Shown here: one piece after another, positions 1 to 64,000 of the stretch
How positions within the stretch are numbered: the first letter of the stretch is position 1
Layout: each line of letters opens with the position of its first letter
Source: Candidatus Obscuribacter phosphatis
GTDB taxonomy: Bacteria; Cyanobacteriota; Vampirovibrionia; Obscuribacterales; Obscuribacteraceae
Reading direction: 5' to 3'
Assembly: GCA_001899315.1 (NCBI GenBank)
Contig: MOYA01000003.1
Coordinates: 594,583 to 658,582, forward strand
DNA: 64,000 bases
Made by a program: the position numbers and the translations under genes
The notes under the pieces: model-generated
Told to the model about the DNA's origin: nothing
What the model saw: the letters and a program-made list of their open reading frames with translations, nothing else
Databases searched by the model: none

Positions 1-24
1 AGTAAGTAAGTAAGTAAGTAAGTA
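1..24. repeat. AGTA tetranucleotide microsatellite
   Basis: Six perfect AGTA units run to the window edge, so the array may be longer. It ends about 18 bp before the start codon at 43 and just upstream of an AAAGGAG ribosome binding site. Slippage here would change promoter or leader spacing. Confidence 0.9.
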
Positions 25-42
25 ACCAAAGGAGTAACGAGA

Positions 43-363
43 ATGTCTCATGACAAAACGGTGACGACCGTCAAGCCGCTGTCCTGCAAGCAGGCTCAGT
101 TTTATGTGGTCAGCCAGGAAGAACTGGAGCGCTTCATCAACGAGCAGCTCCAGCCGGCAAGCGACCTGCAGTACCAGCAGGATCAAGAGTGTGGCAGCGA
201 CGATGTGCGAGTTTTCGAGGTCACTGGCCAGAGCGACGAATATAGCCGCAACAAGCTGGCGCGCTTTGTCGCTGGCAAGCCGACGACCTTTGTGACCGGC
301 TATCTGCTGGATGAACTGGCCGCGAAGGGAGCCCTGCCTAAGGGTTCCTATTTGGTCAAGTAA
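43..363 (+). CDS. hypothetical protein, 106 aa
   Basis: I do not recognise the family. The ATG follows a strong AAAGGAG ribosome binding site at a normal distance. The product is acidic to neutral and soluble-looking, with no signal peptide or membrane segment. Its first half is rich in Gln and Glu, and the C-terminal half (about residues 70-106) looks like a compact helical fold. It is the first complete gene in the window, downstream of a tetranucleotide repeat and upstream of a strong hairpin, so it probably forms its own transcription unit or ends one. The good ribosome site and coding-like composition support a real gene. Confidence 0.65.
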   Translation: MSHDKTVTTVKPLSCKQAQFYVVSQEELERFINEQLQPASDLQYQQDQECGSDDVRVFEVTGQSDEYSRNKLARFVAGKPTTFVTGYLLDELAAKGALPKGSYLVK

Positions 364-456
364 CGCCATCTAGCCAAATCTGAAGGGGGGGAGCCGTCAT
401 GCCCGCCTACAGCAGGGCGTCCTAAAGGCAACCACCTCCCCAGATAAACCTAGCCA

Positions 457-492
457 TCGACTGCTTTCTTGCCTATGTAAGAAAGCAGTCGA
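457..492. terminator. 14-bp perfect hairpin, probable terminator
   Basis: Arms 457-470 and 479-492 are perfectly complementary (TCGACTGCTTTCTT and its complement) around an 8-nt loop. No U-tract follows on either strand, so it could also be an RNA-stabilising or regulatory hairpin. It sits about 95 bp after the stop codon at 363. Confidence 0.5.
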
Positions 493-688
493 ACTGGCTG
501 AATATTCTGCCCTCCAAAGAACTTCTTGCCCAAGCGATTAGCCCCTCAAGGTCCCCAATTTCTCAGAATTTTCCAGCTTTTTGGCACTTTTTCTACTTTA
601 AGTGACATAAATTGCGTGACTTCGAGGACAGATTTGTTAAACCAATAGACTTGCGCAACCGCCCTTGCACGGCAAAGCCTGCAGGCAA

Positions 689-720
689 CAAACAAACAAA
701 CAAACAAACAAACAAACAAA
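689..720. repeat. CAAA tetranucleotide microsatellite, 8 units
   Basis: Eight perfect CAAA units lie in the 438-bp gap between the hypothetical gene and the response regulator, about 80 bp upstream of the latter's start codon. The location suits a slippage-based change in promoter spacing. Apart from this array and the hairpin at 457-492, I see nothing gene-like in the gap. Confidence 0.9.
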
Positions 721-801
721 CGGCAGAGATTAGTCACCGGCATCTATAATACTTACCGCATAAATTCCAATAGAGTTATCATAGAGTTTTCTCGAGGTCC
801 C

Positions 802-1491
802 ATGGCAAAGATTCTCATAGTCGAAGACGAAATTGATATTTCGTTCCTCTTAAAGGTAGAGCTTGAGGCGGAAGGCCACCTGGTTGAGCTAGCCGAAGAG
901 GGTAATCTAGCCTGGGACTTGATGAGCACCTATCAGTACGATGTGATTATTCTTGACTGGCAAGTGCCTGGCTTTAACGGCATCGAGCTTTGCGCAAAAC
1001 TGCGTCAGCATGAAAGCCAAAAACAAGCTGGCGCACCAACACCAGTTTTGATGCTGACCGGCCGCGGCACAATCGCCGACAAGACCTGCGGGCTTGATAC
1101 CGGCGCCGACGACTACCTTACCAAGCCTTTCGACACCAGAGAGGTGGCTGCCCGGGTGCGGGCGCTGCTCAGGCGCTTTGGGGGCACGGGCACAAACCAA
1201 ATTGTCAACGCCGATATGGTCTTTGACCTCAAGTTTAAGAGTCTTTCTGTGGCGGGGCAAGACGTCAAACTATTGCCCAAAGAGCTGGCTTTGGTTGAAT
1301 TCTTGATGCGCAATCCCAACCAAGTATTCAGCCCAGAGGCACTGCTTGAAAGAGTTTGGCATTCAGACAGCCAGGTTGCCATCGGCACGGTTTATACAAC
1401 TATGAAAACTCTGCGCAAAAAAATCAGTGAAGTGAAAGAGCTTTGCCCCATCGAAACAGTGCATGGTTTGGGCTATAGATTAAAAGGCTAG
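802..1491 (+). CDS. OmpR/PhoB-family response regulator (RR1)
   Basis: A cytoplasmic two-component DNA-binding regulator of 229 aa, the normal family length. The receiver domain (about 1-120) has the acidic pair in VEDE, the phospho-acceptor Asp52 in ILDWQVPG, the switch Thr in MLTG (about 86) and Lys108 in LTKPF. The winged-helix effector domain (about 130-229) ends in the typical GLGYRLKG wing, with a recognition helix around GTVYTTMKTLRKKI. A histidine kinase follows one gene later, at 2652. The gene between them has a TTTCA direct-repeat promoter of the kind OmpR-family proteins bind, so RR1 may control it; that link is inferred. No strong ribosome site is visible (CGAGG, 8 nt upstream). 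Confidence 0.95.
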   Translation: MAKILIVEDEIDISFLLKVELEAEGHLVELAEEGNLAWDLMSTYQYDVIILDWQVPGFNGIELCAKLRQHESQKQAGAPTPVLMLTGRGTIADKTCGLDTGADDYLTKPFDTREVAARVRALLRRFGGTGTNQIVNADMVFDLKFKSLSVAGQDVKLLPKELALVEFLMRNPNQVFSPEALLERVWHSDSQVAIGTVYTTMKTLRKKISEVKELCPIETVHGLGYRLKG

Positions 1492-1649
1492 CCGTTCCTT
1501 CAGCCCCCGCCCTAGTCTACCTAAAGAGACACAAAAGAGGCGCCAGACCGGCAAAACGCCTCGCCCATGGCTGTCGTGGCAAACTAAACTATTGCCTTCC
1601 TAGACCCTTGCATCAATTAATTTCGCTATTTGAAATTTACCGCAAGGCA

Positions 1650-1682
1650 TTTCAAGAGAATTTCAAAATTGAAGTTTATTCT
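1650..1682 (+). promoter_or_regulatory. TTTCA-type 11-bp direct-repeat promoter (B1)
   Basis: TTTCA occurs at 1650 and 1661, an exact 11-bp period. Eleven bases after the second half-site comes TATTCT (1677-1682), a good -10 hexamer, and there is no -35 box. The geometry matches PhoB/OmpR class II activation and recurs at 6402 and 8025. It drives the gene starting at 1728. Confidence 0.7.
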
Positions 1683-1727
1683 CGGTGTCACTGAATGGCA
1701 CCTACCAACTGCAAGGGGATAAACATC

Positions 1728-2597
1728 ATGTCTCATCTTAATAGCTTCGAAAACAGCCAGTCCGCCGAAAAGGCCGATCGAGCAATTCGAGAGAACACTT
1801 CACTAAACTATAGTGATGTGATGACCGGTCAAAACCCGCAAGCTAATTACAAAGTTTCTGAGATGAGCGCCAAAGGTTCCTTTGTTCCAGAATTGCAAAT
1901 AGTCGACCCGGGACGTTCTAGCGATACCCAAGAAGCAGCAAGGCTGTCGAGAGTAATTCACAGCGGCAACCTATTGCAAGAACTAGACGGCGCTAAAAAC
2001 GGCAAGCTAGATGGCAAAATAAGCAAACATGACCTCGACATTTACTTACGCATGCATCCAGAGAACTCACCACAAAGACAAGCCGTGCAAGAGATGCGCG
2101 ATGCCTGGGACAACCGCTATCATCCAAGCCATGGTGCTGTTCAACTGCTCAGAAAAGAACTCTCCAATGAGCGCAAAGAACATAAAATTCCAACCCTCGG
2201 CAATCCCGGCTACGAAGAAATGCCAAGCCATAGAAGACCACAAATGGCGCGCCCTGACTCGGTCGATTGCGAGCCCGCAGAAAGACCGGCCAGAAAAGTA
2301 GAGACCACCCCCAGGGTTGGCGAAAATAATAAAACCCGCAGCGAAGTGCCAAGCGACCTTAGAGAAGCCGGACAAGTAAGACCTGGCGAAGGCTATTATC
2401 AGGTTGCGAAACGCATGCTTGAATGCACCGGACAAAAGCCCAATCATAATGAAACAATGGAATTCGTCAAGGCTTTGCAAACAGCCAACGACAACAAAAA
2501 TGTCCTCACCGTGCGCGATAACCTCTCTAGTTTGCTCGACAAAAACTTGCCCGGCAATCAAGGAAAGGTTCGCGACTATCTGAGAAGATCTCACTAA
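1728..2597 (+). CDS. small protein with degenerate EF-hand-like loop
   Basis: A 289-aa protein of unknown function. I chose the ATG at 1728, not one 33 bp upstream, because AAGGGG precedes it at good spacing and the direct-repeat promoter lies just upstream. The N-terminal 60 residues are polar and disordered-looking. Around residues 91-102 the segment NGKLDGKISKHD resembles an EF-hand or dockerin-like calcium loop (Asp, Gly, Ile and final Asp in place; position 3 is Lys, so calcium binding is doubtful). The middle (about 165-215) is rich in Pro and Arg. The C-terminal helical part has GEGYYQVAKRML. There is no signal peptide. It lies between a response regulator and a histidine kinase, which suggests an output or accessory role. 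Confidence 0.75.
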   Translation: MSHLNSFENSQSAEKADRAIRENTSLNYSDVMTGQNPQANYKVSEMSAKGSFVPELQIVDPGRSSDTQEAARLSRVIHSGNLLQELDGAKNGKLDGKISKHDLDIYLRMHPENSPQRQAVQEMRDAWDNRYHPSHGAVQLLRKELSNERKEHKIPTLGNPGYEEMPSHRRPQMARPDSVDCEPAERPARKVETTPRVGENNKTRSEVPSDLREAGQVRPGEGYYQVAKRMLECTGQKPNHNETMEFVKALQTANDNKNVLTVRDNLSSLLDKNLPGNQGKVRDYLRRSH

Positions 2598-2651
2598 ATC
2601 ACTGAGCAATTGGTCTTGATACAATAGGCAGGTCATTCCAGTGGCCTGCCT

Positions 2652-3968
2652 ATGAGATCTCATCCCCAAAATCGGTTACGCAGCAAAGAGGTGAAGAGCT
2701 CCTCACCTGCCAAGATACTGCATATCACATGCGATATTCTTGCCATAGTGCTGCTATTGCTTTTGGTCTCTGGCCTAGGTCAAATGGCAGGAATCGCCAG
2801 CCAATGGATTGCGCTGCCAGTCATTATTTTGCTCATCGTTAGGCTAATCGTCAGTACAAAAGCATCGCCTAGCGGCGAAAGCAGCAAAATACCAACAAAC
2901 CCAGAGCTTGAGCACCTGCGCACCATCGTAGCCGAGCAACAACAAACCATAGAAGAAATTTCAGACCGAACACGACTGCTTTTGGAAAACATCGGTGTCG
3001 GCATTCTCATAACAGACAGCCTTGGCACTATTCGTTTTATCGGTCTACAGGCAGCAAGGCTGACCGGCTATAGCCGCACCGAAATGGTCGAGCGCAGCCT
3101 AGAGAGCCTATTCAAAAACGGCACGCCGACATTCAGCGACCTGGTGACACGCAATTTTCCGGCTCGTCTAATATGCCGAGGAAAGAACGGTGAAGATATT
3201 TGGGTTGACCTCTGGCTGGCCCAAGTTATGCTCGAGAAAAAGCTCTGCTATGTAGTTTCAATGTGCGATGCCAGTGAAGCCGTAAAAGCAGTACAACGCA
3301 GGCAAGAGCTAATTGCCCAAATCACCCACGAACTGCGCTCGCCGCTGACTGCTATCTATGCTTCTTTGTCGATTCTTACAAGAAAAGACAAGATGAAACC
3401 AGAAGATGAAGCAAATATTTTGACTGTTTGTTCCCGCAATGCTCAGTCGATGAAACTGACTATTGATGAGATTCTCGACTATTCAAAACTAGAGGCAGGC
3501 AAGCTGGTAGTCGATCTGAGCCCAGTAAACGTGCAAGAACTTGTCTATCAAGCCACAGAAAGCGTGCGCTCGCTGGCCGAATCAAAAACATTGTCGCTAA
3601 AAGTTGAGATTGAACCTTTGGTAGTTCTCGCCGACTCAAGAAGAATCGTGCAAGTACTCACCAACTTGCTCTCGAATGCCATTAAGCACAGCCCGCGCAA
3701 CAAGACTTTGTCCGTGACAGCCTGGTCTAAAGGCGACCGGGTGGAAATTGCTGTGGCAGACCAAGGGGCGGGAGTAAGTAATGAAGACAAGAAAAAGCTG
3801 TTCTCAAGCTTTGCCCAAGGTGATGATGCCAAAGCCATACCAGAAAGCAGTAGTGGCTTGGGCCTGGCTTTCTGCAAAGAAATTGTCAATTTGCACAAGG
3901 GCGATATCTGGATTGCCGATGCAGAAGGCGGAGGAGCAATGTTTGTCTTCAGCCTGCGCAAAGCCTAG
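2652..3968 (+). CDS. membrane PAS sensor histidine kinase (HK1)
   Basis: A 438-aa inner-membrane histidine kinase. Two membrane helices (about 24-46 and 50-68) with almost no external loop are followed by a short coiled linker, a PAS domain (about 105-210), a HisKA domain with His226 in ITHELRSP, and a HATPase domain. That domain shows the N box (Asn342 in LTNLLSNAIKHSP), the G1 box (Asp370, ADQGAG) and the G2 box (SGLGL, about 401). With no periplasmic domain it probably senses an intracellular or membrane signal through PAS. It is the probable partner of RR1 at 802, although a small gene separates them. Its last bases overlap the end of the convergent kinase gene by 4 bp. No clear ribosome site is seen at this ATG. 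Confidence 0.92.
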   Translation: MRSHPQNRLRSKEVKSSSPAKILHITCDILAIVLLLLLVSGLGQMAGIASQWIALPVIILLIVRLIVSTKASPSGESSKIPTNPELEHLRTIVAEQQQTIEEISDRTRLLLENIGVGILITDSLGTIRFIGLQAARLTGYSRTEMVERSLESLFKNGTPTFSDLVTRNFPARLICRGKNGEDIWVDLWLAQVMLEKKLCYVVSMCDASEAVKAVQRRQELIAQITHELRSPLTAIYASLSILTRKDKMKPEDEANILTVCSRNAQSMKLTIDEILDYSKLEAGKLVVDLSPVNVQELVYQATESVRSLAESKTLSLKVEIEPLVVLADSRRIVQVLTNLLSNAIKHSPRNKTLSVTAWSKGDRVEIAVADQGAGVSNEDKKKLFSSFAQGDDAKAIPESSSGLGLAFCKEIVNLHKGDIWIADAEGGGAMFVFSLRKA

Positions 3969-6256
3969 GGCGAAGCACTAGTAGCTTCACATCTAAAGAA
4001 AATCTGCTTGTCGCTGAAGCTAGTTTTGTACTGCCTCAACCTGGTGCCATCAATAGCCGGATCAATTGGACCCACGAACAAATTAACCAGATTATGCTTT
4101 TGCAAAGCCTTATCTAGAAACTGCGCATTGATAAGACATTCAGGTCCTAGAGCCAGTTTTTGCAGTTTCGCAATCGACAAAAAAGTTATTGCCGCTGCCG
4201 ATGCGACACCGCAGTTGTTAAGCTCTAGACTAGTCAAATTGGGCATAGCAACTATTTTGGCAAAGCTGCCTGTCGACAAAGGTGAATCTACCAAAGTCAG
4301 AACCTGTAGATTTTTTGAGACAGCCAAAGCATCAATTACTGGGTCGGCAGGCAGCAAATAGTGCAGGTTCAAATGCTCCAGCGATGCTAAGCTCTTCGCC
4401 TTAGCCATTTCCAAGCCCCATTTAGCGCGAATCTCATCGACGAAGTAACACTCCACCAGAGAAAGAGACTTCAAACCGGAAAGACCGCAGAGTGCATTTA
4501 TAGCCTTACCATCAATGCTGACAGACCAGAGGTCAAGCTTTTGCAAGCCTTTGATGGTGCCCAGGTGCTCGACAAAACTGGCAGGCAGCACCAACTGCTT
4601 AGCGCCAATTTCACTGGCTATGCGCACAGAGTTAAGCGGAAGATGCTGCAAAGGAAGCATTAGTTTTGCATCTTGCAATACGGCAGCGGAAGGTGAATAG
4701 GTAAATCCAGGTTCACTCTCGCTGCTGAGAACGACCTTTCCTTGCAGCTCATATGTTCTGCCGCTCTTGCTGGTCAAAGAGCCAAGAGAAAGATTAGCCG
4801 GTAGAAGCAACGGTTCTAGGCTAGCCGCAGTCTCTGCTGCCGGAGCAATCGCGACACTGGTCTTTCCAACCGGTACAGGCTTATTTTTGAAAGTCGGCTC
4901 CCACCAGAATAACTTAAGAAGAAGTACCGCAGCAAATAAGCTACTCAATGACAAACCGATCAACGCCTGCCGAAGCAAAGCTGACTCTGTCGACTGCCCG
5001 CGGCGTAAGCTCAAGCTGGTACCAGCACCACCTTTCAACTTTGCCAAAATAGAATCAAGAGCAAGACAAACTTCCTGGGCGCTGCGAGGGCGCTCTTCCG
5101 GTCTTTTTGAGAGCATTTTCTGCAATAGTAAATCAAGCTCATGGGGATAAGCTTGATTGATTTTATTCTCAATCAGACCAGGATAGGCAGCATTTAAATG
5201 TTGCTCTTTTATCTCTTCTAGACTGTCGCCGACATAGGGCAAAGAACCAGTCAACACCTCATATAGAGAGCAAGCAAAGGCGTACAAATCGGTGCGTGGT
5301 GTCACAGGCTGCCCGGTCCATTCTTCGGGGCTCATATAACTGGGTGAGCCGACAATCAGCCCAAGAGCAGTCGATGCCTCTGCATTGCCGACATAAGAAC
5401 GAAACTGGGCGATACCAAAATCAAGAATTTTTACTGCTGTTTTACCGCTATCTTCGCCGTCTTGATTAAAGCGAACCAGCATGACATTGGCTGGTTTGAG
5501 GTCTTTGTGAACCAAGCCCCTGAGATGAATATAAGAGAGCCCCTCGGCGACTTGCTTAAAGATCATCAGGGCTTCTTCGAGGGGCAAGGGACCCAAGCGC
5601 AAGAGCACGTCAGCCAGAGTCTCACCGGTCACTAATTCCATAGCGATAACCGGCCATTGACCTTTGTGCAGAGCAAAATCAAAGACTGCAGTCAGACAAG
5701 GATGATTCAATACGGCCAAGCGTCTAGCTTCAGCCGCAAACAACTCCTCCTTCTCGGCCATGGCACCGTCCGCTTTCATAACTTTAAGCGCCACCATTTT
5801 GCGCAAGCGCGTGTGCTCGGCTAGATAGACATAACTCATCCCTCCTTCACCAAGGCGATCGACCAATCTATAGGTACCAGCCAGGGTGCGTGCCGAATCA
5901 AGTTCTTCTTGCAGTTTAGCTTTGGCTAAAGAGGCTTCGACGATAGAGGCGTAGGCAGCGGCGTTGCTTCTCAGTTGGGTGGTGGAACTAAAGAGCGCGG
6001 TCTGCCTTATCGCGCCAGAGCTGCGGCAAGTGCAATATTCGCGGTTCTGCAAGAAGGCGGTAAGCGATGAGGTAGACTGATCGCCAAGTTTCTTTGAGCA
6101 ACGATAGCAGTATGAGACATCACGTTTGGTTTTGACCGGGTTAGCCGCTTTGCCTTGGCAGTCACAGATGGGCTTGCCGAGAACAAATTGGGTGAGCGAA
6201 CCGGCTAAATTCGTTTCTATTCTGTTTCCGCATTTTGGGCAAGAGACTTGGGACAT
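3965..6256 (-). CDS. zinc-ribbon / Ser-Thr kinase / LRR-like membrane receptor kinase
   Basis: About 763 aa from the preferred ATG at 6256 (an in-frame ATG 63 bp upstream would add residues before CPKCGN). The N-terminus carries Cys pairs (CPKCGN, CDC, CYRC, CTC) like two zinc ribbons. A complete Hanks kinase domain follows (about 125-390): glycine loop LGEGGMSYVY, ALKVMK, catalytic loop HKDLKPANVML (HKD in place of HRD), ILDFGIA, and SPSYMSPEEW. One membrane helix (about 435-460, ending LLLKLFWW) leads to an external C-terminal half with repeated Leu-rich segments resembling LRRs. This is the same plan as the kinases at 28051 and 47081, so they form a paralogous receptor family. Signal and substrate are unknown. 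Confidence 0.9.
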   Translation of the reverse strand: MSQVSCPKCGNRIETNLAGSLTQFVLGKPICDCQGKAANPVKTKRDVSYCYRCSKKLGDQSTSSLTAFLQNREYCTCRSSGAIRQTALFSSTTQLRSNAAAYASIVEASLAKAKLQEELDSARTLAGTYRLVDRLGEGGMSYVYLAEHTRLRKMVALKVMKADGAMAEKEELFAAEARRLAVLNHPCLTAVFDFALHKGQWPVIAMELVTGETLADVLLRLGPLPLEEALMIFKQVAEGLSYIHLRGLVHKDLKPANVMLVRFNQDGEDSGKTAVKILDFGIAQFRSYVGNAEASTALGLIVGSPSYMSPEEWTGQPVTPRTDLYAFACSLYEVLTGSLPYVGDSLEEIKEQHLNAAYPGLIENKINQAYPHELDLLLQKMLSKRPEERPRSAQEVCLALDSILAKLKGGAGTSLSLRRGQSTESALLRQALIGLSLSSLFAAVLLLKLFWWEPTFKNKPVPVGKTSVAIAPAAETAASLEPLLLPANLSLGSLTSKSGRTYELQGKVVLSSESEPGFTYSPSAAVLQDAKLMLPLQHLPLNSVRIASEIGAKQLVLPASFVEHLGTIKGLQKLDLWSVSIDGKAINALCGLSGLKSLSLVECYFVDEIRAKWGLEMAKAKSLASLEHLNLHYLLPADPVIDALAVSKNLQVLTLVDSPLSTGSFAKIVAMPNLTSLELNNCGVASAAAITFLSIAKLQKLALGPECLINAQFLDKALQKHNLVNLFVGPIDPAIDGTRLRQYKTSFSDKQIFFRCEATSASP

Positions 6257-6401
6257 GGCACCGCGAAATCTATAACGAACAGAGAGTATAGCACCGCCTA
6301 AAGCCTTACGGCACGGCAACTGGCCGCAACAACTGCAGCAAAACTGGTTGGTCGAAATGTCCGGCGCTTACTAATTGGGAACATGCCGATCGATTGTGGA
6401 A

Positions 6402-6434
6402 TTTCAAGAAACTTTCAGACCAAGAAACTAAGTT
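6402..6434 (+). promoter_or_regulatory. TTTCA-type 11-bp direct-repeat promoter (B2)
   Basis: TTTCA lies at 6402 and 6413 (11-bp period), followed after exactly 11 bp by TAAGTT at 6429-6434. Its position downstream of an in-frame ATG at 6383 argues that translation of the following gene starts at 6485. Confidence 0.6.
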
Positions 6435-6484
6435 TGAACTACGCAAAAGCGAGACCCACCACATATAGATCTATAGAGAGCAAA

Positions 6485-7963
6485 ATGACATCTGAAGCAA
6501 ATTGCACCAATAACTCATCTGAATCTTCATATTCAAACATTGCAGAAGAACTAAAAGCGGGCATTCTAGCCGGGCGTTACAGCAAAGTATCGCCCCTGCC
6601 TTCATCAAGAACACTAGCTCTTCAATATGGCGTTTCTAGTAGCACAATACTGTCTGCCTTTGGCTTGCTTGCCCGGGAAGGACTGCTAAGCGTAAGCCAA
6701 GGTCAGGCACCGGTGGTAGTTGACCTTGAGACAAATGCTCAGGCTTATAGGCACGGAGCAGATAACCATAAAATTGGTGGCCATAAAACCGAAAGCCAGA
6801 ACCAAGCGAAAGTATCCCCGCATCTTCCAGTGCAAAAATGGTTTGGTCATATCTCTAATTTGGCTAAGAAAGCTCAGAGCAAAGATTTTTTTATAGACTC
6901 AAGAATAGAGTCAAGCATAGAGCCAAGTGTGTTCGAGCTTAAGATGGCGCTGCGAAACTATCTAAATCGTCAACGAAAAATCAACTGCCATCTGGAGCAA
7001 ATCTTTGTCTTCGAGAATTTGACAGCAGCAATGACTGCAATAGCGGCGGCATTCTCTATTGGTGGTGAGCGACGAATACTTATTGATGCACCAAATCTAG
7101 CAGCCAGCGCCAGGCAGCTGGCACGCTTCAGCAATAACATCGAAGCTGTAGATATTGCCGCGCTCTGCAACGAATCGCACAATCAAGAGATCTCTTTCCA
7201 CCCCCAAAGCCAAGAAGATACTAGACTAGGTAGTTTTCTTTACACGACTCCGTCTATCAGACTGGGTTCCACTCGGTCATTAGATAAGTCGTCTCGCCAA
7301 AGTCTTATAGAGTGGGCTAAAAGAAACAATAGTCACATTCTTGAGCATGACTATGGTCACGAATATTGCTCGGGACCGAGCAGCCAACCAGCCATTTTCA
7401 GCCTCGACCGCTCAAGCAGTGTGGCCTATCTGGTCGATTTCATGAGCAGCCTTGCCCCACTGACCAACCTTTGCGCCGTGGTGGTGCCGAACGCCCATAT
7501 AAATCTATTTAAAAGGCACCACAATCTGGAACAATCTAGTTGCTCAATTTTTGAATCACAGACCCTCACTGCCTTTTTATCCAGCGGTTTTCTTGAGCGT
7601 CATAGCCGCAAAAGCAGCCAGCAGTGCCTGCAAAACTTAGCCGAACTGCAGCGAGTAGTGACAGAAAAAATAGACTGCAAGAGTGTCCAAATAAAACTAA
7701 TCAAGTCTGGTAAAGATGCCATCCTAGAGCTCGGTAATGACGCGCCAATGGATATTTTTAAGCCGGCATTCGAAAGGCAACTGCTAAAGCCGTCTGCACA
7801 ACTTTTTGGCACCGCCCCCAATAGCCGAAAACTAATTATTGCCGGTGAACATCTGGACCAAGCCAACCGAGAGTTGCTGCTCGCCTGCCTGCACCAATAT
7901 ATAAGCAGGCTAACGCCAAATGAAGTCTATACAGGCGCTGTTCTGTCCGGTGTTTTCTCCTAG
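6485..7963 (+). CDS. MocR/PdxR-like GntR regulator with degenerate aminotransferase domain
   Basis: About 492 aa. The N-terminus (16-76) is a GntR winged helix: YSNIAEELKAGILAGRY, PLPSSRTLALQYGVSSSTI and AREGLLSVSQGQ are the family's conserved stretches. The rest follows the fold-type I aminotransferase layout of MocR regulators, including LEHDYGHEYCSG in place of the usual EDDYDSEFRY. At the PLP lysine site, normally (G)TFSK.L.P, the sequence reads DFMSSLAPLTN, so the Schiff-base lysine is absent. It is therefore probably a DNA-binding protein that does not bind PLP covalently. A GAGAG ribosome site precedes the ATG and a direct-repeat promoter lies upstream. Target genes are unknown; it faces no obvious partner. 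Confidence 0.8.
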   Translation: MTSEANCTNNSSESSYSNIAEELKAGILAGRYSKVSPLPSSRTLALQYGVSSSTILSAFGLLAREGLLSVSQGQAPVVVDLETNAQAYRHGADNHKIGGHKTESQNQAKVSPHLPVQKWFGHISNLAKKAQSKDFFIDSRIESSIEPSVFELKMALRNYLNRQRKINCHLEQIFVFENLTAAMTAIAAAFSIGGERRILIDAPNLAASARQLARFSNNIEAVDIAALCNESHNQEISFHPQSQEDTRLGSFLYTTPSIRLGSTRSLDKSSRQSLIEWAKRNNSHILEHDYGHEYCSGPSSQPAIFSLDRSSSVAYLVDFMSSLAPLTNLCAVVVPNAHINLFKRHHNLEQSSCSIFESQTLTAFLSSGFLERHSRKSSQQCLQNLAELQRVVTEKIDCKSVQIKLIKSGKDAILELGNDAPMDIFKPAFERQLLKPSAQLFGTAPNSRKLIIAGEHLDQANRELLLACLHQYISRLTPNEVYTGAVLSGVFS

Positions 7964-8024
7964 TGGCTCATACAGACTCATATGGGCCAAATTAGACAAA
8001 TTGATTTTGGCAAGCAAATTTGGT

Positions 8025-8057
8025 TTTCAAGAAAATTTCAAAACCGGTCGATATCAT
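8025..8057 (+). promoter_or_regulatory. TTTCA-type 11-bp direct-repeat promoter (B3)
   Basis: TTTCA lies at 8025 and 8036, and TATCAT is at 8052-8057, exactly 11 bp after the second half-site. Same geometry as B1 and B2. It lies 125 bp upstream of the start at 8182. The leader in between holds a CCTGACxTAATCAAAAG direct repeat and a pyrimidine run. Confidence 0.65.
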
Positions 8058-8181
8058 CTCATCATCGAAAGCAAACAAATTCCCAGATATAAACAAAAGC
8101 CCTGACTTAATCAAAAGCCCTGACCTAATCAAAAAGCCCCGACCCCCGCCCTTACTTCTTTTTTTTCTTGGAGCAATAGCA

Positions 8182-9045
8182 ATGAATAATCTCGAAAACC
8201 TTTCACTGCAAGATGGAAAAACCAGCGCACTCAAAGAAAACAACAGTCTTAACTTTCTAGATATCACAATCAATGACAAGTTCGTGAACAAGCCTTCGGG
8301 CAAAAACGACGCAAACCACGCAGAAGTAATCAACAGAGATATTTACCAATCGCCTGACTATTCCATACCTCTAGATGGCAGTAAGACCAAAGCACTGCCT
8401 GAGTTTGTCGCCCTTACGCCCGAGTCGACCAAGACCGGACTGGACGGTGCCTGGTCTACAATCAAAGATACTGTAGCGGGCATCTTTGGCGAACGCGACA
8501 CCCTACATAGCCACGCCAGAACACTGGCCAGAGCTGGTATGACCGAAGCAGAGCGCAAACAACTGTATGATGAAGAGCAAAAGGTAAGAGAATACAACGA
8601 AAATGTTGGACCCGGTCTGTGGAAAACAGGTTTTGCTGTGCCGCCTAAAACCCCCATGCTTGATGAACTAGACAGAAGAACAGTGGCTCTCGAAAAGAGC
8701 ATTTCACAGTCAGCCAAGAACAATATGACACCACTAGAGGTGGCACAGCTTGAATCTGGCAACGCCAGCGACGCAGTCAAAGCCCTATACGCCAAACAGC
8801 TAATTGGCATAATTAATCAGTATGAGAACAAAGGCGCTGTGCCGCCCGAAATCTACCAAAATGTTGTGCAAGCTGCCGCTCAGCAAAAGCTAGAAGAGGA
8901 AAAGTCGCAGGCGAAAGGTCCCTCAGCGTGTGAGGTGTTGCCTGAAATAGACCTCAAACTGGACGGCGGTAGTGTTCTATTGAAAGCTTGGCAGAACCAA
9001 GGCAGGCTGCCTGTAGAATTCATGAGAGATCACAAGAGCAGATAG
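8182..9045 (+). CDS. hypothetical protein under TTTCA promoter
   Basis: A 287-aa protein that I do not recognise. The ATG at 8182 is preferred because TTTTCTTGGAGCA, the same leader motif as in the triplicated cassettes near 14.5-16 kb, precedes it; the frame is open upstream but contains promoter B3. The N-terminal 70 residues are polar and disordered-looking (NLSLQDGKTSALKENN). The middle is helical and charged (HARTLARAGMTEAERKQLYDEEQKVREYNE). No signal peptide, membrane helix or known motif is evident. The common promoter geometry and leader link it to the small-protein set at 1728, 14-16 kb and 30-32 kb. Confidence 0.7.
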   Translation: MNNLENLSLQDGKTSALKENNSLNFLDITINDKFVNKPSGKNDANHAEVINRDIYQSPDYSIPLDGSKTKALPEFVALTPESTKTGLDGAWSTIKDTVAGIFGERDTLHSHARTLARAGMTEAERKQLYDEEQKVREYNENVGPGLWKTGFAVPPKTPMLDELDRRTVALEKSISQSAKNNMTPLEVAQLESGNASDAVKALYAKQLIGIINQYENKGAVPPEIYQNVVQAAAQQKLEEEKSQAKGPSACEVLPEIDLKLDGGSVLLKAWQNQGRLPVEFMRDHKSR

Positions 9046-9082
9046 CCCCAGCGATTTTGTATCACATCAAAGGCCGACGAAG

Positions 9083-9117
9083 AGACCCATGTCAGTGTTT
9101 AGCACTTTCATGGGTTT
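9083..9117. terminator. bidirectional hairpin terminator
   Basis: Arms AGACCCATG (9083-9091) and CATGGGTTT (9109-9117) pair, with extra AGTG/CACT pairing inside the loop. The hairpin sits between the convergent gene ends at 9045 and 9146. T-rich bases follow on the plus strand. Confidence 0.6.
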
Positions 9118-9145
9118 CTTGATCTAATTGCAAAGCCCTCAAGCC

Positions 9146-11059
9146 TTATTTCTCTAGCTTCTTCATCTCGAAATAGGGATTCTTTAGATAGGGCGGCAGT
9201 TCGGTGGTGCGAGGCGGCTTGGTGAATTCAACGTCTTTGAGCAGCACAGAGGGCGTCACCATACCGATTGTGGTCGAGGAGCGGTCGGTGGGATAGGAAA
9301 CAGTGTAGACATCGGCGTCATCGTTAGCCACACTCATCGACATGAGGTTCTTCTTGGGGACGCTCTTGATGCGCGCACCGCGAACCAATTCTTCCTGTCC
9401 CGATTTGACGTCTATGCGCACCACTTCGGCCAGCGAGCCGGGTCCATAACCGCCACCGCCGCCGCCCAATCTAAGCATATCCATCAAGCCGTTTATGGCA
9501 AACATAATGACGTCGCCACCGGAAGAAAGGAAATTGGGCACAATGCGACGCACTATGTAGACATGCTCAAGCCCATCTTCTTTGCCCAGCTCTATAAGCT
9601 TGGCTTTCAGGTCGGCATAGGTTTTGCCGGAATCACTCGATATAAACAAATGCCCTGGGCTGGGAGCACCGCCCCGATTGTGACCGTTACTCTCTTTTGT
9701 CACTCTTGTGGGCGTGCGGGTGCTGCAAACCTCTTTCAAAATGCCTTTGTTGATTAGATTGAGTGGTTTAGCTTCCACACCTTCATAATCTATTTTCCAG
9801 CCGCTCTTGAGAATTTTGCCTTTCCAGACCTTTTGCAGAGGGTCTTCTGAAACCGATACAGATGGATGCACAATTGCCTTGCCTACTTTCTGATCGTCAT
9901 CGCTGCCAAAGCCGCCCTCGCCTCGCGCCACCACCAAAGGCGGCAACATACCCGACAGCAATTCACCGGCGGCTTGTTTTTCAAACAAGACCGGTCCTGA
10001 ATACTCTTCAAAACGTTTAGACTTTACCACCCTTTCCAGTCTGGCACAGAGCGCTCGCACTTTCTCTTCCATTACCGCCTGACTGGGCAAATCTTTCTCG
10101 TCTTCGACGGCAAAAAATTCGCCGTCCACAACGGTCATGCCATCTTCGTTTTGGGCTCTGGCGTTGATAAAGACCAAGACACCGTTTTCGCCAAAGCGCA
10201 CCAGGGTGCCATCGCTATTGACCAAGCGCTTGGTACGAGCCCTCAAGTTCATACTTACACTTGATTCTTTGATCACCTCATAATCTTTGAATATTGCCGA
10301 GAGTGACTTGACTGCACCTTTCCATTTCTCTAGGTCATAGTTAAAATCTGCCCCCGGTTCAACCGAGACAACAGGCTTGGCAGACGAAAAAACATCGGGA
10401 CGGTCTTCAATTTTGACATATTTGAGTTGAGCCCGAGCCGCCGTCAATGACTCGACGGCGCGCTTGTAAGAACTATCAGACTGCATCCAGAGGTCGCGTC
10501 TAATGGCATCATAATTGTCTTCCTCGACAAGCCCGCCGCGACCTTGGTTATAGCTGCCACCGCCGGAAGTATTATCTAGATGCATGTCGCCCACTCTAAA
10601 TGAAACATCGCTGCTTCTGCTTTTTGAAACATCGAAATAATTGAGAGCGCCAAAGCTGGCGCTTATCTGGGCGAACTTCTCATCGGTGACATGATAAGAG
10701 CCGAAATAAGGCAGCGGATACTCGGGCAATTTCAAGCTAGTCATCGAACGCTTCAGCTCGTCATGCATAGCGCGCAAGACCAAGTCTTGCTTGAGAACCT
10801 CTTCTTTAGCGGCTTGCGACTGCTGAGACAAAGCAGCCGTGGCTTGACTGCTTTCCGATTTTTTCTCTAACAAATCTGATTTAGAAATAGGCTCTGATTT
10901 AGAAATAGGCTCTGATTTAGAAACAGTTTCTGGTTTAGAAACAGGCTCTGGCTTAGAAGGCGCCTTAGCCGGCTCGGTTTCGGCGGCAGCTACAGTTAAA
11001 TTGGCAGCAAAAGTACTCCAAACAGAAAGAGTTAAAGCTAGTGCAAAATGTAATTTCAT
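9146..11059 (-). CDS. exported TldE/PmbA-like protein, non-catalytic partner
   Basis: A 637-aa protein with a signal peptide (basic start, hydrophobic LHFALALTLSVWSTFAA, probable cleavage near AAA). A Pro/Lys/Ser linker (about 35-70) carries repeated SK-SEPI units, followed by the TldD/PmbA architecture seen in its neighbour: an N-terminal domain with FGSYHVTDEKF, a central strand-rich domain, and a C-terminal domain ending LPPYLKNPYFEM. Where the neighbour has HEVLGH, this protein has GELLSGMLPPLVVARGEGG, so the metal-binding motif is missing, as expected of the TldE/PmbA subunit. Its ATG directly abuts the stop codon of the upstream gene, so the two are co-translated and probably form an exported heteromer. 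Confidence 0.82.
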   Translation of the reverse strand: MKLHFALALTLSVWSTFAANLTVAAAETEPAKAPSKPEPVSKPETVSKSEPISKSEPISKSDLLEKKSESSQATAALSQQSQAAKEEVLKQDLVLRAMHDELKRSMTSLKLPEYPLPYFGSYHVTDEKFAQISASFGALNYFDVSKSRSSDVSFRVGDMHLDNTSGGGSYNQGRGGLVEEDNYDAIRRDLWMQSDSSYKRAVESLTAARAQLKYVKIEDRPDVFSSAKPVVSVEPGADFNYDLEKWKGAVKSLSAIFKDYEVIKESSVSMNLRARTKRLVNSDGTLVRFGENGVLVFINARAQNEDGMTVVDGEFFAVEDEKDLPSQAVMEEKVRALCARLERVVKSKRFEEYSGPVLFEKQAAGELLSGMLPPLVVARGEGGFGSDDDQKVGKAIVHPSVSVSEDPLQKVWKGKILKSGWKIDYEGVEAKPLNLINKGILKEVCSTRTPTRVTKESNGHNRGGAPSPGHLFISSDSGKTYADLKAKLIELGKEDGLEHVYIVRRIVPNFLSSGGDVIMFAINGLMDMLRLGGGGGGYGPGSLAEVVRIDVKSGQEELVRGARIKSVPKKNLMSMSVANDDADVYTVSYPTDRSSTTIGMVTPSVLLKDVEFTKPPRTTELPPYLKNPYFEMKKLEK

Positions 11060-12904
11060 CTATCTACCCTCAATTGCCGGCGGGGGCAGAATCGGTGGTT
11101 GATCCTGCTGTTTGTATTCTTTTTCCAGCTCGATAGTCTTGACGAGCAAACTGGGTGAGGTTGCCGATACTGGCACCCAGCCAGACTCGGCGCCACAACG
11201 CCCGTTAAAAGTGTCGTCGTCTTTGGCGGCGCACAAAATGCGCTCCAGCGAGCTTAGCGGGGTGCCGACAATATTGACGCCGCGCGTCAGTTCATCGGGG
11301 CGGCCATCGGCATAAACACGAGTGACTCGCAGAGGCAAAAGCGAATAAGACTGCGGCATATAGTTTTGAGTGATGGTGAAACCACCCGAAATTTCGTCGA
11401 TAACCAGACCATAAGGCTTGTGCTGCGCTTTAGCCTCTTGAATGAGCATGGCTCTTAGCTTGGCATAGGGCACACGCTTAGAAGAATCGACGATAAGATT
11501 GCCCTGGCGCGCCACCGGAGCCGAGCCCGGCGTGCAGCGTCCATGACCATTAGAGGCGGCAAAATTGCGAATCGGGCTGCGCCCCATCAAGAATCCTCGA
11601 AGCACGCCTTTATCGACCAACTGCACTCTTTGGGCAGGCACACCCTCGTCGTCAAATTTATAATTGCCGACCAGGGGTTTGGCGCCCATGGTATCGCGGG
11701 TAGGGTCATCATAGACAAACATAAAGGGCGGCATAATTTGCTCGCCTACTTTCTGGGCAAAAGTCCTACCCTCACTCTCGTCTTTCTGTCTGTGCCCCTC
11801 CACTCTATGACCGAGCACTTCATGAAAGAAGACACCGGCAGCTTTGGAATTTAAAATAGCCGGACCGACAAAGGGCTGTGCCGGGGGCGCATTGCGCAAG
11901 TCGACCACAGCCTTGGCTAGTTTGCGCACCATGGCGTCGATGGTTTCTTGACTGGGCAATTCTTCCGGCTTGGTCGCTTCGATGCCGTCAAAAAGCCGCA
12001 CAACCATGCCGTCCTTGGCAATAGCGCTGGCTTCGGCGGTAATGCGCAAACTCTTCATATTATCTTCGAGCTTACTGCCGTCCGAATTGACCATATAGCG
12101 CCGAGCTTGCTCGATGCTCAAATTGACCGACGAGTCATTTATTTCGCCGTACTCTTTAAAAATGGCTGATGCCTTGCGCAGTCGGTCGGCCCAGGCTTTT
12201 CTATCTATATCAACATTGATAGGCGGCTCATAATGCACTTGCTTGACGGCATCAGAAAAATCGTCACTGGCGTCTTCTTCTTCCACCCTCACGTCTTTAT
12301 TGGTCTTGACCTTCATATAGTCGACCTGGGCTCGCTTAAAGGCGCTGTCGGTGGCATCCCACAGCCTAGTGCGAATAGCGTCGGCATCGTCTTCGAGGGG
12401 AAAGGAACCGCCGCCATAAGAGCCCTGACCAAAAGCCAGAGGCGGTGAAGCTTGCAAATGGGCTCGCAACTGGTGAGTGTTGTCCAGCTTTTTGTCGCCC
12501 ACTCTAAGCTCTACATAAAGCCTGCGACTGCGGTCGTCTTGATCGTAGGCGAGCGCACCATAGCTGCCCATCATGCTGATGTTTTTGACGTCATAGACGC
12601 TATAGCTCAAGAAATAGAGGGGTGCGGCGGCAGCATGCTTGAGCTTGGTCATAGAACGTTCCAACTCGGCTTGCATAGCCTTGATGACGGCGCTGTCTGG
12701 TTCTTGCTTGGCGACAGCACTAGCCGCATCGCCCGAGGCCGAGACTTGAGTCGCGGCCGCGCCCTGAGCGGCGCCGGTGTCTTGAGCCGGCGGCGACTGA
12801 GCGAAAGCAGCAGGGAAAGCCGACAGCAGCATCGCATTTGAAAGCAATGCCAAAGAGACGGAGCGAAAGACAAACCGCCTCAAAGTACTTTTTCTTAATT
12901 CCAT
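11060..12904 (-). CDS. exported TldD-like zinc metalloprotease
   Basis: A 614-aa protein. A signal peptide (basic residues, then SVSLALLSNAMLLSAFPAAFAQ, cleavage near residue 35) sends it across the membrane, unlike cytosolic E. coli TldD. The TldD metal-binding motif HEVLGH is at about 361-366, in FFHEVLGHRVEGH. Further family stretches include GYMVNSDG-like and NFAASNGHGR. Canonical TldD/TldE degrades short unfolded peptides and matures microcin B17 and CcdA in E. coli. Export suggests a role in periplasmic or extracellular peptide processing here. It lies first in a two-gene operon with the non-catalytic partner. No peptide precursor is obvious beside it, though the small Cys-rich proteins at 14-16 kb are close by. 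Confidence 0.88.
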   Translation of the reverse strand: MELRKSTLRRFVFRSVSLALLSNAMLLSAFPAAFAQSPPAQDTGAAQGAAATQVSASGDAASAVAKQEPDSAVIKAMQAELERSMTKLKHAAAAPLYFLSYSVYDVKNISMMGSYGALAYDQDDRSRRLYVELRVGDKKLDNTHQLRAHLQASPPLAFGQGSYGGGSFPLEDDADAIRTRLWDATDSAFKRAQVDYMKVKTNKDVRVEEEDASDDFSDAVKQVHYEPPINVDIDRKAWADRLRKASAIFKEYGEINDSSVNLSIEQARRYMVNSDGSKLEDNMKSLRITAEASAIAKDGMVVRLFDGIEATKPEELPSQETIDAMVRKLAKAVVDLRNAPPAQPFVGPAILNSKAAGVFFHEVLGHRVEGHRQKDESEGRTFAQKVGEQIMPPFMFVYDDPTRDTMGAKPLVGNYKFDDEGVPAQRVQLVDKGVLRGFLMGRSPIRNFAASNGHGRCTPGSAPVARQGNLIVDSSKRVPYAKLRAMLIQEAKAQHKPYGLVIDEISGGFTITQNYMPQSYSLLPLRVTRVYADGRPDELTRGVNIVGTPLSSLERILCAAKDDDTFNGRCGAESGWVPVSATSPSLLVKTIELEKEYKQQDQPPILPPPAIEGR

Positions 12905-13038
12905 ACGGGTATTGATGATCCCTTTTGCTATTTTGCTTTGGCAAAACTGAGTTTACAGATTTGCTGACTTTCATTAGACACGATTTTGATGATACTCGAT
13001 ATTGAAAATTTTGCCCAAATTGGAACAAAACTAGGCAG

Positions 13039-13962
13039 CTAATAAAGATGAGGTCCGGAGGGCAGGTAATTTTCAAGACGCCCAAAGGGGGCGCTTGTCA
13101 GAAAATGAGAATGACTGGTGAAGCGGGCACCGCGGCTTAGTAAAGAGCTTAATGCCGAAGAATTTATGCCCGGCGCCATGACGGTCACCGCCCCCGAACC
13201 CTGAGCCGCTTCACAGTTAGCCGCCTGGGCGAGCGCCAAGTCGAGAAAAGCACCCTCATCGCCTTTATCTAGGTAGGCAAGGGCGCCCACCTGCCCCTGC
13301 CGCTGATAGAAATAGCCCACTGCTTGACCATGGCGCTGCACCAACCAACCTTGCCGCCCGGGGTCTTTAGACCAATAGATATGGTCTTCAATGCGCCCGA
13401 CACCCCTGATATCGCTATCAATTTCAGCGGCAGCCTGCGCTTCCAGCGGCGACAAAAGATACTGCTCAAGTAAGGCGGCGTCTGTGCGAGGCCTGGACGC
13501 CGACTCTAGCGGCACGCGCACTGTAAAGATCTGATAGCCGGGCAACATCGATAGCCGCATATAATTTGCCACAGCCGGCAAGTCTATGCTCGCCCAGACG
13601 AAATAGCGCTTAGCACCGCGCTCAGTCGCCTCGGCAAAGGTTTTATCGAGCACTTTGCGCCCCAGACCCTGCCCCTGATAGCCGGGCAGCATCCAAAAGC
13701 CGCTCAAAAACCAGAGGTCGTCCCGCAACACGCCGTTAGCCAGTCCGACCACTTTCCCGTCCAGTTCAATGACGTTGAAAATGCCGGTGTTCAAAACATG
13801 AGCGTAGCCGCGCAACCAATCATCACGATCCATGGGGGTGATTGGCGCACCGTGGCGCCGTTTCAAATCATCTAGACTGACCAAATAAACATCTGTGGCC
13901 GCCTCTACATCGCCTGCCTGGGCGGTCCGCACCACAGCTTTCGACATATCAACCGTTGTCAA
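13039..13962 (-). CDS. GNAT-family N-acetyltransferase, two-domain
   Basis: A 307-aa protein. The first half is a GNAT fold with the acetyl-CoA loop LPGYQGQGLGRKVLD (motif A, Q-x-x-G-x-G) at about 100-115, preceded by strands GIFNVIELDGKVVGLA. A second, more divergent acyltransferase-like half follows (QRHGQAVGYFYQRQGQVGALAYL), as in tandem GNAT proteins. Acceptor substrate unknown; probably cytoplasmic. It is divergently oriented to nothing close, and the 170 bp upstream hold the terminator of the next cassette. An ATG at codon 6 is an alternative start. Confidence 0.85.
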   Translation of the reverse strand: MTTVDMSKAVVRTAQAGDVEAATDVYLVSLDDLKRRHGAPITPMDRDDWLRGYAHVLNTGIFNVIELDGKVVGLANGVLRDDLWFLSGFWMLPGYQGQGLGRKVLDKTFAEATERGAKRYFVWASIDLPAVANYMRLSMLPGYQIFTVRVPLESASRPRTDAALLEQYLLSPLEAQAAAEIDSDIRGVGRIEDHIYWSKDPGRQGWLVQRHGQAVGYFYQRQGQVGALAYLDKGDEGAFLDLALAQAANCEAAQGSGAVTVMAPGINSSALSSLLSRGARFTSHSHFLTSAPFGRLENYLPSGPHLY

Positions 13963-14069
13963 TTCAAACCGCCTTTTCTCTAGAGTTTGACTAGCCTAGT
14001 TCAACCATATAGTTTGACCTATTCTAGCGGGGTTTGGGGTCAATATATTACGGTCGCAAAAATCAGCAC

Positions 14070-14107
14070 AAAAAAAAATCCAAGTCGCCGGTTCCGGTGC
14101 GACTTGG
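14070..14107 (-). terminator. Rho-independent terminator of cassette 1
   Basis: On the minus strand the 9-bp stem CCAAGTCGC/GCGACTTGG is followed by about nine U residues. The same stem recurs at 14690 and 15393. Confidence 0.9.
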
Positions 14108-14131
14108 ACTTTCTTTGCCATGCCCCTATGG

Positions 14132-14521
14132 CTATTCTAAAATTATTCCGGGTAACTTTATGAAACCCTTGCCTGAAGACATAGTATTGACCTCGCCTTT
14201 CTGCGAATTCAAATAGTCTTTCTTGATCTTCCAGTTGCGCAAAGTCTCGGGGGCAATCTCGGTACCACAGGCAATCTCACCGCCGGCACGCTCTACACAA
14301 GTGTCTCTCGGTTTTTCAGGAGCCGGCTTGATCGGATAGGGTTTCACGGGTTCGTCATAAAACTGATCGACACAGCCGCCTTTAGCACTCAAGCACTTAC
14401 TTTGCATAGACATCGACGACGCAGCATCATCATAGAGACGAGAGCTGGATGAATCGGTCTGACTATTAAGCAGCTCGTTTCTGTCGGTTCTATCATTAGT
14501 AGCATGATTACTGCGTTCCAT
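14132..14521 (-). CDS. small Cys/Pro-rich protein, tandem cassette copy 1
   Basis: A 129-aa protein beginning MERSNHATND, preceded by TTGGAGCA and a GTCA-repeat promoter. It shares three blocks with its two downstream-numbered paralogues: a Ser-rich N-terminus with SSSSRLYDDA and SSM-Q-KCLS plus a Cys, a Pro/Lys linker (VKPYPIKPAPEKP), and the signature RDTCVERAGGEIACGTEI (two Cys separated by nine residues). The C-terminus is GKGFIKLPGIILE. There is no signal peptide or membrane helix. The paired Cys could form a disulfide or bind metal, but nothing shows which. Function unknown. Confidence 0.82.
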   Translation of the reverse strand: MERSNHATNDRTDRNELLNSQTDSSSSRLYDDAASSMSMQSKCLSAKGGCVDQFYDEPVKPYPIKPAPEKPRDTCVERAGGEIACGTEIAPETLRNWKIKKDYLNSQKGEVNTMSSGKGFIKLPGIILE

Positions 14522-14593
14522 AATATATGTGCTCCAAGAAAAGGGATGAAATTGAGGGAGAGGTTGCAAGCATTGGGCTTGCTTTATGTTGAA

Positions 14594-14625
14594 AGAATAA
14601 ATCGCCAACTTGACATGTGGTTGAC
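14594..14625 (-). promoter_or_regulatory. GTCA-type 11-bp direct-repeat promoter (A3)
   Basis: Read on the minus strand, GTCA half-sites at 14625-14622 and 14614-14611 are 11 bp apart. TATTCT (14599-14594) follows after exactly 11 bp. It serves cassette copy 1. Confidence 0.78.
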
Positions 14626-14689
14626 ACATAGAAAATTCGTTTTTTAAAAGAACAAGACATTTCAAAAACTCAGACACAGATAGAAACAG

Positions 14690-14722
14690 AAAATCCAAGT
14701 CGCCGGTTGCGGTGCGACTTGG
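14690..14722 (-). terminator. Rho-independent-like terminator of cassette 2
   Basis: Same CCAAGTCGC stem and GGTTGCGGT-type loop as at 14070; on the minus strand ATTTTCTGTTTCT follows. The near identity of all three terminators shows the duplication unit includes the terminator. Confidence 0.85.
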
Positions 14723-14747
14723 ATCTTCTGCGCCATACCCCAAATGG

Positions 14748-15179
14748 CTATTCTAGAGTGAGGGAGGGTAGCTTGAACTTATCTTTCCAGGTCGATAGTC
14801 CATCAATAATCTTGTTCTTAATCAGACGATCGCGCAGTCTTTCTGGAGAAAGCTCGGTACCACAGGCGATATCACCATTAGCCCGCTCTACACAAGTATC
14901 TCTCGATTCGGGCTTAGGCTTTTCCGGCATTTTTATCTCTGGCATTTTTATTTCCGGCATTTTGATTTCCGGCCATTTTATTTCTGGCAGCGGTTTATCC
15001 GGATAGTACGGCTTTTCCTCCGGATAAGGACCACCGCAATCAAGTTTGCTCAAACATTTCTTGGCTTGCATTGACGACAAGGCATCATCAAAGAGACGAG
15101 AACTAGATGATTCAGATAGATTATTTTGTTGATTGTTTGCATCGATTTTGTCATTAGTAGCTTGATTACTGCGTTCCAT
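14748..15179 (-). CDS. small Cys/Pro-rich protein, tandem cassette copy 2
   Basis: A 143-aa paralogue of the neighbours, starting MERSNQATND after CTTGGAGCAG. It has the same Ser-rich block with SSSSRLFDDALSSMQ and CLSKLDC. The linker is expanded by five PEIKM/PEIKW pentapeptides (15-bp DNA repeats, about 14922-14992). The signature RDTCVERANGDIACGTEL and a C-terminus FKLPSLTLE follow. No signal peptide. Transcribed from its own GTCA promoter and ended by its own terminator, so each copy is an independent unit. Confidence 0.82.
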   Translation of the reverse strand: MERSNQATNDKIDANNQQNNLSESSSSRLFDDALSSMQAKKCLSKLDCGGPYPEEKPYYPDKPLPEIKWPEIKMPEIKMPEIKMPEKPKPESRDTCVERANGDIACGTELSPERLRDRLIKNKIIDGLSTWKDKFKLPSLTLE

Positions 15180-15253
15180 AATATTTATCTGCTCCAAGAA
15201 AAGTGATGGAATTGAGGCGGGGTGCAAGCGGGGGTGAATTGCTTTATATCGAG

Positions 15254-15285
15254 AGAATAGATCGCCAAGTTGACATGAGGCTGAC
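15254..15285 (-). promoter_or_regulatory. GTCA-type 11-bp direct-repeat promoter (A4)
   Basis: On the minus strand GTCA half-sites at 15285-15282 and 15274-15271 (11-bp period) are followed after 11 bp by TATTCT (15259-15254). Nearly identical to A3, including GGCGAT between half-site and -10. Confidence 0.78.
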
Positions 15286-15392
15286 AGATAGAAAAGGTTT
15301 GTTCTTAAGAGCTTTAGACATCTACAGACTAGGCAATAAAAGACTCTTAAAAGATGCGCTGCAAGCATCAAAAAATAAAATACAGACAAAAA

Positions 15393-15428
15393 CAGAAAAT
15401 CCAAGTCGCCGGTTGCGGTGCGACTTGG
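15393..15428 (-). terminator. Rho-independent-like terminator of cassette 3
   Basis: The stem AAAATCCAAGTCGC/GCGACTTGGATTTT is the most extended of the three copies; the minus strand continues CTGTTTTTGTCTG. Confidence 0.85.
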
Positions 15429-15453
15429 ATTTTCTTTGCCATGCCCCAAATGG

Positions 15454-16068
15454 CTACTCTAAAACTAGTCCGGGTAACTTAGTGAAACCCTTTCCGGAAG
15501 GCAAAGTTTTGGTCCGATCTTTCTGCGTTCCAATCCCATCTTTCTCAGTACCACCGGACAGATTATCTAAGCAAACAGCAATCGGCGGATTCGAGAGCAG
15601 ATAAGCAACGTCACGGCATTCTTCAGGATTCTTCGTAGGATTTTTTGGTTTCCCCTTGCTATCACCTTCCCACTCATCGCCGATACCGGGTTTCTCTGGC
15701 ACCGGTTTTACAAAATCTGGTTTGCCAGATTCTGGTTTTACAAATTCGGGTTTAACAAAATCAGGCTTTACCGAATCAGGATTTACAAAGTCTGGTTTGC
15801 CTTTACCTTCGCCAATTTTGTCAGGCGATATTTCTGTGCCGCAAGCTATTTCACCATTGGCGCGTTCTACACAAGTGTCTCTTGGTTTAGTTTCGATTAC
15901 AAATGGCGGAAGACTCGGCTGGCAGCCGAATTTATCACACAAGATTTTTTTATCTTGCATTGCGTTCATTGCATCTTTAAACAAAGAAGAGTTTGCGGAT
16001 GCACTATCGCTATTTTGCTCACCAACAACAACTTGGTCTTTAGTAGATTGATAGCTATTGAGTTCCAT
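15454..16068 (-). CDS. small Cys/Pro-rich protein, tandem cassette copy 3
   Basis: A 204-aa, most divergent member, starting MELNSYQSTKDQ after CTTTGGAGCAG. The shared blocks are the Ser-rich N-terminus with LFKDAMNAMQDKK and a Cys pair, the signature RDTCVERANGEIACGTEI, and the C-terminal GKGFTKLPGLVLE. Between the last two it has an extra run of degenerate KPDFVKPE-type five-residue repeats (about 15700-15800) and a segment with two more Cys (EECRDVAYLLSNPPIAVCLDN). No signal peptide. The promoter is the GTCA type. Confidence 0.82.
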   Translation of the reverse strand: MELNSYQSTKDQVVVGEQNSDSASANSSLFKDAMNAMQDKKILCDKFGCQPSLPPFVIETKPRDTCVERANGEIACGTEISPDKIGEGKGKPDFVNPDSVKPDFVKPEFVKPESGKPDFVKPVPEKPGIGDEWEGDSKGKPKNPTKNPEECRDVAYLLSNPPIAVCLDNLSGGTEKDGIGTQKDRTKTLPSGKGFTKLPGLVLE

Positions 16069-16175
16069 AATTTATTCTGCTCCAAAGAAAAGGGATGAAA
16101 TTGCGTTGGGGTGCAAGCCGGGGTTTAGACTGAAGTGTTATCTAAAGTGTTAACTGGGGGAGGCTTTATGGAGTA

Positions 16176-16207
16176 AGACTAATGCGTCAAACTGACATGG
16201 AGCTGAC
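16176..16207 (-). promoter_or_regulatory. GTCA-type 11-bp direct-repeat promoter (A5)
   Basis: On the minus strand GTCA at 16207-16204 and 16196-16193 (11-bp period), then after 11 bp TAGTCT (16181-16176). The leader to the gene at 16068 is longer than in copies 1 and 2 and contains an AAGTGTTA direct repeat with 12-bp period (16133, 16145). Confidence 0.72.
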
Positions 16208-16280
16208 ACGCAAGACCCTGAAATTTTCCTTCGCAGATGGTAAATTAACGAGACTGTTCTCTGCTCAAAAAAAAATGACT

Positions 16281-16643
16281 ATGGAAAAATTCAATCTAAA
16301 AGAGAAATTCGAACTCTTCAGCGATCACTGGAAACCCAAAGTGGTTGCCGCCCTCAATCAACAAGAGGTAAAACTGGTCAAGTTGCAAGGCGAATTTCCC
16401 TGGCATTATCATGAACGAGAAGACGAAATGTTCTTGGTCTGGCAAGGAAATATGCGCATCGAGTTTCGAGACCATATTGTGCACCTCGGTCCGGGTGATG
16501 CCTTGGTGGTGCCGCAGGGCATCGAGCATCGCAGCGCCGCCGACGAAGAATGCCAGGTCTTGGTCTTTGAACCAGCCGGCACAAGAAATACCGGCAATAT
16601 AGAAGACGAGCAGTTTACAGCATTGCAAACACCTCGCATCTGA
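16281..16643 (+). CDS. small single-domain cupin
   Basis: About 120 aa. The cupin barrel shows motif 1 as WHYHEREDEMFLVWQG (two His and a Glu as metal ligands) and motif 2 as PGDALVVPQGIEHRS with the last His. Such small cupins bind a metal and may act as isomerases, dioxygenases or ligand sensors; the sequence does not decide which. Two adjacent ATGs (16275 and 16281) are possible starts and neither has a clear ribosome site. A longer reading from 16182 would overlap the divergent GTCA promoter and is less likely. Confidence 0.85.
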   Translation: MEKFNLKEKFELFSDHWKPKVVAALNQQEVKLVKLQGEFPWHYHEREDEMFLVWQGNMRIEFRDHIVHLGPGDALVVPQGIEHRSAADEECQVLVFEPAGTRNTGNIEDEQFTALQTPRI

Positions 16644-16689
16644 GTACAAACAACTGATTAGTCGCGATTCTGAACTTTACCTCAAAGGA

Positions 16690-16974
16690 ATGAAGCTCAA
16701 AGCCGAGGAAGTGGAGGCTTTGGAAGAGCTGCTGGCAGAAAACAGCAGCAACATAAAGGTGCGTGTTCAGCTAATTGCTTACTACTTTCATTCTTGCGTC
16801 CACTTTAGCGAAGAAATCGACCAGACAGAGACAAGCAGGCTGGCTCAGACATCCCTGCTAGATCTGATAACGAAACACTCTATTCATCTAGACTGGCTTA
16901 AGACAAACAACCCAGAGCACAGCGTGCTCACCAAGCAATGGGGACAGCCAATCTCGGACCAGCCAAACGACTAA
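16690..16974 (+). CDS. small helical hypothetical protein, TPR-like
   Basis: 94 aa from the ATG, helical and charged: AEEVEALEELLAEN then VRVQLIAYYFHS, resembling one TPR-type helix pair. The AAAGGA in front of the ATG is too close to act as its ribosome site. The frame stays open upstream with coding-like residues (SRDSELYLKG), so translation may start at a non-ATG codon near 16654-16660, just after the cupin stop. It is probably cotranscribed with the cupin. Function unknown. Confidence 0.6.
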   Translation: MKLKAEEVEALEELLAENSSNIKVRVQLIAYYFHSCVHFSEEIDQTETSRLAQTSLLDLITKHSIHLDWLKTNNPEHSVLTKQWGQPISDQPND

Positions 16975-17031
16975 AAAAGCAATAGAGCCTTTGCCGCCGC
17001 GCCTGCTCCAAGCCAATCCAATTCGAAAGAT

Positions 17032-17454
17032 CTAGCGCTCTGATGGACTATGAGAAAAATGTTTTTGCACTATGGCAAAGCGATTTTCCAGCGCACCACA
17101 GACAGTATCACACAGAGTATAGATACTTTGATCGGCAATGGAATAGAAAACAAACAAGCCCTGCTTGCGCCTTGCGAGAATACCCTGGTCGGCAAGTAAA
17201 GAGAGATGCTTACTAATATTGGCCTGGCTTGAGCCGGTTAACTGACAAAGCTCTTGCACCGATTTCTCGCCCTGCATCAAGTGCTGCAGCAGTTCTAAGC
17301 GCGAAGCCTCACCCAGGGCTCTAAACCTTGCCGCCACAAGCTCTAACGCCTCTTTAGAAAGCGGCTCTTTCTTTAGTTCTTGCCTTTCTTTGTCTTTGCT
17401 AGCGAGACGTTTGCTATCGAGCTTGTTTTCGTTCTTGCCTTTCTTTTCAGCCAT
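17032..17454 (-). CDS. ArsR-family transcriptional regulator, YgaV/SqrR-like context
   Basis: About 140 aa from the ATG at 17454, which has AAGGTG in front; an ATG 36 bp upstream is weaker. After a Lys-rich leader (about 35 residues) comes the ArsR winged helix: ARFRALGEASRLELLQHLM, then the recognition region LTGSSQANISKHLSLLADQGILARRKQG. A Cys pair (LCDTVCGALENRF) lies near the C-terminus and another Cys is in ELCQLTG, consistent with thiol-based sensing. It is divergent from a YgaP-like rhodanese, the same pairing as E. coli ygaV-ygaP, so repression of that gene and response to sulfide or reactive sulfur is a reasonable inference. Confidence 0.88.
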   Translation of the reverse strand: MAEKKGKNENKLDSKRLASKDKERQELKKEPLSKEALELVAARFRALGEASRLELLQHLMQGEKSVQELCQLTGSSQANISKHLSLLADQGILARRKQGLFVFYSIADQSIYTLCDTVCGALENRFAIVQKHFSHSPSER

Positions 17455-17599
17455 TCTTTCACCTTGAGCGTTAAGCATTAATAGGACCATAGCAATACAT
17501 AACTAAACCGTCAACAAACCACTTGCCTATTTAACCAAACATCGATATACTAATCACTAACAGCGAAAGATGCCGCCAGATCTAAAGAGGAATGCAAAA

Positions 17600-18124
17600 A
17601 TGAGTACCGCAAAGCTGGAAAAACTGCCCTGTACAGCAGTCTGTGAGGCGCTCAAAGCCCCTGAAAATATTCAGATCATAGATGTGCGCACACCGCTCGA
17701 ATTCGACGGCGTCAAGCTGGCTGGAGCGGTCAATATTCCTCTTGATGAAATTCAAAACCGCGCCGGAGAGATAAAGAAAGACAAGAAGCTGATTCTGGTC
17801 TGCAAATCGGGCATGCGGGCCGGCAGAGCAGCTGAAACATTGGGCAAGTACGGCTATGAAGCTTGCGTAATGGAAGGAGGCATGACCGCCTGGCAGAAAG
17901 CCGGTCTGCCTGTCTGTGCGGGCAAGGAAAGGCTGTCGCTGGAAAGACAGGTGCAACTAACCATCGGGCTTATGGTACTAAGCGGAGTTATCCTGGGCTT
18001 CACGGTCAATAAGCTTTTCTTTTTGATACCGGGCTTTATAGGCTGCGGACTTACCTTTGCCGGTCTAACCGGCACCTGCGCCCTTGCCCTTTTGATAGCT
18101 AAAGCCCCCTGGAACAAATTATAG
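17600..18124 (+). CDS. membrane rhodanese, YgaP-like
   Basis: About 174 aa from the ATG at 17600 (AGAGGA ahead of it). The rhodanese domain (about 10-105) has the active-site Cys in LVCKSGMRAGRA and the entry motif IIDVRTPLEFDG. The C-terminal 65 residues contain two membrane helices and match the YgaP-type inner-membrane domain (DUF2892: LSLERQVQLTIG, then FAGLTGTCALALLIAKAPWN). The enzyme would transfer sulfane sulfur at the cytoplasmic face of the inner membrane. The divergent ArsR gene is its probable regulator. Confidence 0.9.
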   Translation: MSTAKLEKLPCTAVCEALKAPENIQIIDVRTPLEFDGVKLAGAVNIPLDEIQNRAGEIKKDKKLILVCKSGMRAGRAAETLGKYGYEACVMEGGMTAWQKAGLPVCAGKERLSLERQVQLTIGLMVLSGVILGFTVNKLFFLIPGFIGCGLTFAGLTGTCALALLIAKAPWNKL

Positions 18125-18208
18125 AGAAATCAAATTATAGAGAAATCAAAATTTAGAGAAACCAAACTATAGAGCAGACTAGCCTATAGAGAAACCAAAC
18201 TCTAGACA
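18121..18208. repeat. degenerate ATAGAGAAAYCAAA tandem repeat
   Basis: Five imperfect copies of ATAGAGAAA(T/C)CAAA(C/T)T with a period of about 16-18 bp begin in the stop codon region of the rhodanese gene and fill most of the space to the convergent gene. No hairpin is apparent. Confidence 0.6.
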
Positions 18209-18244
18209 GTTTAGATAGACCCAAATAAATCTAAAAGCCCAAAT

Positions 18245-19093
18245 CTAATGGGCGAGCGCATCAACCAAGTCGGCGAAGTCCTTCTTTTGCTGATTAGAAA
18301 TGAGCACTTCTTTCAATGACTTAGTTTGCTTCATGCCGGTAGGGTACTGAAATTCTGACTCTTTGAAGGGCACCTGACTGCACTTTGTCAGGTCCAGACC
18401 ATATTTGCCGGCCAATTGATTACAAGGTCTTTCAAAGCTCATCCAGGGCATCTCTTTCTCAAACTTGGCTTTTGTTACTGCCCTCTGGCTAGTATTATCG
18501 AGAGCTCTGGCTTTCAAAAATCGCACCGGCACCACATCAGTAAGCGGCATATTGAAATAGCGACAAACCAGGTGTCCAACCTGCGGCGCTGTTTTGAAAT
18601 CTTCAGGCAGCCAGGTGTGATTGCCTTCGGCACTGACATAAACTTTGCAGGTCAGCCCCCGCACTCTTTCTCGCCCGCTCTCTTTGTCGGCCGACATGTT
18701 AAACGGCATTTTCGAAATATTAGAAAGAGAAGCCGGCGAGAAGTAATCCAAAGATCCCTTCCATTCCAGCTTATCGGTAGGATTGGCACAGCTAATCGCC
18801 CACTGCGGCGCTTTCGAGACAGTGACTGTGCCAGAGCTAAGATTGACCAGCTTTACGGCATTCTTGGCCAGAAAGACTCGATAATTACCGGTGCCAAAAT
18901 GGTTGTAGTCTAAAACCCACATGGTCTCGCCCGTTGCCCCAGCCGAGGCAGACAGGCAGGCAATGTGACCCCATAAGAAACCAGCCGAAAGCAAGCAGCA
19001 GCCCAAGAACGAGACTGCCGCCAGCTTCAATTTAAGGGAAGAGGACTCTGCCCGCACCAAGCGCCAAACTAAGTTTATTTCGCCAAACAGCAT
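18245..19093 (-). CDS. exported or membrane-anchored hypothetical protein
   Basis: 282 aa. A hydrophobic segment at about 22-45 (LKLAAVSFLGCCLLSAGFLWG) follows a basic stretch and acts as a signal peptide or anchor. The remainder is a strand-rich extracytoplasmic domain with regularly spaced aromatic residues (TMWVLDYNHFGTGNYRVFL, LTCKVYVSAEGNHTWLPEDF) that resembles periplasmic DUF4412- or LolA-like folds, though I cannot assign one. Five Cys fall in the external part. The downstream gene is convergent and no partner is obvious. Confidence 0.75.
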   Translation of the reverse strand: MLFGEINLVWRLVRAESSSLKLKLAAVSFLGCCLLSAGFLWGHIACLSASAGATGETMWVLDYNHFGTGNYRVFLAKNAVKLVNLSSGTVTVSKAPQWAISCANPTDKLEWKGSLDYFSPASLSNISKMPFNMSADKESGRERVRGLTCKVYVSAEGNHTWLPEDFKTAPQVGHLVCRYFNMPLTDVVPVRFLKARALDNTSQRAVTKAKFEKEMPWMSFERPCNQLAGKYGLDLTKCSQVPFKESEFQYPTGMKQTKSLKEVLISNQQKKDFADLVDALAH

Positions 19094-19196
19094 TTATTTC
19101 GCCAAAGACTATCTGATTATTCAAGAATAGCAAACAAACAGAGCTGAGAGTTAAGGCAGCTCAGTTTCAAATCTCTCTCGCTTCAAGTCTCTAGAT

Positions 19197-20825
19197 TCAA
19201 GCTTTTCCCGATTCAAGCTCGCCCGGCGACGGCTTGGGCGAATCCGCCGCGGTTACAGCATCGCCATTTTCTGCTTCAGCAATGACTTCGTCATCGTTGC
19301 CGGTCCATAGTGCGTCAATTTCGGTCTGCAACTTATGCAGACTGCCTTCGCTGATAAGCCCTTCTTTCACTAAACCCCGCAGACAATCTTTCTCCAATTC
19401 CTGCAGCCGTCTCGTTGTTTCAGACTCTTCCAAGAGCTTTATTGAGGCATCTTCTAAATGCAGATCTTCAATTTTGCGTTTAATATCGTCCTTGGCACTT
19501 TCTATCTGACCACGCAGTTTTTCAAAAAGCATAGCTGAAATGGCGCCGGTACGCGACTGCCCATCAAGATAAGCCAGGGCTCTCTTTTTAGCGATAAGCT
19601 GCGCTTTCAGCTCTTTGTACTGCACTTGCTTGGGGTCGGAAACAGCCATCTTCATAAGTTTGACTAGGGGCTCAATGGTGAGTCCGGGCAAAAGCAGTGT
19701 AAAGAGCACGACACCAAATGTGGTGATAGTAATCATCTCTTTGTAGGCATAGCCATCGGGAATACTGAGAGCCAGCGCCATACAAAGCGAGCCCCGCAGC
19801 GCGCCCCAAAAAAGCAGATGCCGCCAGCGCCAGGGTATCTTATGCCTGGGCGTAGAAAGAAATGGACAGAGACCATAGACCACAACGGCTCTAGCGGCAA
19901 GGATAGCCGCTATACCCACACCAATTTGCAAGCCATATTTTTGCAGCAGGTCAAACTTTACTTGCAAGCCAATCAAGAGAAAGATAAGTGAATTGACCAG
20001 AAAGGCCGTGTATTCCCAAAAAGAGTTGACCGCCATACGGGTCAAGGGCGACATACCGGTGCGGCTGCCGAAATTACCCATGACGATGCCGGCTGAAACC
20101 ACGCTCAAAACGGCTGAAACATGCATTTGCTCAGCCAAAAGATAAGAGCTGTAGGCAAGAATTGTAGTCAGGGTAATCTCAAGTAAGTGGTCGTCAAAAA
20201 CTTTGGTTATGCGAGAAGCGGCATAACCAAGCGCCGCACCTATACCGGCGCCACCCAAGACCACCAAGAAAAACTCGCCCACAGTCTGCACCGGGGCAAA
20301 AGCACTGCCACTAAGCACTATGGCCAATACTAACTTGAAGGCGACCACCGCTGTGCCGTCATTGAACAAGCTCTCGCCCTCTAAGAGCATGGTCAAATGA
20401 CGGTTCATGCCAAGCTTGCGGAAGAGCGCCAAGACCGAAATCGGGTCGGTGGCTGCCACCATCGCCCCAAATAGATAGGCTGCACCCACCGGCACACCGG
20501 CAAATGTGTACATAAACCAAGCCACCAAAAGCATGTTGATTACTACCCCGAGGGTAGCAAGCACTGTTACAGGCTTCCAAGCCTCTTTCAATTCGCGCAG
20601 TTCAATATTCCAAGAAGCCTCAAAGAGCACCGCCGGCAAAAAAATCAAAAGAATCAGTTCGGGGGTCATCTCTACTGTCGGCAAAAGATGAAAGACACCA
20701 ATTATCAAACCGACAATGACAAGAGCGATGGAATATGGCAGCCTCACCCATTTGACGGTCATGGCGACACTGGCTGTGACCATCAATAAAACAATAAATA
20801 TGTCTAGGTGAAAAGACTCGCGCAA
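19197..20825 (-). CDS. CPA1-family Na+/H+ antiporter (NhaP-like)
   Basis: 542 aa: about 12 membrane helices over residues 5-400, then a charged cytoplasmic tail of about 140 residues with coiled-coil character. The CPA1 signatures are present: VAATDPISVLALF around the conserved Asp, and EGESLFNDGTAVVAF with the Asn-Asp ion-binding pair. It exchanges sodium or potassium for protons across the inner membrane for pH and ion homeostasis. The long tail is typical of regulatory C-termini. Monocistronic by spacing. Confidence 0.93.
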   Translation of the reverse strand: MRESFHLDIFIVLLMVTASVAMTVKWVRLPYSIALVIVGLIIGVFHLLPTVEMTPELILLIFLPAVLFEASWNIELRELKEAWKPVTVLATLGVVINMLLVAWFMYTFAGVPVGAAYLFGAMVAATDPISVLALFRKLGMNRHLTMLLEGESLFNDGTAVVAFKLVLAIVLSGSAFAPVQTVGEFFLVVLGGAGIGAALGYAASRITKVFDDHLLEITLTTILAYSSYLLAEQMHVSAVLSVVSAGIVMGNFGSRTGMSPLTRMAVNSFWEYTAFLVNSLIFLLIGLQVKFDLLQKYGLQIGVGIAAILAARAVVVYGLCPFLSTPRHKIPWRWRHLLFWGALRGSLCMALALSIPDGYAYKEMITITTFGVVLFTLLLPGLTIEPLVKLMKMAVSDPKQVQYKELKAQLIAKKRALAYLDGQSRTGAISAMLFEKLRGQIESAKDDIKRKIEDLHLEDASIKLLEESETTRRLQELEKDCLRGLVKEGLISEGSLHKLQTEIDALWTGNDDEVIAEAENGDAVTAADSPKPSPGELESGKA

Positions 20826-21805
20826 ACCACACCTGCCTCAAGCAGTCCAAGGATACTTATGGACCTTTATAAATAATACCCATAAAGATGATAGCAAAGC
20901 CTAAAAGCCAAGCTTTCAACAATCTTACAGCCACAGTCAGACATTTATCAGACTCTAGCTAGCAGAGAAAAGACAGGAATCGGCTTGACTTGGCAAGAGC
21001 AGAGAAAAACAAAAGACTCTTGTTGAAGGCAATTATCTTGCCAAGCACCTGCTCAAAGTAAGAAGGTCGTTAAGCCTCTGTTCAGGCATTTGATCTGAGG
21101 GCAAATGCACACAACTTAAACACAATTTGGGACTAGTTTGGAATTACTGAGAGTTAAACAGCCAATGAAGAGCACGCGGAGAATTGATGCAATCACAAGT
21201 AAGACAAAAAAAGAGTACAGCAGCAAGCGCCCTGTCGCAGCCTGGAGGAGCTGAAATATTGAGGGCAAAGAAAGAAGAGAAAGGAGAAACAAGCAGCACC
21301 GTATATGATGGCTCATCAGCAAGCAAATAGAGTTAGCTTCGGGCGAGCAACTTTATGAGATTAGCCGGTGCTGGTTTGGGCTCTCACCGCCCTACCTCGG
21401 TTCTTCACTCCAACTGAGGCTAGGGCGGTAAAGAGCCGCAAAGATAGGGCTAAAGAAGAGCTAAAGAAAGACTCACTGATTTGGGACTTCGCCTTGACAG
21501 AGAAATTAGTGATGCAGGCAAAATTTACTAAATAGGCGCAGTGAAAGATTTTTCCCAAAACTCTTTGCAATGCTGTCACGGTTAGTGGGGGCTTGAGGGC
21601 GGCGGGGCAGTCTGGTTCTTTAGCAGCCAAAAAAGACGCAGTCCAATTCAAACCACAAGTTCAAACCACAAATTCAAATTTGGACGCATCATAATATAAC
21701 AATCTGTTTAAGGGTATTCAGTGTGAGGAAAGAAGCAGAGATATAAAATAGATTCCTCCTCTTTTTCTTTGACCCTGGATAACACTTAACCCGGATAACA
21801 CCTAA
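20826..21805. other. 980-bp gap without a convincing gene
   Basis: Short open frames here (for example 21361-21651 minus) lack ribosome sites and recognisable protein features. A 10-bp perfect inverted repeat, CTTGGCAAGA at 20989-20998 and its complement at 21036-21045, encloses 37 nt and could fold in RNA. The region must hold the divergent promoters for the antiporter and the TPR gene. I see no other structure. Confidence 0.5.
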
Positions 21806-23131
21806 ATGGATAACGACTGGCAGAAGCCTTTCAAATTGGCTGTTGAAGCCTCTAGAGCCGGCAATCATGAGTATGCTGAACTCTTACTATCGACCGCCCT
21901 TTTGGAGGCTGAAGACTTCGGCAAAGCAGACGAGCGCTACATCATCACCCTGGTTGGCTTGACCGATGTGCTCACCAAGCAGTTCAAGTTCCGCAGAGCC
22001 GAAAAGACCGGTCGTCAGATCCTCGATATTTTCCGCGAAATTCACGGCACCGAGCATTTGTCTTATGCTGATTCGGCCTTTAGACTGGGGCAGATTTATC
22101 ACATGCAGCAAAAGTATGGACAGGCGGAGCCCTTATACAAAGCCGCTCTCAGCATCAAGACCAAACAACTGGGCGGCGAAAATGCCAGTGTCTTGCAAGT
22201 TTTGCATGCTTATGCCGATCTGCTCAATCAAACCCACCGCGAACTGGAAGCAGAAAATCTGAGAGCCTGCGCACAGAAAGCAGCGCAAGCTCGTCAGTCT
22301 AATAATTCGCTCAATGCCGTGCAACCGACCCCGCCACCCAGTCAAACTAACAATCAGACTGCCGCCGCTGGCGCCTCTGAACATGCCGCTTGGTCTGCCA
22401 AGGTGAGATTTGATGCAGCGGCAGCAGAAGTGCCAAACAAGGTGCCGGCTCTGTCCTATGAAGAGCTAGAGGAGAAAGCCGAAGCAGCCTTCGCCAGCGG
22501 ACATTACGACAAAGCTCTGGAATTTTGGAATCAAGCCATTTCGCAAGCGGAAGGCTTTGCCGCTAAAGATGCACGCCTGGGAAAAGCTCTAGACAAAGCC
22601 GGCGAAGTGCTTTTTGCTATGGAAAAATTTGGCCAAGCAGAAATGATCTGGGGTCGCTCCCTGCAATTAAAGATTTCGCTTTATGGCTCAAATCACCCCA
22701 ATGTCGCCGACACCGGACATCATCTAGCCGGGCTGCACTATTTGATGGGTCGCTATACCGAAGCCGAAAACTACGCCCGCAAATGCCTGCAAGTCTATAG
22801 CATCGCCTATGGCAAGAACCATGCTTCGGTGGCGCTCTGCCACCATAACTTAGCCACCTTGTTTCACGTGCAAGGTCGTTATGCCGAAGCCGAAACTGAA
22901 TACAACAATTGCATAAATATCAGAAAAGCAGCACTGGGACCGACCCACAAAGACACTATGCATGCCGAAAAAGGTCTAGCCGATCTGCTCAAGACTCTTG
23001 GTCGCGACAAAGAAGCCGAGCAAGTGAGCGCCAAGGCAAACGGCTTGGTGACCGGCAGTTGGAAAGCCCTTAAGCTGGACGCGAGCGAAGCACTGCAGCC
23101 GTCGCCTCCCAAAGAGCCACGCCGGCGCTGA
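21806..23131 (+). CDS. TPR protein, kinesin-light-chain type repeats
   Basis: 441 aa, cytoplasmic by lack of a signal peptide. Two blocks of tetratricopeptide repeats (about 10-160 and 225-415) are separated by an Ala/Gln/Pro linker (about 165-215). Repeats are about 42 residues with typical KLC signatures: HLSYADSAFRLGQIYHMQQKYGQAEPLYKAAL and ASVALCHHNLATLFHVQGRYAEAETEYNNCI-like helices (read in pieces). TPRs act as protein-interaction scaffolds; the partner is not evident. The gene is isolated, ending convergently against the next gene 20 bp away. Confidence 0.88.
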   Translation: MDNDWQKPFKLAVEASRAGNHEYAELLLSTALLEAEDFGKADERYIITLVGLTDVLTKQFKFRRAEKTGRQILDIFREIHGTEHLSYADSAFRLGQIYHMQQKYGQAEPLYKAALSIKTKQLGGENASVLQVLHAYADLLNQTHRELEAENLRACAQKAAQARQSNNSLNAVQPTPPPSQTNNQTAAAGASEHAAWSAKVRFDAAAAEVPNKVPALSYEELEEKAEAAFASGHYDKALEFWNQAISQAEGFAAKDARLGKALDKAGEVLFAMEKFGQAEMIWGRSLQLKISLYGSNHPNVADTGHHLAGLHYLMGRYTEAENYARKCLQVYSIAYGKNHASVALCHHNLATLFHVQGRYAEAETEYNNCINIRKAALGPTHKDTMHAEKGLADLLKTLGRDKEAEQVSAKANGLVTGSWKALKLDASEALQPSPPKEPRRR

Positions 23132-23152
23132 GCTTATATAAAACAACTGCCT

Positions 23153-24145
23153 TTACCAACTTGGTTTTTCTCTGGACGAAAGACCACGACTAAAGCCGGC
23201 CATCTGCCAGGCATACTGATTGAGACTGGGTTCTGAACCGGCGGGAATAGTCAAAATCTTCATTACTTCAGAGGCTCTTTCAATAGTTTCATTCTTAATG
23301 TCACCAAGCATAGTACCATCAGAAAAGTCTCCATCTTGAGCAGAAGCGGCTCGCCTAGCCCAAGTCTCATGGCTGGCCGCCATTTCATTTTGGTCCATTC
23401 CAGCCATCTGATCCCGCCACCCCATAGCTTCTTTACCTAAATCATAGACCGCAGGCAGAATCGCACCAGTGGCAACTTCTGCCTTGTATTCACTGGCGCC
23501 GTAAGAAGCCTGCAAAAGATAGTGCTCGGCATTGGCAAAATCTTGCTCGTCACCTTTTCTTAGAGTGCGCATATCAGCCCAGGCGGCCCCCATCTGCGCT
23601 TCGCCGCCAAGTTCGCTATTGTGTTCTAAGGACAGACGGGCAAGTAAAGCCACGCGTTCATTGTCAACAGCCTGACTGCCGTCTTGCGGCAAAGCTTGGT
23701 CTAAAAAGTTCTTGAGAGCCTGGGGATTTTTCTCTTCTAAAGCCTGGGCGAAAACGCCCTTACCTTCGCTCACCAGCGCAGGGTCTACGCTGTCAACCAT
23801 GTCGCCGCGACGACCAGAGCCAAATGCCTCTTTGGCGGCATCAGCCATACCGCTAAAGACTGCCACTGTATGATTGCCTATATCTGAGACCAGGCTGCCA
23901 TTAGAAAAGGCACCGTCGACTGCCCGATCAAAGTTGCTACCCACCGAATCTACATTGGCACCAATATCTATGCTTAAAGAGGGTAAGACACCTTGCGCTT
24001 CCATCTTGCCAGTCTGCTCTGCCTGCATCACAAGCGGCTTGGTCAAGTTGTCGGCGTCAAAGTCTACTGCCGACTGCAAAGCTTCTGCAGTTTGCGGCTG
24101 CATATCGCCCTGACGATTTTTAAATTCGAGGTCTCTTTCTGCCAT
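23153..24145 (-). CDS. hypothetical protein, 330 aa
   Basis: I do not recognise it. The start at 24145 (MAERDLEFKN) has an AGGA ahead of it and is preferred over one 42 bp upstream. The protein is acidic, Ala/Asp-rich and helical, with no signal peptide and no membrane helix. The middle (about 140-240) has helix-turn-helix spacing reminiscent of repeat proteins (ALEEKNPQALKNFLDQALPQ, ANAEHYLLQASYGASEY). A GTCA direct repeat with an 11-bp period lies at 24208-24222 but in the reverse orientation and without a matching -10. Confidence 0.65.
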   Translation of the reverse strand: MAERDLEFKNRQGDMQPQTAEALQSAVDFDADNLTKPLVMQAEQTGKMEAQGVLPSLSIDIGANVDSVGSNFDRAVDGAFSNGSLVSDIGNHTVAVFSGMADAAKEAFGSGRRGDMVDSVDPALVSEGKGVFAQALEEKNPQALKNFLDQALPQDGSQAVDNERVALLARLSLEHNSELGGEAQMGAAWADMRTLRKGDEQDFANAEHYLLQASYGASEYKAEVATGAILPAVYDLGKEAMGWRDQMAGMDQNEMAASHETWARRAASAQDGDFSDGTMLGDIKNETIERASEVMKILTIPAGSEPSLNQYAWQMAGFSRGLSSREKPSW

Positions 24146-24289
24146 CTTAGTAAGTCCTGAAGAAAAACGGACAACGCCCTTGTGCAAAGAGTCTCTAATT
24201 TGGCAATGTCAAAGTTGTGTCAGAAAAACAGCTGTCTTAATTTAGGGGCTAATCTATAAAGAAATCTAGAGATAAATTTAGAGATAAAT

Positions 24290-25213
24290 TTAGCGCCGTA
24301 CATAGACAGTAAGAGCATCGCGCAGAAAACCATCCGATGCTTCCCAATTGGGAATGGCCACTGTTCTTTCTTCTTTCCAGCGCTTAGCCAGCAAATTGAA
24401 AAATTTGTCGTCGCCAGTGACGCCGCCAGGACCCTCGCCGACATAGACAAAGCGATTGCCTCGATAGTTTTTGAGCACGTCATAGGCAAAAGGTTCGTCA
24501 TGCGGAGGGAAGCTCATAAAGAGCGACCGATCGCCATGGGGTCTTACCGCCGAAGCATCGCCTTTGGCGATATCGGTCCAGGCTTTGACCGGGCTACCTT
24601 TATGAAAGTGATTGGCGGCGAGATCTGTGCCATGTTGATCAAAGGCCACCACGTCGGTCTTCATCGACCGCAAGAGACTCGCCCAATAGCCGGAACCGGC
24701 ACCGGCTTCCACCACCCGCCCTTCGGCGGCGATGGTGGCTAGAGCCTCTTGGTTGGGCACTGCCCAGGCATACTTATTGGTCAAGCCATAACGCATCTCT
24801 CTCTGCTGCCGAAAAGCCGCCATATATTCGCTGCTGCTCGAATCAATGCGCCCCCGAGCGATATCAATGGCACGGCGATAAGACGGATCTTTCTGCAAAG
24901 CAGTAAACTCTGCCAAATAGGGATTGGGTACAGCGACAGCGCGGGCTGTCGCCTCGTTAAGGTTGAGGGCGCGGGCTGTTGCCTCGTTAAGACTGAGGGC
25001 TCGGGCGCCTTCTGCGCCGGCCAATTGCTTTGGCAGCACCTCTTGGGCTAAAGCTTTCTTGACTAGAGTTTCCGGCCCAACAGCAGACTTGCCTGCTGCC
25101 TGGCTAAAGCCACCTAGCAAATGAGCGGCTTCTTCTGCCAGCCCTTTGGCCAGGGGCGCGGCGGCGCGTCCGGCTGCTTGAGCAATCTCTGCAATTTGAA
25201 CAGGGTTAGGCAT
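24290..25213 (-). CDS. SAM-dependent methyltransferase-like protein
   Basis: 307 aa. The C-terminal two thirds look like a class I methyltransferase: motif I GRVVEAGAGSGYWASLL (about 165-180), an acidic residue at the end of strand 2 (TDVVAFDQHG), and a motif-IV-like SLFMSFPPHDEPFAYDVL. The N-terminal 100 residues are Ala-rich helical with a duplicated stretch LNEATARA (about 75-95). Substrate unknown. Lacking any signal peptide, it is probably cytoplasmic. Gene order with its neighbours suggests no clear pathway. Confidence 0.75.
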   Translation of the reverse strand: MPNPVQIAEIAQAAGRAAAPLAKGLAEEAAHLLGGFSQAAGKSAVGPETLVKKALAQEVLPKQLAGAEGARALSLNEATARALNLNEATARAVAVPNPYLAEFTALQKDPSYRRAIDIARGRIDSSSSEYMAAFRQQREMRYGLTNKYAWAVPNQEALATIAAEGRVVEAGAGSGYWASLLRSMKTDVVAFDQHGTDLAANHFHKGSPVKAWTDIAKGDASAVRPHGDRSLFMSFPPHDEPFAYDVLKNYRGNRFVYVGEGPGGVTGDDKFFNLLAKRWKEERTVAIPNWEASDGFLRDALTVYVRR

Positions 25214-25288
25214 GAAAGAAAACCAGAGTAGTTACTCTTAGTTTAGCCAGCGCCCCTCGCCTGTAAATCGGGTTTTTACGTACAGACC

Positions 25289-26941
25289 TCAAGCCTTTTG
25301 CGGCTGGGGCGAGAGTACTTCCTTCACTAATTCCTGAGCTTCTTTCTGAATTTGTTTGAGATGCTCTTCCGATTTGAATGACTCAGCATAAATCTTGTAA
25401 ACATCTTCTGTTCCAGAAGGACGGGCGGCAAACCAACCATTCTCGGTGGCCACTTTCAGACCGCCGATGGCTTCATTGTTGCCTGCGGCACTGGTGTATT
25501 TGCCGATTATCTTCTCACCGGCAAACTCAGAGGCTTTAACGTCTTCAGCCGAAAGCTTCTTGAGCTTGTTCTTTTCCTCTGGTGTGGCTGGTGCATCGAT
25601 GCGGGCATAGCACGGGGCGCCGAATTCTTCGGTCAAGCGAGCATAGTGTTTGGCTGGGTCTTTTCCTGTCACAGCGGTAATTTCGGCTGAAAGCAGAGCC
25701 AAGATAATGCCGTCTTTGTCGGTGGTCCAGACCGAGCCATCTTTACGCAAGAAAGAAGCCCCGGCACTTTCTTCGCCGCCAAATCCAAAAGAGCCGTCAA
25801 TCAAACCATCGACGAACCATTTAAAGCCAACGGGTACTTCCACCAGCTTGCGACCCAGTTTGGCAGCGATACGGTCTATTAGCGAGGTGCTCACCACGGT
25901 CTTACCGATAGCGGCATCTTTGCGCCAATTGGTGCGATTTTGGAAGAGATAATCGATGGCCACCGAGAGGAAATGATTGGGATTCATCAGACCGGCAGGG
26001 GTGACAATACCATGTCTATCGTGGTCTGTATCGTTGGCGAAAGCCAAGTCGTAGTGTTCGCACATTTTGATAAGCCCGGCCATGGCATAGGGCGAAGAGC
26101 AATCCATGCGAATCTTGCCGTCCCAGTCAACATGCATAAATGAAAAGGTTGGGTCGACTTTCTTGTTGACCACAGTAATAGGCAACTTAAAGTCGGCAGT
26201 AAGACGCTCCCAATAAGCGATGCCGGCGCCGCCTAGCGGGTCTACAGCAGCTTTGATGCCCGACTTAGCAATGGCATCCATGTCAATAACCGAAGCCAAC
26301 TCTTTGACATAGAGCCCGACATAGTCAAATCTGTGGGTGGTGGAAGCGGTCATGGCTTGCCGGAAGGGCACTCGCTTCACACCCTTCATCCCGGCGGCAA
26401 TTATTTCATTGGCTTTCTTTTCGACCCAGCCGGTGATGTTGGTGTCGGCTGGTCCGCCAGAGGGTGGGTTGTATTTGAAACCACCGTCTTGCGGCGGGTT
26501 ATGAGAGGGGGTGATGACTATACCGTCAGCCAGTCCGCTTTTGCGACCTTTGTTATATTGCAAAATAGCCAGCGAAATAGCAGGAGTTGGGGTGAAGCCA
26601 AGGTCTTGGTCAATCATGACATTGACTTCATTGGCTGCCAACACTTCCAGAGCGCTGGCAAAGGCAGGCTCAGACAGAGCATGGGTATCGATACCGAGAT
26701 AAAGCGGTCCATTGATGCCGTTTTCTTGCCTATAAAGGCAGATAGCCTGGCTAATTGCCAGTATGTGTTCTTCGTTGAAAGCTCGATTGAGAGACGAACC
26801 GCGGTGTCCAGAAGTCCCGAAGGCGACTCTTTCAGAAGGCTGAGAGACATCGGGCTTGTCGGTGTAATAGGTGGTGACCAGACGGGGTACATTGACGAGC
26901 ATTTCGTCGGTGGCCGGTTTACCAGCTAGTGGGCTCAGCAT
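25289..26941 (-). CDS. pgm: phosphoglucomutase, alpha-D-glucose specific
   Basis: 550 aa, close to the E. coli Pgm length. It interconverts glucose 1-phosphate and glucose 6-phosphate in the cytoplasm, feeding glycogen and nucleotide-sugar synthesis. Signatures: substrate-entry FGTSGHRGS (about 42-50), the phosphoserine loop [12 protein letters not shown] (about 142-153), the metal site DTDHDRHG (about 305), the sugar loop [10 protein letters not shown] (about 395) and the phosphate-binding [10 protein letters not shown] near the end. A sugar-nucleotide dehydratase/epimerase gene lies just upstream on the same strand, so the two may serve surface polysaccharide synthesis. Confidence 0.96.
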
Positions 26942-27007
26942 GAGCTATCTCCTCAGTATGCAAAGCTCATATGATAAATAAAAAGAGACAGCCTGGCAAA
27001 TCAATAC

Positions 27008-28012
27008 TTATTTAGCCGCAACCTTGGCAAGATGCGCGCCATACCAGTTTGCCGCCTCAGCCAGCCCTTGCTCTAGGCTATATTCCGGCGCCCAACCTAA
27101 GACTTGGCGCATACGTGCCGAGCTGAGATATTGGGCTTGAATCTCGCGACTGGCCTGGTTAAGCACCACAGGCTTCAAGTCTTGGCGCTTGAGAGTTTGC
27201 AAGATCGCTTCTACTATCTGCAAGACCGAGACAGGGGCATCATTACTTATATTGAAAGCCATACCGGCGATAGATTTATCGTGCAAAAGGCGCTCGGCGA
27301 TAGCTATATTAGCCCGAGCTGCGTCTTTGACAAAAATATAGTCGCGCACAGGCGAGCCATCAGATCTAATCAGCGGCGCCTCGCCAGCCAGCACAGCCTT
27401 AATAGTGCCGGGCACGATGCGACTAAAATTAAGATCGCCGCCGCCATAAAGATTGCCGCAACGTGTGACAGCAATAGGTAGACAATAAGAATGAAAATAA
27501 GAGCGGCTAATTAAATCGGCGCAGCTTTTTGAAACATCATAAGGAAAGCGACCCTGCATCGGCGCGTCTTCCAAGTAGGGCAGAACTTCTTGGTCACCGT
27601 AGGCCTTGTCGGATGAGGCCACAACCACTGCTTCTATCTTGGCTCCCTGGTTTTGCAAAAGGCGCACAGATTCCATGAGATTCCAGGTACCCATGATATT
27701 GGAAGCAAATGTCGGCACCGGATTTTCGTTGGCGACTCCGACGATAGCCTGGGCGGCTAAATGAAAAATGACCTCGATGCCTTCATCTTTTATAGTCTTG
27801 AAGAGAGCATCGTAGTGTTCGATATCTATATTTACTAACTTAAGAGAGGGATAGCGGCGCTGCACTTCATAGATGCGGGAGGCATCCTTGTACTCTCTAT
27901 CGAGACCGACAACTTGCGCACCTTTCTCAAGCAAAAGCTCACAAACCCAGGGTCCCAAAAAACCGGCACAGCCGGTTACCAGCACTCTTCTGCCAGCCAG
28001 TTTGGTTTCCAT
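27008..28012 (-). CDS. NAD-dependent sugar dehydratase/epimerase, CDP-glucose 4,6-dehydratase-like
   Basis: 334 aa from the ATG at 28012, which has GGAAAGG in front; a longer start would overlap the upstream gene. Extended short-chain dehydrogenase with the NAD loop VTGCAGFLGPWV (about 12-22), the middle motif HLAAQAIVG, the catalytic SSDKAYGD and YDVSK (Tyr-x-x-x-Lys), and NLYGGGDLNFSRIVPG. The SDKAYG and PYDVSKSCAD stretches are most like CDP-glucose 4,6-dehydratases (RfbG), though a UDP-sugar epimerase or dehydratase cannot be excluded. With the pgm gene it would convert glucose 1-phosphate derivatives into deoxy-sugars for envelope polymers. Confidence 0.87.
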   Translation of the reverse strand: METKLAGRRVLVTGCAGFLGPWVCELLLEKGAQVVGLDREYKDASRIYEVQRRYPSLKLVNIDIEHYDALFKTIKDEGIEVIFHLAAQAIVGVANENPVPTFASNIMGTWNLMESVRLLQNQGAKIEAVVVASSDKAYGDQEVLPYLEDAPMQGRFPYDVSKSCADLISRSYFHSYCLPIAVTRCGNLYGGGDLNFSRIVPGTIKAVLAGEAPLIRSDGSPVRDYIFVKDAARANIAIAERLLHDKSIAGMAFNISNDAPVSVLQIVEAILQTLKRQDLKPVVLNQASREIQAQYLSSARMRQVLGWAPEYSLEQGLAEAANWYGAHLAKVAAK

Positions 28013-28050
28013 ATCGCCTTTCCAATAAACATTAATAAGATTATGCCACA

Positions 28051-30183
28051 TCACTCGAACTCGGCAGCAAGTCCGTCTTCCAGATCTACCACCCTGGTCT
28101 CACGCAAGTTTAGGGCGGGCTTGCCTTTTCGATCCTTCTTCAGTTTGGCAAAATCGACATAAGTCCAGTAAGCAAAGGGAGCTTCCATGTAGCGCAGTTT
28201 CTTGAACTTGGCTATGACCGGCTCGAAAATTGGTCCCACTACGCAACCATTCACCCTCAATGTTTGCAATTCAGGCAGCGCAGTCAAAACTGCCAGATCG
28301 GCGGCAGTCAAGTCAGGCTCTGTAAACTTGAGCCGTTGCAGCTTCTTAAACTTAGTCAGAGTCTTCAAATCAGAGGCATTAATCTCAAGACCGTAAATGC
28401 TTAGACTCTCAAGATTCTCGGCGCTCTTGATGGCATTCAACAAACTGGCCGTAGTTGCTGAGGCGCTATAACGCAGCTGCTTGAGCTTGCTCACACCTCG
28501 CCATTTGCCCAGGGCTTCAGGCTCGACTCGGCTGCCACTTATTGTCAGGTCATCGAGGGCAGGAAGCTGATCGAGGGTCTCAGAAAGGTCATTGCGCACA
28601 TCAGTGCTTTCCAGCACCAAGCGGCGCAGTTTCTTCATATGGGTCAGGTGCGAAAGGGTCTCGCTATTGACCGACAGATTACGTCTAATCTCTACAGCGA
28701 CAAAGTCATCAGAGCGAAACCGTCTAAAAAGATTCGGATAGCGACTGATGCTGGTGAAGGGCACGAAGGTAAGTTCTTCATCGGCGGCATAAATCAAGTC
28801 GCCAACGGCATCGGTTGGCATTCCACTGCCATTGATGATAAAACCAATCGAATTATCTCTGTCAAAGTTAAAGACGCGACAGAGCCGCCCATCTCTTTTT
28901 TCCAGCCGAGAAAAGGGGGCAGTTGAAGACAGATAAGCATCGAGCTTGGCCATCTCATCACTATTCTTGCGCTGCTCGTCCGGCACAAACTCGCCTGGCT
29001 TGACGGCAAGAGTGCTTGGCACGGTGGCTAACTTACCGGCACCAATTTTGGAGTCTCTGGTGGCATAAAAGATCAAACCAAGACTGAGCCCGGCAATGAC
29101 TAGAAAGAAGCAGGCAAGAATAGCCCAGGGCATGGTTCGACCAGGGCTTTGCGAACCGGTATACAACTGCCTAGCTTCAATTTTATTCTGGCTCGCGCGC
29201 GGGCTTTTCTTGCTTCTTAAGATGGCGCCCTGATAGCGAAAAGGATAGAGCTCAAGATAATTCAAATCATCAAGAACTTCACCAGCCATATGATAACGGC
29301 GATCGCGCTCTTTCTCCAGACAACCGGCAATCACTTTTGCCGCCGGCGAATCCTCACCAAACTTCTCCAACAAGATCGGCACCGGGTCTTCGCTTATATG
29401 CATGCCCAGGGTGAGCATAGCCGACTCACCTTGAAAAATGCGCTGACCGGTAAGCATTTCATAAAGCACCAGACCGCAAGAATAGATGTCGGTGCGCTTG
29501 TCTACTTTTTGCCCTACGGCTTGTTCCGGACTCATATAGAGGGGACTGCCGAGAACCTCGCCGCTCCTTGTTAGAGAGATGGAATTAGTTGCCTCGCCAT
29601 AAAAGCTGGCGATGCCGAAATCGACCAGCTTGACCTTGGCACTGCCGTCGGACTGCCAAACAATCATGATGTTGCCGGGCTTGATGTCTCGATGAATGAC
29701 ACCACGGTTATGCGCATAATCGAGGGCTTCCATCAACTGTCCAAATATCTGGAAGGCCAAGGGCGGCGATAGCGAGCCCAGCTTGCTAAGCAGGGTTTCA
29801 AGACTCTCGCCCTTAACAAGCTCCATTGAAAAGTAGGCACACTTTCCATCAGTGGCCACATCATAGACTTTCACTATATTGCGATGAGAGAGGCGCGAAA
29901 GCGCCCTCGCCTCTTTGAGGGTACGCTGGAACTCGCTGTTTGAGACACTTCCGCTTGCAGACTGGAATACCTTGAGAGCCATTGGCTTTTCTAGATACTT
30001 GTGTACAACCTCATAGACCCGGCCCATACCGCCGCCGCCCAAGGCGCGCTTGATCTGATAAACCCCGGCAAACTCTTGCCCACAAGACAGCTCAGAGCCA
30101 CCAAGCGCGCTTGGAGAATTCTGGTAGGCAATATCAGGCTCTGGAGGCGAGCCTTGTACCTGAGTCATTCTCAATGCAGACAT
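28051..30183 (-). CDS. Ser/Thr kinase with membrane helix and LRR-like tail
   Basis: About 710 aa from MSALRMTQ; upstream ATGs extend into the divergent promoter at 30284-30337 and are unlikely. The kinase domain (about 40-300) has glycine loop LGGGGMGRVYE, ALKVFQ, HRDIKPGNIMI, KLVDFGIASF and LGSPLYMSPEQA, all catalytic residues present. A proline-poor linker leads to one membrane helix (about 350-372, AILACFFLVIAGLSLGLIFY). The external part contains successive Leu-rich segments (MKKLRRLVLESTDVRNDLSE, LKQLRYSAS, LQTLRVNGC) resembling LRRs. Same plan as the kinases at 3965 and 47081. It could transmit an envelope signal to intracellular phosphorylation. Confidence 0.92.
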   Translation of the reverse strand: MSALRMTQVQGSPPEPDIAYQNSPSALGGSELSCGQEFAGVYQIKRALGGGGMGRVYEVVHKYLEKPMALKVFQSASGSVSNSEFQRTLKEARALSRLSHRNIVKVYDVATDGKCAYFSMELVKGESLETLLSKLGSLSPPLAFQIFGQLMEALDYAHNRGVIHRDIKPGNIMIVWQSDGSAKVKLVDFGIASFYGEATNSISLTRSGEVLGSPLYMSPEQAVGQKVDKRTDIYSCGLVLYEMLTGQRIFQGESAMLTLGMHISEDPVPILLEKFGEDSPAAKVIAGCLEKERDRRYHMAGEVLDDLNYLELYPFRYQGAILRSKKSPRASQNKIEARQLYTGSQSPGRTMPWAILACFFLVIAGLSLGLIFYATRDSKIGAGKLATVPSTLAVKPGEFVPDEQRKNSDEMAKLDAYLSSTAPFSRLEKRDGRLCRVFNFDRDNSIGFIINGSGMPTDAVGDLIYAADEELTFVPFTSISRYPNLFRRFRSDDFVAVEIRRNLSVNSETLSHLTHMKKLRRLVLESTDVRNDLSETLDQLPALDDLTISGSRVEPEALGKWRGVSKLKQLRYSASATTASLLNAIKSAENLESLSIYGLEINASDLKTLTKFKKLQRLKFTEPDLTAADLAVLTALPELQTLRVNGCVVGPIFEPVIAKFKKLRYMEAPFAYWTYVDFAKLKKDRKGKPALNLRETRVVDLEDGLAAEFE

Positions 30184-30283
30184 CCGTTGGTAAGAAAATA
30201 AATAAGGCCATAAATATAGACCTAGATATATAAAAATTTCGTGAAAAGCCGACCAGTATTGCAGTCTAATTTCAACTTCGGCA

Positions 30284-30337
30284 GTCACGGTTCGGTCACA
30301 GAAGAGTCACCTTTCGGTCGGCTATGCCGCCTATCTT
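30284..30337 (+). promoter_or_regulatory. GTCA-type promoter with four 11-bp repeats (A1)
   Basis: GTCA occurs at 30284, 30295 and 30306, and GTCG at 30317, each exactly 11 bp apart. TATCTT (30332-30337) starts exactly 11 bp after the last half-site. The array lies between divergent genes and points towards the gene at 30372. Confidence 0.82.
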
Positions 30338-30371
30338 TAGAGCATGCAATTTTCTTCGAGGACCCCCGAAC

Positions 30372-31073
30372 ATGGACCGAATTACTAGCAACGATGCACA
30401 CCCCTATCGCCAACAAACCGAAAACCAAAATATCAACCGCGGTGCAGTAAGCGAACGCAGCCTTTATGAAGATACTTACACACCGCAAGAATTCAGCCCC
30501 CGCGACCGCGGACGCCTGCAAGACGGTGGACTGAGCGGCGGACCAGTCTACAATCAGAGCAACATAGAGATCCTCAAAGAGATCTACAGACAGACAGATA
30601 CAGGCAACAAAAAAGTCGCTCCCGGACAGATCCAACTTGATGGCTCGATTGTCTTTCATGCCCAGCCTAAAGATATGCAGCCCAGAGCGAGCGCCCAAGA
30701 AGCACAGCCAGCCGATAAGCCGCACAACATGCAAACCCATCCGCGTGCTCACGAAACCCAGCCCGCTGATAAGCCGCGCAATATGCAACCTCATCCACGT
30801 GCTCAAGAAAGTCAGCCCGCTGATAAGCCGCGCAACATGCAACCTCACCCGCCCTCTCAAGAACGACGACCGGGCGGCTCAGAAGCTATCAAAGATCCAG
30901 GCTTCTTGTATCCACTCTATCCAGGTAAAGAATTCTGCCCACCTGACAGAAGCGAGTTGCCTGTGCCGAAATTGCCGCAACCCAAGCTGCCTCAAGAAAA
31001 GCCGGATAGAGACATGAATAAACCGGACATTAGAAAAGAGATGCCGCTCAGACAAGGCGCACTTAGCTGGTAA
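30372..31073 (+). CDS. Pro-rich low-complexity protein with 18-residue repeats
   Basis: A 233-aa protein beginning MDRITSNDAH after TTTTCTTCGAGGA. The central region has three tandem 18-residue units of the form QPADKPRNMQPHPRAQES (54-bp DNA repeats at 30705-30866). The C-terminal part is rich in Pro, Lys and Leu (PVPKLPQPKLPQEKPD), like the linkers of the 14-16 kb cassette proteins. No signal peptide or membrane helix. The shared promoter type, leader motif and composition place it with those proteins. Function unknown; an extended, disordered polypeptide is expected. Confidence 0.75.
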   Translation: MDRITSNDAHPYRQQTENQNINRGAVSERSLYEDTYTPQEFSPRDRGRLQDGGLSGGPVYNQSNIEILKEIYRQTDTGNKKVAPGQIQLDGSIVFHAQPKDMQPRASAQEAQPADKPHNMQTHPRAHETQPADKPRNMQPHPRAQESQPADKPRNMQPHPPSQERRPGGSEAIKDPGFLYPLYPGKEFCPPDRSELPVPKLPQPKLPQEKPDRDMNKPDIRKEMPLRQGALSW

Positions 31074-31097
31074 AAAGTTTTGCTCGGGGTCAAACAA

Positions 31098-31125
31098 AAG
31101 AACTCTGCTTTTCGGCAGGGTTCTT
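31098..31125 (+). terminator. Rho-independent terminator
   Basis: AAGAACTCTGC (31098-31108) pairs along 11 bp, with one G-U, to GCAGGGTTCTT (31115-31125) around a 6-nt loop, followed by CTGTTTTCT. It lies 25 bp after the stop at 31073. Confidence 0.85.
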
Positions 31126-31159
31126 CTGTTTTCTAGCCTTATTTGAGGCTGAGCAATTG

Positions 31160-31293
31160 GCTAGTTCTGCGAATTATTCAAGGTCTGAGTCGGTGAGCGA
31201 TTGTCTAGATTTGAGAGTTATTAAAGACCCGATTCTGTCGGCGATTACCTAGACTTGAGAGTTATTAAAGACCTGAGTCTGTGAGCATCTGCC
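31160..31293. repeat. 44-bp tandem repeat, about three copies
   Basis: CTAGA(T/C)TTGAGAGTTATTAAAGACC begins at 31205 and again at 31249 (44-bp period). A more diverged partial copy (TTATTCAAGGTCTGAGTCGGTGAGCGATTGT, two pieces) precedes them. The array sits upstream of the four-half-site promoter at 31339. No open frame runs through it. Confidence 0.7.
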
Positions 31294-31338
31294 TATCTCA
31301 GAAAACCATCGAAATCTAAATATGAAGAGGGTAGAGCA

Positions 31339-31392
31339 GTCACAGTTTGGTCACAGTAAAGTCACCTCTCGGTCAAAAATTGATACTACATT
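31339..31392 (+). promoter_or_regulatory. GTCA-type promoter with four 11-bp repeats (A2)
   Basis: GTCA occurs at 31339, 31350, 31361 and 31372, a perfect 11-bp period. TACATT (31387-31392) starts exactly 11 bp after the last half-site. It matches A1 in copy number and spacing. Confidence 0.85.
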
Positions 31393-31435
31393 AGGTGACA
31401 TCGAAACACTCTTTTCTTACCAGAGGACAACAAAA

Positions 31436-31867
31436 ATGAATATTGAAGCTTTGAGCAAACACGCCGCCCCTCAAGAAATTCAGGCTATGAAGCTGCCCCA
31501 GGACGACGCCAAAGCCAAAATGATGTCCGAAGTTTTAGACCGCCTGCAGAGCGGCGATACCAATCTTGCCACCACCGGCGACCGCAACTTAGTGAACAGC
31601 AAAAGCGGTGCCAACACACCCGCCCAAACCGACAGCGAAGCACTAAACAACATGCAGAAGAAACCCAACAGAAGCCCATCACAGCTTCCCGACCTGATTT
31701 TGCATTGTTCGGTCACAGGCAAAAGAATCGAGTGCGACGGTATCATTCTTAATGGCGGCAAAGACGTCATTAAGCCGATGGAACCGATCAAGCCCATAAT
31801 GCCTACAGAGCCTAGCGACAAGCCCGGCAAGCCCGAGCCACATCCGCTCAATCCCAGATACAAATAA
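31436..31867 (+). CDS. small Cys/Pro protein downstream of four-repeat promoter
   Basis: A 143-aa protein starting MNIEALSKHA after TTTTCTTACCAGAGGA; the frame is open upstream but runs through the promoter. The N-terminal half is helical and polar. The segment LILHCSVTGKRIECDGIIL (about 88-106) has two Cys around a Gly-x-x-Ile core and resembles the DTCVERA-GEIACGTEI signature of the 14-16 kb cassette proteins. The C-terminus is a Pro/Lys tail (IKPMEPIKPIMPTEPSDKP). No signal peptide. The next gene, convergent, is the second response regulator. Function unknown. Confidence 0.77.
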   Translation: MNIEALSKHAAPQEIQAMKLPQDDAKAKMMSEVLDRLQSGDTNLATTGDRNLVNSKSGANTPAQTDSEALNNMQKKPNRSPSQLPDLILHCSVTGKRIECDGIILNGGKDVIKPMEPIKPIMPTEPSDKPGKPEPHPLNPRYK

Positions 31868-31926
31868 ACCAATGCAAATCAAATGCCCAGTGAAGACTGC
31901 CTGAAGTTCAACAATCCTGCTTTACT

Positions 31927-32607
31927 TTACACTGCGCGAAATCTGTAACCCACCCGGGGAATTGTTTCAATTGCCGACTTAGTTTCATCTTCGTGCACAT
32001 CAATCTTTTTTCTGATGCGCTTGATGGCAGTTCGCAATCCCTCGGGTGTGGCGTCAGAATCCGTTGACCAAACTCTAGATATCAAAGCTTCAGCGCTAAA
32101 GACTTGATCTTGATGCCTCATAAAAAACTCAAGCAAGGCAAAGTCTCGCGGCAAAAGATGCACTTCTGCGCCAGACACTGTCACTCTGTGCTTGCTGGCA
32201 TCAAGCTCAAGGTTGCCACTCTTAAACACAGTGGTCTGCAATCCCTGCGGGCGCCTCAGCAAGGCTCTAATTCTCGCCGATAGCTCTCTTACGGCAAAAG
32301 GCTTGGTCAGATAATCATCGGCACCGGTGCCCAAGCCCGATTCTTTATCAGCAATTTCAGACTTGCCGGTGAGCATTATTATCGGCGCTAGCCCACCGCC
32401 CCTGCGATATTCTTTGAGCACATCGATGCCTGCCATGCTGGGCAAATCCCAATCGAGCACCACCACATCGAAACCAGACATACGCAAAAGTTCAAGCCCA
32501 AGGGCGCCGTCATTGGCCACTTCTACAGTATATTTTTCACCACTGAGCCAACTTTCCAGCATATCAGCCAGATCGAGGTCATCTTCCACCAAGAGAATTT
32601 TCGGCAT
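31927..32607 (-). CDS. OmpR/PhoB-family response regulator (RR2)
   Basis: 226 aa. Receiver domain with VEDD, phospho-acceptor Asp52 in VLDWDLPS, Thr in MLTGKSEIADK and Lys in LTKPF. The winged-helix domain (about 128-226) has LLPRDFALLEFF, recognition helix region EGLRTAIKRIRKKI and wing RVGYRFRAV. It is divergent from a histidine kinase gene 214 bp away, a standard partner arrangement. It lies beside a four-half-site GTCA promoter, so it is my preferred candidate to bind that promoter class. RR1 at 802 is a clear paralogue with a different recognition helix. Confidence 0.95.
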   Translation of the reverse strand: MPKILLVEDDLDLADMLESWLSGEKYTVEVANDGALGLELLRMSGFDVVVLDWDLPSMAGIDVLKEYRRGGGLAPIIMLTGKSEIADKESGLGTGADDYLTKPFAVRELSARIRALLRRPQGLQTTVFKSGNLELDASKHRVTVSGAEVHLLPRDFALLEFFMRHQDQVFSAEALISRVWSTDSDATPEGLRTAIKRIRKKIDVHEDETKSAIETIPRVGYRFRAV

Positions 32608-32736
32608 TCAGTTTCTACCCAAGAATGAATCGTCAACGATGCCAGTAAATATACCAGAGACAGACAAAGGCGAAACAACTGCCTCATAACAGCAAATTAG
32701 TAACTAATTCTGAGACAAGCAAATTTTGCTGGCTGC

Positions 32737-32792
32737 CGGCGGGTGATTTTCGGTGATCGCTTTGCGGTGGGTTATCTTCGGTGGGTGATTTA
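32737..32792. repeat. 14-bp tandem repeat in divergent RR2/HK2 promoter region
   Basis: Four contiguous 14-bp units beginning at 32737, 32751, 32765 and 32779 share CGG(T/C)GGGT(G/T)ATTTT (unit 2 is more diverged). They end about 30 bp before the histidine kinase start. They may be an operator for either gene or a slippage-generated array. Confidence 0.65.
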
Positions 32793-32821
32793 AGCTTCCA
32801 GCTGCGTGGGATAAACAGGAT

Positions 32822-34672
32822 ATGAAAATCCTCAAGAGCCTGGGAACCAAGATACTGATACTAATATCAGTCCCCTTGGTGTTCCAGCTGAGCATTCTGG
32901 CGGTGGTCGCCAATCTACAAGATCAAGCCGAGGCGGAAGCTCGGTCAGCAGACAAAGCTCGCCGCTTCTCCGATGAAGTCATGGACCTTATCAGAGACAT
33001 TCTTGCCCTCAAGTCCAATTTCGGAGAGCACGACTCTATTCACCTAAACCCTGAAATGGGCTCGCAATATCTCACGCTCAAAGAAAGTATCGAGGGGCAT
33101 TTCGCCGCCTTGCGCGAACTAACCAAAGACAATGTAGATTTATCGAGACGGGTAAACAAGACCCTTTCTATTGTTCTTACTGCACAACACCAAATGGCTA
33201 AAGCCAGAAGAGCATATCGCCGAGCCAAATTAGCCGGAGAGGAAGCGCCGCTCGACGACTATGTCAAACTGCGCGATACGACCATGAACTTCTCACAAGA
33301 GCTGCTCAACCTGCGCGATGCCGGTCGCAACATAGCCCAAGCCAGCCCGGAAAAACAGAGAATACTACGCACCAAAATTCAGAATTTATTGCTTGCCGGC
33401 AGCGTAGCCAACATACTCTTCACACTCGGCTTAGGCTTTCTTCTCAGTCGCAGCATTGTGCACCGCTTAAATATCATCAACGAAAACAACTTCAGACTGG
33501 CGTCTAATCGCCCTCTGCATGAGCCTCTGCGCGGCGAAGATGAAATCGCAAAAGTAGACCACTTTTTTCATAAAATGGCTGCCGAAATTTCAAGCGCCAT
33601 CAGCAAAGAAAAAATAATTCTCGAATCAGCTCACGACTGTATTGCCGCCTTTGATGAAAACTTCAAATTTCTGCGAGTAAACGCCTCCTCCCAACAAATA
33701 TTCGACCTCGAAGCCGACGAAGTTCTCTCAAGCCATTTTGTCGATTTTCTTGCCAGCGAAGAAAAAGAAAAATTCAGCGCGTTCAGACAGCAATTGCGCA
33801 ACGTCAACACATCCAAACCTGCTTCATTCACTATTGTTCGCCGTGATGGCAGTCAGAGACAAGTGCTCTTGTCATTGCGTAAACTGCAACAAGACACGGC
33901 AGACAGGCAAGAAGCCGCGGGTCAACGCAAGAGCGACGAGTTCATAGCAGTCTTCCACGACATCACCGAACGCTATCAAGCCGAACAACTTAAGCAAGAG
34001 GTGGTGGCCATGGTCACCCATGACTTACGCTCACCTCTTATGACTATAGAAACTTTTCTGGAAATGCTCGCCCAAGGCGCATACAATGACGAAAGCGCGA
34101 CAGAAAAATACACCAGACATCTAGCTGGAGCCAAGCGCAGCAGCAAGCGCATGCTTGTTCTGATCGGCGACTTGCTTGACATCGAAAAAATCAAATCAGG
34201 AATGCTCAACGTCCAGCCCGAGACTTTGCAGGCAAGAGAGATTCTAGAGGCCGCTATCGAAGAAAGCTCGGGCTTTGCGGCTGAAATGGGCGTTAGCCTA
34301 AAACTGCGTCCAGGAAATGCTTCTGTCAAAGCCGACCCACAAATGCTGCCGAGAATTATCGCCAATCTTTTGTCGAATGCCATCAAATTCAGCCCGCCTG
34401 GAGGGACAGTGACACTGCAAGCTCGTACCAGCGGAAATTCGATCATCTTCTCGGTTGAAGACCAAGGTCCCGGACTATCGCCAGAAGAGCAAAATCAGAT
34501 ATTTGAACGCTTCCAGCAAGTCGGCAATCAAACGGCAAGAACCCGCGGCGGCTCAGGGCTCGGACTGACCATTTGCAAAGAGATGGTAGAGATTCATGGC
34601 GGCAAAATTTGGGTCGAATCATCCAAAGGAGAGGGCTCTACCTTTTTGTTCACTATGCCAAGAACAAGTTGA
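32822..34672 (+). CDS. membrane sensor histidine kinase (HK2)
   Basis: 616 aa. Membrane helix 1 (about 8-30), an external helical sensor (about 31-180, four-helix-bundle-like with many charged residues), membrane helix 2 (about 190-212), a HAMP-like linker, a PAS domain (about 268-395, ending HDITERYQAEQ), then HisKA with the phospho-acceptor His in MVTHDLRSPLMTIE (about 400). The HATPase domain has LLSNAIKFSP, EDQGPGLS and GGSGLGLTIC. A complete receptor kinase, divergent from RR2. The external bundle suggests ligand sensing outside the membrane, ligand unknown. Confidence 0.94.
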   Translation: MKILKSLGTKILILISVPLVFQLSILAVVANLQDQAEAEARSADKARRFSDEVMDLIRDILALKSNFGEHDSIHLNPEMGSQYLTLKESIEGHFAALRELTKDNVDLSRRVNKTLSIVLTAQHQMAKARRAYRRAKLAGEEAPLDDYVKLRDTTMNFSQELLNLRDAGRNIAQASPEKQRILRTKIQNLLLAGSVANILFTLGLGFLLSRSIVHRLNIINENNFRLASNRPLHEPLRGEDEIAKVDHFFHKMAAEISSAISKEKIILESAHDCIAAFDENFKFLRVNASSQQIFDLEADEVLSSHFVDFLASEEKEKFSAFRQQLRNVNTSKPASFTIVRRDGSQRQVLLSLRKLQQDTADRQEAAGQRKSDEFIAVFHDITERYQAEQLKQEVVAMVTHDLRSPLMTIETFLEMLAQGAYNDESATEKYTRHLAGAKRSSKRMLVLIGDLLDIEKIKSGMLNVQPETLQAREILEAAIEESSGFAAEMGVSLKLRPGNASVKADPQMLPRIIANLLSNAIKFSPPGGTVTLQARTSGNSIIFSVEDQGPGLSPEEQNQIFERFQQVGNQTARTRGGSGLGLTICKEMVEIHGGKIWVESSKGEGSTFLFTMPRTS

Positions 34673-34775
34673 CTTAAAAGCAGACCGGCAGCACCATGCA
34701 CCGAAAATCGAGACCTTTTCACAGGGCGCAAACCTTGACAACAAAGCCAACGTCTATGATTGGGGGCTGCAAATC

Positions 34776-34811
34776 AAATAGCAAGAAATTCTCGAGAATT
34801 TCTTGCTATTT
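34776..34811. terminator. 36-bp perfect palindrome, bidirectional terminator
   Basis: Eighteen bases (AAATAGCAAGAAATTCTC) are followed immediately by their exact complement with no spacer. Flanking A/T runs give U-rich 3' arms on both strands. It lies between the convergent ends at 34672 and 34891. Confidence 0.75.
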
Positions 34812-34890
34812 CGACAAAACACAACCAGAGTTAGGCTTTCATTTAAAAAGCACGGACCCATAGCCAAAAATCAGCCCCAGGCCACTTTTA

Positions 34891-36885
34891 TCAAGACTTT
34901 CTTGCAGCAATAAAGGCTGTCTCGTCCTCAAACAAAATCTCCCAGCCCTTCGCAGCCTGCGCCTCTTGACGAATAAATTTCGCAAGCGGAGCTTTTGGCT
35001 GCAAGATCACCCAATCGACCTTCAATGCCGCGAGCTTTTGTTGGAACCCATTCTGACACTCGTTTATTGCCCTATAGTTCAAGACATGCTCATCACCGTA
35101 CATGTCAAACCTGGTATCAATAAAGACCTTCGGTTTTCCAGGGCTGCGATAAATGAGAACATCACCAATCTGCGGATCATTGAAGACACGCCCCCGAAGC
35201 CTTTCATCGGCTGTAGCCAAGGTCATCGCTTTCTGACTGGGCACCTGAAAAGCAGCGGAAGAAGCGGGCAGCTCAGGCTTTACAACCCTACTGGCAATGA
35301 GCGAAACCCCGGCAAGTGCACAGAAACAAACTATCGCTAGTTCACCGGCACCGCCGGCTTTCCATATGTCGAGCGTATGGTGGTCAAAATTCCACCAAAA
35401 GCCTTTCAGATGATTCTGAGACTTTATAATCGCCTCGCCTTTCTCATTCCGCTCAATATGCGCTTTAGGCTCTTCTTTCTTGGCGGCAAACAGTCGGCGC
35501 AAGCCGCTCAAAGCCGAGACTTCGCCGACAAGCATCAGTGCAACAAAAACAATCAGTCGACTGGTCTTGAAAGAATTGAAAATACCAATCGAACCGATCA
35601 AAAACGAAATCGATAGTTCGGTAAGCAGCCGGCTGCGAATCTCGGGTGCAATGGTTCCGGCATTGCGACGATACCAGAGTATGCTGCGAACGAAAGTAAA
35701 AACGTAGAGCAGTACAAGGGCGAGATATGGCCAATAGATAACCTTGCTAGGGTCCAGAGGTGCCAGTTCCACGATGAACTGATTCATGCGGGAAAAGAAA
35801 AGCTCAGGAATATAAAGCCAAAGCCCTATGCCATAGGGATTTACTAAACTTGCAGCAGCCATACCCAATAAAGCAATCGCAAAAAGCGAAAGCAGATTTT
35901 TATTGTCGGCTTTAAAGAATAGCGCCCCGCCAATTGAGCCCAAAAGACAAGCCGCAACCAGACTGAAAGCCGTTGTAAAGCCAGTGTGCATATTTGCCCA
36001 AAGCACCATTAGCGGTGCGGCAACCAGCACAATCGGAAAGAGCTTTTTGGCGCCGACAAGGTAATCAGCCCGACTATGGTGAATCAACTGCAAATAAATT
36101 GACAAAAAGACGAAGGAGAAAATTTCCGGTCGGACAAGCGTATGAAAGCTAGCACTGAGCATGCCAAGCAAAGTTGCGACTATGGCAAGAAGGAAATTCG
36201 ATTCGCGCTTCACCGCCACGCTTAGAGGCAGAGACAGATAGGCTGTGACAATGCAGCAAGCGGTGAGCATCAGAACAGCCAACAAGCCACCATAAGCGGT
36301 GACAACATAAAACAACACTTCCGAAAGCCACTGATAGAGTACGAAATGACGTCCAGGAAGAGCGCCTGAACTATGACCCAGCTCTGCACCAGAAAGAGCC
36401 CCGACAGCGGCAGATCCCACCCGACCCAGCTCTGCAAAAGTATAAGAAAAAGGATCGGTGCTGGGAATGCTTTGCGACTCGAAGATATAGCGACCAAGCG
36501 CCATTAACCAACAAGTATCAGGGTCGTGCAAAGCCGTACCGGCCACCCAAGCGCCAGCTAGAAATGACCAGAAGAGCAAGAGCCCCAGCAAGATGCGCGA
36601 GCAAGTGTGAGCCAACAATTCCTGTCCTGAAATAATCAGCTTAGGCGAGTCGGGATTGTTGGTTGGTCCAAACTCAAAGCCTTCATCTCTGGCATAATCA
36701 AGCCAATGCTTGCCACCTTCTTTCTGCTCTGCAGAGGCTTCGGGTCGAGCTGGCTGCTTCTCAATCTCTCCTGAGGCGTCGGGTCGAGCTGGCTGCTTCT
36801 CAATCTCTCCTGAGGCGTCGGGTCGAGCTGGCTGCTTCTCAATCTCGCCCGAGCCTTCGCCTTGAGTTTCTTCGGAATTTGCCAT
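34891..36885 (-). CDS. polytopic membrane protein, GT-C glycosyltransferase-like
   Basis: 664 aa. A cytoplasmic N-terminus with three 13-residue repeats GEIEKQPARPDAS (39-bp DNA repeats, 36741-36857) precedes about 11-12 membrane helices (about 95-545). The first external loop has DPDTCWLMALGRYIFE and PSTDPFSYT, then QWLSEVLFYV: an acidic Asp-x-Asp loop plus a QWL motif, characteristic of uncharacterised GT-C-like proteins related to dolichyl-phosphate-mannose transferases. A soluble C-terminal domain (about 560-664; VFIDTRFDMYGD, VDWVILQP) follows. It probably transfers sugar from a lipid carrier at the outer face of the inner membrane. The start is 6 bp after the GMP synthase stop, so the two are cotranscribed. 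Confidence 0.8.
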   Translation of the reverse strand: MANSEETQGEGSGEIEKQPARPDASGEIEKQPARPDASGEIEKQPARPEASAEQKEGGKHWLDYARDEGFEFGPTNNPDSPKLIISGQELLAHTCSRILLGLLLFWSFLAGAWVAGTALHDPDTCWLMALGRYIFESQSIPSTDPFSYTFAELGRVGSAAVGALSGAELGHSSGALPGRHFVLYQWLSEVLFYVVTAYGGLLAVLMLTACCIVTAYLSLPLSVAVKRESNFLLAIVATLLGMLSASFHTLVRPEIFSFVFLSIYLQLIHHSRADYLVGAKKLFPIVLVAAPLMVLWANMHTGFTTAFSLVAACLLGSIGGALFFKADNKNLLSLFAIALLGMAAASLVNPYGIGLWLYIPELFFSRMNQFIVELAPLDPSKVIYWPYLALVLLYVFTFVRSILWYRRNAGTIAPEIRSRLLTELSISFLIGSIGIFNSFKTSRLIVFVALMLVGEVSALSGLRRLFAAKKEEPKAHIERNEKGEAIIKSQNHLKGFWWNFDHHTLDIWKAGGAGELAIVCFCALAGVSLIASRVVKPELPASSAAFQVPSQKAMTLATADERLRGRVFNDPQIGDVLIYRSPGKPKVFIDTRFDMYGDEHVLNYRAINECQNGFQQKLAALKVDWVILQPKAPLAKFIRQEAQAAKGWEILFEDETAFIAARKS

Positions 36886-36891
36886 TGAGCC

Positions 36892-38499
<1,608 letters not shown>

Positions 38500-38588
38500 A
38501 AATTCCCCCTTAGTTGCCCAACCGGCTATAGCCGACTATTATCTTGCAGTGAACCGGTCCATTCCAGCGAAACTGAGGCATTTTTACT

Positions 38589-39104
38589 TTGTCCTTCGAT
38601 TTTAATGAGCAAAGCGAACTGATAGAGCATCTGCCTAACTTTCGAGTAGTTAACGAAAAGCTTTCACGGGGCGGACAGCCCAGTCGTGAAGGCTTCTTAA
38701 AACTAAAGAGTTTCGGCGTCAAGACAGTGGTCAATTTGCGTGAAGACAGTCAGCAAGCCCTAGAAGAAGAAAAACTAGTGCAAGTGCTTGGCATGGACTA
38801 TGAAAGTATCCCCTTAAATCCTTTCTTCAAGCCGAAAGACAAAGACATAGAACAGTTTCTTAGATTGGCACTCACCCGCACGCCGCTTTTTGTGCACTGC
38901 CTGCACGGTCAAGACCGCACTGGTGCCACTGTTTGCATCTATCGCATGCTGGTTGACGGCTTAGACTATACAAGCGCGGTGCAAGAGATGCATTCACTGG
39001 GCTTTCATCGTGAGTTTGCCCTGTTGACAGAAATAGTAGAAGAATACAAGCATCGCCGTTTGCAAGATGTGCTCGCTCTGGACCTCTTCAGCAATGGCAT
39101 CTAA
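38589..39104 (+). CDS. protein tyrosine/dual-specificity phosphatase
   Basis: 171 aa with a TTG start: TTGTCCTTCG follows GAGG about 9 nt upstream, and the next in-frame ATG lies far inside the fold. The phosphatase P-loop is HCLHGQDRTG (Cys-x5-Arg), preceded by the general-acid region FKPKDKD and an N-terminal stretch LSRGGQPSREGFLKLKSFGVKTVVNLR typical of the DSP-like family (read in pieces). It dephosphorylates phosphotyrosine or other phosphorylated residues. Given the five Hanks kinases nearby, a role in reversing protein phosphorylation is plausible. The next gene overlaps its 3' end by 11 bp. Confidence 0.88.
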   Translation: MSFDFNEQSELIEHLPNFRVVNEKLSRGGQPSREGFLKLKSFGVKTVVNLREDSQQALEEEKLVQVLGMDYESIPLNPFFKPKDKDIEQFLRLALTRTPLFVHCLHGQDRTGATVCIYRMLVDGLDYTSAVQEMHSLGFHREFALLTEIVEEYKHRRLQDVLALDLFSNGI

Positions 39105-40032
39105 ATTTTCAGCTCTGGTAAAAGATAGGCGAAAAGTAGAGCTCAAAGAGCTTGCCCTGCCGAAACCAGGACCGCAAGAAGTGCTTGTCAGGGTGGCGCT
39201 GGCCGGGCTTTGCCGCACCGATATCTATGCAGCCCGGGGAGAGCTGTCAACCAAAGATGACTTGATCTTGGGACATGAGCTGGCAGGAACGGTCGAAGCG
39301 GTTGGCGCCTCCGTAGACGGACTGAAAGTGGGCACCCGGGTGACAGTCAATCCGGTTCTGCCTTGCAAGCTGTGCAAAGGTTGCCTGACCCGGGGCATTT
39401 GTCTGAACACCGGCTTTGTAGGCATAGATGCCGATGGCGGATTCGCCGAATTCGCCCTGCTTCCACAAGAGTCAATTATGACCCTAGACAACCGGGTCAG
39501 TTTTCTAGCCGCTGCCTATAGCGAACCTGTGGCAGCCTCACTAGCAGTTCTAAAAAGTGGCATTAGGCCAAGCGAAAATGGCGCTATATTTGGCAAAAAC
39601 CGTTTCTCTGAACTTTTGCAGTCTATTTTGACTATATACGGCTTTCCAGAGTTGCCGGTAATTGACACTTACCTAACTAAAGCAAACCAAACCGTGCCCG
39701 AAGGCGAGTTTGACTATGCTATCGAGACTTTTGCTTCAAGCGAAGTTATTGCCAAAATGTGTCGGGCGATCAGGCCTGGCGGCAAGCTCATTTTGAAAAG
39801 TAGGCAGCATGAACCCATACAGTTCAAGTTGGCTGATTTTCTCAAGCGCGAGCCGGTGATTTATGTGCTCAACTATGGCGATTTCGACGAAGCCCTCGAA
39901 TTACTATCGTCTGAAAAACTAAAGATAGAAAATTTAGTCGAGGGTCTTTATCCTCTCAAAGACTATGCCTCGGTTTTTGAAAAGGCCGGCTTCGCTGAAG
40001 CGAAAAAACTCTTTTTCGACCTTAGTCTTTAG
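39094..40032 (+). CDS. zinc-type medium-chain dehydrogenase, divergent
   Basis: 312 aa from the ATG at 39094, overlapping the phosphatase gene. The GroES-like domain has the catalytic zinc ligands Cys in GLCRTDIYAARG and His-Glu in LGHELAGTVEAVG. Four Cys in PCKLCKGCLTRGIC form the structural zinc site. The nucleotide-binding half is atypical: where GxGxxG is expected the sequence reads GAIFGKNRFSELL, so NAD(P) binding may be weak or altered. It ends about 30 residues short of the usual family length. Possible substrates are alcohols or polyols, unknown here. Translational overlap suggests coexpression with the phosphatase. Confidence 0.85.
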   Translation: MASKFSALVKDRRKVELKELALPKPGPQEVLVRVALAGLCRTDIYAARGELSTKDDLILGHELAGTVEAVGASVDGLKVGTRVTVNPVLPCKLCKGCLTRGICLNTGFVGIDADGGFAEFALLPQESIMTLDNRVSFLAAAYSEPVAASLAVLKSGIRPSENGAIFGKNRFSELLQSILTIYGFPELPVIDTYLTKANQTVPEGEFDYAIETFASSEVIAKMCRAIRPGGKLILKSRQHEPIQFKLADFLKREPVIYVLNYGDFDEALELLSSEKLKIENLVEGLYPLKDYASVFEKAGFAEAKKLFFDLSL

Positions 40033-40435
40033 CAAAAATGCTCGGTTAGTAGCCTGAAAGAAGCCTGGCAGACAGAAGTCAAACAGTTTAAGACTGCAAA
40101 CTACAAAAGAAAGCCAGAAAAACAGAAGCTAGAGCCCTTTCTAGACCTAGACCTTAGCTTTCACGCTAGCCCAACGAACATAGACTCTTTCAGCTTGCGC
40201 TAAATCAGATTGGCGCAGCTAGCATGAGTGTTTACTAATAAAAGAGCAAAGTGCCATGCAATCATGACTTGCTCTTAGATTAGAGAGAAAAGTAGGGTCA
40301 GATTATCAATCTAACTCTTTAGTCGAGAAAAAAAGTCAAAAACAGCTAACCAACGCCACCGCTGAACTCTGCCACTGCATCTTTATGCGGTCGGTTTAGT
40401 TCGGCATTTTTCTAACCACAAACCGAAAGAAAACT
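40033..40435. other. 403-bp gap, possible promoter and hairpin only
   Basis: No convincing open frame. AAGAGCAAAGT and ACTTGCTCTT around 40240-40275 form an imperfect hairpin (one bulge) with a CATG-containing loop, and AGATTATCAATCT lies just after. The following gene at 40436 has no strong ribosome site, only AAAGAAAACT. Confidence 0.4.
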
Positions 40436-40990
40436 ATGAACAAAGAAATGCACCATGCTGAGCAAGGAGGGCTCAGCCAGACACCTGTCATTGTCAAAGC
40501 CCAAGCAGTCGAAACCATTCTCGTGGTCATCGACATGCAGCCGGGCTATCCTGCCGCCTTAGACGCGGTTACCCAGTGGTTCGTCAAACAAGAAATCCAG
40601 AAACAGATGGAGCAGAACCTGCCCGTCATTCTGGTCGAGTTCGACGCGCACGAGATGGGCGAGACCCTCCAACCGCTCCGAGACCTTCTTGCCGGCTACA
40701 AGCGCCTCAAGGTCGTCTCCAAAAGCCAAAACGACGGCTCAAAGGAAGTGATCGCAGCCTGCCGCATCCTCAGCGGAAACAACTCTTTCAGCCTCAGAGT
40801 CTGCGGTGTCAACAGCGACGCCTGCGTGCTGGAGACTGTGCAAGGGTTGAGCGAGAAGCTGCCTCTGACGAGCATCGTCGTTCCGCAGGACGCCTGCAAT
40901 TGCCTGACCGGCAAAGATAACGACGTTTGGGTGGAAGACTTTCCGGCTTTGCCCAATGTCGTGGTCGAACTGCACGCTCGAGGTAGCTGA
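40436..40990 (+). CDS. isochorismatase-like cysteine hydrolase
   Basis: 184 aa. The isochorismatase fold shows the catalytic Asp in LVVIDMQPGYP (about 30-38) and the nucleophile Cys in VCGVNSDACVLETVQGL (about 128-137); the usual middle Lys is probably in KVVSKSQ. Family members hydrolyse nicotinamide, isochorismate or other amides; the sequence does not tell which. Together with the next gene it uses more GC-ending codons than its surroundings, which may mean horizontal acquisition or high expression. Confidence 0.85.
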   Translation: MNKEMHHAEQGGLSQTPVIVKAQAVETILVVIDMQPGYPAALDAVTQWFVKQEIQKQMEQNLPVILVEFDAHEMGETLQPLRDLLAGYKRLKVVSKSQNDGSKEVIAACRILSGNNSFSLRVCGVNSDACVLETVQGLSEKLPLTSIVVPQDACNCLTGKDNDVWVEDFPALPNVVVELHARGS

Positions 40991-41093
40991 TGCCGAGAGC
41001 ACCTTCTTCCTAACCCGCTCGGAATCAGTTGGAAAGAAATTCTGCCCGAATTACTTTCCAACTGGTTTCGAGCCCTTTTACGCGGAGCAACCT

Positions 41094-42092
41094 ATGAAAC
41101 AAAAGCAACGAATAAGCGAGAGGCAGCGCGCTCTCGCTCTCTATCATGCGGTTGTGCAAGCCCTGCGCAGCAACTTCTATGACCGCGATAGGCTCGAAAG
41201 GGCGCTTGCGGCTGAGAAGCGACCGCGATTCGGCGATGAGACGGGCGCTTTGGCGGCCATCGACCGGCTGCTTGCGGCGCTCGGTGACACCTACACCGAA
41301 AGGTTGGTGGAACCGTCCCAGACCTCGGTGAAAGTGCAGCCGGCGCCACAGTCTGAGGCTCCTCAAAGCCCAGACCAGTCTGAACCGGAGGAGATTCGCG
41401 CTGTCATCGGCGGCAACGGCATCGCCTACATGCACATCGCCAACTTCGACAAGCCAGGCTTGCGAGATCGTCTCATCGCCAAGGCTTTGAAGATCAAGGA
41501 CCATCGTGGTCTCATCCTCGACCTGCGCAACAACCGCGGCGGTCGTATGGACGAAGCCCTGGCGGTGCTGGCTGTCTTCATCGAGAACGGTGTGCTGGGC
41601 ACGATCAAGAACCGCACCGAACCTGGAGTGATCGAAAGCCGCAGATTCTGCGTCAACGACACGCAGTTCTTCGCCGAAGTCGAAGTGGAAGGCCCCGGCA
41701 AAGCGCCTCGGCATATCTTCTTCGACCGACCGCCCTGCCTGCTCGGCGGTCGACCGCTGGTCATCTTGATCAACAGTCGCACTGCCAGCGCGGCTGAGAT
41801 GTTGACCGCTTCACTGGTGGAGAACTCCGAGCCAGGCAAGGTCACCTTGGTCGGCAGCGACAGCACTCCCGGCAAGGGCATCGGTCAGGTCGACGTCGAG
41901 GTCTGCAAGTTTGGCTCTCGGGTCAAGCTGCGCATCACCCGCAGTCACTGGTTTACCCCTTCGGGTCAGTGGCTGGGCGACTGCGGGCAGACAGTGCGCG
42001 AAAGCATCGAACCGGAAGTCGTCGTCGAAGGCGATAGCGGTATCGAAGGTCTGACGGCAGCTCGAGCCGCCCTCGACAAACTGCTCAGCTGA
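41094..42092 (+). CDS. S41-type serine protease without PDZ domain or signal peptide
   Basis: About 332 aa from the ATG at 41094 (GGAG ahead of it). A short helical N-terminus ends ALGDTYTERLVEP, equivalent to the segment that precedes PDZ in CtpA. A Pro/Gln/Ser linker of about 30 residues then stands in place of PDZ. The protease core follows: GNGIAYMHIANF, LILDLRNNRGGRMDEA, the nucleophile Ser in NSRTASAAEMLTA and the general-base Lys in STPGKGIGQ. With no signal peptide it should be cytoplasmic, unlike typical C-terminal processing proteases. Codon use is GC-rich like the preceding gene. Substrate unknown. Confidence 0.83.
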   Translation: MKQKQRISERQRALALYHAVVQALRSNFYDRDRLERALAAEKRPRFGDETGALAAIDRLLAALGDTYTERLVEPSQTSVKVQPAPQSEAPQSPDQSEPEEIRAVIGGNGIAYMHIANFDKPGLRDRLIAKALKIKDHRGLILDLRNNRGGRMDEALAVLAVFIENGVLGTIKNRTEPGVIESRRFCVNDTQFFAEVEVEGPGKAPRHIFFDRPPCLLGGRPLVILINSRTASAAEMLTASLVENSEPGKVTLVGSDSTPGKGIGQVDVEVCKFGSRVKLRITRSHWFTPSGQWLGDCGQTVRESIEPEVVVEGDSGIEGLTAARAALDKLLS

Positions 42093-42123
42093 GGTTCGCC
42101 AAAGCCGGCAGATCTATGGGTCG

Positions 42124-42154
42124 CCCCGGGAGAGAAAGCAATTTCCTCCCGGGG
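42124..42154. terminator. GC-rich hairpin terminator
   Basis: CCCCGGGAG (42124-42132) pairs with CTCCCGGGG (42146-42154) around a 13-nt loop, 32 bp after the S41 stop. No long U-tract follows. Confidence 0.65.
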
Positions 42155-42503
42155 TTCACCCAACCGGACCGTACCAAAAACATATGAAGTAGCCAGTCTC
42201 TCTAGATTTTTCTTTTTCGCCCACTTACTACCCCACCTAGTAAACACAAACACCCAAAGAAGAGCAGGATGGCTGTGCTAGTCTATTTACTGTCATTTTC
42301 TACGACATTCTATAGTCTGACTAAATTTAGTACTACACTTCTAGCCACACGATCAGAATTCACTTTGCCGAAAAAACTGGTTCAACTTGGATTTAACTCT
42401 AGATTTGAGTTTGCTTTCGCGCTCACTTTAAAATCTCGGTTATGCCAAGCAAAAACAGAGAGCCAAAGCTTGACTGCAGCGTCATTGGCAAAGCAAGCAG
42501 CGC
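42155..42503. other. 349-bp gap without a supported gene
   Basis: A plus-strand open frame at 42269-42520 lacks a ribosome site, is compositionally unlike its neighbours and runs into the end of the convergent gene. I see no hairpin or repeat beyond scattered TAGTCTA-like words. Confidence 0.4.
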
Positions 42504-44651
42504 TTAAGAGTCAGACTTAAGTAGATCGCCGTATTGCAAATAAATCTTGCCTCGGTTGCGCGCCTCATCCAGAGTCAGCTCGCAAGCGCCCAAAAGCGAA
42601 TTGAGATTGGTAAAGTCGTCAGGAATGGAAGCAGAAGCGAAAGTAAGCGAAAGCTTGCGTCCTTCCATACCGGCCAAAGCAGTTTCGGTCAAATATTTAG
42701 TGATTTTTTTGACAAAGACTTTGACGCCGGCAGGACCGGTATCGGGCAACATAATGGCGAAGTCATAGGCTTCATAATGTCCAACCACATCGGTATGCCT
42801 TTTCTTGGCGGTAATCCGCCTGGCGGCATCGGCGACCGCCGCACCGGGCAAGACCCGGCGCTTGACACCACCCTCGGTGACAACTTCGTCGCGCATCTCA
42901 AAGAGAACCACCGAGAGCGTGCCGCGACTTCTGTAAATGCGGAAGAACTCTTCTTCGAGGAAATATAGAAAAGCGGGATAAATAAAGAGACCGGTATCTT
43001 CTCTTCGCAAGCTCATCATCACTGACTGAATGAGAGTGCCATCTATTTTCTTGGGCACGACGGTGAGTTGTTTCGGGGCAACCGAAGCCGGTGGATTAGA
43101 AATATCGACCAACTCGAATGAAACCATGTGATAGATCGCTTCAACCAATTTTAGTCTAGGCATCTTAGACGACTTGGCCAGGTCGGCTAAGGTCTGCCTG
43201 CCGTCCAGCTTGATATAAATACCAGCCATAACCTCAGGGTCCATCGGCGCTTCCTGAGACGCTATCTGCATGAACTGAGCCTTGGTCAAACTAGCATCGG
43301 CTCTCACAAAAGTAGAATTTGCCGACATGCCATAATCTTGCAATTCCTTGACCAGATGCGCCATCTGACGATGATTAGCAAGCAAAACTTCAGCCGGGGT
43401 TTCAACCGTACGCTTCATGCCAACGGTTGATATACCAGTCGAAAGAGAGAATGAGCCATCGCCCAAGAGTAAAATCTCAGTAAGCGCCTCATCGCCGGTC
43501 AATTCTCCAAGCATAGCTTGCAAGACTTCGCCCTGGTTCAAATAAAGCACCGCCGCCGCGTCTTTAGTATCGACTCGTAGCCTGCCGCTTACTTTGGCAC
43601 CCTTATATTGCTTGAGCAGCTTGATCAAAGAAATACTCTTCAAATCACCTTGTTCAGGCACAGCCGGTCTATCTTCGATTGGTCGATCTTGAGAAGAAGC
43701 AGGGCGCTGCCCGGTCTGGTTGCCCGGTTGCGCCTGGGGAGAAGGCTGTGGTCTAGATACGGCATTCTGTGGGGTGACCTGGCGAAAAGCTTCCTGCCCA
43801 GGGTTGGGGTTTGGCGATTGAGCCTGATTCGCATTGGGGACGGCTCCCGCGTTAGAGCCAGGCACAGAGCCAGCGCCGGAACCATAACCAGCATTAGAAC
43901 TAGAAACAGCTGAACTTTGCGACTCGACTCGCCTTGGTCTCTCGATTTCCTTGAAATAATTCGGCGGCGGAGTAGTGCCTTCTGACTGGCTCGATTTTGC
44001 GGCGGCAGCCTGACCTGACGGTGCAGACGGTATCGGCGGCGGTGCGGATGCCGGTGTTGGTGTTGGTGTCGGTGTCGGTGTTGAAGTTGGTGCTGAAACT
44101 GGTGCTGAAGTCGGCATCGGCTTGGGCGCTGGCGCCGGTCGAGAAACTGGCTCAGGGTCTGGTATTGGTCTAAACTCAGCTGTAACCGGTCGCTCTACCG
44201 AACGAGAAGGTCTGGCAGGCTCAATGGTAACCGGCTTCTCAGTGTTCTGCGCCGACTGGCTCTGCGCCGACTGGCTCTGCGCCTGCAATTTATCTAAAGC
44301 AGTATTGCGCGCCTCTCTGGTCCGGTTCAATCTTGAAGCATCATCTGGACGCATAGCAGCCGATGAAGCCCCTTGCACAGCATTCAAGACCTGGTTGTAG
44401 ACCATCAAAATGTCATGCCCGACACATTGGCATAGTTCTATCTTGCGCCCGGCTTTCTCGCAGTAGAGCTGCCAAATCAGCTTTCGCTCCTTGAGAGTGC
44501 TCACTACTTCGAGCGTAATCAGCAAATTATCGGCATTGCGCCAACTGGCATACTGCTTCTCGCCACCCTTTTGGACAGCCTTTGAAAGCATCTGGTGCAA
44601 GACCGGGATATCCGGCGCATTGCGAAGTTGCATGCCGCCTTTTTTGATCAT
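42504..44651 (-). CDS. DUF4388 (PATAN) protein with degenerate GGDEF-like domain
   Basis: 715 aa, no signal peptide. The N-terminal 120 residues are helical (ASWRNADNLLITLEVVSTLKE). A long disordered middle (about 120-345) is rich in Pro, Ser and Gln and includes a run of Thr-Pro dipeptides. A DUF4388 domain follows (about 350-480; ISLIKLLKQYKGAKVSGRLRV, LNQGEVLQAMLGELTGDEAL read in pieces), a domain common in two-component and motility regulators. The C-terminus (about 540-715) resembles a diguanylate cyclase fold, but the GGDEF loop reads HYEAYDFAIMLPDT, so cyclase activity is unlikely. Probably a cytoplasmic signalling scaffold. Confidence 0.75.
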   Translation of the reverse strand: MIKKGGMQLRNAPDIPVLHQMLSKAVQKGGEKQYASWRNADNLLITLEVVSTLKERKLIWQLYCEKAGRKIELCQCVGHDILMVYNQVLNAVQGASSAAMRPDDASRLNRTREARNTALDKLQAQSQSAQSQSAQNTEKPVTIEPARPSRSVERPVTAEFRPIPDPEPVSRPAPAPKPMPTSAPVSAPTSTPTPTPTPTPASAPPPIPSAPSGQAAAAKSSQSEGTTPPPNYFKEIERPRRVESQSSAVSSSNAGYGSGAGSVPGSNAGAVPNANQAQSPNPNPGQEAFRQVTPQNAVSRPQPSPQAQPGNQTGQRPASSQDRPIEDRPAVPEQGDLKSISLIKLLKQYKGAKVSGRLRVDTKDAAAVLYLNQGEVLQAMLGELTGDEALTEILLLGDGSFSLSTGISTVGMKRTVETPAEVLLANHRQMAHLVKELQDYGMSANSTFVRADASLTKAQFMQIASQEAPMDPEVMAGIYIKLDGRQTLADLAKSSKMPRLKLVEAIYHMVSFELVDISNPPASVAPKQLTVVPKKIDGTLIQSVMMSLRREDTGLFIYPAFLYFLEEEFFRIYRSRGTLSVVLFEMRDEVVTEGGVKRRVLPGAAVADAARRITAKKRHTDVVGHYEAYDFAIMLPDTGPAGVKVFVKKITKYLTETALAGMEGRKLSLTFASASIPDDFTNLNSLLGACELTLDEARNRGKIYLQYGDLLKSDS

Positions 44652-44655
44652 AGCC

Positions 44656-45264
44656 CTATTCCGACTTTTCTAGAATGGTGCAAGCTACTTGCACTGTGCC
44701 CGCCCTCAGCATGCCTAATTGGCTTGCCGCCGCATGCGATAGGTCGATTACTTTAGATGGGGTAAAGGGTCCCCGGTCATTAATCACTACAACACAACTG
44801 GTGCCGTTCACTTTATTGGTCACCTTTACCCTGGTGCCGAAAGGCAAAGTGCGATGCGCCGCCGTCAATTTCTCCCGGTGCAAAACATGACCAGAGGCGG
44901 TTCTTTTGCCGTAAAAGCTATGATGATAATAGTCGGCCCAGCCTATAAAATGCGGCTTTTCGCAGGCTTTGGCAGCTGACTGACCTTTTGCTGTCGGAAG
45001 AGATGTCTTGCTCTCTTTTGCAGCTGCCGACTTCTCCGAAAGAGCTGATTTAGCAGCAGAGTCCGAAATATCAATGAGATTAATGGCTCCGGCTTCTCTA
45101 AACGAGAAATGCTCCGGTCCAATGGCTTCGGCAAACTCTTCGGCCGTAGCCTCAATCTGCTCAATTTGGGCTTGAGCCGGAGCCGCGAAAGAGAAGCTCA
45201 AGCCCAAAAGAACGGCTGAGAGCCCAAGCTGCATATTCAAGCTAGGGAAACAAGGTCTTGACAA
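44656..45264 (-). CDS. RlpA-like double-psi beta-barrel protein
   Basis: About 202 aa. I place the start at a TTG (45264) because AGGAGGAG lies just ahead and the resulting N-terminus (MSRPCFPSLN then QLGLSAVLLGLSFSFAAPAQA) is a proper signal peptide with a basic residue; the first in-frame ATG (45234) lacks both. After a variable Ala/Ser/Lys region the RlpA core covers about 110-200: GWADYYHHSFYGKRTASGH, LPFGTRVKVTN and VVVINDRGPFTPSKVIDLS, with the Asp of the catalytic site. RlpA proteins are septal lytic transglycosylases acting on denuded peptidoglycan. No SPOR domain is present. Confidence 0.88.
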   Translation of the reverse strand: MSRPCFPSLNMQLGLSAVLLGLSFSFAAPAQAQIEQIEATAEEFAEAIGPEHFSFREAGAINLIDISDSAAKSALSEKSAAAKESKTSLPTAKGQSAAKACEKPHFIGWADYYHHSFYGKRTASGHVLHREKLTAAHRTLPFGTRVKVTNKVNGTSCVVVINDRGPFTPSKVIDLSHAAASQLGMLRAGTVQVACTILEKSE

Positions 45265-45304
45265 GACTCCTCCTGCTTTGCTCCCTAATACTACCTCAGA
45301 TTGG

Positions 45305-46006
45305 TCAGAAGATAGGTCTGAGCATAACTCCGGCAGGGTTAGATAGAGCCAAGCCAAGCTCAAACTCTTGGGGCTGAAAAAAGTGCCAAAAGTCTACTGG
45401 GCTTGGCATTGCCAATGTTTTCCCGGCCAGCCGAGCTAAAGTCAGGTGCGGAAAGTAATCTTCAGCCTGGGTAAGCGGCTTATAGCCCAACTGTTTGAGC
45501 TTCTCAAAGTAAGTCTGCTGTAATTCAAGCAGGGCAGGGTCAAAGGCGACCGCCAAACCGACTGTAAAGCTAGCCGCGTTAGAGACAGGCGCTTTAGATT
45601 CAACCGTTTTACTGACTCTTTCAGCCTTGGCAGGGGCAGTAAGGGAAGCGTTCCGCCCCGTCCCCGCTCGCAAATAAAAATGGTCAAATTTAAGCTGAAT
45701 AATTCTTTTCTTGTCTGTCCCCAAAAACTCTGAAAGCTCACTAGACGGGCAGCCTTCTAGAAACTTTGAAATCGGAGGCCCCTGGAACTGACAGATTGTC
45801 ACATGAGGCAAACAATTCTCGCCAAGCAAATAGTCAGTGAAATGGTCGGCAAAGTAATGACCGGCAAACTCAGTCACTAAATCGGCAAAATCAGCCTGGC
45901 AGGGAGTAAGCACTAAATTAAAGTGAGACGGTTGCAGATCAATCAAGAAAATTGCCTTTGTCTTGAGGTTTTGTAGCTTTTCAGTAACTTCCCTATGGTA
46001 TTTCAA
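45305..46006 (-). CDS. 2H phosphoesterase (2'-5' RNA ligase-like)
   Basis: About 233 aa if it starts at the TTG at 46006; the frame stays open far upstream, but that part is antisense to the lipoprotein gene and low-complexity, so it is not counted. The two His-x-Thr motifs of the 2H superfamily are PHVTIC and PHLTLA. The fold is typical of ThpR/LigT-type enzymes, which cleave or ligate 2'-5' RNA bonds or open cyclic phosphodiesters. Between the halves is an insert of about 60 residues (TDKKRIIQLKFDHFYLRAG and a Lys/Ala/Val-rich stretch). No ATG or clear ribosome site is available, so the start is uncertain. Confidence 0.72.
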   Translation of the reverse strand: MKYHREVTEKLQNLKTKAIFLIDLQPSHFNLVLTPCQADFADLVTEFAGHYFADHFTDYLLGENCLPHVTICQFQGPPISKFLEGCPSSELSEFLGTDKKRIIQLKFDHFYLRAGTGRNASLTAPAKAERVSKTVESKAPVSNAASFTVGLAVAFDPALLELQQTYFEKLKQLGYKPLTQAEDYFPHLTLARLAGKTLAMPSPVDFWHFFQPQEFELGLALSNPAGVMLRPIF

Positions 46007-46058
46007 AATAGTGCAATAGAAAATGTGGACACTTCTGAACTTAACGGCCGAGATTACT

Positions 46059-47042
46059 ATGACCGCAAACACCAAAACCAAGATCTTCAGACTATCAGTC
46101 TTTTCACTGGCGGCAGCCTCACTTATCGCTTGCAGCAAAAGCAACGGCGAAACAAAAGAAGGCCATATATTGAGCGCCAGCGCTCCGGCGCAGGGCGTCC
46201 AGAGCAGCGCCGAACCGGACCACAGCGACCCCCAGCCCAATAGTGGAAATCCCGAGCCCTTTGCGGTAAATCCTGAGCCCGCTGGAATAATGGGCGAACC
46301 AGGCTGTTCTACAGGAGCCGAACCCGGGGCGGCAGGTTCAAGTCCTGGCTGGGCCGGTCCCGATAGCGGCACTCCGCCGCCGATATCGTCTCCGCCTGCT
46401 TCTTCTGTGCCCGGTGCAGCAGGCACAGGACCAGATACACCTGTTTCATCAGACGGTACTGGTCCATCAGGAGGAACTGTTTCATCAGGAGGAACAGTAT
46501 CTTCGGGCGATACGGTTGTATCAGTGGAGAATACCGGTCCCCAGCATGAATGGACAAGAGAAGAAATGCTCTTGGCCAGGCCCATGCCTATGTCGAAAGA
46601 AGAGCGAGACTTTGCCTTCAGTCATAAAGCGCCTGAGACCATTAGAAGCTGGACCCTCGGAGAGTTTCAAGCCTATACAAAAAATCCGCTTGGAGCCAGA
46701 GACATGATCGCAGAAGGCACAAGATGGATTTCACTTAGACGCTCTCTTGCGGGTCAATTGCAGTTCAGCAAAGAGTTTCTCGGTCGCAAGAAAATCAACC
46801 CACCACCTCGCCCCAAACGCATCACCAATGCCGACGGCTCACAAAGTCCCGACCCTGAGTTTCTTACCGACAACTCAGTCTTTGCACCAGCTCGCAGTGC
46901 TGAAACCTTCGAAAAACTGAAAACTTGCCGCCAGGATATCTCTGACTTGTGTAAAGAACTAGACCAGATACAGAACCAGGCCGCTAAGAAAGGACGTTTA
47001 CAAGCACTTGAAAATGCAATATCAAATATCGAATGGGAATAA
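46059..47042 (+). CDS. putative lipoprotein with Pro/Gly/Ser-rich stalk
   Basis: 327 aa. The signal peptide ends in a lipobox LIAC (KIFRLSVFSLAAASLIAC, Cys about 25), predicting lipid attachment. The next 130 residues are a low-complexity stalk of Pro, Gly, Ser and Glu with SSGGTVSSGGTVSSGDTV repeats. The C-terminal part (about 160-327) is charged and helical (REEMLLARPMPMSKEERDF, FEKLKTCRQDISDLCKELDQIQ) with two Cys. Start at 46059 chosen because it gives the cleanest signal peptide; an ATG 36 bp upstream is possible. Function unknown. The kinase gene follows after 38 bp in the same direction. Confidence 0.8.
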   Translation: MTANTKTKIFRLSVFSLAAASLIACSKSNGETKEGHILSASAPAQGVQSSAEPDHSDPQPNSGNPEPFAVNPEPAGIMGEPGCSTGAEPGAAGSSPGWAGPDSGTPPPISSPPASSVPGAAGTGPDTPVSSDGTGPSGGTVSSGGTVSSGDTVVSVENTGPQHEWTREEMLLARPMPMSKEERDFAFSHKAPETIRSWTLGEFQAYTKNPLGARDMIAEGTRWISLRRSLAGQLQFSKEFLGRKKINPPPRPKRITNADGSQSPDPEFLTDNSVFAPARSAETFEKLKTCRQDISDLCKELDQIQNQAAKKGRLQALENAISNIEWE

Positions 47043-47080
47043 TAGATAAGTAATAGCTCGAATAAGGCACACTGATAAAA

Positions 47081-49249
47081 ATGTCTACAGGCTCACAAGA
47101 AGCAGCCCGCACCAGCGGCGGACAAGGAGAATTCGGACCTGGTGCCTTGATTGGGGGCTCTTACCGCCTGATCAACTTTATCGGTGCCGGCGCCATGGGC
47201 GACGTCTACAAAGCTAGACACGAGATGATGCCCCGTGAATACGCCCTCAAGATTCTCAACGAAAATCAGGTCACCGAAAATGCTTGGCGCCGCTTTCAAC
47301 TAGAGGCGCAGGCTATCGCCAAACTGAATCACAAGAGCATAGTATCGATTCACAACTTTGGCATTCACAACGGTAACAAGCCCTTTTATGTGATGGAACT
47401 GCTCGAAGGCGAATCGCTTTTCGACAGACTGAACCGCTGCGAGTTTCTCACAGTGGCAGAGGCTTTGCCAATCTTTATCGAGCTTTGCGATGCCTTCGGC
47501 TATGCCCACAAACAAGGCATTATTCACCGCGATATCAAGCCACAAAACATTATCTTGCTCAACAAGCCAGAACTGGGCAGTGCCATCAGAATAGTAGATT
47601 TTGGCATTGCCAAACTAACCCAAACCACCGATCCCCAAAATCAAAATCTAACCCGCATGGGTGAAGTATTTGGATCGCCTTTCTACATGAGCCCTGAACA
47701 GACCATGGGTCAGAGGGTCGATAGTCGTTCCGACATTTATTCACTTGGCTGCACTCTATACGAAACCCTTGTCTCTATGCCGCCTTTGAGAGGTCGCAAT
47801 TCAACCGAGACCATGATCTTGCATCAGACCAAGATACCGCCCATGCTAAAAGAAGCATCCGACGCCCAAACCTTTTCAGACGGCATCGAATATCTGGTGG
47901 CAAAAATGCTAGCCAAGGCCCCTGCTGATCGTTATCAAACTATGGAAGCAGTGAAGCATGATCTCGAACTTTTGCAGCAGGGCAAAGACCTAAACACTGT
48001 CAGTTATTATGCCGCGCCCTCGCCGCGGCGCAGCACTCAAAAAATAGAAGCACACGTGGAAGAACGCGGTGGCTTGCGCGAAGAACTGAGCGAGTCGAGT
48101 CAGTACACTGTGCCGCCGAGTACAAGTAAGAATATTGCGCCTTTTATCGCTGGTGTAATTTTCATTCTTGTTGTTGGAGGCGGAGCAGGAGTCTTTGTAT
48201 TTCAAAACAGCAGTAAGGAAAGCAAAACTTTAAGAGCCGATGTAACTAGACAACCGGAAACCAAAGGCAGTACTGATGCGGGCATCGCAGAAGTTGATGG
48301 CAACGGAAAAATTGAAGATGCGTTTGGTTCAGACAAAGCCGCATTTATCGATACCTCAGATCCTAACTGCTATCTAAATAAACCATATAAGTACTCGAGG
48401 CTAAATAAGCTCCCCGGCAAGCCTCCTACCGTCGACTTTAACTTTCCAAAAGAAATTGAACTGGGAACTATCTACGGCAAGCAACAAAGCCAAGGGGCTG
48501 AAGGAGTTATTCCCTATATAGCTAAAGGGAAAGTAAGTATTCCAAAGGATTCATTTCGATACTTGGCCCCAAGTCCTAGTCTTCTCAAGTACACGGGTTA
48601 TCTGCAGGGGTTCCAAAAAGGAGATCTAATTGGCATTTCCCTCATCGACAAGCAAATAGATTCAGAGAGCATAAAAAAGTTATCTGTAGTGCCAGGAATC
48701 AAAAATATCTACTTATACGAATATGACGAAATACCTGGAAACACTCTAAAAAATCTTAGGCATCTGAAAAATCTAGAGGTTATTGATATTTTCCAATCTG
48801 CCTTCGATTTCTCAGGATTTGACAAAGCGAGTGTCCCACTTAGTTTGCAAGCTATAAGAATTAACTCCATAAGCAGAGAATTCAACATTAATCTGAAAGA
48901 CCTTCAAGATTATCCAATCACCGAATTAACTTTGAACTTTCATACCAGTCCTCAACAGATTGAAGATATACGCTATCTGAAGTCGCTTACGACCTTGCGA
49001 ATTGGCGGGAAAAGTCGCCCTATTGGAGAAAAAGAGCTTGATGCGATATGCAGTTTGCAAAAACTCGAAAGACTGGAACTCTGGGACTGCACTCTCCCAG
49101 AAGATGCCGAAATGAAACTATTCATGCTAAAGAAACTGAGGTCCCTAGTTTTGCCCTTCAATAAAGAAGGCAGCCTGACCAAGAAGAGACTAGAAGCTAA
49201 AAATTTCAATGCAAGAATTTTTCATCCGCATGACCCAAAATCAGAGTAA
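47081..49249 (+). CDS. Ser/Thr kinase with membrane helix and LRR-like tail
   Basis: 722 aa. Kinase domain about 25-295: glycine loop IGAGAMGDVYK, ALKILN, HRDIKPQNIILL, RIVDFGIAKL and GSPFYMSPEQT, complete. A linker of about 50 residues precedes one membrane helix (about 348-370; FIAGVIFILVVGGGAGVFVF). The external part (about 375-722) has Leu-rich segments with Asn (LKNLRHLKNLEVIDIFQSAF, LKSLTTLRIGGK, LQKLERLELWDCTL read in pieces), LRR-like. The external half is more AT-rich and uses different codons from the kinase half, hinting at a mosaic gene. Third member of the receptor kinase family in this window; likely cotranscribed with the lipoprotein. Confidence 0.92.
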   Translation: MSTGSQEAARTSGGQGEFGPGALIGGSYRLINFIGAGAMGDVYKARHEMMPREYALKILNENQVTENAWRRFQLEAQAIAKLNHKSIVSIHNFGIHNGNKPFYVMELLEGESLFDRLNRCEFLTVAEALPIFIELCDAFGYAHKQGIIHRDIKPQNIILLNKPELGSAIRIVDFGIAKLTQTTDPQNQNLTRMGEVFGSPFYMSPEQTMGQRVDSRSDIYSLGCTLYETLVSMPPLRGRNSTETMILHQTKIPPMLKEASDAQTFSDGIEYLVAKMLAKAPADRYQTMEAVKHDLELLQQGKDLNTVSYYAAPSPRRSTQKIEAHVEERGGLREELSESSQYTVPPSTSKNIAPFIAGVIFILVVGGGAGVFVFQNSSKESKTLRADVTRQPETKGSTDAGIAEVDGNGKIEDAFGSDKAAFIDTSDPNCYLNKPYKYSRLNKLPGKPPTVDFNFPKEIELGTIYGKQQSQGAEGVIPYIAKGKVSIPKDSFRYLAPSPSLLKYTGYLQGFQKGDLIGISLIDKQIDSESIKKLSVVPGIKNIYLYEYDEIPGNTLKNLRHLKNLEVIDIFQSAFDFSGFDKASVPLSLQAIRINSISREFNINLKDLQDYPITELTLNFHTSPQQIEDIRYLKSLTTLRIGGKSRPIGEKELDAICSLQKLERLELWDCTLPEDAEMKLFMLKKLRSLVLPFNKEGSLTKKRLEAKNFNARIFHPHDPKSE

Positions 49250-49395
49250 CAACGAGGGAGGGAATGATTGCCTCTAAACCAGAAACAAACCTTCAACTCC
49301 TCAACCTGACAACCCCAAAACCACACAGACTAATCTATGATCTCCTCTCAGCCTGTATTCACACTTTAGAATTTACATCTTAGAGAGGACGCAAC

Positions 49396-49791
49396 ATGGT
49401 AACTCTGGAAGACGCCCGCCGCATTATTGCCGCCGCCGAAAAGAAAGCTGCCGAAATCGGTCAACCAATGAATATCGCCGTGGCTGACTGCGGCGGCAAC
49501 CTGGTCGCCCATGTGCGCATGGACGGAGCATGGCTTGGCAGCATCGATATCTCAATTAAGAAAGCCTATACGTCGAGAGCCTTCGACATCTCCACCAAAG
49601 ATCTAGCTGCCCATAGCCAATCGGGTGGACAATTCTTTGGCATCAACGCCTCAAATGACGGCAAGATCATGATTTTTGCCGGCGGAGTGCCGCTCAAAAA
49701 AGATGGCAAAGTAGTCGGCGCTGTGGGTGTTTCAGGTGGAAGCGGCGACCAAGACCACGCCGTAGCAGAAGCCGGCGCAGCCGCCTACTAA
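49396..49791 (+). CDS. GlcG/HbpS-like (DUF336) protein
   Basis: 131 aa with AGAGAGGA ahead of the ATG. Whole-length match to the GlcG/HbpS family: VTLEDARRIIAAAEKKAAEIG at the start, NIAVADCGGNLVAHVRMDGAWLG, the KAYTSRAF helix, and the glycine-rich GAVGVSGGSGDQDHAVAEAG near the end (read in pieces). Members bind haem or act in small-molecule pathways such as glycolate or diol use; here its position immediately ahead of the amidotransferase gene (4 bp gap) suggests a role in the same pathway. No signal peptide. Confidence 0.9.
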   Translation: MVTLEDARRIIAAAEKKAAEIGQPMNIAVADCGGNLVAHVRMDGAWLGSIDISIKKAYTSRAFDISTKDLAAHSQSGGQFFGINASNDGKIMIFAGGVPLKKDGKVVGAVGVSGGSGDQDHAVAEAGAAAY

Positions 49792-49795
49792 GCGC

Positions 49796-51745
49796 ATGTG
49801 CGGCATATTCGCCGTCATCGATCTCAGTCCCGAACCTGATATAGGCTCGGCTAGAGCCATACATGGCGCGGAGGTGCTTAGTGCCCTTCGCGCCATGCGC
49901 CACAGAGGACCGGATGGTCTGAAATACTGGCTTTCAGACGATGGCAAGGTAGCACTCGGTCACGCGCGGCTGGCTATAATTGCCGTAGCAGACGGCGACC
50001 AGCCCTTAAGCTCAAGCGATGACTCAATCAAACTTGTTCTCAACGGCGAACTCTACAATCATAGACAAGAATTAGCCCGGCTGAAAGCTCGCGGACACCG
50101 CCCCAAAACCAGCTCTGACAGCGAACTGGCCATCTATCACTATGTAGAATCAGGTTTGCACTTTTTCAACGAGCTGAGGGGAGAGTTTGCCGGCTGTCTC
50201 TACGACTCAAGCAAAAACAGGCTACTTGCCTTTCGTGACCGCTTTGGTATAAAGCCGCTCTGCTACACGGTCTTCAACAATAAGCTCTATATTGCCTCTG
50301 AAGCAAAAGCCCTCTTTGCCGCCGGAGTCCCTGCGGCAATCGATGAAGAGAGCGTCTTCCATACGCTCAACATGCAATATACGCTGCCGAATCGCACAAT
50401 CTTCGCCAATATCAAGCAATTAGAGCCGGGTTCGGCTCTCATGGTCGAAAACGGCACAATCAGACACTTTAGCTATTTCGACCTCAACTATCCACCGGCG
50501 CAAACACCCAAGGCTTTGACCCCAAAAGAAGAGCAAGCGCTTATCCAAGAGTTTAAAAACTTACTGGAAGAAGCAGTCAAACTGCGCCTGGAAGCCGAGT
50601 TTCCGGTTGTCTGTCATCTTTCAGGTGGTCTTGATTCGGCATCGGTATTGGCACTGGCAGCCAAACATAGCCAAGAGCCGATGAACGCCTTTACTGTTTC
50701 TTTTGCCGAAGAAGGCTATGACGAACTTGCTATAGCCAAAGAAATGGCGCAGCACTGCGGAGCCGCACTACATACGGTGCCAGTTTCGAACCTCGATCTA
50801 ATAACCAACCTAGAAGACGCCTGCTACCTATCTGAAGGACTGGCGATAAATGGACATCTCAGCGCCAAGCACTTGCTCAATAAAGCCATTCACCAGGCTG
50901 GTTTTCGCGTCTCGCTCACCGGCGAAGGCTCAGACGAAGTACTACTAGGCTATCCACATTTGCGCAGCGATTTGCTGCTTAGCAATGAGAACAATCAAGA
51001 ACAAGAGACAAAAGAAAGACTGGCAAAACTACATGCTGAAAACCCAATGTCGCAGGGCATTATGCTAGCGCAAGGAGACAGCCTTTCACTTAAGGCAATA
51101 GAGCAAGCCCTGGGCTTCCTGCCTGCTTATCTTAAGGCTAAAGGTACTATGGGTTATAAACTTCTAGCCATGGCCGAACCGACTTTTCTAGAGCAGTTCA
51201 ATAAAGCAGACGCCTATAGAGACCTGATCGAGCACGTTCCCCTGGGTCAACTGCGCGGCAAGGCGCCGCTCTATCAATCGCTCTACTTGTGGAGCAAGAC
51301 CGCACTGGCAGGCTATATTTTGCGCACCCTGGGAGACGGCGTCGAGATGGGACAATCACTCGAGGGTCGACTGCCTTTTCTAGACAACAAACTCTTCGAC
51401 TTTCTGCGCGAAGTGCCCATATCGATGAAAATCAAAGGTGAAACCGAAAAATTTATTCTCAAAGAAGCCTTGAAAAGTGAGCTTACCGAAACCATCTACA
51501 AGCGCCACAAGCATCCCTTTGTCGCCCCGCCGGTGAGCCGCTTTGCCGATCAAATGACCATGAATTTCATCAAAGAACGCATTTCAGACCATAGCTTCAA
51601 ATCGTTGAAGTTCTTTGATCAAAAGAAACTATTGCAATTGATAGCCAATCTCGACAGCCTCTCAAACGAAGAAAGAGCGGCTCAAGACCCGGTCTTCATG
51701 ATGGCGCTTTCTTATCAAGCCATCTATTCGAGGTTCAGTTTATGA
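49796..51745 (+). CDS. asparagine synthase-like glutamine amidotransferase
   Basis: 649 aa, about the AsnB length or slightly longer. Class II glutaminase domain: nucleophile Cys2 (MCGIFAVID), RHRGPDG, NGELYNH and SDSELAIYHYV. Synthetase domain: PP-loop HLSGGLDSASVLAL (about 275), the GEGSDEVLLGYPH loop, and the C-terminal LEGRLPFLDNKL. The enzyme adenylates a carboxylate and amidates it with glutamine-derived ammonia. The classical product is asparagine, but homologues in biosynthetic clusters form other amides. The next gene overlaps by 4 bp (ATGA) and encodes a methyltransferase, and an A-T-R enzyme follows, so a secondary-metabolite role is likely. Confidence 0.92.
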   Translation: MCGIFAVIDLSPEPDIGSARAIHGAEVLSALRAMRHRGPDGLKYWLSDDGKVALGHARLAIIAVADGDQPLSSSDDSIKLVLNGELYNHRQELARLKARGHRPKTSSDSELAIYHYVESGLHFFNELRGEFAGCLYDSSKNRLLAFRDRFGIKPLCYTVFNNKLYIASEAKALFAAGVPAAIDEESVFHTLNMQYTLPNRTIFANIKQLEPGSALMVENGTIRHFSYFDLNYPPAQTPKALTPKEEQALIQEFKNLLEEAVKLRLEAEFPVVCHLSGGLDSASVLALAAKHSQEPMNAFTVSFAEEGYDELAIAKEMAQHCGAALHTVPVSNLDLITNLEDACYLSEGLAINGHLSAKHLLNKAIHQAGFRVSLTGEGSDEVLLGYPHLRSDLLLSNENNQEQETKERLAKLHAENPMSQGIMLAQGDSLSLKAIEQALGFLPAYLKAKGTMGYKLLAMAEPTFLEQFNKADAYRDLIEHVPLGQLRGKAPLYQSLYLWSKTALAGYILRTLGDGVEMGQSLEGRLPFLDNKLFDFLREVPISMKIKGETEKFILKEALKSELTETIYKRHKHPFVAPPVSRFADQMTMNFIKERISDHSFKSLKFFDQKKLLQLIANLDSLSNEERAAQDPVFMMALSYQAIYSRFSL

Positions 51746-52551
51746 AAAACCCGAAGGCTAACTCCGACGCCTCGAATTCTTCTGATAAATGGTGGCTTTC
51801 TTTCTACCAAGACACCCCATTTATCACTTATCTTGACACCACCCATGGTGAAGACCAAGAAGACATTCTAAATTTCCTTTACAATCATTGTTTGCTGGAT
51901 CGCGGCAAAAAACAGTCAATTAGTATATTTGATCAGTGCTGCGGAATAGCTTCCATTAGCTTGCCGCTTGCCAAAGAAGGCTTCAAAGTCTACGGCGCCG
52001 ATATCTGCCCCCAGTTCATTCAAGAAGCAGAAAGACGAGCCGAGAAGCTTAAACTGAAAGACAATCTGAGCCTTCAATTAGCCGACGCTACAGTTTATCT
52101 TCCGCCCGAGAAAGTAGATTTGACCTTAAATCTCTATACCAGCTTCGGCTATGCAGACCATCAAACCAATTTGAAGATGCTGGAAAAAGCCCATCAATCG
52201 CTGAAATCAGAGGGCATTTTCCTTCTAGACTTCCCTAATTTCCATTTAGTTCTGTCGCACTTCAGAAAGCATATTGTCAGAGAGATTGGGCCAAGTGATG
52301 CGCCGATCACTGTTATAAGAGAGGCGCAATTGTCGCCCTTAGAAGGCAGGCTCAAACAAACCTGGACCTTTATCGAAAGTGACGGCAAACGCACAAGACA
52401 AGAAAGCAGCCTGGCTATCTATCTACCCGACAGACTACTGGCAATGCTCAAAGAAGTGGGCTTCAAAGAATTCACCGTATTTGGTGACTTCAAAACAGCC
52501 GCCGCCTACCAAACTGATTCTCCCCGCTTGATTATTCAAGCAAGGGCATAA
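51742..52551 (+). CDS. SAM-dependent methyltransferase
   Basis: 269 aa. Class I Rossmann methyltransferase: motif I SIFDQCCGIASISLPLA (about 55-70; Cys-Cys-Gly in place of the common Gly-x-Gly), acidic strand-2 end VYGADIC, motif for adenine ADATVYLP, motif IV VDLTLNLYTSFGY and post-motif GIFLLDFPN. A C-terminal barrel-like region (RLKQTWTFIESDGKRTRQESS in pieces) matches small-molecule methyltransferases. It overlaps the amidotransferase stop by 4 bp and the NRPS-like gene begins 2 bp after its stop. It probably methylates the pathway product or an intermediate. Confidence 0.9.
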   Translation: MKNPKANSDASNSSDKWWLSFYQDTPFITYLDTTHGEDQEDILNFLYNHCLLDRGKKQSISIFDQCCGIASISLPLAKEGFKVYGADICPQFIQEAERRAEKLKLKDNLSLQLADATVYLPPEKVDLTLNLYTSFGYADHQTNLKMLEKAHQSLKSEGIFLLDFPNFHLVLSHFRKHIVREIGPSDAPITVIREAQLSPLEGRLKQTWTFIESDGKRTRQESSLAIYLPDRLLAMLKEVGFKEFTVFGDFKTAAAYQTDSPRLIIQARA

Positions 52552-52552
52552 A

Positions 52553-55500
52553 ATGCAGTTCAAAAGCTTTATCGAAGAGTACAAGAAAATCGCTGAACAG
52601 TTCGGTGAAAGAGCAGCGGTCATCGAAGAAAGCAGCGCGATAAGCCATGCCACTCTCTATAACGAGGCTATGGCTTTAGCCACTGCCGCAAAGCCGATAG
52701 GCGGCAAACTAGTAGTACTGGCTCTGCCCAAATCATACGACTATATTAAGGCTCTGCTTGCAGTCTGGATGGCAGGCAAAGCCTTTACCCCCCTTGATGT
52801 GAATATGCCAGAGACTCGCATGAAAGCCATACTCAGCGAGGTAGAGCAGTTCAACGGTGAGCAGACTCTTGTAATTACAACAAAAGAAAATTTAGCCAAA
52901 CTAGAAAATTGTGCGAACCAATGCCTCTTTCTAACAGATTTAGACCGAATTGAGACCGACAGCCAATTGGTTGGCCCTTCTACAATCGATGCCGAAGACC
53001 TTGCCTATGTAATATTCACCTCAGGCTCAACCGGCACTCCCAAAGGCGTTCTGGTCGAACACAAAGGTTTAGTCAATCTCTTGCGGGAACAAATAAATGC
53101 CTTCCGCCTCAATCATCTCAGTCGTTCGCTCTTCTATCTTTCAATTAGCTTTGACGCCTCAATATCTGATTTAGGCACAGCCCTGCTTGCCGGAGCGGCG
53201 CTGGTAATCTTACCGCCTCAAAAACTCAGCCCCGAAAAGCTAAACGAAACTTTCACCAACTATGGTATCACCTACATAGACATTCCGCCCAGTGTGCTAA
53301 AACTGCTTAACCCGCAAGAAAAGCCTGACTGCCTGCAATCTATGGTGATCGGAGGCGAGGTCTGCCCGAGCGACATTGTGCGACAGTGGGCTCGGGCTCT
53401 TCACCTTGTTTGTGTCTACGGACCCACCGAAGCAACCATCTGCACAAGCTATACTGTCTGCGATGAAAATTGGGACAAGCCGCTGATAGGCAAGCCCATA
53501 GCCAATATCAAATATCATTTGCGAGACCCGAATGATCAAAGCAAAGAAATAACCTTAGAAACGAACGAAAAGCAAGAAGCCGAGCTCTATATCAGTGGTC
53601 TTGGACTAGCCCGCGGCTATCTATTTAGAGAGAAACTGACCGCCGAGCGCTTTATTATTGATTCAACCGGCGAGCGTCTCTATGCCACAAGAGATAGAGT
53701 AATTGCCCTAAAAGACGGCAACTTCGTCTTTTGCGGTCGCATAGACAGACAGTTCAAATTGAAGGGCCTGCTTATTGAGCCGGAAGAAATCGAAGCGGCG
53801 CTAATGGAAAACAGCCTGGTAAAGAGAGCAGCGGTGGGCAAACGGCGGCTTGAAACTAGAGACAGCGAGATTCTGGTTGCCTATGTAGAACCAACTAAAG
53901 ACGCCGGTGATTGCGCGCATTCGCTGCGTCAATTTCTATCGCAACGCCTGCCCAAGTGGATGCTACCCCATCGTTTTCTCTTTGTAGAAAAGATGCCTCA
54001 GACAGCCTCAGGTAAAGTTGATCTGGCTGCGCTGGAAAAGCTTGCAATCAATAACCGCGCTCAAGAAAATAACCGCGCCCAAGAACAAGAGCAGCTAGAG
54101 CCAAAGCAAGAGAAGAGTGCCAAGAGAACTGCCAAGCAAACTGCCAAGAAAATTGGACTGACCGAGCTGGTCAAGGACTGCGCCATAGAAATATTAGGTT
54201 GTGACTGCTTTGGCGATGATGAAAACTTCTTCGAAATGGGTCTAGATTCGCTAAGTACAGTCGAATTGGCGGCGGCTGTATGTCGAGTCGGCTTGGCTGT
54301 CTCGCCTGAGACTCTATTCAAAAATCCTAGCGTCAATCAACTAGTGCGGCATTTGCAGCACAGCCCCCAAGCAGGCGCCAAAGACAATCAAGCAAACGGC
54401 GAGAGCACCAAAGTCTTGCGCGCTCTCCTTGAGCAAGAACCGCTGCGGTCGCAGATTGCCTCCATAGAGAGTCTTTTGAATTCCTCTTTGGGCGAAAGAG
54501 GCGGCGAGCGCTCAGAAAGGGGTTACAAAACCCTTATCACCGGCGCCGCGGGCTTCCTTGGCACATACTTACTGGCAGAGTTACTCCTTGAAAGCGATGC
54601 AAAATTTATCGCCTTGATTAGAGCCAAAAACAAAGCAGAAGCATTAGACAAGCTGCTGCGCAATGCCGAGCGCTACTCATCTCAATATCGCCAACTATTT
54701 GCCGACGCTAACGAAACTGGCAAGTTGGAGATTTTGCTAGGAGACATCAAGGATGAGAGACTGGGTCTCGATACATCCACGTACAGCGCCCTCTCTCAAA
54801 ATATCGGCCGCGTCATTCATTTAGCGGCACAGGTAAATATGGCTGCATCGCGCCAAGAACTTATGGATACAAATGTAATCGGCACCCTCAATATAGCCCG
54901 CTTAGCTGCCACCACCCCAAGCAAAGAACTGCACTATTGTTCAACTTTGTCGGTTTTTGTGGCAACTGATAGAAACAAGGGCAGTCTTCTCGAAAGCGAC
55001 GATTTAAGCAGTGAAACCACAGTCTATGGAGGCTATGCCCAGACAAAATGGCTGGCGGAAGTAATTTTGCGCAGGCTGGGCAACTGCCGATTGCCAAAGG
55101 CAAGTACAGGGCAAGAGCCAATCGGTGATACAAAAACGCCCAAGGGTCAGCTAGACCTGACAGTCTATCGCCTCGGGCTAATCACCGGCGACCAAAACAA
55201 TGCCATGGCACCGGCAAATGACTTTCTCGGTCTTTTTATCAAAGGACTGCACAATGCCGGTATCGACGAAGCGCACACCGGACAGGCGGCAGCCGCCATA
55301 TCTATGGACATAAGCCCGGTTGACTATGTGGCCAAAACCATGGCTGAACTCATTAACTGGCGCAATAAAGATCCGCAAGCAGAAAGGAAAGCTGACTTTG
55401 GCGCGAAAAGGAAGCCAGCCTTGCCTCTTCATCTCCAACCCAAAACAACCAAAACTTTCCATATTGCTAACAACACTTCATTAAGCTTGCAGAGACTTGC

Positions 55501-55798
55501 CCTTTTGATTGCCGAGGCGAGGGCAGGCAAGCACTGCAATAGTAAAAACGGTCAAGAGAAAGCAACCGGTGTGCCGAGGGCAGATCTAGACTTCAAGGCT
55601 ATTGCCGCAGCCAAGCTAGCGATTTGCCGACTTTATTCGCCTGAAGAATTCCAAATGCTGCGCACGATGGATCTCTTTCAAGCCACCGGTGTAGAGTTCG
55701 ACATGCACAACACGCGGCAAGCCTTACCCCACCTAAGCATTCCCAAAATATCTGACCGCTTGCTGAAAAAATACATTGCGGCGGCACTAGGCGGGTAA
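52553..55798 (+). CDS. NRPS-like A-T-R enzyme (adenylation, carrier, thioester reductase)
   Basis: 1081 aa, no condensation domain. Adenylation domain about 10-500: phosphate loop YVIFTSGSTGTPKG (about 152-165), A4 SISFDASISD, A5 VYGPTEATIC, A7 GERLYATRDRV, A10 TASGKVDLAAL with its Lys. By hand alignment to PheA the specificity positions read D-A-S-D-V-G-V-I-C-K; the leading Asp fits an alpha-amino acid, but I cannot name the substrate. Carrier domain: DENFFEMGLDSLSTVEL with the phosphopantetheine Ser at about 565. Reductase domain: TLITGAAGFLGTYLL (about 661) and YAQTK (about 827), the short-chain dehydrogenase Tyr-Lys pair. Such enzymes load an amino acid and release it reductively as an aldehyde or alcohol. 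Confidence 0.93.
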   Translation: MQFKSFIEEYKKIAEQFGERAAVIEESSAISHATLYNEAMALATAAKPIGGKLVVLALPKSYDYIKALLAVWMAGKAFTPLDVNMPETRMKAILSEVEQFNGEQTLVITTKENLAKLENCANQCLFLTDLDRIETDSQLVGPSTIDAEDLAYVIFTSGSTGTPKGVLVEHKGLVNLLREQINAFRLNHLSRSLFYLSISFDASISDLGTALLAGAALVILPPQKLSPEKLNETFTNYGITYIDIPPSVLKLLNPQEKPDCLQSMVIGGEVCPSDIVRQWARALHLVCVYGPTEATICTSYTVCDENWDKPLIGKPIANIKYHLRDPNDQSKEITLETNEKQEAELYISGLGLARGYLFREKLTAERFIIDSTGERLYATRDRVIALKDGNFVFCGRIDRQFKLKGLLIEPEEIEAALMENSLVKRAAVGKRRLETRDSEILVAYVEPTKDAGDCAHSLRQFLSQRLPKWMLPHRFLFVEKMPQTASGKVDLAALEKLAINNRAQENNRAQEQEQLEPKQEKSAKRTAKQTAKKIGLTELVKDCAIEILGCDCFGDDENFFEMGLDSLSTVELAAAVCRVGLAVSPETLFKNPSVNQLVRHLQHSPQAGAKDNQANGESTKVLRALLEQEPLRSQIASIESLLNSSLGERGGERSERGYKTLITGAAGFLGTYLLAELLLESDAKFIALIRAKNKAEALDKLLRNAERYSSQYRQLFADANETGKLEILLGDIKDERLGLDTSTYSALSQNIGRVIHLAAQVNMAASRQELMDTNVIGTLNIARLAATTPSKELHYCSTLSVFVATDRNKGSLLESDDLSSETTVYGGYAQTKWLAEVILRRLGNCRLPKASTGQEPIGDTKTPKGQLDLTVYRLGLITGDQNNAMAPANDFLGLFIKGLHNAGIDEAHTGQAAAAISMDISPVDYVAKTMAELINWRNKDPQAERKADFGAKRKPALPLHLQPKTTKTFHIANNTSLSLQRLALLIAEARAGKHCNSKNGQEKATGVPRADLDFKAIAAAKLAICRLYSPEEFQMLRTMDLFQATGVEFDMHNTRQALPHLSIPKISDRLLKKYIAAALGG

Positions 55799-55828
55799 AT
55801 AGAGCTTGGGTCGAGGCGAAAGTGATGC

Positions 55829-57355
55829 GTGGCGATTATGCGCAATGAACTTACTACTGAGAACAGGCAAGAAGCTGAGAAAGCGCTCTTCACTCTTTCA
55901 TATGGCACGGTGCCAACCAGCACAAAACTTGCTTTGGGTTGCTTGGTTCCTTTCTTTCTTATTCCTGTAGCCGTTGCCATTTACAAGACAGTTATTGCCG
56001 GCAGCAATCCCAAGTTAGTGCTCTTCTTTATTCTAAGCACCTTACCCTACTTAGCTTTTGTCCTTTTTATCTTGCTGAAAACATCCAAAGCAAAGATTGC
56101 CTGCAAAGAAAATGCCATAAGCTTCTCGCCGCAATGGAAAGCCAGCTTGCTTGGTCGCTTGGAGAGAGACTGGCATGATGTTCATTCAGTGCAAATCGTG
56201 GCGGACTCTAGCAATATAAAAAGCCTGCTCGCCCAGCTAAAGGGCGAACCAGGCTTACTAGCAAAGCTAAAAGTTGGACTCAGTCCAGATTCCAGCGCAC
56301 AGCTTTGCATCGACTTCAAGTCTGGCGGCAGCGCCTTTGTCAGACTTTGCTTGCTCACCAAACAAGAACTGGAAGATCTCATCTTTCAATTAGACAAGCA
56401 TGTAGACCCTTCGCGCTTCTCACAAGATTATATTCGCCTGCAAAAAGCACTCTACCTAGAAGACGCAGGCGCCCAACACCTCTCTTCAATCTGGGACGAG
56501 GACCTCAATCTGCGCTATATCTCGACCAACTATGTGCCACTGCAGGCGGGGGCACAACTGGCAAACTATACAGTCTTGATGGCTTTAGCCACAGGCGGCA
56601 TGTCGGCAGTCTATTTAGCAAAAGACAAGCAGCGCAAAGTAGTGCTGAAAGAGCTGGTGCTCAGCCATTTAACTAGCGAAGAACAGGCGAAAGCCAAAGA
56701 GCTTTTTGACCGCGAGGCAAGTTTATTGCTCAAAATCAAGCATGACCAGATAGCCACAGTCCTAGACAAAATCACAGAGAACGGCAGACACTATCTAGTT
56801 TTGGAATACATTTCAGGACTAACCCTGCGCCAACACATAAAACAAAATGGCAAAGAAAAACCAAGTGCTGCAGTCAAATTCGGGCTGCAGATGGCTAATA
56901 TTCTTCAGTATCTGCACTCGCAAGTGCCTCCTATTTTGCATAGAGACTTCACCCCCGACAATCTAATCATCAAAGATGACGGCTCCCTTTGCCTCATCGA
57001 CTTTGGCGCCGCCAACGAATACGTAGGCAGAGTCACCGGCACGATGATAGGCAAACAATGTTACATCGCCCCCGAACAGCTGCAAGGCAAAGCCAGCCCG
57101 GCAAGCGATGTCTATGCCATGGGCGCCACTCTCTTCTTTGTCTTGAGTGGTGAAGACCCCCTTCCACTTAGTGCTTCCAAGCCCGAACTAGATACACCCG
57201 AACAAGATACACCCGAACAAGATACACCCGAACAAGATGCAAAAAAACAGCAACTTGCCGAACTGATAGAAAGACTAACTGCCTTTGCAGAAGAAGAGCG
57301 GGTACAGACCAGCAATGAAGCTTTCGAAGCACTGAGAGACCTGAGGTCGCTATAG
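55829..57355 (+). CDS. membrane-anchored Ser/Thr kinase with HRDFTPDN loop (copy 1)
   Basis: 508 aa from a GTG start (ATG at 55838 is an alternative). Two membrane helices (about 32-54 and 62-80) precede a strand-rich region of about 100 residues (FSPQWKASLLGRLERDWHDV; LCIDFKSGGSAFVRL in pieces) that resembles a bacterial PH-like domain. The kinase domain (about 250-470) has YTVLMALATGGMSAVYLAK, VVLKELVL, catalytic loop HRDFTPDNLII (Thr in place of the usual Lys), LIDFGAANEY and CYIAPEQLQG. After the kinase is an insertion of four TPEQD repeats. It lies 30 bp after the NRPS-like gene in the same direction and 4 bp before a paralogue. Confidence 0.9.
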   Translation: MAIMRNELTTENRQEAEKALFTLSYGTVPTSTKLALGCLVPFFLIPVAVAIYKTVIAGSNPKLVLFFILSTLPYLAFVLFILLKTSKAKIACKENAISFSPQWKASLLGRLERDWHDVHSVQIVADSSNIKSLLAQLKGEPGLLAKLKVGLSPDSSAQLCIDFKSGGSAFVRLCLLTKQELEDLIFQLDKHVDPSRFSQDYIRLQKALYLEDAGAQHLSSIWDEDLNLRYISTNYVPLQAGAQLANYTVLMALATGGMSAVYLAKDKQRKVVLKELVLSHLTSEEQAKAKELFDREASLLLKIKHDQIATVLDKITENGRHYLVLEYISGLTLRQHIKQNGKEKPSAAVKFGLQMANILQYLHSQVPPILHRDFTPDNLIIKDDGSLCLIDFGAANEYVGRVTGTMIGKQCYIAPEQLQGKASPASDVYAMGATLFFVLSGEDPLPLSASKPELDTPEQDTPEQDTPEQDAKKQQLAELIERLTAFAEEERVQTSNEAFEALRDLRSL

Positions 57356-57359
57356 ATAG

Positions 57360-59063
57360 ATGTTCAAGAAGAATGATGATGCCACCAATAAGCTAGCGCT
57401 GCCCGCCAAACCAGATGGTGCGAATGAACTATACATACCGTATAGCACCACCAGAGCCATGATTCGCGACAGGCTGGATGGAAGCAAAAATCAAATCACT
57501 CTCAAGAGAGGGCTTATCTTTCTAGCCATGCTACTTTGCTATGTGGCCTTGAGCCAAGCCCCAAGAATACTTCCGCACGCCCTTGCTCTCAAGGTGATCC
57601 CCCTTCTTTATATATTTCTCTACGCTATTCTTTTCTTCGTCACTATGCCGATAATTCTTGCCCCCACCAATCTGCAAATTGGCAGACAGGGGCTGCGGCT
57701 GCATTGGCTAAGCACCCTTGGATGCTATTCCAGCCCCTGGATTAAGCTGGACTGCATTAAATATGTGGATTGCTCGAATATGTCTCGCGGCTTATACAGC
57801 TCAAAAGCACTCGATATTTATCTTGACCTGAGCGATTTAGCTAAGTCGGAACAGCTGAAAGCTCGGTTCTTCACTCTGCCGATCACGAGCCTGCACCACT
57901 TCAAAGAATTGAAGTTGCGCCTTGACCTGCAAGCCATCACCTACGAAGAAGACGTGAAGAGCCTGGTCAACGCGATGGTTCAACTCTTGCCTGCCGATAA
58001 GCTCGATGAAAGAGCCCTCAGTCTCACAGAAAATTTCGAAGATAGCACTTTTACCAAACTCTGGCTTGAGAACTTTGACAGTAAGAACAGCGCCGGCGAA
58101 AACTGCCTGCAAGAAGGTGACCTAGCGGCAGAAAGATACAGAGTGATCGAGCGCCTACAAGGGGGAGGGCAGGCGGCGGTCTATCTGGCTAATGACACCG
58201 CCGACGGTGAAGGCAAGCAGGTCGTGTTGAAAGAATTTGTCTTGCCGGCTAAAGGCGGCATCGAAATCAGGCGCCGCGCCCTAGAAAATGTCGAACACGA
58301 AGCCAAAATATTGAAGAAGCTAGAAGCACCAAACATAGTCAAACTGCTAGATTGCTTTGCCACTGCCCAGAGAGCTTATCTAGTTCTTGAGCATATCAAA
58401 GGCGCTTCCTTAAGAGCAATAGTCAAACGAGAAGGACCTTTGACCGTTGAAGAAGTGTCTATCTTGGCCGATAAGATGTGCGACATTCTCAATTATCTCC
58501 ACAACCAGACACCACCAGTAGTGCATCGCGATTTCACTCCCGACAACTTAATGTTCTCAGGGGAAGGGCAGCTTTACCTTATCGACTTTAACGTGGCCGA
58601 AACACTAGAGTCTAACCTCACTCGCACCATGGTCGGCAAACACAGCTATGTCCCCCCGGAGCAGTTTAGAGGCAAAGCCACCACTCAAAGTGACATCTAT
58701 TCTATGGGTGCGACACTCTACTTTCTTTTGACCGGCAGAGATCCTCAACCGATATCGGTATCTAATCCGTTTGCCGAAGAGAAAAAATCAAAACAAATTG
58801 ATGAAGTGGCAAGCCACATCCAAGTTACGCCCATAAGTAGCAATTCGCAAGCCAGCGAAGGCGAAACCGAACTCACAAGCACTAAAGGGCAGGGGCGCGA
58901 AGCAAACGAGACAGCCAATACAAACGAGACAGCCAAAGCAAACGAGACAGCCAAGCAAGCCTTGGGACAGATAATTGCTAAAGCCACAGCCCTAGAAACC
59001 AAGCAGCGATATCAAGACTGCCATCAACTAAAGAAAGATCTAGCGCCGCTCATCGGCGCCTGA
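57360..59063 (+). CDS. membrane-anchored Ser/Thr kinase with HRDFTPDN loop (copy 2)
   Basis: 567 aa, paralogue of the preceding kinase. Two membrane helices (about 50-72 and 78-100) are followed by a similar strand-rich domain (LQIGRQGLRLHWLSTL; YSSKALDIYLDLS). The kinase domain (about 260-480) has LQGGGQAAVYLAND, VVLKEFVLP, HRDFTPDNLMF, LIDFNVAETL (Asn where Gly is usual in DFG, so DFN) and SYVPPEQFRG. The C-terminal part contains a Glu/Thr/Asn-rich low-complexity stretch with TANE repeats, then a final helix typical of Pkn C-lobes. The DFN variant may weaken catalysis; the pair could act as a kinase/pseudokinase complex. Probably the last gene of the operon. Confidence 0.9.
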   Translation: MFKKNDDATNKLALPAKPDGANELYIPYSTTRAMIRDRLDGSKNQITLKRGLIFLAMLLCYVALSQAPRILPHALALKVIPLLYIFLYAILFFVTMPIILAPTNLQIGRQGLRLHWLSTLGCYSSPWIKLDCIKYVDCSNMSRGLYSSKALDIYLDLSDLAKSEQLKARFFTLPITSLHHFKELKLRLDLQAITYEEDVKSLVNAMVQLLPADKLDERALSLTENFEDSTFTKLWLENFDSKNSAGENCLQEGDLAAERYRVIERLQGGGQAAVYLANDTADGEGKQVVLKEFVLPAKGGIEIRRRALENVEHEAKILKKLEAPNIVKLLDCFATAQRAYLVLEHIKGASLRAIVKREGPLTVEEVSILADKMCDILNYLHNQTPPVVHRDFTPDNLMFSGEGQLYLIDFNVAETLESNLTRTMVGKHSYVPPEQFRGKATTQSDIYSMGATLYFLLTGRDPQPISVSNPFAEEKKSKQIDEVASHIQVTPISSNSQASEGETELTSTKGQGREANETANTNETAKANETAKQALGQIIAKATALETKQRYQDCHQLKKDLAPLIGA

Positions 59064-59137
59064 AGCCGAGGGCAAAAGACTAAGTACAGACAGCTTTGAT
59101 TCTGACTTAAGCAAAAAAAACAAAGCAGAGACGCGAC

Positions 59138-60640
59138 CTAAGCCGGCATGCGGGAAAGGTCTTGCAGCGCCTGCACCAATTGATCGACATCATCCTTTGT
59201 ATTGAAAGAGCTGAAGCTAACACGAGCCAGTCCGGTTTTCTCGCTGTTGAGAACTTTGTGTGCCGAAACAGCGCAGTGCAAGCCCGCCCGAATAGCGATA
59301 CCGTACCCGGTATCAAGCCAATCAGCCACTCGGTCAGCGGTGAGACCTCGATAACTGAAGACCACGACAGGAAGGTATTGGGGCTCGCGGCTCATTTCAG
59401 AAGTCATTCTACGTTTTTGCAAAGAAGAAGAAGAAGAAGAAGAAAATTTATCTACCGCAGCTGAGCTATTGGCTGCCGCCGCTGCAGTTAAACCAGTAGC
59501 TGGCGAGGCTGAGGTCGGCGAGGCGCTGGATTGACTAAATTGACTAAATTGACCAGATTGAACGGATTGGCTGGATTGACCGGACAGCTTAGCAGCCAGA
59601 GAAGCACCAGAAAGAGCCGAACCAGAAATAGCTGAACCGGCTTGCGCTTCACCCGGCATAAGACCAGCTGCGGTGAGACTGGCAACCAATCTATCGCGAT
59701 CGACCCGACGCCCCTTAATTTCAATGGCATCTATGTCAATTGTCTTGAACAAGAAATAGTCGACCAAAGATCTAGCCCTAGCCAGCATGGACTCTGGACC
59801 GTGGTCGAGCACATAACGGACGCCTTCAGCAAGACCAGCGGCAAGTTGTACGCCATGGGTGCCGGGTTCGAGCCGGTCCGGCAGGAAAGTCGGCATGGCA
59901 AGACTGTCTGACCGAGAGCCAGTGCCACCACAATAGGGAGGGTCAAGCTCAAAATGCTGACTACGCACATATAGAATGCCGATACCTGGCGGTCCGTAGA
60001 GACCCTTGTGCCCTGATGCCGCATAATAGGTCACTCCAGTCAAATGGCTCAAGTCATCGCGCACAAAGCCAGCACTCTGAGCGGCATCAACCAGCAAGGG
60101 TATATCAGCATCTTCAAGCATGCGCGAAACAGTCTCTAGATCGAGAAGCGCCCCAGTGACATTGCTAGCGCGAGTGAAGACAGCCAGAGCCGGCTTCGGA
60201 CTTTCCGAACTGATGCGCCGCAGGGCTGCGAGATCGACCAAGTTGCCGTCGGGTCCAGCCGGCACCTGTACCACCTCGATACCGTCGCGGCTTTCATGAT
60301 AAGCAAGACTGCGCATAACGGCATTGTGCTCAAAGCTTGTGACCAGCACCCGATCACCGGCACGCAGCTTTTGAGCGCCAATCAGACCGGCTAGAACCAA
60401 GTTTATACTCTGCGTGCAGCCGGCAGTAAAAACCAGGCGATGTCCGTCAGCCACACCCAAGAAATCAGCCAGGCATTCGCGCGCTTCAAATATCTGACGC
60501 GAAGAGTTATAAGCAAGGCGATGGGCGCCGCGACCGGGGTTTCCAGCACTTCTCAGTACCGAGTCGCATACTTTATAGACCGATTCAGGCTTGGGGAAAG
60601 TGGTAGAGGCGTTGTCAAAGTAAATGATTTTTTCGGACAT
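59138..60640 (-). CDS. cysteine desulfurase-like aminotransferase with low-complexity insertion
   Basis: About 500 aa from MSEKIIYFDN; in-frame ATGs up to 60706 are possible. Class V PLP fold: FDNASTTFPKPESV, PGRGAHRLAYNSSRQ, FTAGCTQSINLVL, VDAAQSAG, and the PLP Lys in AASGHKGLYGPPGIG. The C-terminal part carries RAGLHCAVSAHKVL with the persulfide Cys and ARVSFSSFNTKDDV. Thus a SufS/IscS-type or related cysteine lyase. Unusually, about 80 residues of Ser, Gln and Ala repeats (SQSVQSGQFSQFSQS and a run of eight Ser) interrupt the small domain between VASLTAAGLMPG and YLPVVVFSYRG. Typical enzymes are about 400 aa. No Suf/Isc partners are adjacent. Confidence 0.9.
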   Translation of the reverse strand: MSEKIIYFDNASTTFPKPESVYKVCDSVLRSAGNPGRGAHRLAYNSSRQIFEARECLADFLGVADGHRLVFTAGCTQSINLVLAGLIGAQKLRAGDRVLVTSFEHNAVMRSLAYHESRDGIEVVQVPAGPDGNLVDLAALRRISSESPKPALAVFTRASNVTGALLDLETVSRMLEDADIPLLVDAAQSAGFVRDDLSHLTGVTYYAASGHKGLYGPPGIGILYVRSQHFELDPPYCGGTGSRSDSLAMPTFLPDRLEPGTHGVQLAAGLAEGVRYVLDHGPESMLARARSLVDYFLFKTIDIDAIEIKGRRVDRDRLVASLTAAGLMPGEAQAGSAISGSALSGASLAAKLSGQSSQSVQSGQFSQFSQSSASPTSASPATGLTAAAAANSSAAVDKFSSSSSSSLQKRRMTSEMSREPQYLPVVVFSYRGLTADRVADWLDTGYGIAIRAGLHCAVSAHKVLNSEKTGLARVSFSSFNTKDDVDQLVQALQDLSRMPA

Positions 60641-60727
60641 TGTCATAGATCTGTGAATGTGGGCAGCTGCGCTTTTAGCCATGCTAGCATTCTTTAGTGT
60701 CGGCAATACAAAGATATTTGGCGAAAA

Positions 60728-63442
60728 ATGTTCAAAAAAGCAGAAAGAGCCCCCTTGTCCCAGCGCTACCTGTCAGCCAAGCAATTCAATCGAGTCAGCG
60801 ACCGCGCCCAAAAGACTCTGGCTCTGAGCCTTCTACTTTCATTTTGGACTTTGCTTGAACCGACTCTCCCCAGCTGCGAGGGAAAAGGCAATTTCGGCAG
60901 CCAAGCTTTTGCACAACGAAATCAGCAGCTTCAAAACTCTCAACAACCGCAGCCTGCGTTCAAAGTAAGCCCAGAATATAGCCAGGTATGGAAACAACCA
61001 AGTAAAGCTTTTCAGGAGGCTATGTCCGCACCTTCCCTTGACAGGCTGCGGACTTTAGCCAGTCAGAATTTTCCAGGGTTCACAAGCACTGAAAGAAAAT
61101 TTGCCGCCTACGCGCTGGCATGCCAGCTTCAGAAAAGCCAATCCAAAGAAAACGCCAGAAAAGCTCTAGAGATTTTCAGCGAGCTAGCAAACGAATCTCA
61201 ACTCAAGACCCTCTGCCTCTGGCGATGCGCCTCTCTGTCGGCTTTGCTGGGTGACGAGGCACAATTGCGCAATGTGCTTACCTCAATTGTCAAAGCACAT
61301 GAATCAGAGAGCCAAGACATTGCCAGAGCTTCCTACGAATTGGCGCAGTCTTACATTCGAGAACAAGAAATAGAGCGAGCTCTGCCCTTACTCAATTCAC
61401 TCAGACAGCGTTTCGCCAACAGCGAATACGCCAAAGGCGCCCTCTATTATCTGGGACAAATCGACCTGAACAGAGCTATTCAAGTAACGTCGATAGCGGC
61501 TCCCGCATCAAACGCAGCCGGCGGTGCCGCCTCAAGCGCGACGGGCGACCGTCAGCTCAATCCAGATTCAGCCGCCGTTTCAGGAAACGGTGCAAGCGCT
61601 ACCGGAAACTCTATTAATGGAAGCTCCATTAATGGAAGCTCTATTAATGGAAGCTCCATTAACGGAGGCTCTCCCAGTGGAAGCGCTGCCAGCGCAAACA
61701 ATGGTCGAATTTCAGTCACAGATCAAGAGGCACTCGCCAGCGCCCTTGCCGCTTTCCGCGAGTATATCAAATCGACCCCGACCGGTCGCTTTGCCGGCGA
61801 AATCGCAGAAAAACTACTGAACCTAAATCAGAACTGCGCAGCTGTAACCCTGTCTTCCTCAGATTTTGAGAACATCGGCATGGTCTACTACCGAAAAGGT
61901 GACTACGGCAAAGCTCTCAAATACTTAGATAAAGCCGGCACAAACGAAAGGCTTTTCCAGAAAGCTCAATGCCTGGCAAAGACCGGGCAAGGTGAAGCAG
62001 CCCTGGAAGTGCTCTATCGCGCCATCGAAAAAGATCCGACAAGCACAAATTATGACGAAATAACCGATGCCATTACCGGTCCAATGAGCAGACAAAAGAC
62101 CTTAGAGGTCTGGAAGAAAATCATCACTCTCAAACCAAAACATCTAGACCATGCACTCTGGAATGTAGCCGTGCGAAGCCAGGACGAAGACGCCATCAAA
62201 ATACTAGAGAGACTTCTGGCAGAATATCCGACTTCTGAACATGCTCCCGAATCTCTCTGGTGGATATTTTGGCACCAAACCAAATCGATATTCCCCGACA
62301 AACTGACAGCCAACAAAGTCAAAGCGCTTTCACTCGCCAAGTTAGCGGAAAGCGGTCTGCTTAGATATCCCAAGCATCGCAGTGCGGCACGCTTTAGCTT
62401 CTGGGCTGGAAGAATCTACGAAAAGCTAGGACAAGCTCAACAAGCCAGGTTGGCATACGAAACAGCAGCCCAGAAGTATCCAACCAATTATTATGGCGGA
62501 AGAGCACGGCATCGCCTAGAGGCGCTGGCCAAGCAGGTTCCAGGCAAACCTCTGCAGGACCGCGCCTGGAGCACAAGTTCAGCCAGACGAGGTCCCGAAA
62601 CTTGGAACTGGCCTGGGCCGGGCGCTCTCTTTGACTACGATAGAGTCGCCAATCAAATTGGCGCCGTGCCGGTACTGCTCTCGCTTGTTGGTCAAACAGA
62701 AGAAGCCATGGAAATCGCTAACGACAGACTCAACAAAGCAGGCGAAAACCTTTCAAATAAAGATCAAATTACCGGCTTCAAAACCCACCTTTATCTAAAA
62801 CTCAAACAAGAAATAGAAGCGATTCGCACAGCCGGCCGCGACCTCGGCGAAATTCCATCCAAATCACCAAGATGGCAGATGCTCTATCCGTGGGCTTACG
62901 CCAAGCAAATCGCCGATGCTGCTAAAGCTTACGGGGTGGATCCCTACCTCGTACACGCTCTAATCAGAGAAGAATCGCGCTACTACGCAAGGGCTCTGAG
63001 CCGCTCTAAAGCCATCGGACTGATGCAATTACTACCCAGCACCGCCCGCGGTGTAGCAAAGACCCTCGGAATTCCAGTTGCAAGCGACGAGGACGTGTTC
63101 ATTCCCGACAACAATATCAAACTCGGCACAAAGTACTTGTCTTCAGTATTGAGCCGCAAGAACAACCACGCTATGCTGGCAGTAGCAAGCTATAACGGCG
63201 GACCAAACGCCGTCACAAAATGGTTGAATCAACACCTCGCAGCCGGCGGCACAGACCTTGATGTTTTTGTAGAAAACATCCCCTATAGAGAAACACGAGA
63301 TTACGTAAGAAAAGTATTCGGAAGTTATTGGACATACGAACTCATGTATCCGCCCAAGTTGGCAGCGACAAGAGAGACTATTAATGGCACGGGAGAGCCC
63401 GGTGACGCAGACAAAAATGACGCCGCCGATTACAGCCATTAG
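60728..63442 (+). CDS. soluble lytic murein transglycosylase with TPR-like region
   Basis: 904 aa. A hydrophobic segment (about 34-55; ALSLLLSFWTLLEP) after a basic start is a signal peptide or anchor. A long helical solenoid (about 90-690) contains TPR-like repeats (SEYAKGALYYLGQIDLN, YYRKGDYGKALKYLDKAG), interrupted by a Ser/Asn/Gly insert with four SINGS repeats (15-bp DNA repeats at 61610-61669). The C-terminal SLT domain (about 730-870) has the catalytic Glu in LIREESRYYARALS, IGLMQLLPSTA and LAVASYNGGPNAV. It cleaves peptidoglycan glycan strands with anhydromuramyl formation in the periplasm. Similar to Slt70 in plan. Confidence 0.93.
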   Translation: MFKKAERAPLSQRYLSAKQFNRVSDRAQKTLALSLLLSFWTLLEPTLPSCEGKGNFGSQAFAQRNQQLQNSQQPQPAFKVSPEYSQVWKQPSKAFQEAMSAPSLDRLRTLASQNFPGFTSTERKFAAYALACQLQKSQSKENARKALEIFSELANESQLKTLCLWRCASLSALLGDEAQLRNVLTSIVKAHESESQDIARASYELAQSYIREQEIERALPLLNSLRQRFANSEYAKGALYYLGQIDLNRAIQVTSIAAPASNAAGGAASSATGDRQLNPDSAAVSGNGASATGNSINGSSINGSSINGSSINGGSPSGSAASANNGRISVTDQEALASALAAFREYIKSTPTGRFAGEIAEKLLNLNQNCAAVTLSSSDFENIGMVYYRKGDYGKALKYLDKAGTNERLFQKAQCLAKTGQGEAALEVLYRAIEKDPTSTNYDEITDAITGPMSRQKTLEVWKKIITLKPKHLDHALWNVAVRSQDEDAIKILERLLAEYPTSEHAPESLWWIFWHQTKSIFPDKLTANKVKALSLAKLAESGLLRYPKHRSAARFSFWAGRIYEKLGQAQQARLAYETAAQKYPTNYYGGRARHRLEALAKQVPGKPLQDRAWSTSSARRGPETWNWPGPGALFDYDRVANQIGAVPVLLSLVGQTEEAMEIANDRLNKAGENLSNKDQITGFKTHLYLKLKQEIEAIRTAGRDLGEIPSKSPRWQMLYPWAYAKQIADAAKAYGVDPYLVHALIREESRYYARALSRSKAIGLMQLLPSTARGVAKTLGIPVASDEDVFIPDNNIKLGTKYLSSVLSRKNNHAMLAVASYNGGPNAVTKWLNQHLAAGGTDLDVFVENIPYRETRDYVRKVFGSYWTYELMYPPKLAATRETINGTGEPGDADKNDAADYSH

Positions 63443-63495
63443 TTCTCTCTGGCACCAGAAAAGCCATCGGAGTGACGGCGACGCTGACTAGCGCT

Positions 63496-64000
63496 CTAGA
63501 CAAGCTGTCGACTACCGGGCTTCCTATACAAATCCCGCTTGCCGTCTTTCTGCAACGCTATCCTTTTGCACAACAAATTCAAAGATTCAGGCGCTGCAGC
63601 CGGCAACATCTCACTGAGCCACTGCGGCAAGTATTGACGCAAAGCCGGCACCAACAGCTTCTCTCGCCTATCCAGTGTCTTCCAGACAGCCATAACATCT
63701 TCAGGTGAGCAATCCCGTACCCTTCGTTCCGAATGCTTCGAGTTTCCATTTCTCGCGCCACTTAGAAGCAAAGCTTGATCATCACTTTTGGCGACTTTCT
63801 TCCTGCGCATACCCTTAAGCCATAGACCTAGCAAAGCTCTCCCTACTGCAGTCTCACCCAACAAGATCTTGCGATTTCCCAATGGACGCGACTTGATTCT
63901 ACCCTTCCTTAAACGCCATCCGCTGCGCCTAGCAGTTGGACCTAATATCTGCTCGAACTCAAAGCTAGACTGACTGGCGCCGGTAATCAAATCAACGCCC
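63496..64000 (-). CDS. hypothetical protein, 5' end beyond the window
   Basis: The frame is open to the window edge; a TTG at 63990 would give 164 aa, but the residues upstream (GVDL) continue without a stop, so the gene is probably truncated here. The visible part is basic (many Arg and Lys: ARRSGWRLRKGRIKSRPLGN) with helical, Leu-rich segments in the second half (DRREKLLVPALRQYLPQWLSEML). I recognise no family. The gene end is convergent with the transglycosylase gene 53 bp away. Confidence 0.5.
   Translation of the reverse strand, partial: GVDLITGASQSSFEFEQILGPTARRSGWRLRKGRIKSRPLGNRKILLGETAVGRALLGLWLKGMRRKKVAKSDDQALLLSGARNGNSKHSERRVRDCSPEDVMAVWKTLDRREKLLVPALRQYLPQWLSEMLPAAAPESLNLLCKRIALQKDGKRDLYRKPGSRQLV

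Follow-up and report, generated by a model that had tools for sequence, protein, structure and literature searches.

A conserved gene set around an A-T-R carboxylate reductase in Obscuribacterales suggests an apparently undescribed small-molecule pathway

Introduction

The window analyzed here is a stretch of 64,000 nucleotides from the genome of Candidatus Obscuribacter phosphatis. Six of its open reading frames, at 49396–59063, lie on the + strand with an intergenic spacing, from 5′ to 3′, of 4 bp, a 4-bp overlap (ATGA), 1 bp, 30 bp and 4 bp. An earlier note, made from the sequence alone, described this run as a compact biosynthetic operon built around an NRPS-like A-T-R enzyme and including two membrane kinases. 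The locus raises two questions: which of these genes form a functional set, and what might such a set produce?

Results

Gene content of the run

The run contains the following genes and domains:

49396–49791, + strand: HbpS/GlcG-like protein (PF03928, 154 bits)
49796–51745, + strand: AsnB-type glutamine-dependent amidotransferase/synthetase (AsnB), core gene (TIGR01536, motifs, synteny)
51742–52551, + strand: class I SAM methyltransferase (MT), core gene (PF13649, synteny)
52553–55798, + strand: A-T-R NRPS-like carboxylate reductase, 1081 residues, core gene (PF00501, PF13193, PF00550, PF07993)
52589–54016, + strand: adenylation domain of the A-T-R enzyme, code DASDVGVICK
54167–54355, + strand: thiolation (carrier) domain of the A-T-R enzyme, with Ser566
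54530–55777, + strand: reductase domain of the A-T-R enzyme, with motifs TGAAGFLG and YAQTK
55829–57355, + strand: membrane Ser/Thr kinase K1, a genus-specific neighbour (PF00069, two TM segments)
57360–59063, + strand: membrane Ser/Thr kinase K2, with DFN rather than DFG, a genus-specific neighbour (PF00069, two TM segments)

The coordinates and a check of the sequence bear out the description of six genes in one direction with overlaps or gaps of 30 bp or less, and Pfam and NCBIfam scans uphold the names given to them (GlcG-like, AsnB-like, methyltransferase, A-T-R and two kinases). An upstream kinase gene (47081–49249) is set apart from the run by a gap of 146 bp. At the 3′ end, the run faces a convergent gene on the minus strand (59138–60706) that encodes a cysteine-desulfurase-like protein. 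This protein is closest to TIGR01977, and a long insertion rich in Ser, Ala and Gln splits its C-terminal part. The promoter scan gave no promoter-like match on the + strand, and the terminator scan yielded nothing decisive.

The conserved unit in relatives

Orthologous A-T-R genes are present in 11 other genomes, nine of the same family (one of them, G027, with a truncated gene) and two of another class of the phylum. In all 11, AsnB adjoins the A-T-R gene. Finding this neighbourhood in different genera and in a second class means that chance alone does not account for the core. The order ADH-AsnB-MT-2OG/Fe oxygenase-A-T-R, where ADH is an alcohol dehydrogenase gene, is the same in three family genomes (G006, G008 and G016) and in the two genomes of the other class (G062 and G073), and is thus likely to represent the ancestral operon. 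The oxygenase gene sits between MT and A-T-R in several genomes, and MT orthologues lie either between AsnB and the oxygenase or A-T-R gene, or beside a NadR-type gene. The conserved unit further includes a NadR-type kinase gene, in most cases together with a tandem gene for a NadD-like adenylyltransferase. The kinase gene is located directly 5′ of ADH in G006, G008 and G016, and a single run of two NadD genes, kinase, MT and oxygenase is found in G025, with a matching arrangement in G013; these placements indicate that the NadR/NadD genes and the oxygenase belong to the set of the family. The compact biosynthetic operon that the earlier note saw around A-T-R, AsnB and the methyltransferase is supported by synteny as well as by the domain scans.

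The set is not complete in every genome. In two draft genomes parts of it are missing: neither the NadR-type nor the tandem NadD genes are present in G001, and in G027 only AsnB and a portion of the A-T-R gene are visible. No oxygenase match was found in G033. Conversely, G010 has the oxygenase without an A-T-R gene; there (L136:6602–8216) a member of the same oxygenase family adjoins a different methyltransferase.

Displaced members in the genus of the window

The unit is dispersed in the genus of the window, which is represented by three genomes: G000 (the genome of the window), G001 and G002. Two further genes of the window concern us here:

38589–39104, + strand: DSP-type phosphatase (PF22741), overlapping the start of ADH
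39067–40032, + strand: MDR zinc alcohol dehydrogenase (ADH), pathway member (PF08240, synteny, tree, model)

ADH is displaced 9.4 kb upstream of the run, and its true start could instead be the in-frame ATG near 39094. In eight relatives the gene immediately 5′ of AsnB is the orthologue of ADH. The model of ADH shows a complete MDR fold (pLDDT 91); the zinc ligands are invariant and the usual GxGxxG loop is replaced by GxNRFS or similar. G001 and G002 have the phosphatase gene in the same place, immediately 5′ of ADH; the link is limited to the genus.

The 2OG/Fe(II) oxygenase is encoded on another contig (G000:C2:32437–33132). Its HxD...H...R residues (HRD...H...R) are invariant, and its model (pLDDT 88) has 2OG/Fe oxygenases as the best PDB matches, at TM-scores of only about 0.4–0.5. 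The NadR-type kinase gene (G000:C3:663939) and the tandem NadD-like gene (665088) begin about 5 and 7 kb, respectively, past the end of the window and fall within the stretch 5–8 kb beyond it. In this genus the pathway genes are distributed across two contigs and a distance of more than 30 kb, so the set is not one transcript there. The six-gene boundary drawn previously thus missed four likely members: ADH, inside the window, and the oxygenase, the NadR-type kinase and the tandem NadD-like gene, outside it.

Across the family, the genes tend to occur together. In a set of 36 family genomes, 8 of the 10 that have the A-T-R gene also have the NadR-type kinase, as against 0 of the 26 that lack it; for the oxygenase the figures are 8 of 10 and 1 of 26. 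ADH was found in 7/7 genomes with and 0/16 without A-T-R among those searched; at 44% identity or more it occurs only in genomes that have A-T-R (Fisher p about 1e-5 to 1e-6 for these co-occurrences, uncorrected for shared ancestry). The gene trees of AsnB and A-T-R have 7 of 8 splits in common, those of ADH and A-T-R 6 of 8. The ADH tree is largely congruent although ADH is unlinked from A-T-R in the genus of the window.

The scattering of the genes and the long branch of the genus A-T-R in the tree could also mean that the pathway is decaying or rewired here, its remaining genes having changed or reduced function. We consider this unlikely: none of the three genomes shows a loss in the motifs tested or in the A-domain code, and the A-T-R frames are open, with no stops.

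The A-T-R enzyme and its specificity code

The A-T-R enzyme consists of AMP-binding, PP-binding and NAD_binding_4 domains. The Pfam/NCBIfam scan detected no condensation domain, confirming this part of the earlier description. The A3 motif (TSGSTG), the carrier serine (Ser566) and the reductase motifs TGxxGFLG, YCSTLS and YxxxK (YAQTK) are all intact. Against TIGR01746 the enzyme scores 176 bits, below the cut-off of 213, and its G016 orthologue 249. The same architecture without a condensation domain is found in NRPS-like A-T-R carboxylate reductases, such as fungal CARs (e.g. PnlA; PMC9605436) and Lys2-type aminoadipate reductases, and reductive release of an aldehyde would be expected here as well. 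Unlike these enzymes, the A domain of the window is of the bacterial amino-acid type. It is not Lys2 (L-aminoadipate-semialdehyde dehydrogenase), as the TIGR03443 score of 218 is far below the cut-off of 1030. The best NCBIfam match is the myxochelin synthetase MxcG (383 bits over residues 7–935), with which it would have reductive release in common. A full MxcG can be rejected against an equivalog cut-off of 2300; MxcG is longer, and the window enzyme lacks the condensation domain. No siderophore genes were noticed, and a plasmid search gave only ordinary NRPS matches at about 30–33% identity.

The ten specificity residues were mapped to GrsA numbering through a motif alignment. All 11 complete A-T-R enzymes, from two classes, have the code DASD(V/I)GV(I/V)CK, and this invariance makes one fixed substrate likely. 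Different codes are found in the stand-alone A-T-R enzymes of other phylum members; since the genes of these enzymes (L123–L128) also have none of the AsnB, MT, ADH and oxygenase genes of the set beside them, the enzymes were rejected as members of the same pathway.

The Tyr-type code of glycopeptide synthetases, DASTLGAICK, has positions in common with the A-T-R code, and Ser239 and Cys331 presumably resemble tyrosine-type pockets. Arg-type codes coincide with it at Asp235, Ala236, Asp278, Val/Ile299, Gly301, Val/Ile330 and Lys517, and the Gln/Glu code DAQDLGVVDK also has positions in common; Asp278, Gly301 and the hydrophobic residues 299 and 330 would suit Arg-, Lys- or Gln-type pockets (PMC12283262). 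As the partial likeness extends to Arg-, Gln/Glu- and Tyr-type codes alike, we do not assign a firm amino acid. The known Asp/Asn code, DLTKVGHVGK (PMC12283262), differs. Judged from the code, the enzymes that have it in common probably take a single substrate, which is neither Asn nor Asp.

AsnB, MT and the GlcG-like gene

AsnB contains a GATase and an Asn_synthase domain and scores 362 bits against TIGR01536, above the equivalog cut-off of 267. Cys2, SGGLDS (SGGxDS) and the synthetase motifs are conserved. This score would fit the ordinary asparagine synthetase of the cell, placed beside the A-T-R gene by accident. Such a role is very improbable: the genome has a second Asn_synthase match (C1:1373119) that outscores the window copy, 341 versus 237 bits, the adjacency of AsnB and A-T-R is kept across genera and in another class, and their trees are congruent. 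The second copy argues against a housekeeping function and makes a specialized role of the window AsnB more likely. Class B asparagine synthetases and hydroxyamidotransferases of the TsnB9 kind have the same GATase and synthetase domains and the same Cys2, and the top PDB match of AsnB, 7ylz, is of the TsnB9 kind. Unlike these enzymes, AsnB here is tied to A-T-R, MT, ADH and oxygenase genes. Homology does not fix the substrates of either AsnB or MT.

The GlcG-like gene, counted in the earlier note as a member of the operon, is found at the A-T-R locus only in G000 and G002, two of the three genomes of the genus, and is absent from every homologous locus outside it. The HbpS/GlcG-like protein is probably accessory or incidental.

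The membrane kinases

K1 and K2 have hydrophobic N-terminal segments at residues 34–52 and 63–81, and 46–64 and 82–100, respectively. The earlier note treated all six genes as one functional unit in which the kinases could couple production to a signal or be targets of the product. The tight spacing is consistent with this, and each of the three genomes of the genus has K1 and K2 on the 3′ side of A-T-R; the displaced oxygenase, too, adjoins a kinase gene, a different one, in all of them. Against it, K1 and K2 are found beside A-T-R nowhere else: homologous loci outside the genus have no kinase. The genome of the window contains about 95 kinase-domain (Pkinase) hits, with at least six further tandem K1/K2-like pairs beside unrelated genes. 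On the basis of synteny and this base rate we do not count the kinases as core members, and a unit of all six genes appears doubtful. Their place beside A-T-R, kept within the genus, is weak evidence for a role. The A-T-R gene does travel with the amidotransferase, and beyond the genus it does not travel with the kinases; synteny separating it from either had been named in advance as grounds to abandon the operon.

The tandem pairs appear to be a repeated two-kinase module, with about seven pairs in this one genome (L151–L156 on contig C1 of G000, and 55829–59063 in the window). Most of their catalytic loops read HRDx(T/S)P(D/E)N instead of HRDxKPxN, and some have DFN, DFA or DFE in place of DFG. 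The Ser/Thr kinase gene that follows the displaced oxygenase (L133:7198–10559, L138:2366–5579, L139:8190–11207) encodes Sel1 repeats in G000.

NadR/NadD-type genes

The NadR-type kinase has an AAA_28 kinase domain with an invariant P-loop, as does bifunctional NadR (ribosylnicotinamide kinase/NMN adenylyltransferase). The HxGH adenylyltransferase motif was compared between L158 and L159 (other class) and L046, L132 and L157 (Obscuribacterales). It is intact in G062 and G073; unlike bifunctional NadR, the Obscuribacterales copies long enough to span its position have lost it, and a tandem NadD-like gene is nearby. It is possible, judging by these motifs, that the function was handed over to that gene.

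These genes suggest that the product or a key intermediate could be a nucleotide, with a riboside being phosphorylated by the NadR-type kinase and adenylylated by the NadD-like protein to form an NAD-like or NAD-derived compound. In keeping with this, the NadR-type kinase follows the A-T-R gene through the family, the NadD×2-kinase-MT-oxygenase run occurs in G025 with its counterpart in G013, and genes for an NAD-kinase-like and a radical SAM protein lie downstream in G000 and G002. NAD is, moreover, a known building block, from which altemicidin is made (PMC11610977). In that alkaloid pathway, as here, NAD-type enzymes are found near tailoring enzymes; unlike it, the present set has A-T-R chemistry, and no SbzP-like PLP enzyme was seen in the inspected neighbourhoods. 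Other observations speak against a nucleotide: the loci inspected showed no enzyme for ribosylation, G012 has a tandem NadD paralogue but no A-T-R, and in outgroup genomes the NadR homologue, with an intact-looking adenylyltransferase motif, is unlinked, as plain salvage would have it. The outgroup homologue may serve ordinary NAD salvage. Taken together, we regard a nucleotide product as a tentative and rather improbable proposal.

Beyond the tandem NadD-like gene, on its downstream side, the NAD-kinase-like gene overlaps the radical SAM gene (L130:11704–13748). This pair is kept in G002 at 94–97% identity and was not found in the other inspected loci. In the genus of the window, the NadR-type kinase ORF also carries an N-terminal Se/S-carrier-like domain, PF11823 (L130:7911–9458, L131:6682–8106), and the cysteine-desulfurase-like gene at 59138–60706 lies near it, which may point to a link with sulfur or selenium.

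Discussion

We propose, with a probability of roughly 0.68, that ADH, AsnB, MT, the 2OG/Fe(II) oxygenase and A-T-R form a dedicated small-molecule pathway, with the NadR-type kinase and usually the tandem NadD-like protein as further members. What we observed is gene content, active-site motifs, gene order, co-occurrence, congruent trees and the A-domain code. Points against the proposal are the gaps in the set in G001, G027 and G033, the oxygenase that G010 has without A-T-R, the dispersal in the genus of the window and the unlinked NadR homologue of the outgroup. On the evidence of the genomes compared, ADH, the oxygenase and the NadR-type kinase probably lie inside the set, and the protein kinases and GlcG outside it.

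The substrate, product and order of steps that we infer would be as follows. The A domain would adenylate one amino acid, whose side chain is probably elongated polar, cationic or phenolic. The carrier arm would pass it to the R domain for release as an aldehyde (or alcohol) with NADPH, and ADH would set the aldehyde/alcohol state. The oxygenase would hydroxylate, AsnB would convert a carboxylate to an amide with glutamine nitrogen, and MT would methylate. The NadR-type kinase could phosphorylate a late intermediate or supply NMN/NAD. The predicted product is a small amino aldehyde or alcohol that is hydroxylated, amidated and methylated and may also be phosphorylated or nucleotidylated. In the genus of the window the unit would have been split, the kinases and GlcG being later neighbours. 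A more specific version, in which seven genes of these non-photosynthetic relatives of cyanobacteria couple the reductive activation of an amino acid by A-T-R to NAD-type enzymes, is speculative and we think it unlikely; its product would be a nucleotide derived from an amino aldehyde, an analogue of NAD or an undescribed kind of NAD-derived natural product.

The literature searched contained no published cluster matching the ADH-AsnB-MT-oxygenase-A-T-R set and no biosynthetic clusters from Obscuribacterales. Likewise, the earlier note knew of no pathway with the six-gene combination, and our search matched none. The conserved biosynthetic gene set is real and apparently undescribed. Small, conserved across two classes and marked by a single invariant code, it is a tractable target for heterologous expression. 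Its host is an uncultured, non-photosynthetic member of the cyanobacterial phylum, and the same enzymes are found together in distant relatives. Should the NAD-type enzymes act in this route, the set would join the few pathways known to use NAD as a building block or to mimic it.
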